From Planctomycetaceae bacterium (GTDB taxonomy: Bacteria > Planctomycetota > Planctomycetia > Pirellulales > Pirellulaceae): a DNA stretch of 36,538 nt. Location: NCBI GenBank assembly GCA_002862205.1, contig PKCN01000073.1, positions 1 through 36,538 on the forward strand. The letters are read 5' to 3'. Both the position numbers and the translations under genes were made by a program. Position 1 is the first letter of the stretch, and every line of letters starts with the position of its first letter. A model generated the notes under the pieces. It searched no databases, was not told the origin of the DNA, and saw nothing but the letters and a program-made list of their open reading frames with translations. Below are positions 1 to 36,538 of this stretch, piece after piece.

Positions 1-576
1 TTCGACTTCCTCCAACTCATCTTCACCGTACTCCTCGTCTTCCTCACCTTCAGACTCGTCGTCGGTTTCTTCGTCGTCGGTCTCGGTTTCTTCGTCCTCG
101 TACTCTTCGCCTTCACTTTCTTCGTCCTCGTACTCTTCGTCGTCGTACTCTTCGCCTTCAGTTTCTTCTTCCTCGTCGTACTCTTCGCCTTCAGTTTCTT
201 CTTCTTCGGTTTCTTCGTCTTCGGTTTCTTTCTGACTGGCCTCGCTGTCCTCTATTTCATCTTCACCGTCGCCATTTTCGTACTCGCCATCATCATCTCC
301 GATTTCTTTCTCCTCGAGATCATCTTCATACTCATCATCATCTTCGCGATCTTCGCCCTTACGATCTTCGCCCTTACGATCTTCGCCCTTACGATCTTCG
401 CCGGGCACTTGGTTGTGTGGACCCACTCTTTCATCCTCCCATGCATGCTCTGCTTGCCCAAGACTCTCAGAATATTCCTGCGACTCCTGTTTCACTGATT
501 CAATCTGCCTCTCTCGCGTCCGTTTCTCGGGCACAAGATCTGCGGTGTCGTCTTCGGCTTCATCCATTTCACTCAT
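1..576 (-). CDS. Highly acidic Glu/Asp-rich hypothetical protein (C-terminus beyond the left edge)
   Basis: The minus-strand frame opens at an ATG at 576 (MSEMDEAEDD) and stays open for 192 codons to the window edge, so the 3' end is missing. The first ~70 residues are mixed and hydrophilic (with VPEKRTRERQIESVKQ). Then comes a GEDRK pentapeptide repeated about four times, and then some 120 residues built almost entirely of Glu, Asp, Gly, Tyr, Ser and Thr (for example ETEGEEYDEEEETEGEEY). There is no signal peptide or membrane segment. Such polyacidic, presumably disordered tracts occur in histone-chaperone-like, RNA-associated and calcium-binding proteins, but nothing here decides between them. 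The absence of stops across 576 bp and the strong amino-acid bias, with codons alternating GAA/GAG and GAC/GAT, support translation, although low-complexity DNA can stay open by chance. A second in-frame ATG lies at 567. No clear ribosome binding site is visible. Function unknown. Confidence 0.6.
   Translation of the reverse strand, partial: MSEMDEAEDDTADLVPEKRTRERQIESVKQESQEYSESLGQAEHAWEDERVGPHNQVPGEDRKGEDRKGEDRKGEDREDDDEYEDDLEEKEIGDDDGEYENGDGEDEIEDSEASQKETEDEETEEEETEGEEYDEEEETEGEEYDDEEYEDEESEGEEYEDEETETDDEETDDESEGEEDEEYGEDELEEVE
348..402. repeat. 15-bp in-frame tandem repeat encoding GEDRK
   Basis: The 15-bp unit gatcttcgcccttac occurs three times in full, starting at 348, 363 and 378, with a truncated fourth copy at 393. 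On the minus strand it encodes the pentapeptide GEDRK. The copies are identical, which suggests recent expansion by slippage, and the unit length keeps the frame. Confidence 0.9.
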
Positions 577-666
577 GACAATCCGTTGAACGTTAGAACA
601 GGAAACGAATAAATCATTAATCAGCTACAAGCCCTGATCAATGAAGACGGCGAGCGTTGACACAGA

Positions 667-1581
667 TCAATTGTGGATCTCAGTCCCCACGCCACTGGTT
701 GTAAATATTTCGAGCAGGAGCGAATGCCGCAGGCGACCATCAACGATGTGAATTTTCCGAACGCCGCGTCCTAATGTCTCGATACATGCCTCAACTTTAG
801 GAATCATTCCAGCGTCAATCACTCCCTCTTCAATGAGTTGGCGTGCATCGTCGGCGGAGAGCGAGTGGATGATCGTGTCTGGATTTTCTTTATCCCGGCG
901 AACTCCGTTGACATCTGACAGGAAGACCAGTTTCTCGGCCCCCAAGCTCTGAGCGACAGCCATGGCAGCGGTGTCTGCATTCACGTTGTAACGCTCACCA
1001 TTGGCTCCTTCGCACATGGAAGGGATGACAGGGACCTGATCGGTGCTAGATAAGCCTTCAATGACACTGCGATCAACTCGCGTGACATCGCCGACGAAAC
1101 CAAGATCTTCTTCAGGCTCAGTTGCCAGCTTCTTTCCAAACAGCACATTGGTGGTTTCAAATGATAGATTCATTCCCCTGCCACCCAACCGCTCAATTTC
1201 CTCGGTCAAGAAGACGTTGAGTTCTTTGGCGAGCACGCGTTGCACGACATCCAGCGTAGCCTCGTCTGTCACGCGTCGCCCACGCACGAACTGTGCTTCA
1301 ATTCCGGCTTCCGCTAATGCTCGATTGATAGCTTTGCCACCACCATGGACAATCACTGGCTTCATTCCCACCGATTCCATGAAGATCACATCGAGTAAGA
1401 TATGCATCAAGGCTGATTCGTCATCGAGCAAACTGCCCCCCAGTTTGATCACGGTGGTTTTACCGCGAAAACGTCGAATCCAGCCCATCGCCTCAATCAG
1501 CGTATTCGCTTTTCCGATTGCTTCATCCACGCAGAAATCTCCAATTTCACCGACCAGTCGCTCCGCGATTGTCGATTTCAT
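667..1581 (-). CDS. argB: Acetylglutamate kinase
   Basis: ArgB phosphorylates N-acetyl-L-glutamate with ATP, the second step of arginine biosynthesis in the cytoplasm. The 304-residue product shows the amino-acid-kinase fold motifs in order: KLGGSL (about 46-51), VHGGGKAI (78-85), RVTDE (about 103) and NVNADTAA (about 199-206), plus a C-terminal segment ([16 protein letters not shown]) typical of this enzyme. The reading frame extends to 1692. I place the start at the internal ATG at 1581 because this gives the usual ~300 residues and because the longer form would overlap proC and its ribosome binding site. proC is transcribed divergently 122 bp away, so a shared regulatory region is possible but no operator is evident. 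The N-terminal helix ([15 protein letters not shown]) is of the kind that mediates hexamer formation and arginine feedback in some ArgBs; that point is inference. Confidence 0.95.
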
Positions 1582-1703
1582 AATCCACGCGAGGGGGCTA
1601 ATGGGGTTTTCGGGAAGGGAAAAACCGATCAATTTAGAGTCGGCCCGAGAAAGGGTCAATTGAGAACCCCCGTTTGAAACGGCAGAGAACAAGGAAAGCC
1701 TGT

Positions 1704-2513
1704 ATGAGTGTGCAAAAACTTGCAGTGGTTGGTGGCGGACAGATGGGCCGCGCGTTGGTTGGGGGACTTGTGGCGAGCGGGGTCATTTCAGCCTCAGAAG
1801 TTACCCTGGTGGAACCGGATGCCGAAAGTCGCCAATGGTGGACAGAAAACCACTCTTTGGTCGAGTTTGCTGACTTGGCATCAGCCGTGAGTCACTGCGA
1901 TGCCGTTCTTTTGGCGGTCAAACCCAACATCCTTCCCAGCGTGATCTGCGAAATCAGCTCTGAATGGCAAGATAAGCTCGTCATCTCGATCGCCGCAGGA
2001 ATCGGCCTTGACGATCTTTGCAGCGGCTTAGGCCACTCCCGGGTCGCTCGAGTGATGCCCAATACACCTAGTCTCGTCCGGCAGGGGGCAAGCGGCTACT
2101 GCTGCGGCGGTGACGTCTCCCCTGAAGATCGAGCGTGGATTCAGTCAGCCCTTGAGTCGGTGGGATATGCGGTTGAGGTCGCGGAATCGCAGATGGATGC
2201 CGTAACAGGCGTCAGCGGTTCGGGACCTGCTTACGTCTGCATCGTGATTGAGGCGCTCGCCGATGGTGGCGTGCTGGCGGGCTTGCCACGTCCACTGGCC
2301 TTGAAACTTGCCACCCAAACTGTGCTCGGCACTGCTACCATGATCGCAGAGACCAAACGGCACCCGGCGGAACTGAAGGATGCGGTAGCCAGCCCCGGAG
2401 GTACCACGATTGAGGCAATTTCGGTTCTGGAACAGAATGGGATTCGTGGAGCACTGATCGAAGCGGTCGCTGCGTCGGCAGAACGCAGTCGGGAAATGGG
2501 AGAAGACGACTGA
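1704..2513 (+). CDS. proC: Pyrroline-5-carboxylate reductase
   Basis: ProC reduces 1-pyrroline-5-carboxylate to L-proline with NAD(P)H, the last step of proline synthesis. The 269-residue protein has an N-terminal Rossmann fold with the dinucleotide-binding motif GGGQMGRAL (10-18), then AVKPN (71-75), RVMPNTP (116-122), and the C-terminal dimer/active-site signature around [10 protein letters not shown] (169-178), followed by [11 protein letters not shown] and [10 protein letters not shown]. The start at 1704 is supported by an aaggaaag ribosome binding site five bases upstream; the in-frame ATG at 1674 would add ten residues before the Rossmann strand. The gene is divergent from argB. Proline and arginine synthesis share glutamate as precursor, so the pairing makes metabolic sense, though co-regulation is not shown by the sequence. 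Confidence 0.96.
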
Positions 2514-2679
2514 GCATGACGCTCTGAATCCGTAGGGCGGCAGCCACTCACTGCGAAATAGCCGCATGCCCCAGCGAGTGCATCGCAAGCGAACCTCAGC
2601 ACACAGCCCTCAGCAAACCACTGCCGCTTCTCCCGAGAACTGTTTTCAAACCAGAAGATTCTTATCGAGACTCGAAACC

Positions 2680-2934
2680 ATGACTTCACCACTCATCAAG
2701 ATCGACGATAAACACATCCCGCTCTATCGAGTTGTTTGGGTCAGCGACGTGCCCCACTTTTGCGGCGAACCCGACTGCATGCACGAGGGTGACTACGAAG
2801 TCAGGCTGGATGTCGATGACTCCCTGTGGACCAACAGCAAGGGCCGGAACGAAGTTTTGAAGTCGCTTGCTCGCTGGTGTGGTGACCCCAAACCTGACGA
2901 CGACAATCAAGAGTCAGACCCCACAGACTGGTAG
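2680..2934 (+). CDS. Small hypothetical protein (84 aa) with Cys/His residues
   Basis: I do not recognise this family. The frame is open from 2566, but I prefer the ATG at 2680 because the preceding 38 residues look like translated intergenic DNA (basic, Gln/Thr/Ser-rich). The 84-residue product begins MTSPLIKIDDKHIPLYRVVW, has a compact central region with Cys, Cys and His spaced as FCGEPDCMHEGDY (about 29-41) that could bind a metal, then DDSLWTNSKGRNEVLKSL and WCGDPKP, and an acidic Asp-rich tail. There is no signal peptide or membrane span, so it is probably cytoplasmic. It lies 166 bp after proC on the same strand. Codon usage and the ordered alternation of hydrophobic and charged residues make it look like a real gene. 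Confidence 0.55.
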   Translation: MTSPLIKIDDKHIPLYRVVWVSDVPHFCGEPDCMHEGDYEVRLDVDDSLWTNSKGRNEVLKSLARWCGDPKPDDDNQESDPTDW

Positions 2935-3101
2935 CAACCCGAATCGCCAGGGAAACACTGCGGTTGCTCACGATTGACCCGCACATTGCTACCAAGCAGC
3001 TTTCAATGGCAGCGGGCAGCCTGTGGTCAATCGAATCGCGGTGTTGCTCACGAAATAGCCATTGCTGGCAGACAAGAACCGCCGGGGCGTTCAACAAAAC
3101 G

Positions 3102-3365
3102 CTATTGAAAAAAATGCTCAGGCAGATCAATCGCCTCACCAGCGACCAGAGAAGGGATCCCCCCTCGGATGGGATAGACTCGATTGGCCTGGCTATTCAA
3201 CAGTGCGGCATCCAATGGGGCATTGATTCGCTGGTCAAGTCGATCCCGCAAATCGCCGGATTCGAGCGCGACGTTGATACGTTGAACGCGGTCGCCAATG
3301 ACCAATTGCAGATTGCTACCGTCCACAGGACAACGCAACATGTCTATCAATTTTGAATCGAGCAT
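3102..3365 (-). CDS. Trm112 / UPF0434 family protein
   Basis: An 87-residue protein of the Trm112-like (UPF0434, YcaR) family. It begins MLDSKLIDMLRCPVDGS, the usual N-terminal pattern of the family (LLDIL.CP...G.L), and near the end has the second family motif, YPIRGGIPSLVAGEA (about 64-78). Between them sits a roughly 35-residue insert (GDLRDRLDQRINAPLDAALLN) that makes the protein longer than the ~60 residues of E. coli YcaR. Eukaryotic and archaeal Trm112 activates tRNA, rRNA and release-factor methyltransferases; the role of bacterial members is less well defined, and a methyltransferase-partner role here is inference. Of the zinc-type cysteines only Cys12 is visible. It is a single gene, convergent with the 84-aa gene. 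Confidence 0.85.
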   Translation of the reverse strand: MLDSKLIDMLRCPVDGSNLQLVIGDRVQRINVALESGDLRDRLDQRINAPLDAALLNSQANRVYPIRGGIPSLVAGEAIDLPEHFFQ

Positions 3366-3524
3366 CGATTTTCGCTCAGCTGAGCCATCTGTTGGAACCG
3401 AAAGACAAAGTCAGACGGGGAATGTAACCGTTGAGGGATTCGCGCGTCTGTACGGATCCCTCTTCAAGGGTACATCACCACAGAGATCACAACCATCTGT
3501 CCGTATCGCAGGCGAGGGATTGCC

Positions 3525-4298
3525 ATGACTGGTCGGATCTTATCCAAGGTTGTCTACCGGCTCATTGCGTTGGTAACAGCAGGAACCAGCATCACTTTGA
3601 TCACATCTGAGGCAACTGCCCAGACCGGCTTTTTCACTGATCCTCAGACAGGGATCGTTTATCGAAAGATCAGCCGAACGATCGAAAAACCGGTGGTACA
3701 GACCAAAATCCACCAGCAAAGCGAAGTCGTGTACCGACCGCACACGATCACGGAAACGAAGCCTGAAAATCGAACCGTCATCACACCGGTCGTCGAATAC
3801 AAATGGAAGCCCAAGCTGTCCGGTCGCTGGAATCCGTTCCGACCGCCTTCGGTTCGCTACGAGAGAGTCCCTCTTACAACTTGGGAAGCCCGAACGGAAG
3901 TCATTCACAAAACGAAGACGACGACCCAGTGGGTTGCCGAAAACAGAACGATGGAAATCCCCATCAAGACGGTACGCACCTCTCGGGAACACTCGGTCGC
4001 CTACGAGGCGGTTGGACGCGTGAGCCCCAGTAATCTACCGGCAAATGTTGCAGCAAGATTGCAACCCCTCAATCGCAACACTCCGTTTGAGTCGCTTGAG
4101 CCGTCGAGCGTTGCGATCACCAATTTCGCTCCACCACGGATTGCTGCCAGCACAGTTTCGACCTTGAAGCCAGGAATCCACACCAGGAACAGCACCCAGA
4201 ATGGAATGGCCGCGCAAAACCTGACTCCCGATCCCACCAGCGGGCCAGTGAACAACCGCGGCATCGCCAACCAGCGTCCCCTGCCCATGTTCAGGTAG
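3525..4298 (+). CDS. Secreted protein of planctomycete type, rich in Arg/Thr/Val repeats
   Basis: A 257-residue exported protein. The N-terminus is a signal peptide (a basic start followed by the hydrophobic IALVTAGTSITLITS, with likely cleavage after EATAQ, about residue 33). The mature part starts GFFTDPQTGIVYRK and continues with repeated short beta-like segments of the type ..VVYRPHTITETKPENRT and VVEYKWKPKLSGRWNPF, then WEARTEVIHKTKTTTQWV. Proteins of this type are familiar to me from planctomycete genomes, where they are annotated as hypothetical; that association is from memory. The C-terminal ~90 residues are low-complexity (Pro/Asn/Thr). The alternating-strand pattern suggests a structural or envelope-associated protein, which is inference. 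The start ATG at 3525 is preceded by a purine-rich ggcgaggga. Confidence 0.75.
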   Translation: MTGRILSKVVYRLIALVTAGTSITLITSEATAQTGFFTDPQTGIVYRKISRTIEKPVVQTKIHQQSEVVYRPHTITETKPENRTVITPVVEYKWKPKLSGRWNPFRPPSVRYERVPLTTWEARTEVIHKTKTTTQWVAENRTMEIPIKTVRTSREHSVAYEAVGRVSPSNLPANVAARLQPLNRNTPFESLEPSSVAITNFAPPRIAASTVSTLKPGIHTRNSTQNGMAAQNLTPDPTSGPVNNRGIANQRPLPMFR

Positions 4299-4342
4299 CG
4301 AGTCGAGTAGGCTGGACCGTCGATGGCCGTAACCAACCGGGT

Positions 4343-4418
4343 GCCATGGAGACAAGGCAGAGCCATGGAGACAAGGCAGAGCCATGGAGACAAGGCAGGG
4401 CCATGGAGACAAGGCAGG
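4343..4418. repeat. Intergenic tandem repeat, 4 x 19 bp
   Basis: Four consecutive copies of gccatggagacaaggcag[a/g], starting at 4343, 4362, 4381 and 4400; the only difference is the last base. Each copy carries an NcoI-type ccatgg palindrome. The array occupies the 387-bp convergent space (4299-4685) between the secreted-protein gene and rplL, which otherwise holds only the terminator at 4623-4661. The 19-bp period is not a multiple of three, so the array is not a coding repeat. Confidence 0.95.
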
Positions 4419-4622
4419 GCATCGATCGCCCTATTTGCCGAATCACCAACCTTGGCCCCAAGGCGTGGCATCCAGGTTGAATTTCTCTCGAGCAGAAAGC
4501 CTCCAGTTGCAAAGCCTTGAGGTTTTCCAACACAGGCAGGCCCGCGGACCACTCAGATACCGCCTGAACCGGAGAGCAGACAGCTTCCAGTTAATTGCGT
4601 AGGAGTCGATACAGCAGGCACA

Positions 4623-4661
4623 AAAAAAGCCCCTCCGATACGAAACCGGCGGGGCTTTTTT
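4623..4661 (-). terminator. Bidirectional rho-independent terminator after rplL
   Basis: aaaaaagcccc (4623-4633) pairs perfectly with ggggctttttt (4651-4661), and the stem extends inward through ccg/cgg after one mismatch. A-run and T-run lie on opposite sides, so it can stop transcripts from both strands. It begins 25 bp beyond the rplL stop and also ends the plus-strand transcript from 3525-4298. Its position shows that the ribosomal-protein operon does not read on into rpoB. Confidence 0.93.
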
Positions 4662-4685
4662 ATCTGAATCACGATTGGCAATGAA

Positions 4686-5090
4686 CTACTTGAGTTCGAC
4701 GCTTCCGCCAGCCTCTTCGACTTCGCCTTTGACCTTCTCGGCCTCTTCCTTGGAGACGGCCTCTTTGAGGGTTGCGGGAACCCCTTCGACCATCTTCTTG
4801 GCTTCCATGAGGGAAGCACCAGTCAGGTTCTTGACGACCTTGACCACGTTCAGCTTTTTGTCGCCGAAACCGGTCAAAACAACGTCAAATTCGGTCTTCT
4901 CTTCCTCAGCTACACCCTCATCGGCAGCGGCCATGACGATAGCACCACCTCCGGCAGCAGGCTCGATGCCATGCACATCCTTCAGGTAGTCGCTCAGCTC
5001 TTTGGCTTGCTTGAGGGTCATTTCGGCGATTTTGTCGCCCATTACTTTGGTGTCATCGCTGAATTCTGCGACGGCGGTTTCTTCAGACAT
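4686..5090 (-). CDS. rplL: Large ribosomal subunit protein bL12 (L7/L12)
   Basis: The stalk protein of the 50S subunit, recruiting and stimulating translational GTPases. The 134-residue product has an N-terminal dimerisation domain ([20 protein letters not shown], about 19-38), a flexible Ala/Gly/Glu hinge ([19 protein letters not shown]) and the C-terminal factor-binding domain from about 65 ([20 protein letters not shown] through [10 protein letters not shown]). The normally conserved TGLGLKEAK helix start reads TGASLMEAK here, replacing one of the conserved lysines, and the preceding Arg is Lys. It is the last gene of rplA-rplJ-rplL, 74 bp downstream of rplJ and followed by a strong terminator. 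Confidence 0.97.
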
Positions 5091-5164
5091 AGGAAATACC
5101 TCGAAAACAGTTGGGTGATTTGATAATTAAGGGGTAACGGCGCCAATGAGGGCCGGGCGAAGGA

Positions 5165-5689
5165 TTATTCGTCCCCTTCGCCTTTCTTCTTGATTTGGCT
5201 GTTGAGCATTTTCCCGGGGCCAAGGAGCGCGGCAGAGAGTTGCGCTCCAGGTCCGAGTACCTGCCCGACAAGCATCGAAATCTGTTCTTGCCTACTTGGC
5301 CATTTGCTAACCGCCTTGAGGCCGTCAGCATCGAGCATCTCGCCGTCCATGACGCCGCTATCAGCGACGAAATCATCGAATTTTTCTGCATCCTTATCGA
5401 GCTCAACCAGCTCTTTGACCAAGGACACAAAATCAGTCGATCCCCAACAAATGCCGACTTGGCCCACTGCACCCTCGAAAGCAGCAGCGAGATGTGTTCC
5501 CTCGGTGGCCCGTCGGGCCAACGAGTTCTTCACGACCAGCATGTGGATGTCTTTTTTGTCGAGCTCACCGCGAAGTTCGTTGGTTGTAACAGCGTCCATC
5601 CCGACGCAACTAACCAACACCGCATCGTCGACTCCTACGAGCCGGCGACGAATGTCGCGGGTAACGAGCTCTTTGACGTATTTACTCAT
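5165..5689 (-). CDS. rplJ: Large ribosomal subunit protein uL10
   Basis: uL10 anchors the L7/L12 dimers to 23S rRNA at the stalk base. The 174-residue protein has the usual length and order: an N-terminal rRNA-binding domain (MSKYVKELVTRDI, then VTTNELRGELDKKDIHML and VVKNSLARRA at about 52-61), a middle region with GQVGICWGSTDFVSLVKEL, and a C-terminal helix for L12 binding (ISMLVGQVLGPGAQLSAALLGPGKMLNSQ, about 136-164). It sits between rplA (71 bp upstream) and rplL (74 bp downstream). In many bacteria uL10 with L12 represses its own mRNA through a leader structure; the short spacer upstream contains two small hairpins (5710-5758) that could serve this role, but that is only a suggestion. 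Confidence 0.97.
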   Translation of the reverse strand: MSKYVKELVTRDIRRRLVGVDDAVLVSCVGMDAVTTNELRGELDKKDIHMLVVKNSLARRATEGTHLAAAFEGAVGQVGICWGSTDFVSLVKELVELDKDAEKFDDFVADSGVMDGEMLDADGLKAVSKWPSRQEQISMLVGQVLGPGAQLSAALLGPGKMLNSQIKKKGEGDE

Positions 5690-5709
5690 CAGATTGGTTC
5701 ACTTGATAC

Positions 5710-5758
5710 GATCGTTTCGATCACTAACTGGGCCACATCACCGTTCCTTTTGGGACGG
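5710..5758 (-). promoter_or_regulatory. Two small hairpins in the rplA-rplJ spacer
   Basis: Within the 71-bp spacer, gatcg-ttt-cgatc (5710-5722) is a perfect 5-bp stem, and ccgttcc/gggacgg (5741-5758) forms a seven-pair stem with one mismatch and a four-base loop. They lie in the position of the uL10 autoregulatory leader. The structures are short, and the second could equally be a remnant of a processing site. Confidence 0.35.
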
Positions 5759-5760
5759 AA

Positions 5761-6438
5761 CTATGAGGCTACTCGAACACTCGGGCTCATCGTGCCACAA
5801 ATCGCCACACCCTTGATGTAGGTGCCTTTGACGCTCTGTGGTTTCATGCCCTCGATAAACTTGACGAAGGTTGTGATGTTTTCGGTCAGCTTGGCAGCAT
5901 CGAAACTCATCTTTCCAACCATGGCATGGACGTTACCGCCCTTGTCGTTACGGAACTCAACTTTTCCTGCCTTGTACTCGCCGACGACTTTGGCGACGTC
6001 AGGGGTTACCGTTCCGGCACGTGGGCTGGGCATCAATCCTCGAGGTCCAAGCACGCGTCCCAGAGGGCCAACCAGGCCCATCATGTCGGGGGCCGCGATA
6101 CAAACATCGAAGTCAGTCCAACCATCTTTGATTTTCTTGGCCAGATCTTCTTGGCCCACTTCATCAGCGCCCGCCTCCTGAGCTGCGGTTGCCGCATCAC
6201 CTTTCGCAAAAACAACCACTCTCTGGGTCTTTCCGATCCCGTTTGGCAGTACCAAACTACCCCGAATGATTTGATCTGCTTGGTTGGGGTCGACCCCTAG
6301 ACGCATGTGAATCTCGACCGTCTGATCAAACTTGGTCGAATCATATTTCTTGAGCGTATCCACCGCATCCGAGAGCGGAAGCGGGTTTTCAGGCTGTTTT
6401 TCAAGCGAAGCGCGATAGCGCTTTGATTTTTTACCCAT
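5761..6438 (-). CDS. rplA: Large ribosomal subunit protein uL1
   Basis: uL1 binds 23S rRNA at the L1 stalk, which helps release deacylated tRNA, and in other bacteria represses its own operon. The 225-residue product carries [10 protein letters not shown] at the N-terminus, [18 protein letters not shown] (about 39-56), then domain II with [29 protein letters not shown] (about 124-142, the family signature), [20 protein letters not shown], and [14 protein letters not shown] near the C-terminus. It is the first gene of the visible operon. The usual partner rplK is not upstream: the next gene on this strand is an unrelated hypothetical ending 554 bp away. Confidence 0.97.
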
Positions 6439-6992
6439 CGGGTCACGACTTTCATTAGGTCGGGTGGTTTGGCGAAATCACCCGTCCCAGTGAGTGTCAC
6501 CCAAGTGACACACGGCGGCAATTTCTCCCACGTCTCGCGGCCGATCCACGAGCGACAAAGACTTTCGCTGACAAAACCGAGATCGTCAACGGCAATCGAG
6601 CGTTCTTAGCGGAGTTTTTTTACAAATTTGGCTCTCCGAGTGATCCGGCGGGACCGCTGCACCAGATTTCATCGACACTCGCACCCACTCACTCGAGTCC
6701 GAGTCCCCAACAACCGACCAGATTCCGACCGCGTTCTCGGCCACCAAGCAGCCAAATCCTCTGCCAACTCATCTCCAAAATTGGCATTTTCTGCCAGAGA
6801 TACAAAGCCGCCCCCCAAAACCGAGAAGCCCCAAGTGCAAAACTGCCACGGGAAGCGGGTCACCCAGGTCACGATCCCCCTCACGCAGGAACAACTGCGT
6901 TTTATCGAGCCCCTTGTGTCCTCGAGCAGCTCCCTGCTTCGGCGAGCATCGATGCGGCCCGAACTTGCTGCCCGGATTTGATCATTGACCGC
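6439..6992. other. 554-bp gap upstream of rplA, with an inverted repeat
   Basis: I see no convincing gene here; the open frames on both strands are Arg/Pro/Ser-rich and resemble translated non-coding DNA. It should contain the promoter and leader of the rplA operon. The only clear structure is gtgtcac (6494-6500) - ccaa - gtgacac (6505-6511), a perfect 7-bp inverted repeat 56 bp ahead of the rplA start. This could be an operator or a leader hairpin. I found no tRNA, secE, nusG or rplK in this interval. Confidence 0.5.
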
Positions 6993-8042
6993 TCAATCAT
7001 CCACCACAGTACCGGGATCATCCATCGCTGTTCCATGATCAACCATGGTCTCGCCGGAAGCCGAGTCGGCTTCTCGGTTTGTTTTCCCTGCACCCGGGTC
7101 TTCCACCATTACCAGAGGTCCACGCCCATCTGACTGGGGGCAAGTCAGCAATACCATTTTGCGGCGTGTTCCCAAGTCGAGGAAGGCGACTCGAGTGATC
7201 GGTTTGATTCGTTTTTTGTCGACCAAATTAAGCAGACGCAACTCATCAGCTTCGCATGATTCAAGGGGCAACGAGACAAGCATCGTTCGCTTCTTGGTTT
7301 GGATCAAATAAACCCCGTCACCAGTCACGTCCAGTTCATTGTCGACAGGCCGAAAACCGAAATGCTTTCCGATCAGATCAAGCTTTTCATCACCTTGACA
7401 GCCCGCAAACTTCTTCATGAATTCTGGGGGAAAATCGGCCGAGCAAGCCGGTCGTTGAGGGCCGCTGGTACCTGCGGCGTAGACGTCTTGCGAGTTTTCC
7501 GCCAGAGGTCCTTCATCGATTGAATCAAAATCGGAATACGAATCCAGCCCGGCGTCACTGCCACTTGCGTCACTGCCACTTGCGTCACTGCCACTTGCGT
7601 CACTGCCACTTGCGTCACTGCCACTTGCATCACTGCTGCCCTGCAAAGCCTCATCGACCGCTGTTGCTGCACTAGGCGAAGTGGCAGATGGGTCGGCATC
7701 AGTTTGCCGCGCGCGTCGCACAGCCTCTCTTTCTGAGAGTTTGTTGAGAGCAGGTAGAATTTCATCAAAAGCATCCAGTGTTTCCTGTGCTTTTTCCTGC
7801 TTACGTTTTACTTTCTTGACTTGGCGATCACGATCCTTTGCTTTGGGATCAATCGCTTTCTCAGGGTCCTGCCTCAACACACGATGCCTGCTCTCCGCAA
7901 AACTCGCTCTCGCTTCTGTCATCTTCAGAAGCGAAGCTGCCATTTTCCGTTCAACAAACAGCGTCCGCGCATCCAACACAGCAACAGCGCATCGACTGCC
8001 TCGCAGCAACTTGTAGAGGTCCTGAAAATCATCTGCATCCAT
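6993..8042 (-). CDS. Hypothetical protein with helical N-domain, SDASG repeat linker and C-terminal globular domain
   Basis: A 349-residue protein that I do not recognise. Residues 1-115 are predicted mostly helical and strongly charged (MTEARASFAESRHRVLRQ, then DRDRQVKKVKRKQEKAQETL), consistent with a coiled coil. Residues ~115-190 are a Ser/Asp/Ala-rich linker containing five to six copies of SDASG (137-164). Residues ~200-325 look globular and beta-rich (FAGCQGDEKLDLIGKHFGF, GDGVYLIQTKKRTMLVSLPL, TRVAFLDLGTRRKMVLLTC), and the tail is acidic. There is no signal peptide or membrane span. The short hydrophobic run GSRCAVAVLDARTLFVERK starts at about residue 15. Two folded parts joined by a flexible linker suggest a cytoplasmic scaffolding or adaptor protein; that is inference. 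It is a single gene with no obvious operon partner. Confidence 0.65.
   Translation of the reverse strand: MDADDFQDLYKLLRGSRCAVAVLDARTLFVERKMAASLLKMTEARASFAESRHRVLRQDPEKAIDPKAKDRDRQVKKVKRKQEKAQETLDAFDEILPALNKLSEREAVRRARQTDADPSATSPSAATAVDEALQGSSDASGSDASGSDASGSDASGSDASGSDAGLDSYSDFDSIDEGPLAENSQDVYAAGTSGPQRPACSADFPPEFMKKFAGCQGDEKLDLIGKHFGFRPVDNELDVTGDGVYLIQTKKRTMLVSLPLESCEADELRLLNLVDKKRIKPITRVAFLDLGTRRKMVLLTCPQSDGRGPLVMVEDPGAGKTNREADSASGETMVDHGTAMDDPGTVVDD
7552..7626. repeat. 15-bp in-frame tandem repeat, 5 copies (SDASG)
   Basis: gcgtcactgccactt is repeated perfectly from 7552, 7567, 7582, 7597 and 7612, followed by a degenerate copy to about 7641. On the minus strand it encodes SDASG in the linker of the hypothetical protein at 6993-8042. 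Perfect identity at third codon positions points to recent copy-number change. Confidence 0.95.
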
Positions 8043-8412
8043 TTTCTTTACCTGCTCACCCCGTTGCCTTCACGACGTCACTACGACGATCCGAAAACCG
8101 CCTGATCACCCATGCCACCAACGAGGTGACTGGCATCAAGTGCTGGATGCTGCAATGCCACAACACAGTGGTTCTGGCGAACAGCAAAGCCTGAGGGACT
8201 TAGCAAGATTTGACGCTTTGGGCAGAGCCACTGGGTTCAGGCTCGAAACATCGTACCGCATCACTGAGCGGGATGCCCCGCCCCCCGATTGGTGGAGATA
8301 CCTTTGATCTTTGGCTGACACGAGACTTTTCAACATCCCTCAACCGATTGAGCGTCGGGCTCAAGTGAGCCCCGCAGCAGTTCTGGGAAACACAGCCATG
8401 CTGGCCACTGCC
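8043..8412. other. 370-bp gap with no recognisable gene
   Basis: It lies between the start of the 349-aa hypothetical gene and the end of the SMUG1 gene, both on the minus strand. The open frames in it are short and biased like non-coding DNA. The only local structure I see is gcggg-atg-cccgc-type pairing near 8269-8282. It presumably holds the promoter for the gene at 6993-8042. Confidence 0.4.
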
Positions 8413-9171
8413 TTACCAAATCCCTGCGTCTTGGAATTGCTTGGTCGCGGTTCCAGCCCAATCTCGATTTGCGGCAGGCGATGCCGGGCTTGGATGAAGA
8501 ATGCGGGCCAATTGTGCCTCATACCCAGCTTTGTCCATCGTGCGTTCCAGACACTTTTCTGCGTACGCCCCCACTCCCACTACGATTTTTGGACGTAGCA
8601 CGTGAAAGACACGCGTCAGGTGCCGTTGGCAAGCTTCATCCAACAGCTGTCGTTCGGCCAGCGGCAACTTATCAGGGGTTCGATTTCGTGCGCTCTGCTC
8701 CATGAAAACCAGTGGACAATAATTTGCGATGAAGTGTTCTGCAAAAAATTCGTCTGGGTGAGGATACCGTTCTTGAAACAACCCCCAGAGCCTACGTCCA
8801 CTCACTTCGCTCCGCTCAGATTCAAATCCGAGAACGGGTCGCTTGGGGTGCATTTTGGGCGGCGTCTTCACAGGCACATTGATCCCAATCCAATCCCGCA
8901 CAGCATTCACTTCTCCAAAAGGAACCCCCGTTTGCGCCATTCCCCAAGGGCCTGGATTCATGCCCAGCAACAGCACACGAACGCCATCGTCATTAATGCG
9001 TGACAAATACAACTCATGAGCATGCCATGCATAACGCAGCGGGTTATACACATGGGTAACCGGCTCTGCAAAAGACAGGGCATCCACTTCTCGCCGCAAC
9101 CGTTTTGCAGCGGCTATGAGTTTTTTCCTTGCACCCGACACAGTTGCCTCCATCACACATCTACGTTTCAT
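8413..9171 (-). CDS. SMUG1-type uracil-DNA glycosylase
   Basis: Removes uracil (and in characterised relatives related oxidised or deaminated bases) from DNA to start base-excision repair. The 252-residue protein carries the SMUG1 motif 1 almost letter for letter, GMNPGPWGMAQTGVPFGEV (70-88), with Asn72 in the catalytic position and Phe85 as the base-stacking residue; one Phe of the vertebrate motif is Trp here. Motif 2 is HPSPASPAANRDW (226-238) with the conserved His. Between them, YCPLVFMEQSARNRTPDKLP is another region typical of the family. SMUG1 is known mainly from animals and a patchy set of bacteria. The start could be at 9171 or at the ATG at 9153 (MEATVSG), as neither has a clear ribosome binding site. 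It is a single gene, with the neighbour on the same strand 118 bp upstream. Confidence 0.9.
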   Translation of the reverse strand: MKRRCVMEATVSGARKKLIAAAKRLRREVDALSFAEPVTHVYNPLRYAWHAHELYLSRINDDGVRVLLLGMNPGPWGMAQTGVPFGEVNAVRDWIGINVPVKTPPKMHPKRPVLGFESERSEVSGRRLWGLFQERYPHPDEFFAEHFIANYCPLVFMEQSARNRTPDKLPLAERQLLDEACQRHLTRVFHVLRPKIVVGVGAYAEKCLERTMDKAGYEAQLARILHPSPASPAANRDWAGTATKQFQDAGIW

Positions 9172-9289
9172 CTACGCCACCGGAACACCAATGTAACGCG
9201 CCAAAAAATCAATGCATCCCACAACGAAACCGGCTGAATTGCAAGATTTGGGAAACAGGCAAGCGTCACATCCCAACCACAAGCACGTG

Positions 9290-10018
9290 CTAGACACCGA
9301 GATACTCTTCGACGGCATCGCGGATCACAGCGGCATCAACCTGCCTTGCGGACCACTTCTGCACAGCGCGTTTCAGAACCCCAATTTGCAAATCGCAATC
9401 AGTCAATACTTGATATCCCAACTCCTTGATGCGACTCTGGAGCGGATGGCAGTTCGAGAGATCGATTACGACAGTGGAACCATCGTTTGCCGGCCACTCA
9501 TCAAGCTCCAGTTCTGGTGGTCCACTCAAATCGTCCAGCACAAGAATCGCCTGGGCTGCTTCGATCGTTTCTGGCTTGACGTTCCCGGAGACCTTCTGCA
9601 CCCCGAGTGATTTGGTATCCCAAGACTCGTTTCCCCCGCAATTTCCAAAACAGAGCCTTTCCCCCTCATCTCTGGACGCAAGCTGCTCGACAACCCACAA
9701 CAGGCGTTCATCACTGCCAGCAAATCGCCCATCCTCTCCACGAACAAGACAATCGATCACAGCCCCCTCACATCCACTCTCTTCGGCATACCAAGCCGAT
9801 GCTGCTTGCCTGACACTCGGATCAATCAGAACACCGCTGATTCCGGTGACGGCAAAGCCATTGAGAGCCGCAGCGATGTCGTTTGGCGACACGTCGAAGG
9901 AAAGCACACGCCAATCAAGCCCGAGTGCAGCAATCGCCCGCTCCAAAGCGAATTGCGAAGGATTTCCGGCAATCGGGTTTCCAATTACGGTCAATAAAGG
10001 TTCAGTTGTACCGTGCAT
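9290..10018 (-). CDS. Shikimate-dehydrogenase-like protein lacking the catalytic motif
   Basis: A 242-residue homologue of AroE that probably does not catalyse the usual reaction. The N-terminal half follows the shikimate-binding domain: TVIGNPIAGNPSQFALERA (10-28) aligns with VIG.PI.HSLSP..HN.A, ALGLDWRVLSFDVSPNDIAAAL with the family's second strand-helix, and GISGVLIDPSVRQAA (59-73) with G..G.NVT.P.K. The invariant lysine and the NVT of that motif are gone, and the Ser pair of SLSP is not conserved. GAVIDCLVRGEDGRFAGSDE (85-104) stands where GA.NT....G...G.NTD is expected, so the second catalytic Asp region is also altered. The Rossmann half is weak (ILVLDDLSG), without a clean GxGGxx. It could be a structural or regulatory paralogue. 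A sequencing-error explanation is unlikely because several separate motifs differ. Confidence 0.65.
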   Translation of the reverse strand: MHGTTEPLLTVIGNPIAGNPSQFALERAIAALGLDWRVLSFDVSPNDIAAALNGFAVTGISGVLIDPSVRQAASAWYAEESGCEGAVIDCLVRGEDGRFAGSDERLLWVVEQLASRDEGERLCFGNCGGNESWDTKSLGVQKVSGNVKPETIEAAQAILVLDDLSGPPELELDEWPANDGSTVVIDLSNCHPLQSRIKELGYQVLTDCDLQIGVLKRAVQKWSARQVDAAVIRDAVEEYLGV

Positions 10019-10102
10019 GTTGACAGCGACAGGAGTGGAATACCGTGTTAATGTGGGAGGTGGGAAAAAGACAGTCGCCGCAAAGCAGCCAGTTGAATTT
10101 TC

Positions 10103-10975
10103 ATGTCAACATACCGTAGTCCGAGCATCAATGGCATGACGGTTGTAATCGTCGCGGGCTGGCTGATACTGAATCTGCTGCTATTCCTGTTGCTCGGTTC
10201 TTCGGGCAAGCCTTCTGAAATCCCCACGGCCACACTGATCAACGCGTCAACACCACTCGTGGTCAATACAACAGGCCGCAACTGGATGGCTGGCACTGCT
10301 TTGGGACTCATTGCCTCAATTTCCTGGCTCGCAACCAGCGTCAGCAACCCCTTTGCCCGGTTCTTGATCCGTATCATGACCGCGATTGGGTGTGTGGCTC
10401 TGCTCACCTTTTTTAGCACACCTGATTTTCTCCGCCATGCAGTCAGCATCAGTGGTCTGATTCTGGTACAGCCCTTTGTTTTCCTGGCCTTAGCCATTCC
10501 TGACTGGACGATCTCGCTCAGTCTGGTCACGCCCCCCCCCGGGCTGAATCAGGAAGCAGAGGCAGGCCAGAAGCCAAAGATTCCGCAGTTTCACGTTGGA
10601 GAGCTCATCACTCTTACAACACTGGTCGCCTTGCTGCTCGCAGCAAGTAGGCAATACACACCCCCGGTCGCTAGCCTGGTGTATTGGCCTGTCTTGATCG
10701 GCAGCTGGTTCTTGCTGCAAACAATTGCTGCGTTCACGATTCGCTTGGTAATGTTTCGTCAACTTCAGGTGCTCGTCTTACTGGTACCGATAGTGGTTTT
10801 CACGATTGTCGGGCTGGCCAATGCCCAAGGATTCGTATCCGAAGCTCCCGGTCTGACTGGCGTCTACTCTCAACTTTACAGTTTTCTGGTAGCTGGCTTC
10901 CTCTGCAGTATCGCAGTTCTCTCATTGGCAGGTGGTCCCAAACTGGAGCAAAATCCAAATGCCGGCAGAAACTAA
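10103..10975 (+). CDS. Multi-pass membrane protein of unknown function
   Basis: A 290-residue integral membrane protein with about eight hydrophobic segments: roughly 13-31, 63-82, 88-103, 114-135, 168-181, 190-210, 222-240 and 256-276. The longest non-membrane parts are the loop at 32-60 (GKPSEIPTATLINASTP) and a Pro/Gln/Lys-rich loop near 143-165 (PPPGLNQEAEAGQKPKIPQF). No conserved charged residue inside a membrane segment points to a transporter, and I recognise no family. It is divergent from the AroE-like gene, with an 84-bp spacer. The in-frame ATG at 10136 (MTVVIVAGW) is an alternative start. Its short distance from the exported-protein/TolC pair (223 bp) leaves a functional link open but unproven. 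Confidence 0.7.
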   Translation: MSTYRSPSINGMTVVIVAGWLILNLLLFLLLGSSGKPSEIPTATLINASTPLVVNTTGRNWMAGTALGLIASISWLATSVSNPFARFLIRIMTAIGCVALLTFFSTPDFLRHAVSISGLILVQPFVFLALAIPDWTISLSLVTPPPGLNQEAEAGQKPKIPQFHVGELITLTTLVALLLAASRQYTPPVASLVYWPVLIGSWFLLQTIAAFTIRLVMFRQLQVLVLLVPIVVFTIVGLANAQGFVSEAPGLTGVYSQLYSFLVAGFLCSIAVLSLAGGPKLEQNPNAGRN

Positions 10976-11198
10976 ACGCTGGCGATCAAACAACGATTGT
11001 CTTGAGGCGAGAATCGACAGGCAAGCAGCATCGTTGAAATGTCACCCCGATCTGCAGAACCGTTAATTTAGGTAGCAACGTCACGCCGGTGGTACTGGTC
11101 AGACGAAACTTCTCAAGAGGTGTTGCAGCAACTGCTGCAGTTTCACGCCTCAAACGCCATTTGTTTCCCGACATTTTCTAGCTTCCCCGGTATTTGTC

Positions 11199-11783
11199 AT
11201 GCGCTGGTTGATTGTTGCCACTGTGATTGCGTGCCTTTCTTCAACACTACTTGCCGACCATCCAGATAAGGCAAATCATCCTGTACATCCGCGAATCGAT
11301 GTGATTGGCCCGTTGGGAAACTGGCTGCCACCATCCTACCGACGCCGTTACAACCGCCCCAGTAATTTCGCCGGCAAGATTTCCTATTACATCGCGCCTA
11401 GCAGTCTTGAGGCGATGTCTTGGCAAGCCTCAAAACAACGCGACGCTTACAAAGACCATAAGCCTCGGACGGTGATGCACTATTTCTACCCCAAGCCATG
11501 GGAAGCACTCCGCACGGGCCCCCGGATTGATACTCTCAACTTGGGGGACACAAATACGATGCCTTCTGCGTTACCTGCATTTCAGGCTGACGAGACACTG
11601 CAAGATGCGATTCAGAAAGAAGACGAGCTACTGCGGGAACTGGAAGCGAGCCCCGAGGAAGGTGCTTCCCCCTCGGATCACCCACCCTTGCCAGGAATTG
11701 GCAGCATCAAGGGTCCGGTGCAACAACTGATCGAAGGGGACAAGATTCCTCAACCCATCGTTGCGCCCGAATCTGTCAAGTAG
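11199..11783 (+). CDS. Exported protein of planctomycete type preceding a TolC-like gene
   Basis: A 194-residue protein with a short signal peptide (MRWLIVATVIACLSSTLLA, likely cleaved before DHPDK). The mature part has a distinctive core, PLGNWLPPSYRRRYNRP, KISYYIAPSSLEAMSWQ and VMHYFYPKPWEALRTGPR, that I associate with planctomycete genomes, and a Glu/Pro-rich C-terminus. No catalytic motif is visible. It lies upstream of the outer-membrane efflux gene on the same strand, 347 bp apart, with a possible weak terminator between, so co-transcription is uncertain. An accessory role at the outer membrane is inference from position only. Confidence 0.7.
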   Translation: MRWLIVATVIACLSSTLLADHPDKANHPVHPRIDVIGPLGNWLPPSYRRRYNRPSNFAGKISYYIAPSSLEAMSWQASKQRDAYKDHKPRTVMHYFYPKPWEALRTGPRIDTLNLGDTNTMPSALPAFQADETLQDAIQKEDELLRELEASPEEGASPSDHPPLPGIGSIKGPVQQLIEGDKIPQPIVAPESVK

Positions 11784-12130
11784 CTCTGTGTGAACTGACC
11801 AAACGCAGAGGGCAGGCTCCTGAACTTCTGGATGATCATCATGTGGGTGCCATTGCCGCCAATAGCGGTTAGATCGATGGTGCCCCACAGAGCAACAAAA
11901 AAGTGATCCACTTTTTTTTGTAGAACCGTCAAAGTTTAACACCTGAGGCTCCGATACAACCTCTTGGACGAGGTTAACTCGGTTCTCTGGTTTCATTTTG
12001 ATGACCAGAGCGACAGGAGAAAACATCGTGGGGGGCTTCCACACTCGGCCAGTACGGGAACACGCTAAATCGCGCTGTGCGATGAAATCATGGTGTGTTT
12101 CACGACGGCACGACCCCGGAAGTCCAGCGG
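11784..12130. other. 347-bp spacer with an A/T-flanked palindrome
   Basis: aaaaaagtg (11897-11905) - atc - cacttttttt (from 11909) is a perfect 9-bp inverted repeat followed by T residues. It is a possible weak bidirectional terminator for the gene ending at 11783, although only three of the nine pairs include G or C. The rest, including the stretch just ahead of the TolC-like gene, shows no gene that I can support. Confidence 0.45.
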
Positions 12131-14530
12131 ATGAGTCGCTCGCTTTTAAAACAAACTACCTATTTGCAGTTGTTGCTGACCATCCTGTTGGCAACCGGAT
12201 GTGCACCCACGCAGCCGTTCTTTCTGCATGAATCGCCCGATTTGCAGCACTATCTCAATAGTGCCACGCAGATTGAATATCCCGATGTTGAAGTCGAGAG
12301 TTTGGCGGAGACAACGGAGTCACAACGCCCACTTTCCATTGGCAACCATGACTATCAGTTTTGGGATCTGACGGTTGAAGACTGCGTCTCAATCGCTCTC
12401 CAAAACGCAAAGTTTTTCGTCACGACCAGTGGCAACGCCGAATTCCGCCAGAACATCGCAGCTCAATTCACGAGTGCTTCTGCCGACCAGTTGGGCAGCA
12501 TCTACGATGTTGCAATCCAACAGGCCACCACTCAGTCCATCCCGTTAACGGTCGATGGGAACGGCAATCGGGTTCTGCCTCGTGGTGTCCAGCGGGCAAA
12601 TCAGATCGGTGGCGTTGAAGACGCACTTTCTGAATTCGATGCACAGGCAAGTTCATTCTTTGACTACAGCACAACCGACAGGCCCCGAAACACCGGCAGC
12701 AGTTCTGTTTCACGAACATTGTTTCGTGGTCAAGACGCAACTCAGCAAAGTGCCATCAGCAAACGTTTCGCTACAGGCAGCGTGGCGACCTTACGCCAAC
12801 AGGTCATTTACTCACGAAACAATCTGCCTTTGGACCAACCGCAATCGGCGGCGAGACAGGTCTCCAGCGACTGGACCGCTACTCTGGAAGCACAGATTCA
12901 ACAGCCTTTGATGCGAAACCGCGGAACGCTCGTGAACCGAATCCCAGTCGTGCTTGCCAGTCTGAATGAGGACGTCTCAATCACGGATTTTGAGGTCCAA
13001 GTCCGCAACCTGGTGCGTGATGTCGAGGTTGCCTACTGGAACCTCTACGTCGCCTATCGAAGTGTGAATGCAGCGATCATCGGGCGTAATAGTGCCATTG
13101 CAACAGCCAAGTTTGCCAAGCTGAACTACGACAACGGTACAGGAACAAAGCAGGAACTGGCTCAAGCTGAGGAACAATACTATGGTTTTCGGGCACGACT
13201 CTCATCAGCTCTCGCTGGATCCAACATGCCGGGTGATGACCGCTTTGGTGTGTATGGCTACGAGCGTGTGATGCGAGAACTGATGGGTCTGGCTGCCACC
13301 GATGGACGCCTGATTCGCCCCATTCAGGAACCCAGTCTTGCACGACTGGAATTCGACTGGAACGAGAGCGTCGTCCAGATGCTGTACCTGAGCCCTGAAC
13401 TGCGAAAAGCAAAGACCTTCATCAAGCAGCGTGAACTGGAACAGGTATCCGCCAAGAACCAGATTCTGCCCGAAGTCAACCTGTCACTGCTGTATCGTTG
13501 GGTGGGTGTGGGTGACACCTTGGGCCCTCCCCGACGCCGCGACCAGAAATTCCCGAGCCCCGGCAGCAGTGCTCTGAGCAGCCTGACCAGCGGTGACTAT
13601 CAGGAAGGTGTTGTCAGGCTGGAGATTACTCCGCCAGCAATCGGTGCCAGACGTGAACTGACCCGGATTCGCGGAACCCAACTGCGGCTTCAACAATCTC
13701 GTGCCTACTTGCAAGACGCAGAAAGGTTACTTGTCAGTCAGCTCAGCGATGCAGTCGCAAAATCAGCAACGCATTACCAACTCGTTCAAACCAACGCGAT
13801 GCGTTGGCAAGCCTCCGAGCAGGAAGTCGAAGCTCGCTTGGCGGAATACAAAGGTGGTCGTAGCCCGGTCAATGTTGTTCTGCAAAGCCAGCAGCGACGA
13901 GCAGATGCTCAAATCAGCTATTACCGGGCTCTGGGCGAATACAACAAATCAATCAACTATGTGGACTATCTCAAAGGCACGATGCTTGCCAACAACAATA
14001 TCACGCTGGCAGAAGGCCCTTGGAACAAGAAGGCATACTGGGATGCGTTGGAACGAGCCCGCGAGCGGAGTGCCGGTAAGCGACACTACGGTGGTGTCAC
14101 CCGGCCAGGTGTTGTTCGACGTGGACCTGTCCTGAGCGCGGAGAATGCATTGGAAATTGCGGGCGGCGGAACCTTGCTTGAGGAACAGCTTGAAAGCGAA
14201 GGAATCGGCACGGAGCAAGCGGATCAACTGCAAATGGAAATGCTGCCTTCGGGCCCGATTGAGGTCCAGGATACTCCTCTGAGCGAGCTTGGTTCATCAC
14301 AGAGCGAAATGCTGGCTCCTCAACGTGAACGGCGAGACACCGGGGCTCAGCCCACACCATTGCCGATGCCAAAGACAACCGCACCGCTCGACGTACCCAA
14401 CCAGTCGATTTTGAAGCCTAACAGTGCAGCCAAGCCACTTCAAACGATTGCCCCGATGAGTTACGAAACCGACTCCGAAATTGACTACTCTCCCGTTCCT
14501 GTCCCGAGAAAACCTCTGCCCCCCAAATAA
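12131..14530 (+). CDS. TolC/NodT-type outer-membrane efflux lipoprotein
   Basis: Outer-membrane channel component of an efflux or type-I-secretion-like system. I start at the ATG at 12131 (MSRSLLKQTTYLQLLLTILL), which puts a signal peptide and lipobox (LATGC, Cys24) at the N-terminus; the frame is open from 12095. The 799-residue product is much longer than the usual 420-500. DLTVEDCVSIALQNAKFF (about 92-109) is the family's first-repeat helix start. VRNLVRDVEVAYWNLYVAYR and YLSPELRKAKTFIKQRELE belong to the coiled-coil barrel, and RLAEYKGGRSPVNVVLQSQQR (from ~565) matches the second-repeat pattern. An insert of ~130 residues precedes the barrel, and the last ~150 residues are a Pro/Glu/Ser-rich tail with no homology that I can see. 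No membrane-fusion or pump gene is adjacent, so partners must lie elsewhere. Confidence 0.88.
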   Translation: MSRSLLKQTTYLQLLLTILLATGCAPTQPFFLHESPDLQHYLNSATQIEYPDVEVESLAETTESQRPLSIGNHDYQFWDLTVEDCVSIALQNAKFFVTTSGNAEFRQNIAAQFTSASADQLGSIYDVAIQQATTQSIPLTVDGNGNRVLPRGVQRANQIGGVEDALSEFDAQASSFFDYSTTDRPRNTGSSSVSRTLFRGQDATQQSAISKRFATGSVATLRQQVIYSRNNLPLDQPQSAARQVSSDWTATLEAQIQQPLMRNRGTLVNRIPVVLASLNEDVSITDFEVQVRNLVRDVEVAYWNLYVAYRSVNAAIIGRNSAIATAKFAKLNYDNGTGTKQELAQAEEQYYGFRARLSSALAGSNMPGDDRFGVYGYERVMRELMGLAATDGRLIRPIQEPSLARLEFDWNESVVQMLYLSPELRKAKTFIKQRELEQVSAKNQILPEVNLSLLYRWVGVGDTLGPPRRRDQKFPSPGSSALSSLTSGDYQEGVVRLEITPPAIGARRELTRIRGTQLRLQQSRAYLQDAERLLVSQLSDAVAKSATHYQLVQTNAMRWQASEQEVEARLAEYKGGRSPVNVVLQSQQRRADAQISYYRALGEYNKSINYVDYLKGTMLANNNITLAEGPWNKKAYWDALERARERSAGKRHYGGVTRPGVVRRGPVLSAENALEIAGGGTLLEEQLESEGIGTEQADQLQMEMLPSGPIEVQDTPLSELGSSQSEMLAPQRERRDTGAQPTPLPMPKTTAPLDVPNQSILKPNSAAKPLQTIAPMSYETDSEIDYSPVPVPRKPLPPK

Positions 14531-14564
14531 CAACACGTACCGCATTCCGTAGGGCGGAGGCTCT

Positions 14565-14604
14565 ACGAGGACTGCCCACTCGCGTCGGGAATGACAGTCC
14601 TCGT
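14565..14604 (+). terminator. First hairpin after the TolC-like gene
   Basis: acgaggactg (14565-14574) is perfectly complementary to cagtcctcgt (14595-14604), with a 20-base loop that can fold further (ccc/ggg). No T-run follows, so it may be a transcript-end stabiliser rather than a terminator. It starts beside a tccgtagggcgg motif (14546-14557) that recurs at 2529-2540, just after proC. Confidence 0.6.
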
Positions 14605-14612
14605 AAACGAAC

Positions 14613-14647
14613 AGCTCGAGTTTTGCCATTTGGCAACTCGAGCTTTT
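14613..14647 (+). terminator. Rho-independent terminator of the TolC-like gene
   Basis: agctcgag (14613-14620) pairs with ctcgagct (14637-14644). After a two-base bulge, ttgcca (14623-14628) pairs with tggcaa (14631-14636), giving 14 paired bases around a two-base loop, followed by ttt. This stable hairpin lies 83 bp after the stop codon. Confidence 0.8.
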
Positions 14648-14735
14648 CGTCGTTTCCTCAAGCTGCTCTCAAAGTAGTCAGCAATTCCATCGCTTGAGCA
14701 GGGCAGAAGCCAATCGGCACCTCGGTTCAACTGCC

Positions 14736-14773
14736 GCACTGACTGCCTGACTGACTGACTGCCTGACTGCCTG
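14736..14773. repeat. Imperfect gact/gcct tetranucleotide repeat
   Basis: A 38-bp run of alternating gact and gcct units (for example gactgcctgactgactgact) lies in the 380-bp gap 14531-14910. Apart from the two hairpins described separately, that gap contains no gene I can support. Confidence 0.85.
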
Positions 14774-14910
14774 TAAGCGAGAAAAGCACAAGAGAGCTGC
14801 CTGTCGCCGAAGTCCGGACAAGGTTGAGTCGATAAGCCTTGTTCGGAGATTGGGTCCATCAATACCGCAAACTGAGATCACAAACGAGACACCACTGAAA
14901 CGTACTCCAA

Positions 14911-15183
14911 TCAAACAGCCGTCAATTCTGGTCCTGCCTCACTGAGTGGAGCAGGCATTAAAACATCGCAGGCTGGAACCAGCCGAATATTCTTGCATCT
15001 GGACAGTTGAAACTGGCGAGGTTGTTCGCGGCACAAGCAGAGCCCCAAGAATCGATAGCTACCCATGAATCGAATCGGGCTCACAAAACGATGGGTCCGA
15101 TTGCCCTTAGCGTCGGCATAATCCATTTCGATCACGTAACGGTCGGAATCCTGCATGGCACGGCGGAGAATACGGTTCATCAT
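14911..15183 (-). CDS. Small WYL-like domain protein (90 aa)
   Basis: The 90-residue protein matches the core pattern of a WYL domain: a strand pair YVIEMDYADAKGNRTHRFVSP (about 16-36), then IRFMGSYRFLGLCLCR (37-52) in the position of the P..L....g.wYl.a.c segment, and RQFQLSRCKNIRL (56-68) in that of R.FrldRi..v. In canonical WYL proteins this domain follows a helix-turn-helix and binds nucleic acid or nucleotide ligands; here no DNA-binding part is present, so it is a stand-alone sensor-type or shortened protein. The central WYL tripeptide itself is replaced by RFL. The start is one of two adjacent ATGs (15183 or 15180). Single gene; function unknown. Confidence 0.65.
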   Translation of the reverse strand: MMNRILRRAMQDSDRYVIEMDYADAKGNRTHRFVSPIRFMGSYRFLGLCLCREQPRQFQLSRCKNIRLVPACDVLMPAPLSEAGPELTAV

Positions 15184-15426
15184 GTGGCCTCTTCAGGTTT
15201 TCGGCTGCTGTCTCAACACTTCAGTTATTCGTTGTTGGCGTGACACGTCTGGTCCGAGCCGTAGAAAAAGTTCTCAAAGCTGGCAAAACACGTCCAAAAC
15301 CGACGTTTTAGCTGGCAAGCCCAATTGCCCGAAACGCATTCATGCAGCCTTGGCAGGCATCCTGAATGCTCGAAAGGGTGACCAGCCAACTCTGGGAACC
15401 TGATGGCAAGCCTGAGTTCCGGCAAC

Positions 15427-16443
15427 CTAAACCGGCAAACCAATCCGTTGAATACGATGATTGCTACTGTCCAGAATGTGTACCCGATCACGAGAATCCA
15501 CCACGATGCCCCAGGGCTGATTAAGTCGGCCAGGTTCGAATCCAGAACCGCCCCAGCTTGCAATCCAATTGCCATCGGGGTCGAAACGTTGCACACGATC
15601 ATTTTTGTATTCAATGACCAGCAGGCTTCCATCACTCGCAAAGGCGATGTCATAGGGATAGAAAAACTGTCCCTGTAGATTACCTGGCTGACCCCAGATG
15701 TCGATCAACTCCGGTGTCTCGGGAGTGAGATCAAATCGTTGAATTCGATGGTTACAGGAATCCGCAACCCAGAGCACATTGTCTCGGACCACTAAACTTT
15801 GCGGCCTGACAAATTTTCCAGGTGCGGTCCCGTTACCTCCCCACTGTGTCAAAAAATTCCCATCAGGATCAAATTTCTGGATACGATCTGACGCGTTGTA
15901 CTCGCCGACATAAAAACAACCTTCGGAATCACAAGCCGCATCGGTGACAAACGCAAAGTCGCCGGGAAGATGGCCTGCCTTGCCACCAATTTGTTCCTCC
16001 GGACGCAGTGTTCCGTCGAGTGAGTAGGAGAGCATACGGTAATAATGCGTATCAGCGACGAGTAGTCGCCGGTCATCAACCCCCGCCCCTTTGACCTCGG
16101 ATTTTGATTCTGCTTTCAGGCTGTCATTCTTGCTTGACTGGATTGCCAAACCCGTCGGCCTTCCATTCTTTGTTTCAGGAGTACTCCAGAACCTGATAAA
16201 GTTCCCGTCAGTGTCAAATACTTGAATTCGCCCTGTGGTATCAACGATGTACAGTCGATCTTGATCATCAATCGTGATCGCCCTTGGTTTCAGAAAACGT
16301 CCTTCGCTCATTCCCCGTCTCCCCCACACCAAGTCGGGCAGCGGTCCTTGCACGGCAGGGACACATCCAACCGCAGCAACGCTGCCCCATGCGGCAACAG
16401 TTGCCAAATCACACAAGACTTTTCGGCGATTTGGTTGGTTCAT
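15427..16443 (-). CDS. NHL-repeat beta-propeller lipoprotein with Tat-type signal
   Basis: A 338-residue exported protein. From the ATG at 16443 the N-terminus reads MNQPNRRKVLCDL, a twin-arginine-like motif, followed by a hydrophobic stretch and a lipobox ending at Cys27 (AAVGC), so I expect a folded, lipid-anchored envelope protein. The longer frame to 16575 would bury this signal. The rest is six NHL-type blades: RFLKPRAITIDDQDRLYIVD, GRIQVFDTDGNFIRFW, GEYNASDRIQKFDPDGNFL, GKFVRPQSLVV...SCNHRIQRFD, GQFFYPYDIAFASDGSLLV...NDRVQRFDPDGNW and GRLNQPWGIVVDS...NHRIQRIG at the C-terminus. Such propellers bind ligands or proteins, or act as lyases or oxidoreductases, and no catalytic set is identifiable. 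It is divergent from the Sua5 operon across 426 bp. Confidence 0.88.
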   Translation of the reverse strand: MNQPNRRKVLCDLATVAAWGSVAAVGCVPAVQGPLPDLVWGRRGMSEGRFLKPRAITIDDQDRLYIVDTTGRIQVFDTDGNFIRFWSTPETKNGRPTGLAIQSSKNDSLKAESKSEVKGAGVDDRRLLVADTHYYRMLSYSLDGTLRPEEQIGGKAGHLPGDFAFVTDAACDSEGCFYVGEYNASDRIQKFDPDGNFLTQWGGNGTAPGKFVRPQSLVVRDNVLWVADSCNHRIQRFDLTPETPELIDIWGQPGNLQGQFFYPYDIAFASDGSLLVIEYKNDRVQRFDPDGNWIASWGGSGFEPGRLNQPWGIVVDSRDRVHILDSSNHRIQRIGLPV

Positions 16444-16869
16444 GAATTGAAGCGTTGGGTGACTTGTGAAGACATTTCCAGAACTCCTACAATGACGCTC
16501 ACGGAAATAGTGACCGCCGCACCTGAGTATAGCCGGTAATTGCAAATTTCGCGTGGAGGCCCAAAAGGGGATCACGTGGAGATGCAGCAGTCACCCACAA
16601 CTGGCACGATTGGCTGGCAGCTTTTACGAGTACGCGAATCAGGGGCAGTTTCAAAGAGTCTTGATTTTGCAAATTCGTGGTACCTGCCGAGTTTGATGCC
16701 CAACCAACACACGGATACCTGATCCTGACATGCCCGGACATCTGCACCCCGTTGAGCCTGCGATGCTCCGCAAGAAACGTCAGGAAAATTTCGACATTGA
16801 GCGCAAAACCCAGATACAACTCCTCCACATGGCCCCTCTTTTCCAGGCCATTCCCTCTGTGATCCCATC
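16444..16869. other. 426-bp divergent intergenic region
   Basis: This region separates the NHL lipoprotein gene (minus strand) from the Sua5-rpiB-holB operon (plus strand). Both promoters should lie here. I see no riboswitch-like structure, tRNA or convincing small gene; the short open frames have no recognisable motif. Confidence 0.4.
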
Positions 16870-18006
16870 ATGCTGAAAACACTCGACCTACGCGCGACAG
16901 ATGATCCACGAGACATCATTCATCGCACAGTACAAGCATTGGTGGAGGGGCAGGTGGTTGGCGTTCCCACGGACACCGTCTACGGGCTTGCCGTGGATGC
17001 TCTATCAGAGACAGCGATCGAAGAGCTTTTCCGGCTAAAGGGTCGTCAAGTCGATATTCCATTGGCAATTTCGGTTGGAAGCCGCGAATCAGCTGAAGAC
17101 TTTTTGTGTAAATCCTCACCTTTGGTCAGGCGTCTGAGTTATCGATGCTGGCCAGGCCCCCTGACATTGGTTGCGCCCTGTGATTCTCCAACCTCAGCGG
17201 TGACCCAACTACCGGAGTCTGTTCGCAGGCGGATCACTGGAGATTTTGGATGCGTTGGATTTCGGGTCGTCGACCACCGTGTTCTCGCACATATTCATCG
17301 TTTTTTGTCGGGTCCGCTGGTATTGACCAGCGCCAACGCCAGCGGACAAAGTCCTCCCACCACTGCCGAAGGGGTCGCCGACCAGTTCACCGATTCTTTA
17401 CCACTGCTGCTCGATGACGGGCCAACCCGTTATGGTGGGGCCTCAACGGTTGCCCGAGTTCAGGGAAACCGGCTGGAAATACTACGCGAAGGCGCCATCG
17501 AGCGTGCTGCCATGAACCAATTTGTAAAACCCGTGATTGTCATTGTCTGCACTGGCAATACATGCCGTAGTCCGATGGCAGAAACCCTGCTTCGGGAACA
17601 GATACGTCAGAAGCTGGGCAGTGAGGATAAGGTGCGAGTTCTCTCAGCGGGAGTTGCAGCGGGTGCAGGCAGCGGCGCAAGTCCGCAAGCGGTGGAGGTG
17701 ATGGGTTCACGGGATCTTGACCTGACGGGGCACAGCAGCCGTCCTCTGGATGATGCGGTGATGAATGTCGCTGACCTGATTTTGACGATGACCCGAGGTC
17801 ATCGAGCCGCGATCCTTGCCGCATGGCCGAACATGGAAGACCGTGTCCACACCCTCAGAAGAGATGGTGGCGACATCACGGATCCCGTCGGGATGCCCGT
17901 CGAAGTCTACCAATCTTGCTCGGAGCAGATCGATCAGGAGTTGTCAGCATGGCTGGAAGCTCTGGGCGATGATTTTTTCCCTATCAACGCCTCAAGTAAC
18001 GAGTGA
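16870..18006 (+). CDS. Fusion of Sua5/YrdC threonylcarbamoyl-AMP synthase and a YwlE-type low-molecular-weight phosphatase
   Basis: A 378-residue two-domain protein. Residues 1-212 are a Sua5/YrdC domain, which makes threonylcarbamoyl-AMP from threonine, bicarbonate and ATP for the t6A37 tRNA modification: GVPTDTVYGLAVDA (31-44), LKGRQVDIPLAISVGS (56-71), WPGPLTLV (94-101), GFRVVDHRVL (130-139), LTSANASGQ (152-160) and GGASTVARV (189-197). Residues 220-368 are a low-molecular-weight phosphatase: VCTGNTCRSPMAE (226-238) holds the CX5R loop with Cys227 and Arg233, and DITDPVG (335-341) the general-acid Asp338. The loop reads CTGNTCRS as in Bacillus YwlE, where the Thr favours phosphoarginine; tyrosine phosphatases usually have a larger hydrophobic residue there. 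rpiB follows eight bases after the stop. The phosphoarginine assignment is inference from this signature. Confidence 0.92.
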   Translation: MLKTLDLRATDDPRDIIHRTVQALVEGQVVGVPTDTVYGLAVDALSETAIEELFRLKGRQVDIPLAISVGSRESAEDFLCKSSPLVRRLSYRCWPGPLTLVAPCDSPTSAVTQLPESVRRRITGDFGCVGFRVVDHRVLAHIHRFLSGPLVLTSANASGQSPPTTAEGVADQFTDSLPLLLDDGPTRYGGASTVARVQGNRLEILREGAIERAAMNQFVKPVIVIVCTGNTCRSPMAETLLREQIRQKLGSEDKVRVLSAGVAAGAGSGASPQAVEVMGSRDLDLTGHSSRPLDDAVMNVADLILTMTRGHRAAILAAWPNMEDRVHTLRRDGGDITDPVGMPVEVYQSCSEQIDQELSAWLEALGDDFFPINASSNE

Positions 18007-18014
18007 GGTCAAAG

Positions 18015-18521
18015 ATGCTGAAAGTAACGATTGCAAGTGACCACCGTGGAGTACACATCAAAGACCGGCTCATTCAAGCTCTCCAAGCTCATGAATTCAC
18101 GGTTAGCGATGAAGGAACGGATTCTGAGAAATCCGTCGACTACCCTGATTACGCCCAGCAGGTTGCCAGAAAAGTCAGCAGCGGCGAAGCGGATCGCGGC
18201 ATCCTGATTTGCGGAACCGGGATCGGCATGGCCATCACAGCAAATAAATTTCCCCGCGTCCGGGCTGCGTCATGCTATGACGAAGTGATGGTCGAAATGA
18301 GTCGTCGGCACAATGATGTCAACATACTTTGTCTCCCTGGAGACATGATTGGCGATCGAACAATCGACGAATTGGTGCTGATGTGGCTCAATACCAAGTT
18401 TGATGGTGGACGCCATGCGGACCGGGTAAAGAAAATTTCCGAAATTGAATCGCACTCATGTAATGAACCTGACAAGGATAAGATTTCGCTTGATCCCTCC
18501 GCATCATCGCTCGACCCGTGA
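18015..18521 (+). CDS. rpiB: Ribose-5-phosphate isomerase B
   Basis: Interconverts ribose 5-phosphate and ribulose 5-phosphate in the pentose-phosphate pathway (LacAB/RpiB family). From the ATG at 18015 the product is 168 residues: MLKVTIASDHRG with the catalytic-site Asp9 and His10, VDYPDYA (41-47), ILICGTGIGMAITANK (63-78) with the catalytic Cys66 and the anion-hole glycines, RRHNDVNILCLPG (97-109), and a 25-residue hydrophilic tail beyond the usual ~145-150. A gagg ribosome binding site six bases upstream supports this start over the GTG at 18003. It is co-transcribed with the Sua5 fusion upstream, and its TGA overlaps the holB ATG by one base. Confidence 0.95.
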   Translation: MLKVTIASDHRGVHIKDRLIQALQAHEFTVSDEGTDSEKSVDYPDYAQQVARKVSSGEADRGILICGTGIGMAITANKFPRVRAASCYDEVMVEMSRRHNDVNILCLPGDMIGDRTIDELVLMWLNTKFDGGRHADRVKKISEIESHSCNEPDKDKISLDPSASSLDP

Positions 18522-19588
18522 TGAGTCAATCCAACACTGAAAAAACAGCTACTCCCGAACCAAAGTCCGTGACCGGACAATGGTCCGATTTGATCGGCCA
18601 CGAGCAAATACGAGACTGGTTTGCCACCGCAATTGAACAAGGACGGTTTGGTGGAAGCATGCTTTTTGTTGGCCCCCCGGGTTCCGGCAAACGAACGGCA
18701 GCGAAACTTCTAGCCAAAACTCTGCTGTGCGAAAGGGTCCCCCCAGCAAGCATGTCGCCCTGCGGAATTTGCAATTCATGTATTCAGGTTGAGGCAGATA
18801 CCCACATCGATTTGATTCGAGTGAGAAAACCCGACAACAAGTCGTTCATTCCGCTGGAACTATTGATTGGCGAACGCGATGCCAGAATGCAGGAAGGATT
18901 CTGTCACGACATCCAACTCAAACCACTCATTGGCAAACGAAAAATCGCCATTTTGGAAGACGGCGATTTCCTGCATGAGGCGGGGGCAAACTGCCTATTA
19001 AAAACACTCGAAGAACCTCCTGCTAATGCTGTCGTTCTGATCATTGGCACGGTAGAACAGCAACAACTTCCGACAATTCGATCTCGATGTCGCATCATCC
19101 GATTCGCGTTAAACAACGAGAATGCCAAACGCTTGCTGCGTGAAGTACATCAGATCGACGCCACTGACGAGCGTTTGAGTGAGGCAATCGAAATTGCAGG
19201 TGGCAACATGCATACCGCTCGAAGGTTACTCGACTCGGAAACCAATGAATTTCGCGACAAGTTGATCAACCTGCTTCTGGCTCAACATCCTGACCCCGTA
19301 AAAATCAGTCGCATCTTGACTGAACAGATTACTGCGGTCGGGAAGGACCCCAAGAAGCGACGTCATGCCTTGCGAGACGCACTTGCGATCGCAGTACAGC
19401 ATTTCCGCCGCAACTTGCGATCTGCTGCCTACAGCGAAAATTTCGACGCCGGACTGATGCCCCGACTTGACCGTTCTGTCAGAGCGATTCAAGAACTTGA
19501 TCGTAACGCGAATCAGTCAACACTCATCGAGTGTTACGCCGCCGACATCGCTGCCGGGATCACTGGCGAGCGGGGGGGAATCGGATGA
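18521..19588 (+). CDS. holB: DNA polymerase III delta-prime subunit (clamp loader)
   Basis: Part of the clamp-loader complex that opens the beta clamp and places it on primed DNA. The 355-residue AAA+ protein has SDLIGHEQIRDWF (22-34), a complete Walker A GPPGSGKRT (51-59), a four-cysteine zinc module (Cys70, 81, 84 and 87: CGICNSC), KRKIAILEDGDFLHEAGANCLLKTLEEPP as the Walker B/sensor region, and the SRC motif IRSRCR that supplies the arginine finger. E. coli delta-prime lacks an intact P-loop, whereas this one keeps it. The start ATG overlaps the rpiB stop (tgatg), a sign of translational coupling; a GTG three bases earlier is the alternative. It is the last gene of the Sua5-rpiB-holB operon, and its convergent neighbour begins 43 bp later. 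Confidence 0.9.
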   Translation: MSQSNTEKTATPEPKSVTGQWSDLIGHEQIRDWFATAIEQGRFGGSMLFVGPPGSGKRTAAKLLAKTLLCERVPPASMSPCGICNSCIQVEADTHIDLIRVRKPDNKSFIPLELLIGERDARMQEGFCHDIQLKPLIGKRKIAILEDGDFLHEAGANCLLKTLEEPPANAVVLIIGTVEQQQLPTIRSRCRIIRFALNNENAKRLLREVHQIDATDERLSEAIEIAGGNMHTARRLLDSETNEFRDKLINLLLAQHPDPVKISRILTEQITAVGKDPKKRRHALRDALAIAVQHFRRNLRSAAYSENFDAGLMPRLDRSVRAIQELDRNANQSTLIECYAADIAAGITGERGGIG

Positions 19589-19631
19589 GAGAAGTCCTGA
19601 TCGGCTGCTAATCAGCGTGATCCGATACAGC

Positions 19632-21212
19632 CTAGAGTGGAAATTCATCCACTTTTTCATAAAGCGGCATGTATCGGTAATAGACTTCAAGCGTCATCGC
19701 ACACATTGCTGTCGTGTAAAGACGCCCACCAATATCACCCCACGGATCTGCGAAATGCCAACTGCCCGCCTCGTGGCCTTTTGTTGCCTGGGTGCGGACA
19801 AGATGGTCTCGTAGTTTGCTGTTCCACTTTTCCCATGCATGGTGCCGACTATGGTGCAGTGCGAGAGTAGCGTAGTAGTCATGATACACGTTACTAAGTT
19901 TTGGGCCACGATTGGCCAAATCTGTCAGTGCGTTATAAAACGGGGTGTACTCGGTTGACTGGCCCAAATAGAGCATCAGTGCCAAGCCGATTGCCGTCGT
20001 CGTTTCTTCACCCGGTGGCCCCTTGTACCCGAACCAGAAGTCACCATCTTTGCAGGTGGAAAGTACGAACGCTTTGGCGTCTGCAAGAGTATTGGTGTGA
20101 ATGTCCACACGATTTTTCTTCGCAGCAACCAACGACAACACCTGCCAAGCACTGAGGGTCATGTCACCTGGACTTCCAGGCACGTATCCCCATGAACCAT
20201 TCTCGTGCTGGGCATTGCAAGTGAAGGAAGCGCCTCGTGAAACAAGGCGATGCAGATCAGCGTCACCTGACTGTTCCCGCGAGGTCATTGCCAATGCTTC
20301 ACTCATAGCCATCACGGCAATCCCGTGGCCATACATGCTTCCCTGCTGCCAGTCGAGCCCTGAACCAGCTTCGCCTGCAATGTCTCGTAAAAAATAGATA
20401 CCACGGCGAACCGTTTCCCGGTAAGGCCCGTCGTGATGGTGCGTATGCCCAGCACCAAGGAAAGCCAATAAGGCAAGCCCCGTTGCCCCCGTCGATGGGG
20501 TCGGAGACTCGCTCCCTTTTTTCTTTGTGTGGCGACATGCACCGTTGCAAGGGTCGAGTTCAAGATTGAAAGACCAACTGCCATTATCCCGCTGGTGAGC
20601 AGCCAACCAGGCAAGAGCAGCCTCAACAGCCTGTTCACTTTCTCGCGTCGCCCCGTACTTTGCACCATATTCAAGTCGCCCGTCAGGTGTGCGTCTGGCA
20701 AGACCACCACCACTGGGCAAACGCACGAGCGACTCCACTCTCGCGCTCTCATCACCCGTTAACAACTGCTGCATTTCGCTGGAGACCGCTTCGATCTTGT
20801 CTTCCTTGACCTTGAATGAAGTCGTTGCCGAAGTGGCAGAGATTTCGATCGACACCGCAACCGGTTGATCCAGCGCCGCGTTGCCGTCAAATCGCTGTTC
20901 ATCCTCCGCATCCAAGGTTTCTAAAATCAAAACTGAATCACTCGGACCCTGCCGGGCAGTCAACTGATTCACACGCCCACTGGCTTTGGGCAAGCTAAAG
21001 AAGGCGAGCAGCAACAAAGCCGTCGTATGGACAATGGTGCTTATTAGAAGTGCTGGCAAACGCTCATCTTCACTCACTCGGGGTCGCGCTGGCGGGCACT
21101 CATCCTCATCTGCCCTTACCATCACAGTCGGCACAACGCGAACCCCTGCCGAAACTCTCGGCGGAACGTTCAGGCGTGGCGGCGCTGGCTTAGGGATGGT
21201 GATTCCGGTCAT
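19632..21212 (-). CDS. Membrane-anchored protein with squalene-cyclase/prenyltransferase-type repeats
   Basis: A 526-residue protein. The ATG at 21212 (MTGITIPKPAPPRL) is chosen over 21287 because the extra residues look non-coding. Layout: ~50 residues of Pro/Arg-rich cytoplasmic N-terminus, one transmembrane helix (LPALLISTIVHTTALLLLAFFSL, about 53-75), a Ser/Thr/Asp-rich linker to about 180, and then an alpha/alpha-toroid domain with repeats such as AVEAALAWLAAHQRDNGSWSF, ATGLALLAFLGAGHTHHHDG, GHGIAVMAMSEALAM, ASFTCNAQHENGSWGY, TTTAIGLALMLYLGQS and YTTAMCAMTLEVYYRYMP. The QxxxGSW signature is that of squalene-cyclase repeats. The catalytic DXDD motif of class II cyclases is not seen, so cyclisation is doubtful. 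A periplasmic binding or scaffold role is likelier, but unproven. Confidence 0.85.
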   Translation of the reverse strand: MTGITIPKPAPPRLNVPPRVSAGVRVVPTVMVRADEDECPPARPRVSEDERLPALLISTIVHTTALLLLAFFSLPKASGRVNQLTARQGPSDSVLILETLDAEDEQRFDGNAALDQPVAVSIEISATSATTSFKVKEDKIEAVSSEMQQLLTGDESARVESLVRLPSGGGLARRTPDGRLEYGAKYGATRESEQAVEAALAWLAAHQRDNGSWSFNLELDPCNGACRHTKKKGSESPTPSTGATGLALLAFLGAGHTHHHDGPYRETVRRGIYFLRDIAGEAGSGLDWQQGSMYGHGIAVMAMSEALAMTSREQSGDADLHRLVSRGASFTCNAQHENGSWGYVPGSPGDMTLSAWQVLSLVAAKKNRVDIHTNTLADAKAFVLSTCKDGDFWFGYKGPPGEETTTAIGLALMLYLGQSTEYTPFYNALTDLANRGPKLSNVYHDYYATLALHHSRHHAWEKWNSKLRDHLVRTQATKGHEAGSWHFADPWGDIGGRLYTTAMCAMTLEVYYRYMPLYEKVDEFPL

Positions 21213-21568
21213 ATCTGTTGTGCGACGTGAAGGTGGACCTAACCACACAACTATACACCGCGCCTTCTGCATTGGCCGAAAAAGCAAGATTTGCGGACGT
21301 CAAATACATTCAAACCAGCAGCGTCCAACACTGCCTGCGACACAAATCCCATTGTCAACGAGACCAACAGAGAGCTACCGCCGCTGCTGAGTCAAACCGA
21401 CTCCGCAACTCACGGAGTCACTCAATACCCGAGAGCAGACGTGCTTGCCTGCACCCCCACACCGGCGGCGTTTTCCCAAAATCGCCAGGAGTCTTTGTGG
21501 CGTGCTATTTGTCTTCTATGCACGGACCCCATTTGATCCCTCGGGCAAAAGACCGCTGCACCTGTATC
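21213..21568. other. 356-bp gap with a short inverted repeat
   Basis: It lies between the adenylation/reductase operon's end (21569) and the start of the toroid protein gene, both on the minus strand. gactccg (21399-21405) - caactca - cggagtc (21413-21419) is a perfect 7-bp inverted repeat, possibly a terminator without a T-run for the operon. I see no supported gene in the interval. Confidence 0.45.
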
Positions 21569-23008
21569 TCACGCGTGCGCGGGGACCGGCATATCGGCCA
21601 CTTGGTAAGCCCTCGAACGGTAAAGGAAATCGATCAGATTACCCTCGTGAGGCTGCAACCAATTGAGGCGGTTGGTCGGGATCGGTCCGATGTTGACCCG
21701 ATCGATATCAACCGATGAGCCAGCAGCATGGATCAACTTGGGATCCTGAGTGAGAACCGTACCGACGAGCGTTGACCCAATTCGTTTGAGCATCTGATCC
21801 TGAGGGCATTCCACAACGCTTACAAACGGGAACATGTACTCCTTGGATGCAACCTGTCGGTCAGGTGAGTCAGCGTGTACCACCATCGGTCGCAAGTAAG
21901 CACAGTGCTCTCTCTCAACCAGCTTCTCGCCAAAGTCGGCGGTCATGTCTTCGACCCCACTCTCCGCCAAATCCTGCTGCACCATGGCATAAGTTCCATT
22001 CGCCATCGCTGGAACCGTGAACGCCGCCAGTTGTGCGTCAGGGTCGGACGGAGGTAACACATCAACCGTTCCAATTTTTTCGGCGATCGCTGCTGCGATC
22101 TCTCGAGTGTGTCGACTCGCCCAAATGCCACTGCAGTTGATACAGCTGCGTCCCGAATTGCTAAGCACGCTTTCGACGAGTAAATCAAGATAATTTTCCC
22201 AATCGTCGACGACATCGTCTCCGATCAGCACCTTTGAAAACCCAGGCCCATGGGCCTGAACGCGGGGATTACCTTCGTGCTGCGCCACCGTCTGCGCGCT
22301 ACCGAAGATCATACTACGAGGCGTTTTGGTCATGATTGCCCCACCGGCATCATGCCCACCTGGATACAACCCAAACGCTTCAGCTGGAATACCAGCCTCA
22401 ATGAACGCCGAAACCATCCGATAAGGTGTCCAGGGTTCTTGGGATCCCGGCTTCAATGCCAATCCGACCTGCAGCGGAATTGCGGGCAGCCAGAGTGTAT
22501 GGACGCCCGGTGAGTTATTCGGCAGCACCGCCCCCAGCACAGGCGTTTGAGACTGGTAACTTACAATCACACCTCGACCTTCCTCACCGTAGCCTCTTGA
22601 AAAAATCGACAAATCAAGTCCACGTGTCAAACAGTTCAAAATCTGGTCGATGTTACTCAACACGAAACTGTTCTTGGCCATATTCGACCGGCACATGTGT
22701 TCAGGCAACCCAGTGCTGGCTGATTGCTGATGCACGAATTGGTCGACCGACTGCAGGGAATCACCCACCGAGAGATCTGCCGATTCGAACAGGACAGCTG
22801 CCCTTTTGCAGCGTTCCACCAGATCTTCCGCCGAGAACTGAAGCAAAGCTTCTCTCGCTTTGTGCGCCTTCCGCATATCTCGCCCAACAATGCCACCGCC
22901 CACGTTACCCACCCGGGCAATGGGTTCACCGGTGTCAAAATGAACAACATCTGTAAAATCAAGGGACTCGTAGGGTTTTCCCCAACGCAAAGGACTGAGC
23001 GTGATCAT
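21569..23008 (-). CDS. Aldehyde-dehydrogenase-fold reductase (LuxC-like, acyl reductase candidate)
   Basis: A 479-residue member of the NAD(P)-dependent aldehyde dehydrogenase superfamily. LGAVLPNNSPGVHTLWLPA (about 158-176) and LALKPGSQEPWTP (183-195) form the cofactor region, FIEAGIPAEAFGLYPGG (202-218) follows, and NSGRSCINCSG (284-294) holds the active-site Cys (289, with a second Cys at 292). YMFPFVSVVE (398-407) and TVLTQDP are also typical. The gene is second in an operon with an acyl-adenylating enzyme, so it probably reduces an activated acyl group to an aldehyde, as LuxC does with LuxE; the substrate is unknown. The frame extends to 23077 and the extra 23 residues (MILLAFLLPVPSVFIA) look like a signal peptide, but the family is cytoplasmic and the ATG at 23008 fits the fold. 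If 23077 is used, the gap to the upstream gene is only 19 bp. Confidence 0.8.
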   Translation of the reverse strand: MITLSPLRWGKPYESLDFTDVVHFDTGEPIARVGNVGGGIVGRDMRKAHKAREALLQFSAEDLVERCKRAAVLFESADLSVGDSLQSVDQFVHQQSASTGLPEHMCRSNMAKNSFVLSNIDQILNCLTRGLDLSIFSRGYGEEGRGVIVSYQSQTPVLGAVLPNNSPGVHTLWLPAIPLQVGLALKPGSQEPWTPYRMVSAFIEAGIPAEAFGLYPGGHDAGGAIMTKTPRSMIFGSAQTVAQHEGNPRVQAHGPGFSKVLIGDDVVDDWENYLDLLVESVLSNSGRSCINCSGIWASRHTREIAAAIAEKIGTVDVLPPSDPDAQLAAFTVPAMANGTYAMVQQDLAESGVEDMTADFGEKLVEREHCAYLRPMVVHADSPDRQVASKEYMFPFVSVVECPQDQMLKRIGSTLVGTVLTQDPKLIHAAGSSVDIDRVNIGPIPTNRLNWLQPHEGNLIDFLYRSRAYQVADMPVPAHA

Positions 23009-23096
23009 ATCTGCAATAAAAACTGATGGGACGGGAAGTAAAAAGGCAAGCAATATCATGAATCGGCAGTTCGCCAATTCTCAGTAGCCGGAGTGA

Positions 23097-24230
23097 TCAA
23101 TAAACCCCAACCGTGGTCGCGCTGGCGAGTTCATGGAAAGGACGAACCCCACTAACGCCATCCCAAGGATACGTTTCAAAGGGAGCTTCTCTTTCTCCCT
23201 CATCACGCTCCATGAAGCCCGGCACGAAGAACTCGTCGGTCAGGGTGTAAAGTTTGACGCGACCAGTCTCACCGTACCCGACCTTCTGGTCGTAGTCATC
23301 GAAAGTGACAACCTCGGTGACTGCACGCGGTTGGGGTGCAAAGTAGGAGATTTTGTAGTTATCCGCCGCTGTGACTGGTTTGCTACAGGCAAGTCCCATG
23401 AGCGTGTTGCCATAAGTCGGTGTCATGTAGACACCGCCCTCTTCTGCCGGTCCGCCGAGTAATTCCTCGACGCAAAATTTGGTCCACTGGGGGGTGAATT
23501 CCGTACCTCCCGAGAAGATGCCGGTGATGCCACATTCCTGAAGGCTGGTTCCGCGTTCATCGAGGGCTTCGCCGAGCGACTCCAGAAGTTTTGGGGTCGC
23601 AAACATGCATTTTACATCGTGCCCAGCTGTCAGCACCGTGACCGCTTGATCGATGCAATGCTTCTTGTACTCCTCAAGATGATCCATCCAACCTTTCTTG
23701 ATCAGTTTGACAACCCAGCGTGGATCCAAGTCAATGCAGAAGCAAATCCCGCCACGATACTGAGCGAGATGTTCAACAGCTAGCCGCAAACGCCGAGGTC
23801 CACTTGGCCCAAGCATGAGCCAGTTCGACCCTTGGGGGAAGTATTTTTCTGGAAGCGTATCACTGAACAATTCGTAGTCTTTCCAATGGTCCTCGACGAC
23901 GACACGACTCTTCGGAATCCCTGTCGTTCCCCCGGTTTCGAAGACATAAGTCGGTTTGTTGGCGTGTCCTTTTGGAACCCAACGCCGCACTGGGCCACCA
24001 CGGAGCCACTCGTCTTCAAAGTGAGGAAATTTTTTCAGGTCGTCGAACGACTTGACGTCGGTGAGCGGATTAAAGTTGAGCTCAGCCTTTTTTTCCAGCC
24101 AAAACGGACTCCCGGTCTCTTCGCTGAAATGCCAATGCACCGTCTTCACGGTGTGTTCGTCGAGTCGTGCCCGTGCATCTGATGCCTGTTGGGCTACTTC
24201 TTCGCTCACGGTGTAATCCGCCGTACTCAT
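23097..24230 (-). CDS. Acyl-adenylate-forming enzyme (LuxE / phenylacetate-CoA-ligase-like)
   Basis: A 377-residue member of the ANL adenylating superfamily. YVFETGGTTGIPKSRVV (95-111) is the ATP-binding P-loop (TGGTTGxPK), IFSGGTEFTPQW (238-249) the following strand, MTPTYGNTLMGL (269-280) the A5-type motif, and GYGETGRVKLYTL (318-330) with ERDEGER (341-347) the region preceding the C-terminal domain. At 377 residues it is shorter than phenylacetate-CoA ligases (~430) and close to LuxE (~370), which activates fatty acids and passes them on through a cysteine; several cysteines are present (163, 165, 192, 208, 233, 253, 282), but I cannot say which would act. It is the first gene of a two-gene operon with the ALDH-fold reductase, suggesting joint reduction of a carboxylic acid to an aldehyde. 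The actual acid is not indicated by the sequence. Confidence 0.8.
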   Translation of the reverse strand: MSTADYTVSEEVAQQASDARARLDEHTVKTVHWHFSEETGSPFWLEKKAELNFNPLTDVKSFDDLKKFPHFEDEWLRGGPVRRWVPKGHANKPTYVFETGGTTGIPKSRVVVEDHWKDYELFSDTLPEKYFPQGSNWLMLGPSGPRRLRLAVEHLAQYRGGICFCIDLDPRWVVKLIKKGWMDHLEEYKKHCIDQAVTVLTAGHDVKCMFATPKLLESLGEALDERGTSLQECGITGIFSGGTEFTPQWTKFCVEELLGGPAEEGGVYMTPTYGNTLMGLACSKPVTAADNYKISYFAPQPRAVTEVVTFDDYDQKVGYGETGRVKLYTLTDEFFVPGFMERDEGEREAPFETYPWDGVSGVRPFHELASATTVGVY

Positions 24231-24912
24231 TGAATCCTCGGCTTTCGGGTAGGTGACTGTCTCGCCACTTGTATATCACGCTCAGGTCCGTTGGACGATC
24301 CGTCCTCATTCGACGCTACATTATGGAGGGTCGGAAACCATCCGTGGTGAGCCAGCAGTGAAATGGGGCTTCAAAACGCTCAGATCTCTGCTCACAGCCC
24401 CGGATTCGAACAAAAAAAGAAATCGTGCCCAACCTGTTGTTGTTCCCACTGAACCACGCATCAAGCCGCTACTGAGGCTCACAGGCATCAATCACCGCCT
24501 GAAAAACAGCCGCAAATCATTCAGCCGCATGGGTGCATATTTTGGCTTGCCCCGAGCGCTGCAATGATCACATAGCCAATCGGACGGCTCAGATCCAATC
24601 TGAAGACCGCCAACTTTTCAGCCGGTAATTCCTCAGAGCGGTTACGTCAACTCAAGCACCGTTGCCGCACTCCAGAAAATCCTGCGTCTGCAGCGAGCCT
24701 TGAATGCGTGCTGCCATGAATCATTGCTCATCCCGTACCATGAAACGCACAAAGTGACGCCGCCTCCCCCGGGATCTGCGACACACACCATTGCCTGCTA
24801 CCAGAATTTCTTGACTGCATGACAAGCGAAAGCCAATCAGGCAAACAAGCTGGGAACGAGCATCATTGCTCCAGAACTGCCTTACATTTCTTTCCAACAC
24901 TCGCGGATTGAC
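24231..24912. other. 682-bp divergent gap with no recognisable gene
   Basis: It lies between the adenylating-enzyme gene (minus strand) and a small plus-strand gene. Open frames within it are basic, have poor composition and match no family. I see no terminator, tandem repeat or tRNA; a ggattcgaac sequence at 24409-24418 resembles a T-arm by chance but has no matching stem. The adenylation operon promoter should be within it. Confidence 0.45.
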
Positions 24913-25272
24913 ATGCCAACCAATCCATTTTCCGTCCCAACAGAACTCCCTGATGAACGCGGCGTATTTGGCGAAGCCCGGCTGATCCGGAAGGGTTTTT
25001 TGTACCGTGTGATCGAGATAGAGAGTCCGTTCCACTTTCAACTTGTTTATGACGGCTGGTGGTTCCGGCAGACGGTCAAAATCAACGGTCTCATGGCATG
25101 GTCACAGATCAGCTGGCTGACGATCGAAAGAGACGCAGAATTCGATCTGCCCTCGGAAGTCTCGGCGGATCAACTGCGATGCAAAATCGAAATCAACTTT
25201 GCCAAAGCGTTGCTCATCCGACGTTTCCGAATCTGGATCGACAACCACTTGGCTTACGATGAGGTTCTTTAA
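24913..25272 (+). CDS. Small hypothetical protein (119 aa)
   Basis: A compact 119-residue protein that I do not recognise. It starts MPTNPFSVPTELPDERG and then has alternating strand-like segments rich in Phe, Trp, Tyr and Ile: YRVIEIESPFHFQLVYDGWW (31-50), FRQTVKINGLMAWSQISWLTI (51-71), LRCKIEINFAKALLIRRFRI (88-107) and WIDNHLAYDEVL. This is consistent with a beta-sandwich or PH/WYL-like small fold. There is no signal peptide. The balanced hydrophobic/charged pattern over the whole length and the normal composition argue for a genuine gene. It converges with the methyltransferase gene, 67 bp apart. Confidence 0.6.
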   Translation: MPTNPFSVPTELPDERGVFGEARLIRKGFLYRVIEIESPFHFQLVYDGWWFRQTVKINGLMAWSQISWLTIERDAEFDLPSEVSADQLRCKIEINFAKALLIRRFRIWIDNHLAYDEVL

Positions 25273-25339
25273 GGCAGATGCAGTGACGACATTGCTGCAT
25301 GGGAAAGAAAAGGCGACTTTGTGATGTCTACCAATTTTT

Positions 25340-26140
25340 TCAAGCTGCGTCCCGATGAAAATCAGGATGCTTTGGATGATCTCCATCAGCCACCTTCCCG
25401 AAACCTGTGAACTCCGGGTCGGGGGTGTGGTAGGTCTCAGGCACAAGCCCCATGGTTGCTGAATCAGGCTTGGCTGCATCCAAAACAAGTGAAGTGTATG
25501 CGAACGGTTGCGTTATATTTCGCTCATCAAACAACAGAGTCCTGTGCACCAAGCCCTTGGACACGTCCCATTGATTGGAATGAAAAACTCCCTCGTGATC
25601 GAAGAACTCGATCAGCCGAACCCGGAAACCAATGGACAGGAAGGCTTCGGCAAAAGAATGATGGTTGTACAACACACAAGGGTTTTCTGCTCGACGTTCA
25701 CCACCACGCCGCAACTGGTCCTGAGATTGCTGCGAGGGGTGAAATTCATCAGGCACAGCCACACGCAGATAGCCGCCAGGACGTAAGAACTGAAAACAAT
25801 TGCGTGCAGCAATTTTGCCTTCCAGCCTGCTCAAATGCTCCCAGACATTTTCTGCAAGGATCGCATCAACAGAACTTTTCTGAAAAAAACAACTCCAACT
25901 CGCAGAATCCACTAAGTCAAAATGATCGCATCCGGCGGCAATCCAACCATCGGTGCAATGACTATTCGAACCCAACGCCAAACGGATTCGATCGTTTGAT
26001 TCAATTTGACGGCGTAGCAGACGGGCCGATCGGGAATCACGAATTGGCCTGCCGAACCAATGAGGTAACCAACGCACGGCATGCACCCCGAACAGCACGA
26101 GACAAAAAATGATGACAAGATTCAATACAGAAAATCGCAA
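25340..26140 (-). CDS. SAM-dependent methyltransferase with N-terminal membrane anchor
   Basis: A 266-residue class I methyltransferase of the Methyltransf_11/COG4627 type. Residues 1-22 form a hydrophobic helix (FSVLNLVIIFCLVLFGVHAV), which should tether it to the membrane. RIRLALGSNSHCTDGWIAAG (51-70) is motif I (LxLGSN..), CDHFDLVD follows, ILAENVWEHLSRLE (94-107) carries the conserved E..EHl stretch, and FQFLRPGGYLRVAVPDEFHP (117-136) is the post-III LkPGG.l.iavPd motif. Related proteins sit in surface-polysaccharide or lipid gene sets, but no such neighbours are seen here. The gene ends 67 bp from its convergent neighbour, and 28 bp separate its ATG from the end of the metallophosphoesterase gene upstream, so the two may form an operon. 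Confidence 0.85.
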   Translation of the reverse strand: MRFSVLNLVIIFCLVLFGVHAVRWLPHWFGRPIRDSRSARLLRRQIESNDRIRLALGSNSHCTDGWIAAGCDHFDLVDSASWSCFFQKSSVDAILAENVWEHLSRLEGKIAARNCFQFLRPGGYLRVAVPDEFHPSQQSQDQLRRGGERRAENPCVLYNHHSFAEAFLSIGFRVRLIEFFDHEGVFHSNQWDVSKGLVHRTLLFDERNITQPFAYTSLVLDAAKPDSATMGLVPETYHTPDPEFTGFGKVADGDHPKHPDFHRDAA

Positions 26141-26168
26141 CGTGCTGTAAAGACGAACCTCTACAAGG

Positions 26169-26792
26169 TCACTTGAACCCCGGGCAATCGATCTCGATCA
26201 TCACACCACGGGGTCCGGCATTGAGCACGCAAGTGTCACCCAAACGCACCTGTTTTTCCCAGTCACTGTGAATATGCCCGCACACAACAAGGCGAGGTTG
26301 CGTTGCCTCAATCGCGTTACGAATGGCCTGGCTACCGCGAATCATCCCGCTACTATCGTGATCAACAGTATCCAGTGGCGGCGAATGAACCACCAGCACA
26401 GCGTTTCCTTGACAACCCGCAAGCAGGGACTCCGCTTGATCTTCGGAAAAGTCATAACTCCAGTCACCGAAGGGAGTCACAGGGATTCCGCCCCCAACGC
26501 CCCAAATCGCCATGCCCGCCACGGTGCACCCCGTCCCGTGCAATACACTGGCGGAACTCCAACCCACCACTTCAACCGCAGACTCCAACTCCTGAACCGA
26601 CTCCCCGTTTCCCGGCACCAAAACCGATGGTTTGTCGATCTCCGCCAAAATTTGGATTGTATCTTCCACCCCTTTTCGCCGTGTCGCAAAATCTCCAGCT
26701 CCGATCACAATATCGGCGGCACTGGACAACGCAACGATTCTCTTTGCGGCAATAACATCACGGTGCAGGTCACTAAAACATAAAAATTTCAC
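26169..26792 (-). CDS. Metallophosphoesterase (calcineurin-like)
   Basis: The calcineurin-like phosphoesterase fold uses a two-metal centre to cleave phosphomono- or diesters. I start at the GTG at 26792 (MKFLCFSDLHRD), which gives 207 residues and puts the first motif at the N-terminus as in the family; the ATG at 26900 would add 36 unrelated residues. All five metal/phosphate motifs are present in order: SDLH (8-11), GAGDF (31-35), PGNGE (59-63), VVHSPP (133-138) and CGHIH (172-176). The closing NAGPRG is also typical. Small enzymes of this kind include YfcE-like phosphodiesterases; the substrate is not predictable. It is transcribed ahead of the methyltransferase gene with only 28 bp between. 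Confidence 0.88.
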   Translation of the reverse strand: MKFLCFSDLHRDVIAAKRIVALSSAADIVIGAGDFATRRKGVEDTIQILAEIDKPSVLVPGNGESVQELESAVEVVGWSSASVLHGTGCTVAGMAIWGVGGGIPVTPFGDWSYDFSEDQAESLLAGCQGNAVLVVHSPPLDTVDHDSSGMIRGSQAIRNAIEATQPRLVVCGHIHSDWEKQVRLGDTCVLNAGPRGVMIEIDCPGFK

Positions 26793-27028
26793 GCCGTGAT
26801 TCTCGCAAATTTCAACATGGGAATGACCTCGAAACAAAGGTAGCCAATCGAGAGAGTGGCCGATCGGCACAAAGGGATCACAATGGGATCTCTGAAGCAT
26901 ACATCGTTCGAATCACAATTCCGCTACATTTATTTACGTGCGGCGTTAGCGATTCACCGCCAAAATTGCAGATCCCGTGTCGTTGTCTGATTAAAGTTAC
27001 AAGAAAGCAACATCGGGATCAGCGTCTC

Positions 27029-27061
27029 AGGTCGTCGACAAACGCTGTTTGTCGACGACCT
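27029..27061. promoter_or_regulatory. Perfect 15-bp inverted repeat with 3-base loop
   Basis: aggtcgtcgacaaac (27029-27043), loop gct, gtttgtcgacgacct (27047-27061). The stem is perfect and lies 39 bp upstream of the small membrane protein start at 27101, in the 308-bp divergent spacer 26793-27100, which contains no other feature I can support. With no T-run it is not a typical terminator. It may be a leader hairpin, an operator palindrome or an insertion remnant. Confidence 0.9.
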
Positions 27062-27100
27062 CCAAACGTGCAGCTCCTGTTACCCTATTCACGCGTGGTG

Positions 27101-27457
27101 ATGTCTTTCATGCCAAGTTCATCAAATCACCCCACCGATTATCGTCGGCTGATGATCCTGGTTTGCTCCATCGTGCTGCTAGCCACCTTCGCAGTGATTG
27201 TCTGGCAGGAGGGGCAACGTGGCGAACACAAAATGCTTGCCAACGCCGCAGGTCGAGTCGGTCTGGTGATGGGTGTCCTCTGGATGGCATGGCCGAATTT
27301 ACGCCGTCCTATCAATTGGCTGCCACCCGGGATCGCCGTTGCAGGCGTGATCGCGATTGGCATGATCGCCGCTCGCCCCGCTTTAGCCATGGTCGCCATC
27401 CCGGCAGTTGGGACGTTGCTGGTCGTGACCACAATCGTTCGCAGCCTGAAACCGTAG
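27101..27457 (+). CDS. Small membrane protein (118 aa), unknown function
   Basis: An integral membrane protein with about four hydrophobic segments (roughly 17-36, 49-63, 74-92 and 94-112 from the ATG at 27101). The frame is open from 26966, but the 45 residues before this ATG are Arg/Cys-rich and would translate through the perfect hairpin at 27029-27061, so I exclude them. A second start at 27110 is possible. No family recognised. The connecting stretch WQEGQRGEHKMLANAAGR is polar, and the C-terminus (RSLKP) is positive, so probably cytoplasmic. The hairpin directly upstream may control its expression. Confidence 0.6.
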   Translation: MSFMPSSSNHPTDYRRLMILVCSIVLLATFAVIVWQEGQRGEHKMLANAAGRVGLVMGVLWMAWPNLRRPINWLPPGIAVAGVIAIGMIAARPALAMVAIPAVGTLLVVTTIVRSLKP

Positions 27458-27588
27458 CGATAGGCAAAGTTACACGGCTGGAAACTGGACACGCCTGGAA
27501 CTGCAGCGTAGCGGCTGGACACGTGACGGCTGCTCTGGTTTCACAAGCTGGGCCAACGGCTGTTTGTTAATGCAGCACGCCTCTGTGC

Positions 27589-27620
27589 TCCTACTTTTGT
27601 TCCTACTTTTGTTCCTACTT
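27589..27620. repeat. 12-bp direct repeat at the 3' end of the DUF4870-like gene
   Basis: tcctacttttgt occurs at 27589-27600 and 27601-27612, with a partial third copy (tcctactt) to 27620 that runs into the stop codon of the adjacent minus-strand gene. Slippage here could shift that gene's 3' end. Confidence 0.85.
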
Positions 27621-28211
27621 GATCAAACGTAAAGTCATCGGATATCGATAACTGTTACCGGACCAAACTTGAAGCGGAGCAATGATGCCGAAAACAACTT
27701 GCATCAGTGGAACAATGAACAACAAGGGAAACACAACACCGCACGACAAAAGGACGATACCTGAGATCGCGAGCGACATTAGGGATAGGGAAATTTGAAA
27801 GTTCAATGCTTCCTTCGCCTGGTTACCGACAAAAGCCGACGTATCACGGCAGCACACGAAAATCACCAATGGCCCGAGAAATCCAAGCAATCCGACCGTG
27901 AACACTCCAATCAACCCGGAAGCGTGTGCTAGCGTTGCCAAGACGCGATCGTCGCCCCCTGTCTGGTGGCTCGTGGATGACTTATCCAATGGCTGATTCA
28001 CCGGTTCTGGGGCCGTTTGATCTGCAGTACCCTCCGCGGGGCCCAAATCATCAGCTACGTGCGGTGGGTTGGATTGCGTAGCTGATGGGCGTGGTGCCGC
28101 AGGTGCTGGCACCCGCATCACATGCGAGCAAGCTGGGCACTTGGCTTTCCTACCCACACTGGCTGCGGGTACTTCAAGCTCGTTACCGCACTGCTCGCAG
28201 GTGAATCGCAT
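27615..28211 (-). CDS. DUF4870-type membrane protein with N-terminal zinc ribbon
   Basis: A 198-residue protein. The start at 28211 (MRFTCEQCGNEL) is preferred over 28220. Residues 1-33 form a zinc ribbon with paired cysteines (CEQC at 5-8, CPAC at 25-28) of the planctomycete/myxobacterial kind often placed before membrane domains. A Pro/Ala/Gln-rich linker runs to about 85, followed by a DUF4870/Tic20-like membrane domain: RVLATLAHASGLIGVFTVGLLGFLGPLVIF, then FVGNQAKEALNFQISLSL (the conserved H/NQ.keALNfQ motif) and two further membrane helices, ending MTLRLIK. The family's role is not established. Divergent neighbours are far away (735 bp upstream), so it is probably a single-gene unit. Confidence 0.85.
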   Translation of the reverse strand: MRFTCEQCGNELEVPAASVGRKAKCPACSHVMRVPAPAAPRPSATQSNPPHVADDLGPAEGTADQTAPEPVNQPLDKSSTSHQTGGDDRVLATLAHASGLIGVFTVGLLGFLGPLVIFVCCRDTSAFVGNQAKEALNFQISLSLMSLAISGIVLLSCGVVFPLLFIVPLMQVVFGIIAPLQVWSGNSYRYPMTLRLIK

Positions 28212-28946
28212 GACCATCAATTATCTTTGAGTTGTGACGTGAAGGAATTAAAACAGGGTTGTCGGATTTCGACATCCGTATGCATGTCGCCGCATCAGTG
28301 ACGCATCCTTCGCCAAGGACCAACCATCAAGCACGCATTTCATGGGTTATTTTGTACCGAGGTTATTCGTCTGTCCCGGTAAACTCTTGGTGAAAAAACT
28401 CGCAACGATAAATAAAACCGGCAATCCTTGCCCGCCGTTCGGGGCTAGAGGGCTCCCATTGCGATGAATTGAAGCCGCACGAGTCCCAGCTTCGCTTCTT
28501 GCAAACACACTCAGCCAGTCCCGCACGCAAAGATAGAAAAGGTGAGCAAAATTTAATGATTACTCTGAGCTGATTGCCACAACTGGATTTGAAATAAGTC
28601 GCTGCTGTCTCTGCGAGCTTCCCGGCTTGCGTTATCCCGACCATGAATCCCGTATTTTCCCTGTTTTCGGACATGCATCTGCGCCATGGCATGGAAAAAA
28701 CTGTCATTGTGAAACTCGCAGAACGCTCTCTTTTTGATCATCGCAATCGCAATCAGCGACAAAATCAGAAAAAACCTACCTTACCTACCTTGTTCTGGCC
28801 GAACTAATCAACAACACCGGTCTGGTAATACCATTTTGGAGAGCAAGGTTGCCACCCGCGGCAGCTGATTCCTACTCGCATCGTGCGTCGGGATTTTCAA
28901 AAGGACACGGGCCCAGAGTGATTCAGGACTGCAGGGAGGCATTTCG
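28212..28946. other. 735-bp gap, AT-richer, with one doubtful ORF
   Basis: This is the largest non-coding space in the window. A minus-strand frame at 28363-28707 (114 codons) contains Cys-rich and Arg-rich stretches (AECVCKKRSWDSCGF, SSPERRARIAGFIYRC) without family resemblance; I cannot decide between an orphan gene, a decayed gene and chance. Elsewhere there is a small acctaccttacctacctt direct repeat (28775-28792). The right end holds the promoter and the strong gggagg ribosome binding site (28934-28939) of the BON-domain gene. Confidence 0.4.
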
Positions 28947-30230
28947 ATGCGACGCAAATATTTCGGATTGGCGATTGCCGCGATCGCTACTTTCGGGCCA
29001 ATGCAGGCCTGGGGTGGGGACCGTGAGATCGCAGAACAGATCATCAAACGACTCAAGAGCAACCGAGACTCGGGAGCTCTGAAGGATTTCACCCTCGACA
29101 TGAAGGTCGATAAGGGTGTCGTTCTATTCCGTGGGAGTGTCTCCAAAGACGCTCAGAAACAACTTGTACTTGGGACGGCCAAGGGCATTGACGGGATCAC
29201 CAAAGTCACCGACGAAGTCAACATTCTGACCGCTGAATCCACAATGGCCGTCATGGCACCTGTGGCAAAGCCAGATCTGACTGAACTGCCCGCTCCGGCA
29301 CCCAAGGTCGAGAAGACCAAGCCGGAAGGCAAAGTCGCTGAGCTGGAATCCAGCAACAAGAAGGCGAGTAAGCTGGCTTCCAAACCGGCCCCGAAGGCGG
29401 TAGCAAAGGCAAAGCCCAACCCATTTTCGTTCAAACAGGCGCTTTCTGCCAAGCGAGCCCAGACTCAACCTGTGGTTCCCGGCAAGGTGATCCCTGTCAG
29501 CGCAGTGGAGCCAAAAGATGACGCTGAAGTCGTCGCCGCAGTGGTCAGTGCCCTGCGAACGGCGAAAGCCAAAGGTGAGCTGGTTGGCTTCGGTGTTGAT
29601 GTTCGCAGCAACAATGGTGTGCTGCAGCTGACCGGACGTGCCAGCTCGTCCCAACAGCGTGATAAGATTCTAAAAATCGCTGCCAACGTGGCCGGTGTCT
29701 CCGGAGTTCGCGAGGCAATCTCGATCCCAAGTGCGGTTCCAGCCGTTGCAGCAGCGACACCACGGCTCCCCGAGCCTCCTTCCTTGCAGGAAGTTGCTTT
29801 GGCTCCTGTAGCTGTCGATCCTGTCAGTCGCCCCAGCCGACTAGCTTCCAACCGTACAGCCGCCGCCCCTGTGGCAGCCCCGGTTCAGTCGCCTGTGATG
29901 ACAACGCCTTACCGGGCACAAGCAGCACCAATGAGAGCCATGCCAGCAAGTGCTGCCGCTGCTCCAATGGGTGGTCAGCCAGTTCCAATGGCTCCTCACT
30001 CAGCTGTTGGTGCACCACGGTACGATTCGCCAAACATGCCAAACTATGCCTGGCCTGGCTACGCAGCCTACCCAAACTACGCTGCGTTGACCTACCCACA
30101 GCAGTACAGCCCTTCGGCATGGCCATACATCGGCCCGTTCTATCCATACCCACAGGTACCAATGGGTTGGAGAAAGATCAGCCTCGAATGGGATGACGGC
30201 TGGTGGTACTTGGACTTCACCGATCGCTAA
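28947..30230 (+). CDS. Secreted protein with two BON domains and an aromatic C-terminal tail
   Basis: A 427-residue exported protein. MRRKYFGLAIAAIATFGPMQAWGG is a signal peptide. BON domain 1 spans about 25-95 (REIAEQIIKRLKSNRDSGAL through GIDGITKVTDEVNIL) and BON domain 2 about 187-262 (DDAEVVAAVVSALRTAKAKG through NVAGVSGVREAISIP), both with the family's G..L.G.v.s..q...i...a..v.GV..V pattern. A Lys/Ala/Pro-rich linker joins them, and a Pro/Ala region follows. The C-terminus is aromatic and ends GWRKISLEWDDGWWYLDF. BON domains bind membranes or phospholipids and occur in OsmY-type envelope proteins, so a periplasmic stabilising role is a fair inference. A gggagg Shine-Dalgarno site seven bases ahead fixes the start, and a strong terminator lies 60 bp after the stop. 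Confidence 0.88.
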   Translation: MRRKYFGLAIAAIATFGPMQAWGGDREIAEQIIKRLKSNRDSGALKDFTLDMKVDKGVVLFRGSVSKDAQKQLVLGTAKGIDGITKVTDEVNILTAESTMAVMAPVAKPDLTELPAPAPKVEKTKPEGKVAELESSNKKASKLASKPAPKAVAKAKPNPFSFKQALSAKRAQTQPVVPGKVIPVSAVEPKDDAEVVAAVVSALRTAKAKGELVGFGVDVRSNNGVLQLTGRASSSQQRDKILKIAANVAGVSGVREAISIPSAVPAVAAATPRLPEPPSLQEVALAPVAVDPVSRPSRLASNRTAAAPVAAPVQSPVMTTPYRAQAAPMRAMPASAAAAPMGGQPVPMAPHSAVGAPRYDSPNMPNYAWPGYAAYPNYAALTYPQQYSPSAWPYIGPFYPYPQVPMGWRKISLEWDDGWWYLDFTDR

Positions 30231-30290
30231 GCCGGTCACAACGGAAGTCAGTTGCCACAGGCTTGGCAGCACAGTCCGAAAATCATGTGA

Positions 30291-30319
30291 CCCGCGTGTC
30301 CCAGGCACGCGGGTTTTTT
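30291..30319 (+). terminator. Rho-independent terminator of the BON-domain gene
   Basis: cccgcgtg (30291-30298) pairs with cacgcggg (30306-30313) around a 7-base loop, followed by six T residues (30314-30319). It stands alone 60 bp after the stop codon. Confidence 0.95.
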
Positions 30320-30376
30320 CATACCAAGTTTGATTGCACTGCCAGCACAGAGCAGCGTTTCGCAGGCACGAAATAC

Positions 30377-30404
30377 AGCGTGAAACCGAGACAAGTTTCA
30401 CGCT
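30377..30404. promoter_or_regulatory. Perfect 10-bp inverted repeat in the 401-bp spacer 30231-30631
   Basis: agcgtgaaac (30377-30386) - cgagacaa - gtttcacgct (30395-30404). It lies after the terminator of the BON gene and 227 bp before the lipoprotein gene, with no T-run. It may belong to a leader, a small RNA or an operator. The rest of the spacer shows nothing else I can support. Confidence 0.7.
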
Positions 30405-30631
30405 CGCGGGTCGCGATTCACGCAAGTTTGGCACGCCATGAAGAAAACTGGTTCTCAGCTTGGAACGTGATTTTCCGGCGAATCTGACCGGTTTTTAGTT
30501 TCTTCGGAATTATCCGCAAGATCGGTATAAGTTCACACGATACTACTGGTAAGCAAGGCGTCTGTTCTGTTCACATTGATGAGAATTCATAGTTCAGACG
30601 TGAAGGTAACGAACCACGGAAGGTTGCTCGG

Positions 30632-31267
30632 ATGACCAGCTCGAATCCCCATCGCGACGGAAACGTAATGGCCGCGATAGGCAAAAAGCGAAGCCACCAT
30701 GGTGTGCTTCGCAACATCACACTCAGCACATTGGCAGTATTAGCGATCGCATCGAGCGGTTGCTACGGCGTGAACTACGGCTACAACCTCGGGTTTCTTG
30801 GATTCCCGATGCCGGTCAGCCCCTACTACCAACACAAGCAAGAAGAGAAGTTCTGGAAGCAGGAGCGGTACAACCGCGTTCCAATTCTGGGCCCGACAAC
30901 TTCAGGCGGACCTACCGTCGCTTTGGACCCACCCAGCGATGATGAGATCATGCACGCTCTGGAAGCGGCGCGACCTGTTCAGGGTGGTATCCCACTTCTT
31001 TGGGAGAAGCAGCGGAACAATGTGCGAATCATCAAGGAAAAGATTGCGGACTACATCGATCCGCCTCGTTTTTATCCATTGATCGGACCTGCACAGTTGC
31101 ACCATGCTCACTACAAGTGCACGATCTACTTTGATGAAGAGACAATCATCGGCTATCCCGTTCCCCATACGTTGGAAGATCGCGAAGCAATCGAAGTTGT
31201 CTACATCGACCACAACCACTTCCACATGGTCGGTGATGTCGAACCTTACACGACTCCGAACCTGTAA
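30632..31267 (+). CDS. Conserved planctomycete-type lipoprotein
   Basis: A 211-residue exported protein. The N-terminal ~27 residues are basic, then LSTLAVLAIASSGCYG gives a hydrophobic core and a lipobox with Cys44, so it should be lipid-anchored. The ATG at 30668 (MAAIGKKRSHH) would give a signal of more normal length and is a good alternative start. The mature protein contains GYNLGFLGFPMPVSPYYQ, then PPSDDEIMHALEAARPVQGG, LLWEKQRNNVRIIKEKIADY, IGPAQLHHAHYKCTIYFDE and IEVVYIDHNHFHMVGDVEP. The His-rich end might bind metal. I associate this sequence type with planctomycetes, where it is unnamed. It is followed 53 bp later by a strong terminator and appears monocistronic. Confidence 0.8.
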   Translation: MTSSNPHRDGNVMAAIGKKRSHHGVLRNITLSTLAVLAIASSGCYGVNYGYNLGFLGFPMPVSPYYQHKQEEKFWKQERYNRVPILGPTTSGGPTVALDPPSDDEIMHALEAARPVQGGIPLLWEKQRNNVRIIKEKIADYIDPPRFYPLIGPAQLHHAHYKCTIYFDEETIIGYPVPHTLEDREAIEVVYIDHNHFHMVGDVEPYTTPNL

Positions 31268-31320
31268 GCCTTGCCTTCACTGCAGGTTCGAAGAACGACT
31301 TCGGTCATCAATCATCCATG

Positions 31321-31352
31321 ACGCCAGCCCTCAACGGCTGGCGTTTTTTTTT
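31321..31352 (+). terminator. Rho-independent terminator of the lipoprotein gene
   Basis: acgccagcc (31321-31329) pairs perfectly with ggctggcgt (31336-31344) around a six-base loop, followed by a run of T residues to 31352. Confidence 0.96.
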
Positions 31353-31652
31353 GCAGTCACAACCTTCGCCCCATTACGGGGCAAACGCTCGCATGCCATG
31401 GCCTTCATTCCTGCACGGCGTGTCTCTACATAATTCCAGACACCCTCATTTGTGTTCCTTCTGCTGCAAGCAGCATGGACTGCCCCATCAAGATTTTTCA
31501 AACTGAATCATCTGACGGATCGTTTTCCTGTTTTGACCTCTGTATTTTCCCTCCACCATCTGGAAGTGGACTCTCAAATGGGGCATGGTGTGGGCATGAA
31601 CTGACTCACATCCACCCTCCGGTCATCGATCTCCACCCCCGGATTTCCAGAC
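31353..31652. other. 300-bp gap ahead of the dipeptidase gene
   Basis: It should contain the promoter of the four-gene unit that begins at 31653. The short open frames on both strands look non-coding, and I see no repeat or hairpin of note. Confidence 0.4.
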
Positions 31653-32720
31653 ATGCTTGTTTTTGACGCCCACCTCGACCTCAGTTTGAACGCGTTGCAG
31701 TACAACCGGGACTTAAGACTGAGTGTCCCGGAAATTCGTGCTGCTGAAACCGGGATGTCGGACTTGGCTGGTCGCGGCTGTGGCACAGTTGCGTTCCCAG
31801 AGATGCGGAAAGCGGGGATTGGCATTTGTGTGGCCACGTTACTGGCTGGATGCATGAAACCGGCTGGTCCTGTGGGAATGTGGAACTCGCCACCGCAAGC
31901 GTGGGCCATGACCCAAGGGCAATTGGCTTGGTACCGGGCAATGGAAGCGGAACAGCAACTGCGCCCCATTCGCAATCAACATGAATTGAAAACACACTTG
32001 GAATGCTGGTCGCAGAACTCAGACACGGCTCCCATTGGGTACATTCTCAGCCTCGAGGGCGCTGACTCGCTTCGCACCCTCGATGATCTTGCTAACGCGT
32101 ATGACCAGGGTCTCCGCGCTCTTGGTCCAGCACACTATGGAATCGGTCGCTATGCGTTGGGTCACGACCAATCTGGCTCGCTCTCCGCAGCAGGTCGTGA
32201 GTTGCTTGGCGAAATGGATCAGCTTGGAATGATCCTCGATGTAACCCATCTTGCTGAGGCCACATTCTGGGACGCCCTTGAGGTCTACGAGGGCCCTGTC
32301 TGGGCCAGTCATCACAACTGCCGTGCTTTGGTAGACGATCCGAGGCAACTCAGTGATCGCCAAATCCTCGCATTGGCAGAGCGGAAGGCAGTCATTGGTG
32401 TAGCTCTTGATGTCTGGATGGTAGTCCCGGGATGGAAACGCGGTGTTACCAAACCAACCGACCTGCCAAATGCAAACCTCAATGGCTTGGCCAACCACGT
32501 TGACCATATCAGCCAACTCCTGGGCACCAACGCGCATACAGGAATTGGCACGGATCTGGATGGTGGGTTCGGAACGGAACAGACGCCCGCAGATCTTGAT
32601 ACCATTGCTGACCTGAATCACTTTCAGACAATATTACAGGGCCGCGGATACGATGACGCTGCGTTGTCAGCCATCTGTCACGGCAACTTTCTCTCACTAC
32701 TGAAGCATGCCTGGACCTGA
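31653..32720 (+). CDS. Membrane-dipeptidase-type metalloenzyme (peptidase M19)
   Basis: An amidohydrolase-fold enzyme that hydrolyses dipeptides, including those with D-residues in known members. The 355-residue protein has the family's metal ligands: FDAHLDL (4-10, Asp5/His7/Asp9), SLEGADSL (133-140, Glu135), DVTHL (196-200, His199), ASHHNCRAL (218-226, His220/221) and GIGTDLDGGFG (297-307, Asp301). The usual DGHND start is DAHLD here, and HSNxR is HHNCR. There is no signal peptide (MLVFDAH starts directly), so it is cytoplasmic, as many bacterial M19 enzymes are. The next gene starts four bases after the stop codon, showing an operon with the PLP enzyme. Confidence 0.9.
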   Translation: MLVFDAHLDLSLNALQYNRDLRLSVPEIRAAETGMSDLAGRGCGTVAFPEMRKAGIGICVATLLAGCMKPAGPVGMWNSPPQAWAMTQGQLAWYRAMEAEQQLRPIRNQHELKTHLECWSQNSDTAPIGYILSLEGADSLRTLDDLANAYDQGLRALGPAHYGIGRYALGHDQSGSLSAAGRELLGEMDQLGMILDVTHLAEATFWDALEVYEGPVWASHHNCRALVDDPRQLSDRQILALAERKAVIGVALDVWMVVPGWKRGVTKPTDLPNANLNGLANHVDHISQLLGTNAHTGIGTDLDGGFGTEQTPADLDTIADLNHFQTILQGRGYDDAALSAICHGNFLSLLKHAWT

Positions 32721-32724
32721 TCGA

Positions 32725-33828
32725 ATGAAAACAGAGTTTTCCATGCCTCGTGGAATTGAGGACTGCGTCTCCCCGGGCATCCTGATTGATGCCGACCGCG
32801 TGGCAGGCAATATCCAAAAAATGCTTTCAACGGTAGCAGGTAATGGCGCACGGCTACGCCCACATGTGAAAACTCACAAGATGCCTGATGTGATTCGGAT
32901 GCAGGTAGAGGCTGGCATCGCTAAGTTCAAGGCAGCCACCATCAGTGAAGCTTCAATGATTGCAACCCATGGTGGCCGGGACGTTCTGCTGGCATATCAA
33001 CCTGTCGGTCCGAATGTCGCCCTGTTGACCAAACTGATGCAAAATCACCCCACAGTCTCGTTCGCAACAATTGTTGATCACAAGGACGCCGTTCATCAAC
33101 TAGCGACACAAATGAAGAATGCGAACCTTAAGATGCGGGTCTTCATTGACATCGATTGTGGCATGCATCGAACCGGCATACCTTTCGGCAAATCGCTGCA
33201 CGTTCTTCGCGATCAGATCGAAAAACTGATGAGTCTCGAGTACGCGGGACTGCATGTATACGATGGCCACTTGCATCAACCCGTGTTGGAAAATCGCCGA
33301 CACGAGACAGAACGGATCATCCAACAGGTAACGGACTATGATCACGAGCATTCCGTCGGCAATGTCGTGGGCGGTGGATCACCAACATTCCAATTTTGGG
33401 CTGAATCAACATCCTGGGAATGCTCACCGGGTACAACCCTGTTTTGGGACTCGGGATACGCCACTGCATTCCCTGAATTACCCTACGAGATAGCTGCCAC
33501 ACTCTTGACGAGAGTGATCAGCAAACCGGGTAAGAACCTGTTCTGCGTGGACTGTGGATATAAGGCAGTTGCGTCGGAGATGCCACTCAAGAACCGCCTA
33601 ACCGTGATTGGCTTGCCCGACGCAGAAATCATTAGCCACAGCGAAGAACACATGGTCCTGAGCAGTTCCAGAGCAGAGGAACTCCAACTCGGGCAACCGC
33701 TCCTGACGTTCCCACGCCACGTGTGTCCGACGATGGCATTGCACGAGCATGCCAGAATCATTCGTCAAGGTGAGGTCAATGCACATCGATGGCCAGTCAC
33801 TGCGCGCAATCGCAGCGGCATCAATTGA
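32725..33828 (+). CDS. PLP-dependent DSD1-type enzyme (D-threonine aldolase / D-serine dehydratase family)
   Basis: A fold-type III PLP enzyme acting on D-amino acids. From the ATG at 32725 it has 367 residues; ATGs at 32707 (overlapping the dipeptidase stop) and 32743 are alternatives. RPHVKTHKMPDVI (45-57) carries the Schiff-base lysine (Lys49), VFIDIDCGMHRTGI and GLHVYDGHLHQ follow in the alanine-racemase-type barrel, and VVGGGSPTFQFW provides the phosphate-binding glycines. Near the C-terminus PRHVCPTMALHEHARI holds the metal site. The H-x-C there resembles zinc D-serine dehydratases, whereas characterised D-threonine aldolases have H-x-D; I give this from memory and would treat the substrate as open between D-Ser, D-Thr and 3-hydroxy relatives. 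It is operon-linked with the dipeptidase. Confidence 0.85.
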   Translation: MKTEFSMPRGIEDCVSPGILIDADRVAGNIQKMLSTVAGNGARLRPHVKTHKMPDVIRMQVEAGIAKFKAATISEASMIATHGGRDVLLAYQPVGPNVALLTKLMQNHPTVSFATIVDHKDAVHQLATQMKNANLKMRVFIDIDCGMHRTGIPFGKSLHVLRDQIEKLMSLEYAGLHVYDGHLHQPVLENRRHETERIIQQVTDYDHEHSVGNVVGGGSPTFQFWAESTSWECSPGTTLFWDSGYATAFPELPYEIAATLLTRVISKPGKNLFCVDCGYKAVASEMPLKNRLTVIGLPDAEIISHSEEHMVLSSSRAEELQLGQPLLTFPRHVCPTMALHEHARIIRQGEVNAHRWPVTARNRSGIN

Positions 33829-33956
33829 TCACCCCGAAAGCTGCTGCCGAAACGGCCTGTGACTGTGAAATACCGACCTAGTCTCGGCAAACCATTGATT
33901 TTTTGAATTCTGCTGTGCGGATCGCCCCTCGCTTACAAGATCACAGTGAACCTGCC

Positions 33957-34024
33957 CGCATGACGAAGTTGGCCGCATGTCGAAGTTGGCCGCATGTCGA
34001 AGTTGGCCGCATGTCGAAGTTGGC
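33957..34024. repeat. Intergenic tandem repeat, 4 x 17 bp
   Basis: cgcatg[a/t]cgaagttggc is repeated from 33957, 33974, 33991 and 34008; only the first copy differs, by one base. The array lies in the 299-bp space 33829-34127 between the PLP enzyme and the DUF997-like gene, where I see no gene. The unit length is not a multiple of three. Confidence 0.95.
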
Positions 34025-34127
34025 TTGGGGAAAGAAAAATCCGGGGTCACCTTACACAACAGCTGTGGTGGTGCTTTACATTGTTCGATGATCGCTCCAA
34101 ACACTGCACTCCGCATGGTGAAGTCCA

Positions 34128-34457
34128 ATGGCTCACGAACATGACCCACCGTTAGATCCGGTATTCAAAAGCTCGCTACGCGAACTCAAATGGATCATTG
34201 TGATCTGGCTGGTTCATTTCGTGTGGGTATTGGGATATTGCTCTACCTATGGCTACCTCACCCCAGAAACTCCGCTGATCACAGTAATCGGCATGCCATC
34301 ATGGGTATTCTGGGGAGTGTTCGTGCCGTGGATTGCAGCCACTCTGGTCAGCTCTTGGTTTGCATTAACCCAGATCGAGGATCATGCACTGCCTGATGCT
34401 TCTCCTCTTCCGGAGAAAAGTGAAGCTGATGAGAAGGGAGGGGCAGATCATGAATGA
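34128..34457 (+). CDS. DUF997/YhdT-like small membrane protein
   Basis: A 109-residue membrane protein with two hydrophobic helices (WIIVIWLVHFVWVLGYCS, about 22-39; WVFWGVFVPWIAATLVSSW, about 59-77) and an acidic C-terminal tail. The pattern of an N-terminal basic stretch with E.KW, an inter-helix TP...GMPSW and a final ..IEDH.L matches YhdT (DUF997), the small protein encoded beside the pantothenate symporter PanF in E. coli. Here its 3' end overlaps the symporter ATG by eight bases, so the two are probably co-translated and may form a two-part transporter. The function of YhdT is not established. Confidence 0.75.
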   Translation: MAHEHDPPLDPVFKSSLRELKWIIVIWLVHFVWVLGYCSTYGYLTPETPLITVIGMPSWVFWGVFVPWIAATLVSSWFALTQIEDHALPDASPLPEKSEADEKGGADHE

Positions 34458-36354
34458 AGGATCGACAGCTGCATTATTGACCTTTGCGGGATACACCATT
34501 TCCGTATTTGCGTTGGCGATTCTGTCCAACCGTGTTGGCAAGGGGAAAGATTTTGTTGGAGAATATTTTTTAGGCAGTCGTAGCTTTGGAGTTTGGGCGT
34601 TTGCATTGACCTTTGCCGCCACCAATGCATCAGGTGGTTCATTCACCGGTTTCCCGGCTTTAATCTACACCCACGGATGGACTCTGGCACTTTGGATCGC
34701 TGCCTACATGGTGATGCCATTGGTCTCGATGGCACTGATCGGCAAACGCATGAATCAGATCGCCCGCAAAACCAATGCGTTGACCATTCCTGAAGTACTT
34801 CGAGCCCGCTTTGAAAGTCCAGCAGTTGGTCTTGTAGCAACTTCGCTTCTGATCTTCTTCATGTTCTTTTATCTACTCGCCCAATTCAAAGCAGGCGGAA
34901 TCATACTCAGCACATTATTTGCTGACGAACCACTCTTCCAATCTGCCGTTTCATTTGTCAGCCAGACGACGGTGAACATCCCGTGGGTCAATCAAGCTGA
35001 ACCTGACTATCTGGTCTGCCTGATTATTTTTGCCGCAGCCGTGATCATCTATGTTGTCTATGGCGGGTTCCGAGCGGTGGTCTGGACCGATGTGATGCAG
35101 GGAATCGTCATGTTTGTGGGAGTGATCCTGATGCTTGGCATGGCATTGTGGCAGGTAGGCGGACTCGACAATGCAACTCGAAAACTTGAACAGATGATTC
35201 CCCCGGAACATGGTTCGGCAATTCTTTCAACCGGTACGGTTGTAGCGACCGATCAAACGTTCGCGAAAGGAACATGGCTGTTTGACACAGGAAAAGTTTT
35301 TCGGCTCGGAGAACTGGCGATCATCCGGGAAGGTCAATCGTCAACCGTTCCAGTTAAAATCTTGAAAATCACAACTCCTTTCGAAGTAGAAGGTCTCAAT
35401 GCAAAGCGGATATCTGGCCAGATTCCTGATCCCGGTCTGACCGTGCGAGTCACGGATCCAAAACCCTACAAATACGGCGCTGGTCAAACGGGAAACTATG
35501 TGCGTAACCCGGGACCTGATTCTGGTAACGACGTTGGTTTCCTGGCGATTGGAACCGCCATCAGCTTTTTCATCTTCTGGCCCTTTGCAGCCACCGGACA
35601 GCCCAGCAACATGGTTCGCCTGCTGTCGTTCAAGGATACGCGTACCCTGCGATATTCGATTGTCACGGTCGCCATCTACTATTCAATCATCTACTTCGCT
35701 TTGATCATCATATTTTGTTGTGCGCGAGTCTTGATGCCAGGCATGGAAATCGCCCCCGATCAGACCATGCCTGCTTTTGCAGCCCAACTGACGCGGGACG
35801 CCGGGATTCCATGGTTGGCTGGCCTCCTAGTCGCTGCACCCTTTGCGGCTGTCATGTCAAGCGTTGACAGTTTTCTGCTCGTTGTATCCTCAGCAGTCGT
35901 GCGTGACATCTATCAACAGCATGTTGATCGCCAAGCTCCTGAAAAGATGATCAAAATCCTGAGCTACAGCGTCACCGTGATCGTAGGCGTACTGGCAGTC
36001 CTGTGTGTTCTCAATCCACCACAGTACTTACAAGACTTGATTGTCTTTGCCACCGGTGGGCTGGCAGCTTGTTTCTTGATTCCCATGGTACTGAGTCTGT
36101 ACTGGCCCCGCATGACCGCCAACGCCACGATCGCGGCCATGCTTGGCGGCACGGGAATGCACTTGGGCCTGACATGCTGGGGATACATTGCAGACAAGGA
36201 ATTTAGAGCATATTCATTTCTGGGAGTGAATCCGTTCATCTGGGACCTGATCGGATCGTTGGTGATCGCCTTGATTGTGATTGCTGTGGGCCCAAAGCCT
36301 AACCGCGACCTGGTCTTGAAATTCTTTCACGACACCACCTCAGATGGCAGCTAG
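34450..36354 (+). CDS. Sodium:solute symporter (SSS family) with an extra hydrophilic insert
   Basis: A 634-residue Na+-coupled transporter. From the ATG at 34450 the N-terminus reads MNEGSTAALLTFAGYTISVF, then EYFLGSRSFGVWAFALTFAATNASGGSFTG, GMPE-type motif variants and YVVYGGFRAVVWTDVMQG (about 202-219), the family's GG..AV.wTD..Qg signature. FAAVMSSVDSFLLVVSSA, in the second half, belongs to the sodium-site helices. About 12-13 membrane segments are visible. Unusual is a ~110-residue hydrophilic, beta-rich insert (about 254-363, DNA 35209-35538; contains FRLGELAIIREGQSS and GLTVRVTDPKP), which makes it ~150 residues longer than PanF (483). The preceding DUF997 gene overlaps it. Given the dipeptidase and D-amino-acid enzyme upstream, an amino-acid-like substrate is plausible, while the YhdT partner recalls pantothenate. 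The substrate is not decided by sequence. Confidence 0.9.
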   Translation: MNEGSTAALLTFAGYTISVFALAILSNRVGKGKDFVGEYFLGSRSFGVWAFALTFAATNASGGSFTGFPALIYTHGWTLALWIAAYMVMPLVSMALIGKRMNQIARKTNALTIPEVLRARFESPAVGLVATSLLIFFMFFYLLAQFKAGGIILSTLFADEPLFQSAVSFVSQTTVNIPWVNQAEPDYLVCLIIFAAAVIIYVVYGGFRAVVWTDVMQGIVMFVGVILMLGMALWQVGGLDNATRKLEQMIPPEHGSAILSTGTVVATDQTFAKGTWLFDTGKVFRLGELAIIREGQSSTVPVKILKITTPFEVEGLNAKRISGQIPDPGLTVRVTDPKPYKYGAGQTGNYVRNPGPDSGNDVGFLAIGTAISFFIFWPFAATGQPSNMVRLLSFKDTRTLRYSIVTVAIYYSIIYFALIIIFCCARVLMPGMEIAPDQTMPAFAAQLTRDAGIPWLAGLLVAAPFAAVMSSVDSFLLVVSSAVVRDIYQQHVDRQAPEKMIKILSYSVTVIVGVLAVLCVLNPPQYLQDLIVFATGGLAACFLIPMVLSLYWPRMTANATIAAMLGGTGMHLGLTCWGYIADKEFRAYSFLGVNPFIWDLIGSLVIALIVIAVGPKPNRDLVLKFFHDTTSDGS

Positions 36355-36463
36355 TCCAACAAACCCTCTGCTCTGAAAGCACCAGCCACGGCGTTGACTT
36401 GCGTGCGTGTGCGATCAAGCACCATTTCGACCAGCCTGGCGTTCCCGATGGCGGGAATGCAAC

Positions 36464-36538
36464 ATGCTTGGCAAGCCAACCACGCAGTGGGTCGTCATGC
36501 TTGGCAAGCCAACCACGCAGTGGGTCGTCATGCTTGGC
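36464..36538. repeat. 33-bp tandem repeat running off the right edge
   Basis: The 33-bp unit, starting atgcttggcaagccaacc, is found at 36464-36496 and 36497-36529 without change, and a third copy begins at 36530 and continues beyond the window. It contains ttggc-aa-gccaa, an inverted repeat that can form a small hairpin. The 33-bp period is a multiple of three, so a coding repeat in a downstream gene cannot be excluded, but no open frame with a start is established here. The stretch 36355-36463 shows no gene or terminator I can support. Confidence 0.9.

Follow-up and report, generated by a model that had tools for sequence, protein, structure and literature searches.

On a 36,538-nucleotide planctomycete contig (the whole stretch analysed, hereafter the window), a Sua5 domain and a low-molecular-weight phosphatase (LMWPc) domain are encoded by one gene immediately before rpiB, which raises the question of what the phosphatase acts on and whether the fusion reflects a functional link between tRNA t6A formation and phosphoarginine control, as an earlier note proposed. 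Both Pfam families matched above their cut-offs in the single 378-aa protein (Table 1), and every motif quoted in that note (GVPTDTVYGL, WPGPLTLV, TSANASG, CTGNTCRS and TDP) was recovered from it. The N-terminal domain belongs to Sua5/TsaC by its PF01300 match and its complete tetrad of K57, R59, S154 and N156, the KxR/SxN pair being named as the catalytic tetrad in passages of PMC10321239 and PMC9654439; on the NCBIfam Sua5 equivalog TIGR00057 it fell narrowly under the cut-off (119.4 versus 123.2), and no Pfam match to Sua5_C was obtained in the fusion protein.

Table 1. Positions in the window of the fusion gene, its domains and motifs, and the two genes that follow
Feature	Position	Strand	Basis
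Fusion gene, Sua5/TsaC domain plus YwlE-type LMWPc domain	16870..18006	+	ORF, ATG start, 378 aa plus stop; Pfam matches
Sua5/TsaC (YrdC) domain, aa 23-208	16936..17493	+	PF01300 E 1e-42, 146 bits vs cut-off 25.1
K57-G-R59, intact KxR part of the Sua5/TsaC catalytic tetrad	17038..17046	+	Sequence
S154-A-N156, intact SxN part of the Sua5/TsaC catalytic tetrad	17329..17337	+	Sequence
LMWPc domain, YwlE type, aa 223-362	17536..17955	+	PF01451 E 6.1e-28, 98.3 bits vs cut-off 23.2; tree
Phosphate loop C227-TGNTC-R233-S234 (CTGNTCRS, aa 227-234)	17548..17571	+	Sequence
T231, PX5 selectivity position of the phosphate loop	17560-17562	+	Sequence; PX5 rule
D338-P339, expected general acid (within TDP, aa 337-339)	17881..17886	+	Sequence
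rpiB, GTG start, 172 aa, overlaps fusion gene by 4 bases	18003..18521	+	PF02502 182.2 bits; TIGR01120 166.8 vs cut-off 138.65
DNA polymerase III delta'-like gene, its first 4 bases shared with rpiB	18518..19588	+	PF13177 6.3e-36

An assembly artefact as the source of the fusion was ruled out by its phylum-wide occurrence, since near-full-length fusions are carried by at least 166 of 294 planctomycete genomes, some of which consist of one contig. This number combines 145 genomes counted by hand as a lower bound, in which a listed match ran from query position ≤64 to ≥316 (three of these matches containing one in-frame stop), with a profile search of 65 genomes that added 22 fusions, one of them already counted and one with an in-frame stop.

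The C-terminal domain had been assigned to the YwlE type rather than to the tyrosine phosphatases, and its best solved relatives, its loop residue and its phylogeny all sustain this assignment. The closest structures were YwlE (1zgg/4kk3, 2.3e-23) and 4egs (2.3e-23), followed more weakly by Wzb (3.6e-15) and ArsC (7.9e-10). An 88-row tree separated the YwlE-type proteins from the tyrosine phosphatases at 100/99, with the genome's own PTP outside the YwlE side; the window domain fell among the planctomycete fusions (98/95), the Firmicute YwlE formed the neighbouring group (88/81), and ArsC-like rows lay on the YwlE side on a long branch and weakly placed (87/46). The domain combines a C(X)4-C-R-S loop, a DP acid and Thr at PX5 with this grouping and with an arginine kinase in the genome; by a passage of PMC8001253, Thr versus Ile at PX5 sets LMWPc selectivity. 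Among 70 fusions, the D-P general acid is conserved in all, and PX5 is Thr in 64, Ser in 4 and Leu in 2.

It is very unlikely that the domain is instead a low-molecular-weight tyrosine phosphatase or an arsenate reductase. Such an identity could appeal to the Pfam family name (phosphotyrosine phosphatase), to the best NCBIfam matches, both below cut-off (Wzb with 66.4 bits against a cut-off of 243, arsenate reductase with 57.1 against 215), to the variation of the loop residue within the clade (among 68 high-scoring YwlE-type domains from a second phylum, 15 have Ile, Val, Ser or Gln at PX5, several of them in genomes with McsB), and to the fold, which does not discriminate (TMt 0.85–0.90 for YwlE and likewise 0.85–0.90 for Wzb). 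The top fold-search matches were whole Sua5 structures with both domains aligned at rmsd 16–17, and we do not claim that the phosphatase takes the pose of the SUA5 domain. Against that identity stand the tree split and separate PTP and ArsC-like paralogues in the same genome, on which it was set aside, and also the loop chemistry: the marks of LMW tyrosine phosphatases, Ile at PX5 and a DPYY acid loop, are both present in the genome's L002 paralogue, but the window domain has Thr and DPVG. The genome's own LMWPc paralogues read CMGNICRS...DPYYG and CTGNSCRS.

No McsB kinase had been seen in the window; a search of the whole genome found mcsA-mcsB elsewhere, so that a phosphoarginine system is present at the gene level. 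mcsA lies upstream of mcsB with a 4-base overlap, and McsB matched NF002194 (protein arginine kinase) at 459.2 bits against a cut-off of 385, while McsB on NF053707 (383.7 of 500) and McsA on NF053706 (102.9 of 210) stayed below theirs. A UVR-bearing ClpC is encoded as well, on contig C14 with mcsB on contig C1, and its N-domain carries two GTEH[IV]LLGL repeats, a pattern shared by four ClpC proteins from Firmicutes. Co-occurrence of YwlE and McsB within Planctomycetota was dropped as proof of a kinase link, because McsB (PF00217) is found in 280 of 294 genomes there anyway; a match is absent from 6 of 166 fusion genomes. In the second phylum (194 genomes), McsB was found in 185 (154 strong, 31 weak), and strong McsB accompanied strong YwlE in 149 of 153 genomes versus 5 of 41 without it (149/4/5/36, Fisher 3e-29), with thresholds (YwlE E ≤ 1e-19, McsB E ≤ 1e-40) picked by eye after the tables had been seen and counts made by hand. 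The kinase can nevertheless do without this phosphatase, since in families f44 and f75 all 18 genomes tested have McsB and 15 of the 18 lack an LMWPc match. None of 14 control genomes matched PF00217, a copy of B. subtilis included, although a passage of PMC8370763 credits this species with McsB; Bacillus-type genomes outside the control set did match, so the search works and the B. subtilis control copy seems to lack mcsB. PMC8370763 also reports that B. subtilis 168 deleted for ywlE is sensitive to heat.

The position of rpiB directly after the fusion gene was upheld by both profile matches and the overlap, and the fusion gene, rpiB and the delta'-like gene are probably read as one shared transcript. 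The order sua5, ywlE, rpiB, given in the earlier note for B. subtilis, was indeed found in Bacillus, namely at a B. mojavensis locus (L218) with sua5 upstream and rpiB 89 bases downstream. A plain fusion of neighbours, giving two uncoupled enzymes (a TC-AMP synthase and a phosphoarginine phosphatase) made together through an old gene row, is a serious contender to which we give somewhat less than an even chance. It draws on unfused sua5-ywlE-rpiB neighbours in Kiritimatiellaeota (L203) and Carboxydocella (L235), on rpiB in the loci of 61 of 80 relatives, on the varied LMWPc partners of other lineages (LMWPc-RpiB, LMWPc-SHMT, LMWPc-RpiB-SHMT and Sua5+Sua5_C+LMWPc), and on stand-alone YwlE-type proteins in some planctomycetes with a separate Sua5 (G231, G242, G251, G262).

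The window's genome encodes a second, complete Sua5 with Sua5_C (locus L346), and the presence of such a copy tracks the loss of catalytic residues from the fused domain. Across 70 fusion genomes, the fused tetrad was complete in 39 of 47 without a second Sua5 versus 1 of 23 with one, and at least two tetrad residues were lost in 2 of 47 versus 22 of 23 (Fisher 7e-15, kinship not removed); only 4 independent pairs were supported, ~3 of them agreeing, which gives no statistical power. The tetrad was complete in all 23 separate Sua5 proteins. The window is the lone exception among the 23 genomes, its fused tetrad being intact, and the closely related G274 lacks three of the four tetrad residues and shows no second Sua5 in its draft genome. 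Tetrad-less fused domains include that of genus g7. The counts were unchanged on re-alignment and replace a first one (all four residues in 70 of 154 fused domains) from a looser alignment of mixed sources. PF01300 ORFs of about 760–1070 aa were taken from their length to be HypF and left out (all 4 that were scanned proved to be HypF). A 243-aa ORF of G140 with a 34.7-bit match and three sub-cut-off matches (G259, G245, G030) were likewise kept out of the second Sua5 class. The L346 copy may be a contaminant in the assembly; its GC is 51.8% versus 53.4% in the window, and its tetranucleotide correlation is 0.815 versus 0.826–0.870 for five other loci of the genome, a weak test given that a foreign locus of similar GC (L010) reached 0.829. 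The stated contamination of the assembly is 2.88%.

The catalytically dead Sua5 domain evolves under purifying selection. In tetrad-less lineages, pairs above 70% identity yielded nine usable comparisons with dS under 1.5, in which dN/dS of the domain was 0.06–0.19, two with dS above 2 (0.05 and 0.06) and three that were not computable; two fusion pairs from genomes lacking a second Sua5 gave 0.19–0.24. Mere chance joining is therefore disfavoured, and uncoupled enzymes are opposed on the same ground, as a roleless dead domain should decay freely; the AlphaFold2 prediction for the whole fusion protein, judged by its summary scores (pLDDT 95.7, pTM 0.91), also speaks against them.

The same selection invites a regulatory fusion, in which Sua5 would sense ATP, threonine or TC-AMP, or dock on the translation apparatus, and so steer the phosphatase, which we regard as possible but doubtful; that a second Sua5 frees the fused domain from catalysis for such a task is an equally tentative extension. 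The domain stays attached and constrained where its tetrad is lost, and the phosphatase retains Thr at PX5 in 23 of 23 genomes with a second Sua5, as regulation would have it. Yet among nine more distant pairs from genera g6 and g8, identity is lower in the dead domain (24–46%) than in the phosphatase (52–71%), and the purifying selection may reflect folding needs only. More specifically, it seems rather unlikely that in several planctomycete lineages a dead but selected pseudoenzyme Sua5 couples the removal of phosphoarginine to the state of nucleotides, threonine or translation by regulating or targeting the phosphatase.

We consider it likely that the protein is a phosphoarginine phosphatase opposing McsB, whose fused Sua5 domain is an enzyme in some lineages and a non-catalytic partner in others. 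The domains, phylogeny, gene context, genome partners, loss pattern and selection on the dead domain are its direct basis, from which we infer the catalytic activities, what the phosphatase acts on and any effect that either domain has on its partner. Cys227 would attack the phosphorus of phosphoarginine, Arg233 and the loop would hold the phosphate, Asp338 would serve as general acid, and Thr231 would favour phosphoarginine over phosphotyrosine; the domain would thereby strip marks set by McsB, which the genome encodes together with McsA at another place, and rescue marked proteins from ClpC. With its tetrad kept, the window's N-domain could make threonylcarbamoyl-AMP for t6A, as could the second complete Sua5. 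The fusion probably derives from the old gene row sua5-ywlE-rpiB; as the sole copy, the fused Sua5 would be kept intact, and beside a second Sua5 it would lose catalytic residues and persist as the phosphatase's partner, constrained but non-catalytic. The proposed direct functional link between t6A and phosphoarginine is only partly supported, and a fixed one is opposed by the fused Sua5 being one of two in the genome, by the 22 tetrad-poor fusions beside a second Sua5, and by RpiB and SHMT partners elsewhere. Given the varied partners and tetrad loss, an old gene row and a partner-tolerant phosphatase fit better than a fixed t6A-phosphoarginine enzyme.

This analysis adds the second Sua5, the tetrad loss that tracks it and the constrained dead domain. 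In the parts of the literature consulted, protein phosphoarginine is reported from Firmicutes, plus one report in Mycolicibacterium smegmatis; the McsB family and YwlE-type phosphatases make Planctomycetota and the second phylum large non-Firmicute groups in which arginine phosphorylation can be tested. The fusion offers repeated natural experiments with a tRNA-modification enzyme on a phosphatase, relieved or not of catalysis by a second copy, and the pseudoenzyme possibility, if true, would place a sensor domain on phosphoarginine removal in a phylum where the arginine kinase is nearly universal.

Compared with known systems, the window protein shares with YwlE of Bacillus subtilis and Geobacillus (PDB 1zgg, 4kk3, 4pic) the LMWPc fold, the CTGNTCRSPMAE loop and the DP acid, and with Bacillus YwlE also its neighbours (sua5 before and rpiB after it at the B. 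mojavensis locus), McsB in the genome and a neighbouring place in the tree; it differs in its covalent fusion to Sua5/TsaC, its planctomycete host and an arginine phosphatase activity that is predicted from sequence. The T. tengcongensis LMWPc structure 4egs is likewise a YwlE-type domain, 35–40% identical to that of the window, but is tied by its deposited name to RpiB, not Sua5. With TsaC/Sua5 synthases (PDB 1hru, 6f87, 9dsq) the window protein shares a YrdC-fold N-domain and an intact KxR/SxN tetrad, whereas a phosphatase stands in place of Sua5_C, many relatives have lost the tetrad and a second Sua5 is present. YciO, an inactive TsaC paralogue according to a passage of PMC10321239, similarly belongs to the Sua5 family, has no TC-AMP function and coexists with a working Sua5/TsaC, but in planctomycetes the dead domain is attached to a phosphatase and arose in several families. 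The Firmicute McsA-McsB-ClpC system has the same mcsA-mcsB overlap, CPTNVGTGLR kinase motif and ClpC with two GTEHILLGL repeats as the window's genome, in which, unlike there, mcsB and ClpC lie on separate contigs and the McsB C-terminus reads RNVERA versus RDxRRA in four Firmicutes.

The fusion gene of the window joins a Sua5/TsaC domain to a low-molecular-weight phosphatase (LMWPc) domain in one protein and is tightly packed with its neighbours, as rpiB overlaps its last four bases and is in turn overlapped at its end, again by four bases, by a delta'-like DNA polymerase III gene. Because of these four-base overlaps, the three genes are probably carried on one transcript. Elsewhere in the window, an adjoining pair of ORFs, aldehyde dehydrogenase-like and with a sub-cut-off AMP-binding match, possibly encodes an acyl-CoA reductase together with the activating enzyme for it.

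Coordinates of the fusion protein, its domains and other features discussed
Feature	Position	Strand	Remark
Fusion ORF	16870-18006	+	378 aa
PF01300 match in fusion protein	aa 23-208
PF01451 match in fusion protein	aa 223-362
ORF of adjoining pair	21569-23077	-
ORF of adjoining pair	23097-24230	-
YrdC + Sua5_C + LMWPc, Ructibacterium gallinarum	L238:4972-6420
LMWPc-RpiB-SHMT (GlyA) triple fusion	L295:1370-3547		Pfam-confirmed

Three LMWPc matches were found in the window's genome, i.e. the fusion, a protein with CMGNICRS and DPYYG, and a CTGNSCRSQMAEG protein, which we take to be of the arsenate-reductase (ArsC) type. In the AlphaFold2 model of the fusion protein (58 homologues; mean pLDDT 95.7, pTM 0.91), the C-domain was matched by Foldseek to YwlE 4etn (TMt 0.90, rmsd 1.6) and to 4egs (0.92), and about equally well to Wzb chains (0.85-0.90); therefore specificity is not decided by the fold. 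By sequence, the closest solved structures were B. subtilis YwlE and a T. tengcongensis LMWPc deposited as RpiB (E 2.3e-23 each), ahead of Wzb (3.6e-15) and arsenate reductases (7.9e-10 or worse). At the selectivity position of the phosphatase loop (PX5), Thr steers YwlE towards phosphoarginine, and Ile towards phosphotyrosine, according to PMC8001253, which reports this from Fuhrmann et al. 2013; the window's fusion carries Thr231 there. A tree of 88 domains, whose bootstrap did not fully converge, placed the tyrosine phosphatases (one of the genome's paralogues, nine planctomycete paralogues, YfkJ, slr0328, Entamoeba PTP and E. coli Wzb) apart from every YwlE-type domain, with support of 100/99. 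The window fell within a 38-row set made up almost wholly of planctomycete domains (98/95; 33 fusions including the window, four stand-alone proteins and one fusion from a second phylum), which Firmicute YwlE adjoined (88/81); the four ArsC-type rows joined the YwlE side through a long, weakly supported branch (87/46). The earlier note had read the C-domain from its loop as YwlE-type rather than tyrosine phosphatase, and this assignment is supported by Thr231, by the tree split, which leaves the domain outside the tyrosine phosphatases, and by YwlE being among the best solved relatives.

Near-full-length fusion matches were present in at least 145 of the 294 planctomycete genomes, an in-frame stop occurring in three of these matches, and a profile search of 65 genomes yielded 22 such matches (one counted before, one with an in-frame stop); altogether, the survey found the fusion in at least 166 of the 294 genomes, 160 of them with McsB, the protein arginine kinase, and six without a McsB match (G053, G102, G162, G189, G219 and G263). 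Among 70 sampled fusion loci, all picked from rows already spanning both domains, both domains lay in one frame and the expected general acid D-P was conserved in every case, PX5 was Thr in 64, Ser in 4 and Leu in 2, and rpiB lay on the same strand within the sampled stretch in 51. In two fusions (L069 and L070), the loop reads CTGNTDRS with the second loop Cys changed to Asp, so that a cysteine which might act as redox partner would be lost. Other arrangements were a stand-alone YwlE-type protein with a separate Sua5 and no fusion (genomes G231, G242, G251 and G262), and LMWPc-RpiB instead of the Sua5 fusion (G278). In families f44 and f75, McsB was present in 18/18 genomes tested and an LMWPc match absent in 15, so these 15 appear to have the arginine kinase but no YwlE that can be recognised.

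A second PF01300 protein is encoded in the window's genome (L346, 191 bits), with a Sua5_C domain (62.8 bits), and 23 of the 70 fusion genomes have a second, non-fused Sua5 of at least 183 bits. The PF01300 scores of the fused domains were 22.7-148 (median 72) in these 23 and 119.9-182.5 (median 151) in the 47 without a second copy (Mann-Whitney 6e-10). The KxR/SxN catalytic tetrad of Sua5/TsaC, named in PMC10321239 and PMC9654439, was complete in all 23 second Sua5 proteins and in 39/47 fused domains without a second copy, and in only 1/23 fused domains with one, the sole case being the window, whose fusion retains both active sites by sequence. Scoring the tetrad as lost when two or fewer of its four residues remain, loss was found in 22/23 genomes with a second Sua5 versus 2/47 without (Fisher 7e-15). 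Across the tree, one state shows about 8 changes and the other about 9; only 4 independent pairs are well supported, about 3 agreeing, which gives no power. The two exceptions are G188 and G274; the latter, a relative of the window (L006, L380, L381), has one tetrad residue left in a draft without a second Sua5, and may lack a contig or else count against the loss rule. The tetrad is intact in L237, another close relative (80% identity in the Sua5 domain).

The dead Sua5 domain, here a fused domain with two to four tetrad residues lost, is nevertheless under constraint. NG86 dN/dS was calculated for nine close pairs (dS under 1.5) from lineages with two to four tetrad residues lost, yielding for the Sua5 part and the phosphatase, respectively, 0.10 and 0.09 (L014/L015), 0.06 and 0.03 (L011/L013), 0.10 and 0.03 (L118/L120), and 0.11-0.19 and 0.09-0.20 in six family f5 pairs (L102, L103, L115, L117). 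Two comparison pairs of fusions without a second Sua5 gave 0.19 (L024/L028) and 0.24 (L069/L070) for the Sua5 part. In nine more distant pairs of genera g6 and g8, identity was 24-46% in the dead domain versus 52-71% in the phosphatase, and PX5 was Thr in 23/23 fusions from genomes with a second Sua5. This constraint can hardly be owed to TC-AMP synthesis. The phosphatase would be the retained half of the protein. The Sua5 half would be an enzyme where it is the only Sua5; where a second exists, it would be a passenger or partner under constraint. Since its role would differ in this way between genomes, the functional link between t6A formation and phosphoarginine suggested in the earlier note is not needed as strict coupling to explain the fusion; the constrained domain may have a non-catalytic role.

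In the open-licence PMC literature, no paper was found on Sua5 fused to a low-molecular-weight phosphatase (print elsewhere is possible), on Sua5 with tyrosine phosphatase in planctomycetes, on any two of ywlC, ywlE and ywlF together, or on an LMWPc-RpiB-SHMT fusion; McsB or arginine phosphorylation with planctomycetes occurred only in PMC4395418, the words being confined to a legend and references, and the main texts of PMC10321239 and PMC9654439 mention neither phosphatase nor planctomycet.

Outside the phylum, a GNTCRSPM scan of the genome collection gave at least 588 relatives, and among the best 80, planctomycetes in the majority, 63 were Sua5-fused and 61 had rpiB in the locus; McsB was found in 20/21 genomes of such relatives tested, the exception being a 2.4-Mb MAG. 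Unfused sua5, ywlE and rpiB adjoin in Kiritimatiellaeota (L203) and Carboxydocella (L235). In R. gallinarum (Bacillota), a full Sua5 precedes the phosphatase, an architecture unlike the planctomycete one, and so this fusion is probably of separate origin. In the 194-genome group of L203, taken as Verrucomicrobiota in the wide sense, the YwlE-type domain occurs alone, with Sua5, with SHMT (GlyA) and as LMWPc-RpiB-SHMT. RpiB-bearing frames of 729-796 aa were found in L295, L298-L303 and L305, further LMWPc-RpiB-SHMT candidates came from frames of L250, L258 and L267, PX5 being often Ile or Val in these fusions, and L288 (0.9-Mb genome) has LMWPc-SHMT with RpiB absent. By thresholds chosen by eye, strong YwlE and strong McsB occurred together in 149 of the 194 genomes, YwlE only in 4, McsB only in 5 and neither of them strong in 36 (Fisher 3e-29, relatedness not removed). 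In 31 of these genomes (e.g. G340, G352, G388 and G506), PF00217 matched no more than weakly (E 5e-9 to 8e-36), and in all of them the YwlE match was likewise weak or absent; these are perhaps decaying McsB. Of the 68 best-listed, high-scoring domains of this group, 53 carry Thr at PX5 and 15 have Ile, Val, Ser or Gln; as several non-Thr domains come from McsB-bearing genomes, the PX5 residue alone is a guide, not a rule.

Beyond the window, in which the earlier note had seen no McsB, a search across the genome (7.77 Mb, 451 contigs, 98.7% complete, 2.88% contamination) recovered mcsA upstream of mcsB with a four-base overlap. McsB scored 236 bits for PF00217 and 459.2 for the NCBIfam protein arginine kinase model NF002194 (cut-off 385), and fell below the cut-off of a second McsB model, NF053707; McsA was below that of its own model, NF053706. 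McsB matches were present in 280/294 planctomycete genomes and PF00217 matches in 0/14 control genomes, B. subtilis included, although B. subtilis has McsB. Because PF00217 does match other Bacillus-type genomes, the B. subtilis control copy, which also lacks a PF02861 (Clp_N) match, may have a gap at the mcsB-clpC stretch. The window's genome further encodes ClpB and a UVR-bearing Clp ATPase of the ClpC type, whose N-domain contains two GTEHILLGL repeats. Since mcsA-mcsB and this ClpC are both encoded, a phosphoarginine system, about which the earlier note had asked, is likely in the window's planctomycete at the gene level. The repeats, presumably phosphoarginine-binding in B. subtilis, agree with those of four Firmicute ClpC, apart from one Ile replaced by Val in two of them. 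Two phosphoarginine sites are described for the ClpC N-domain of B. subtilis in PMC9604228.
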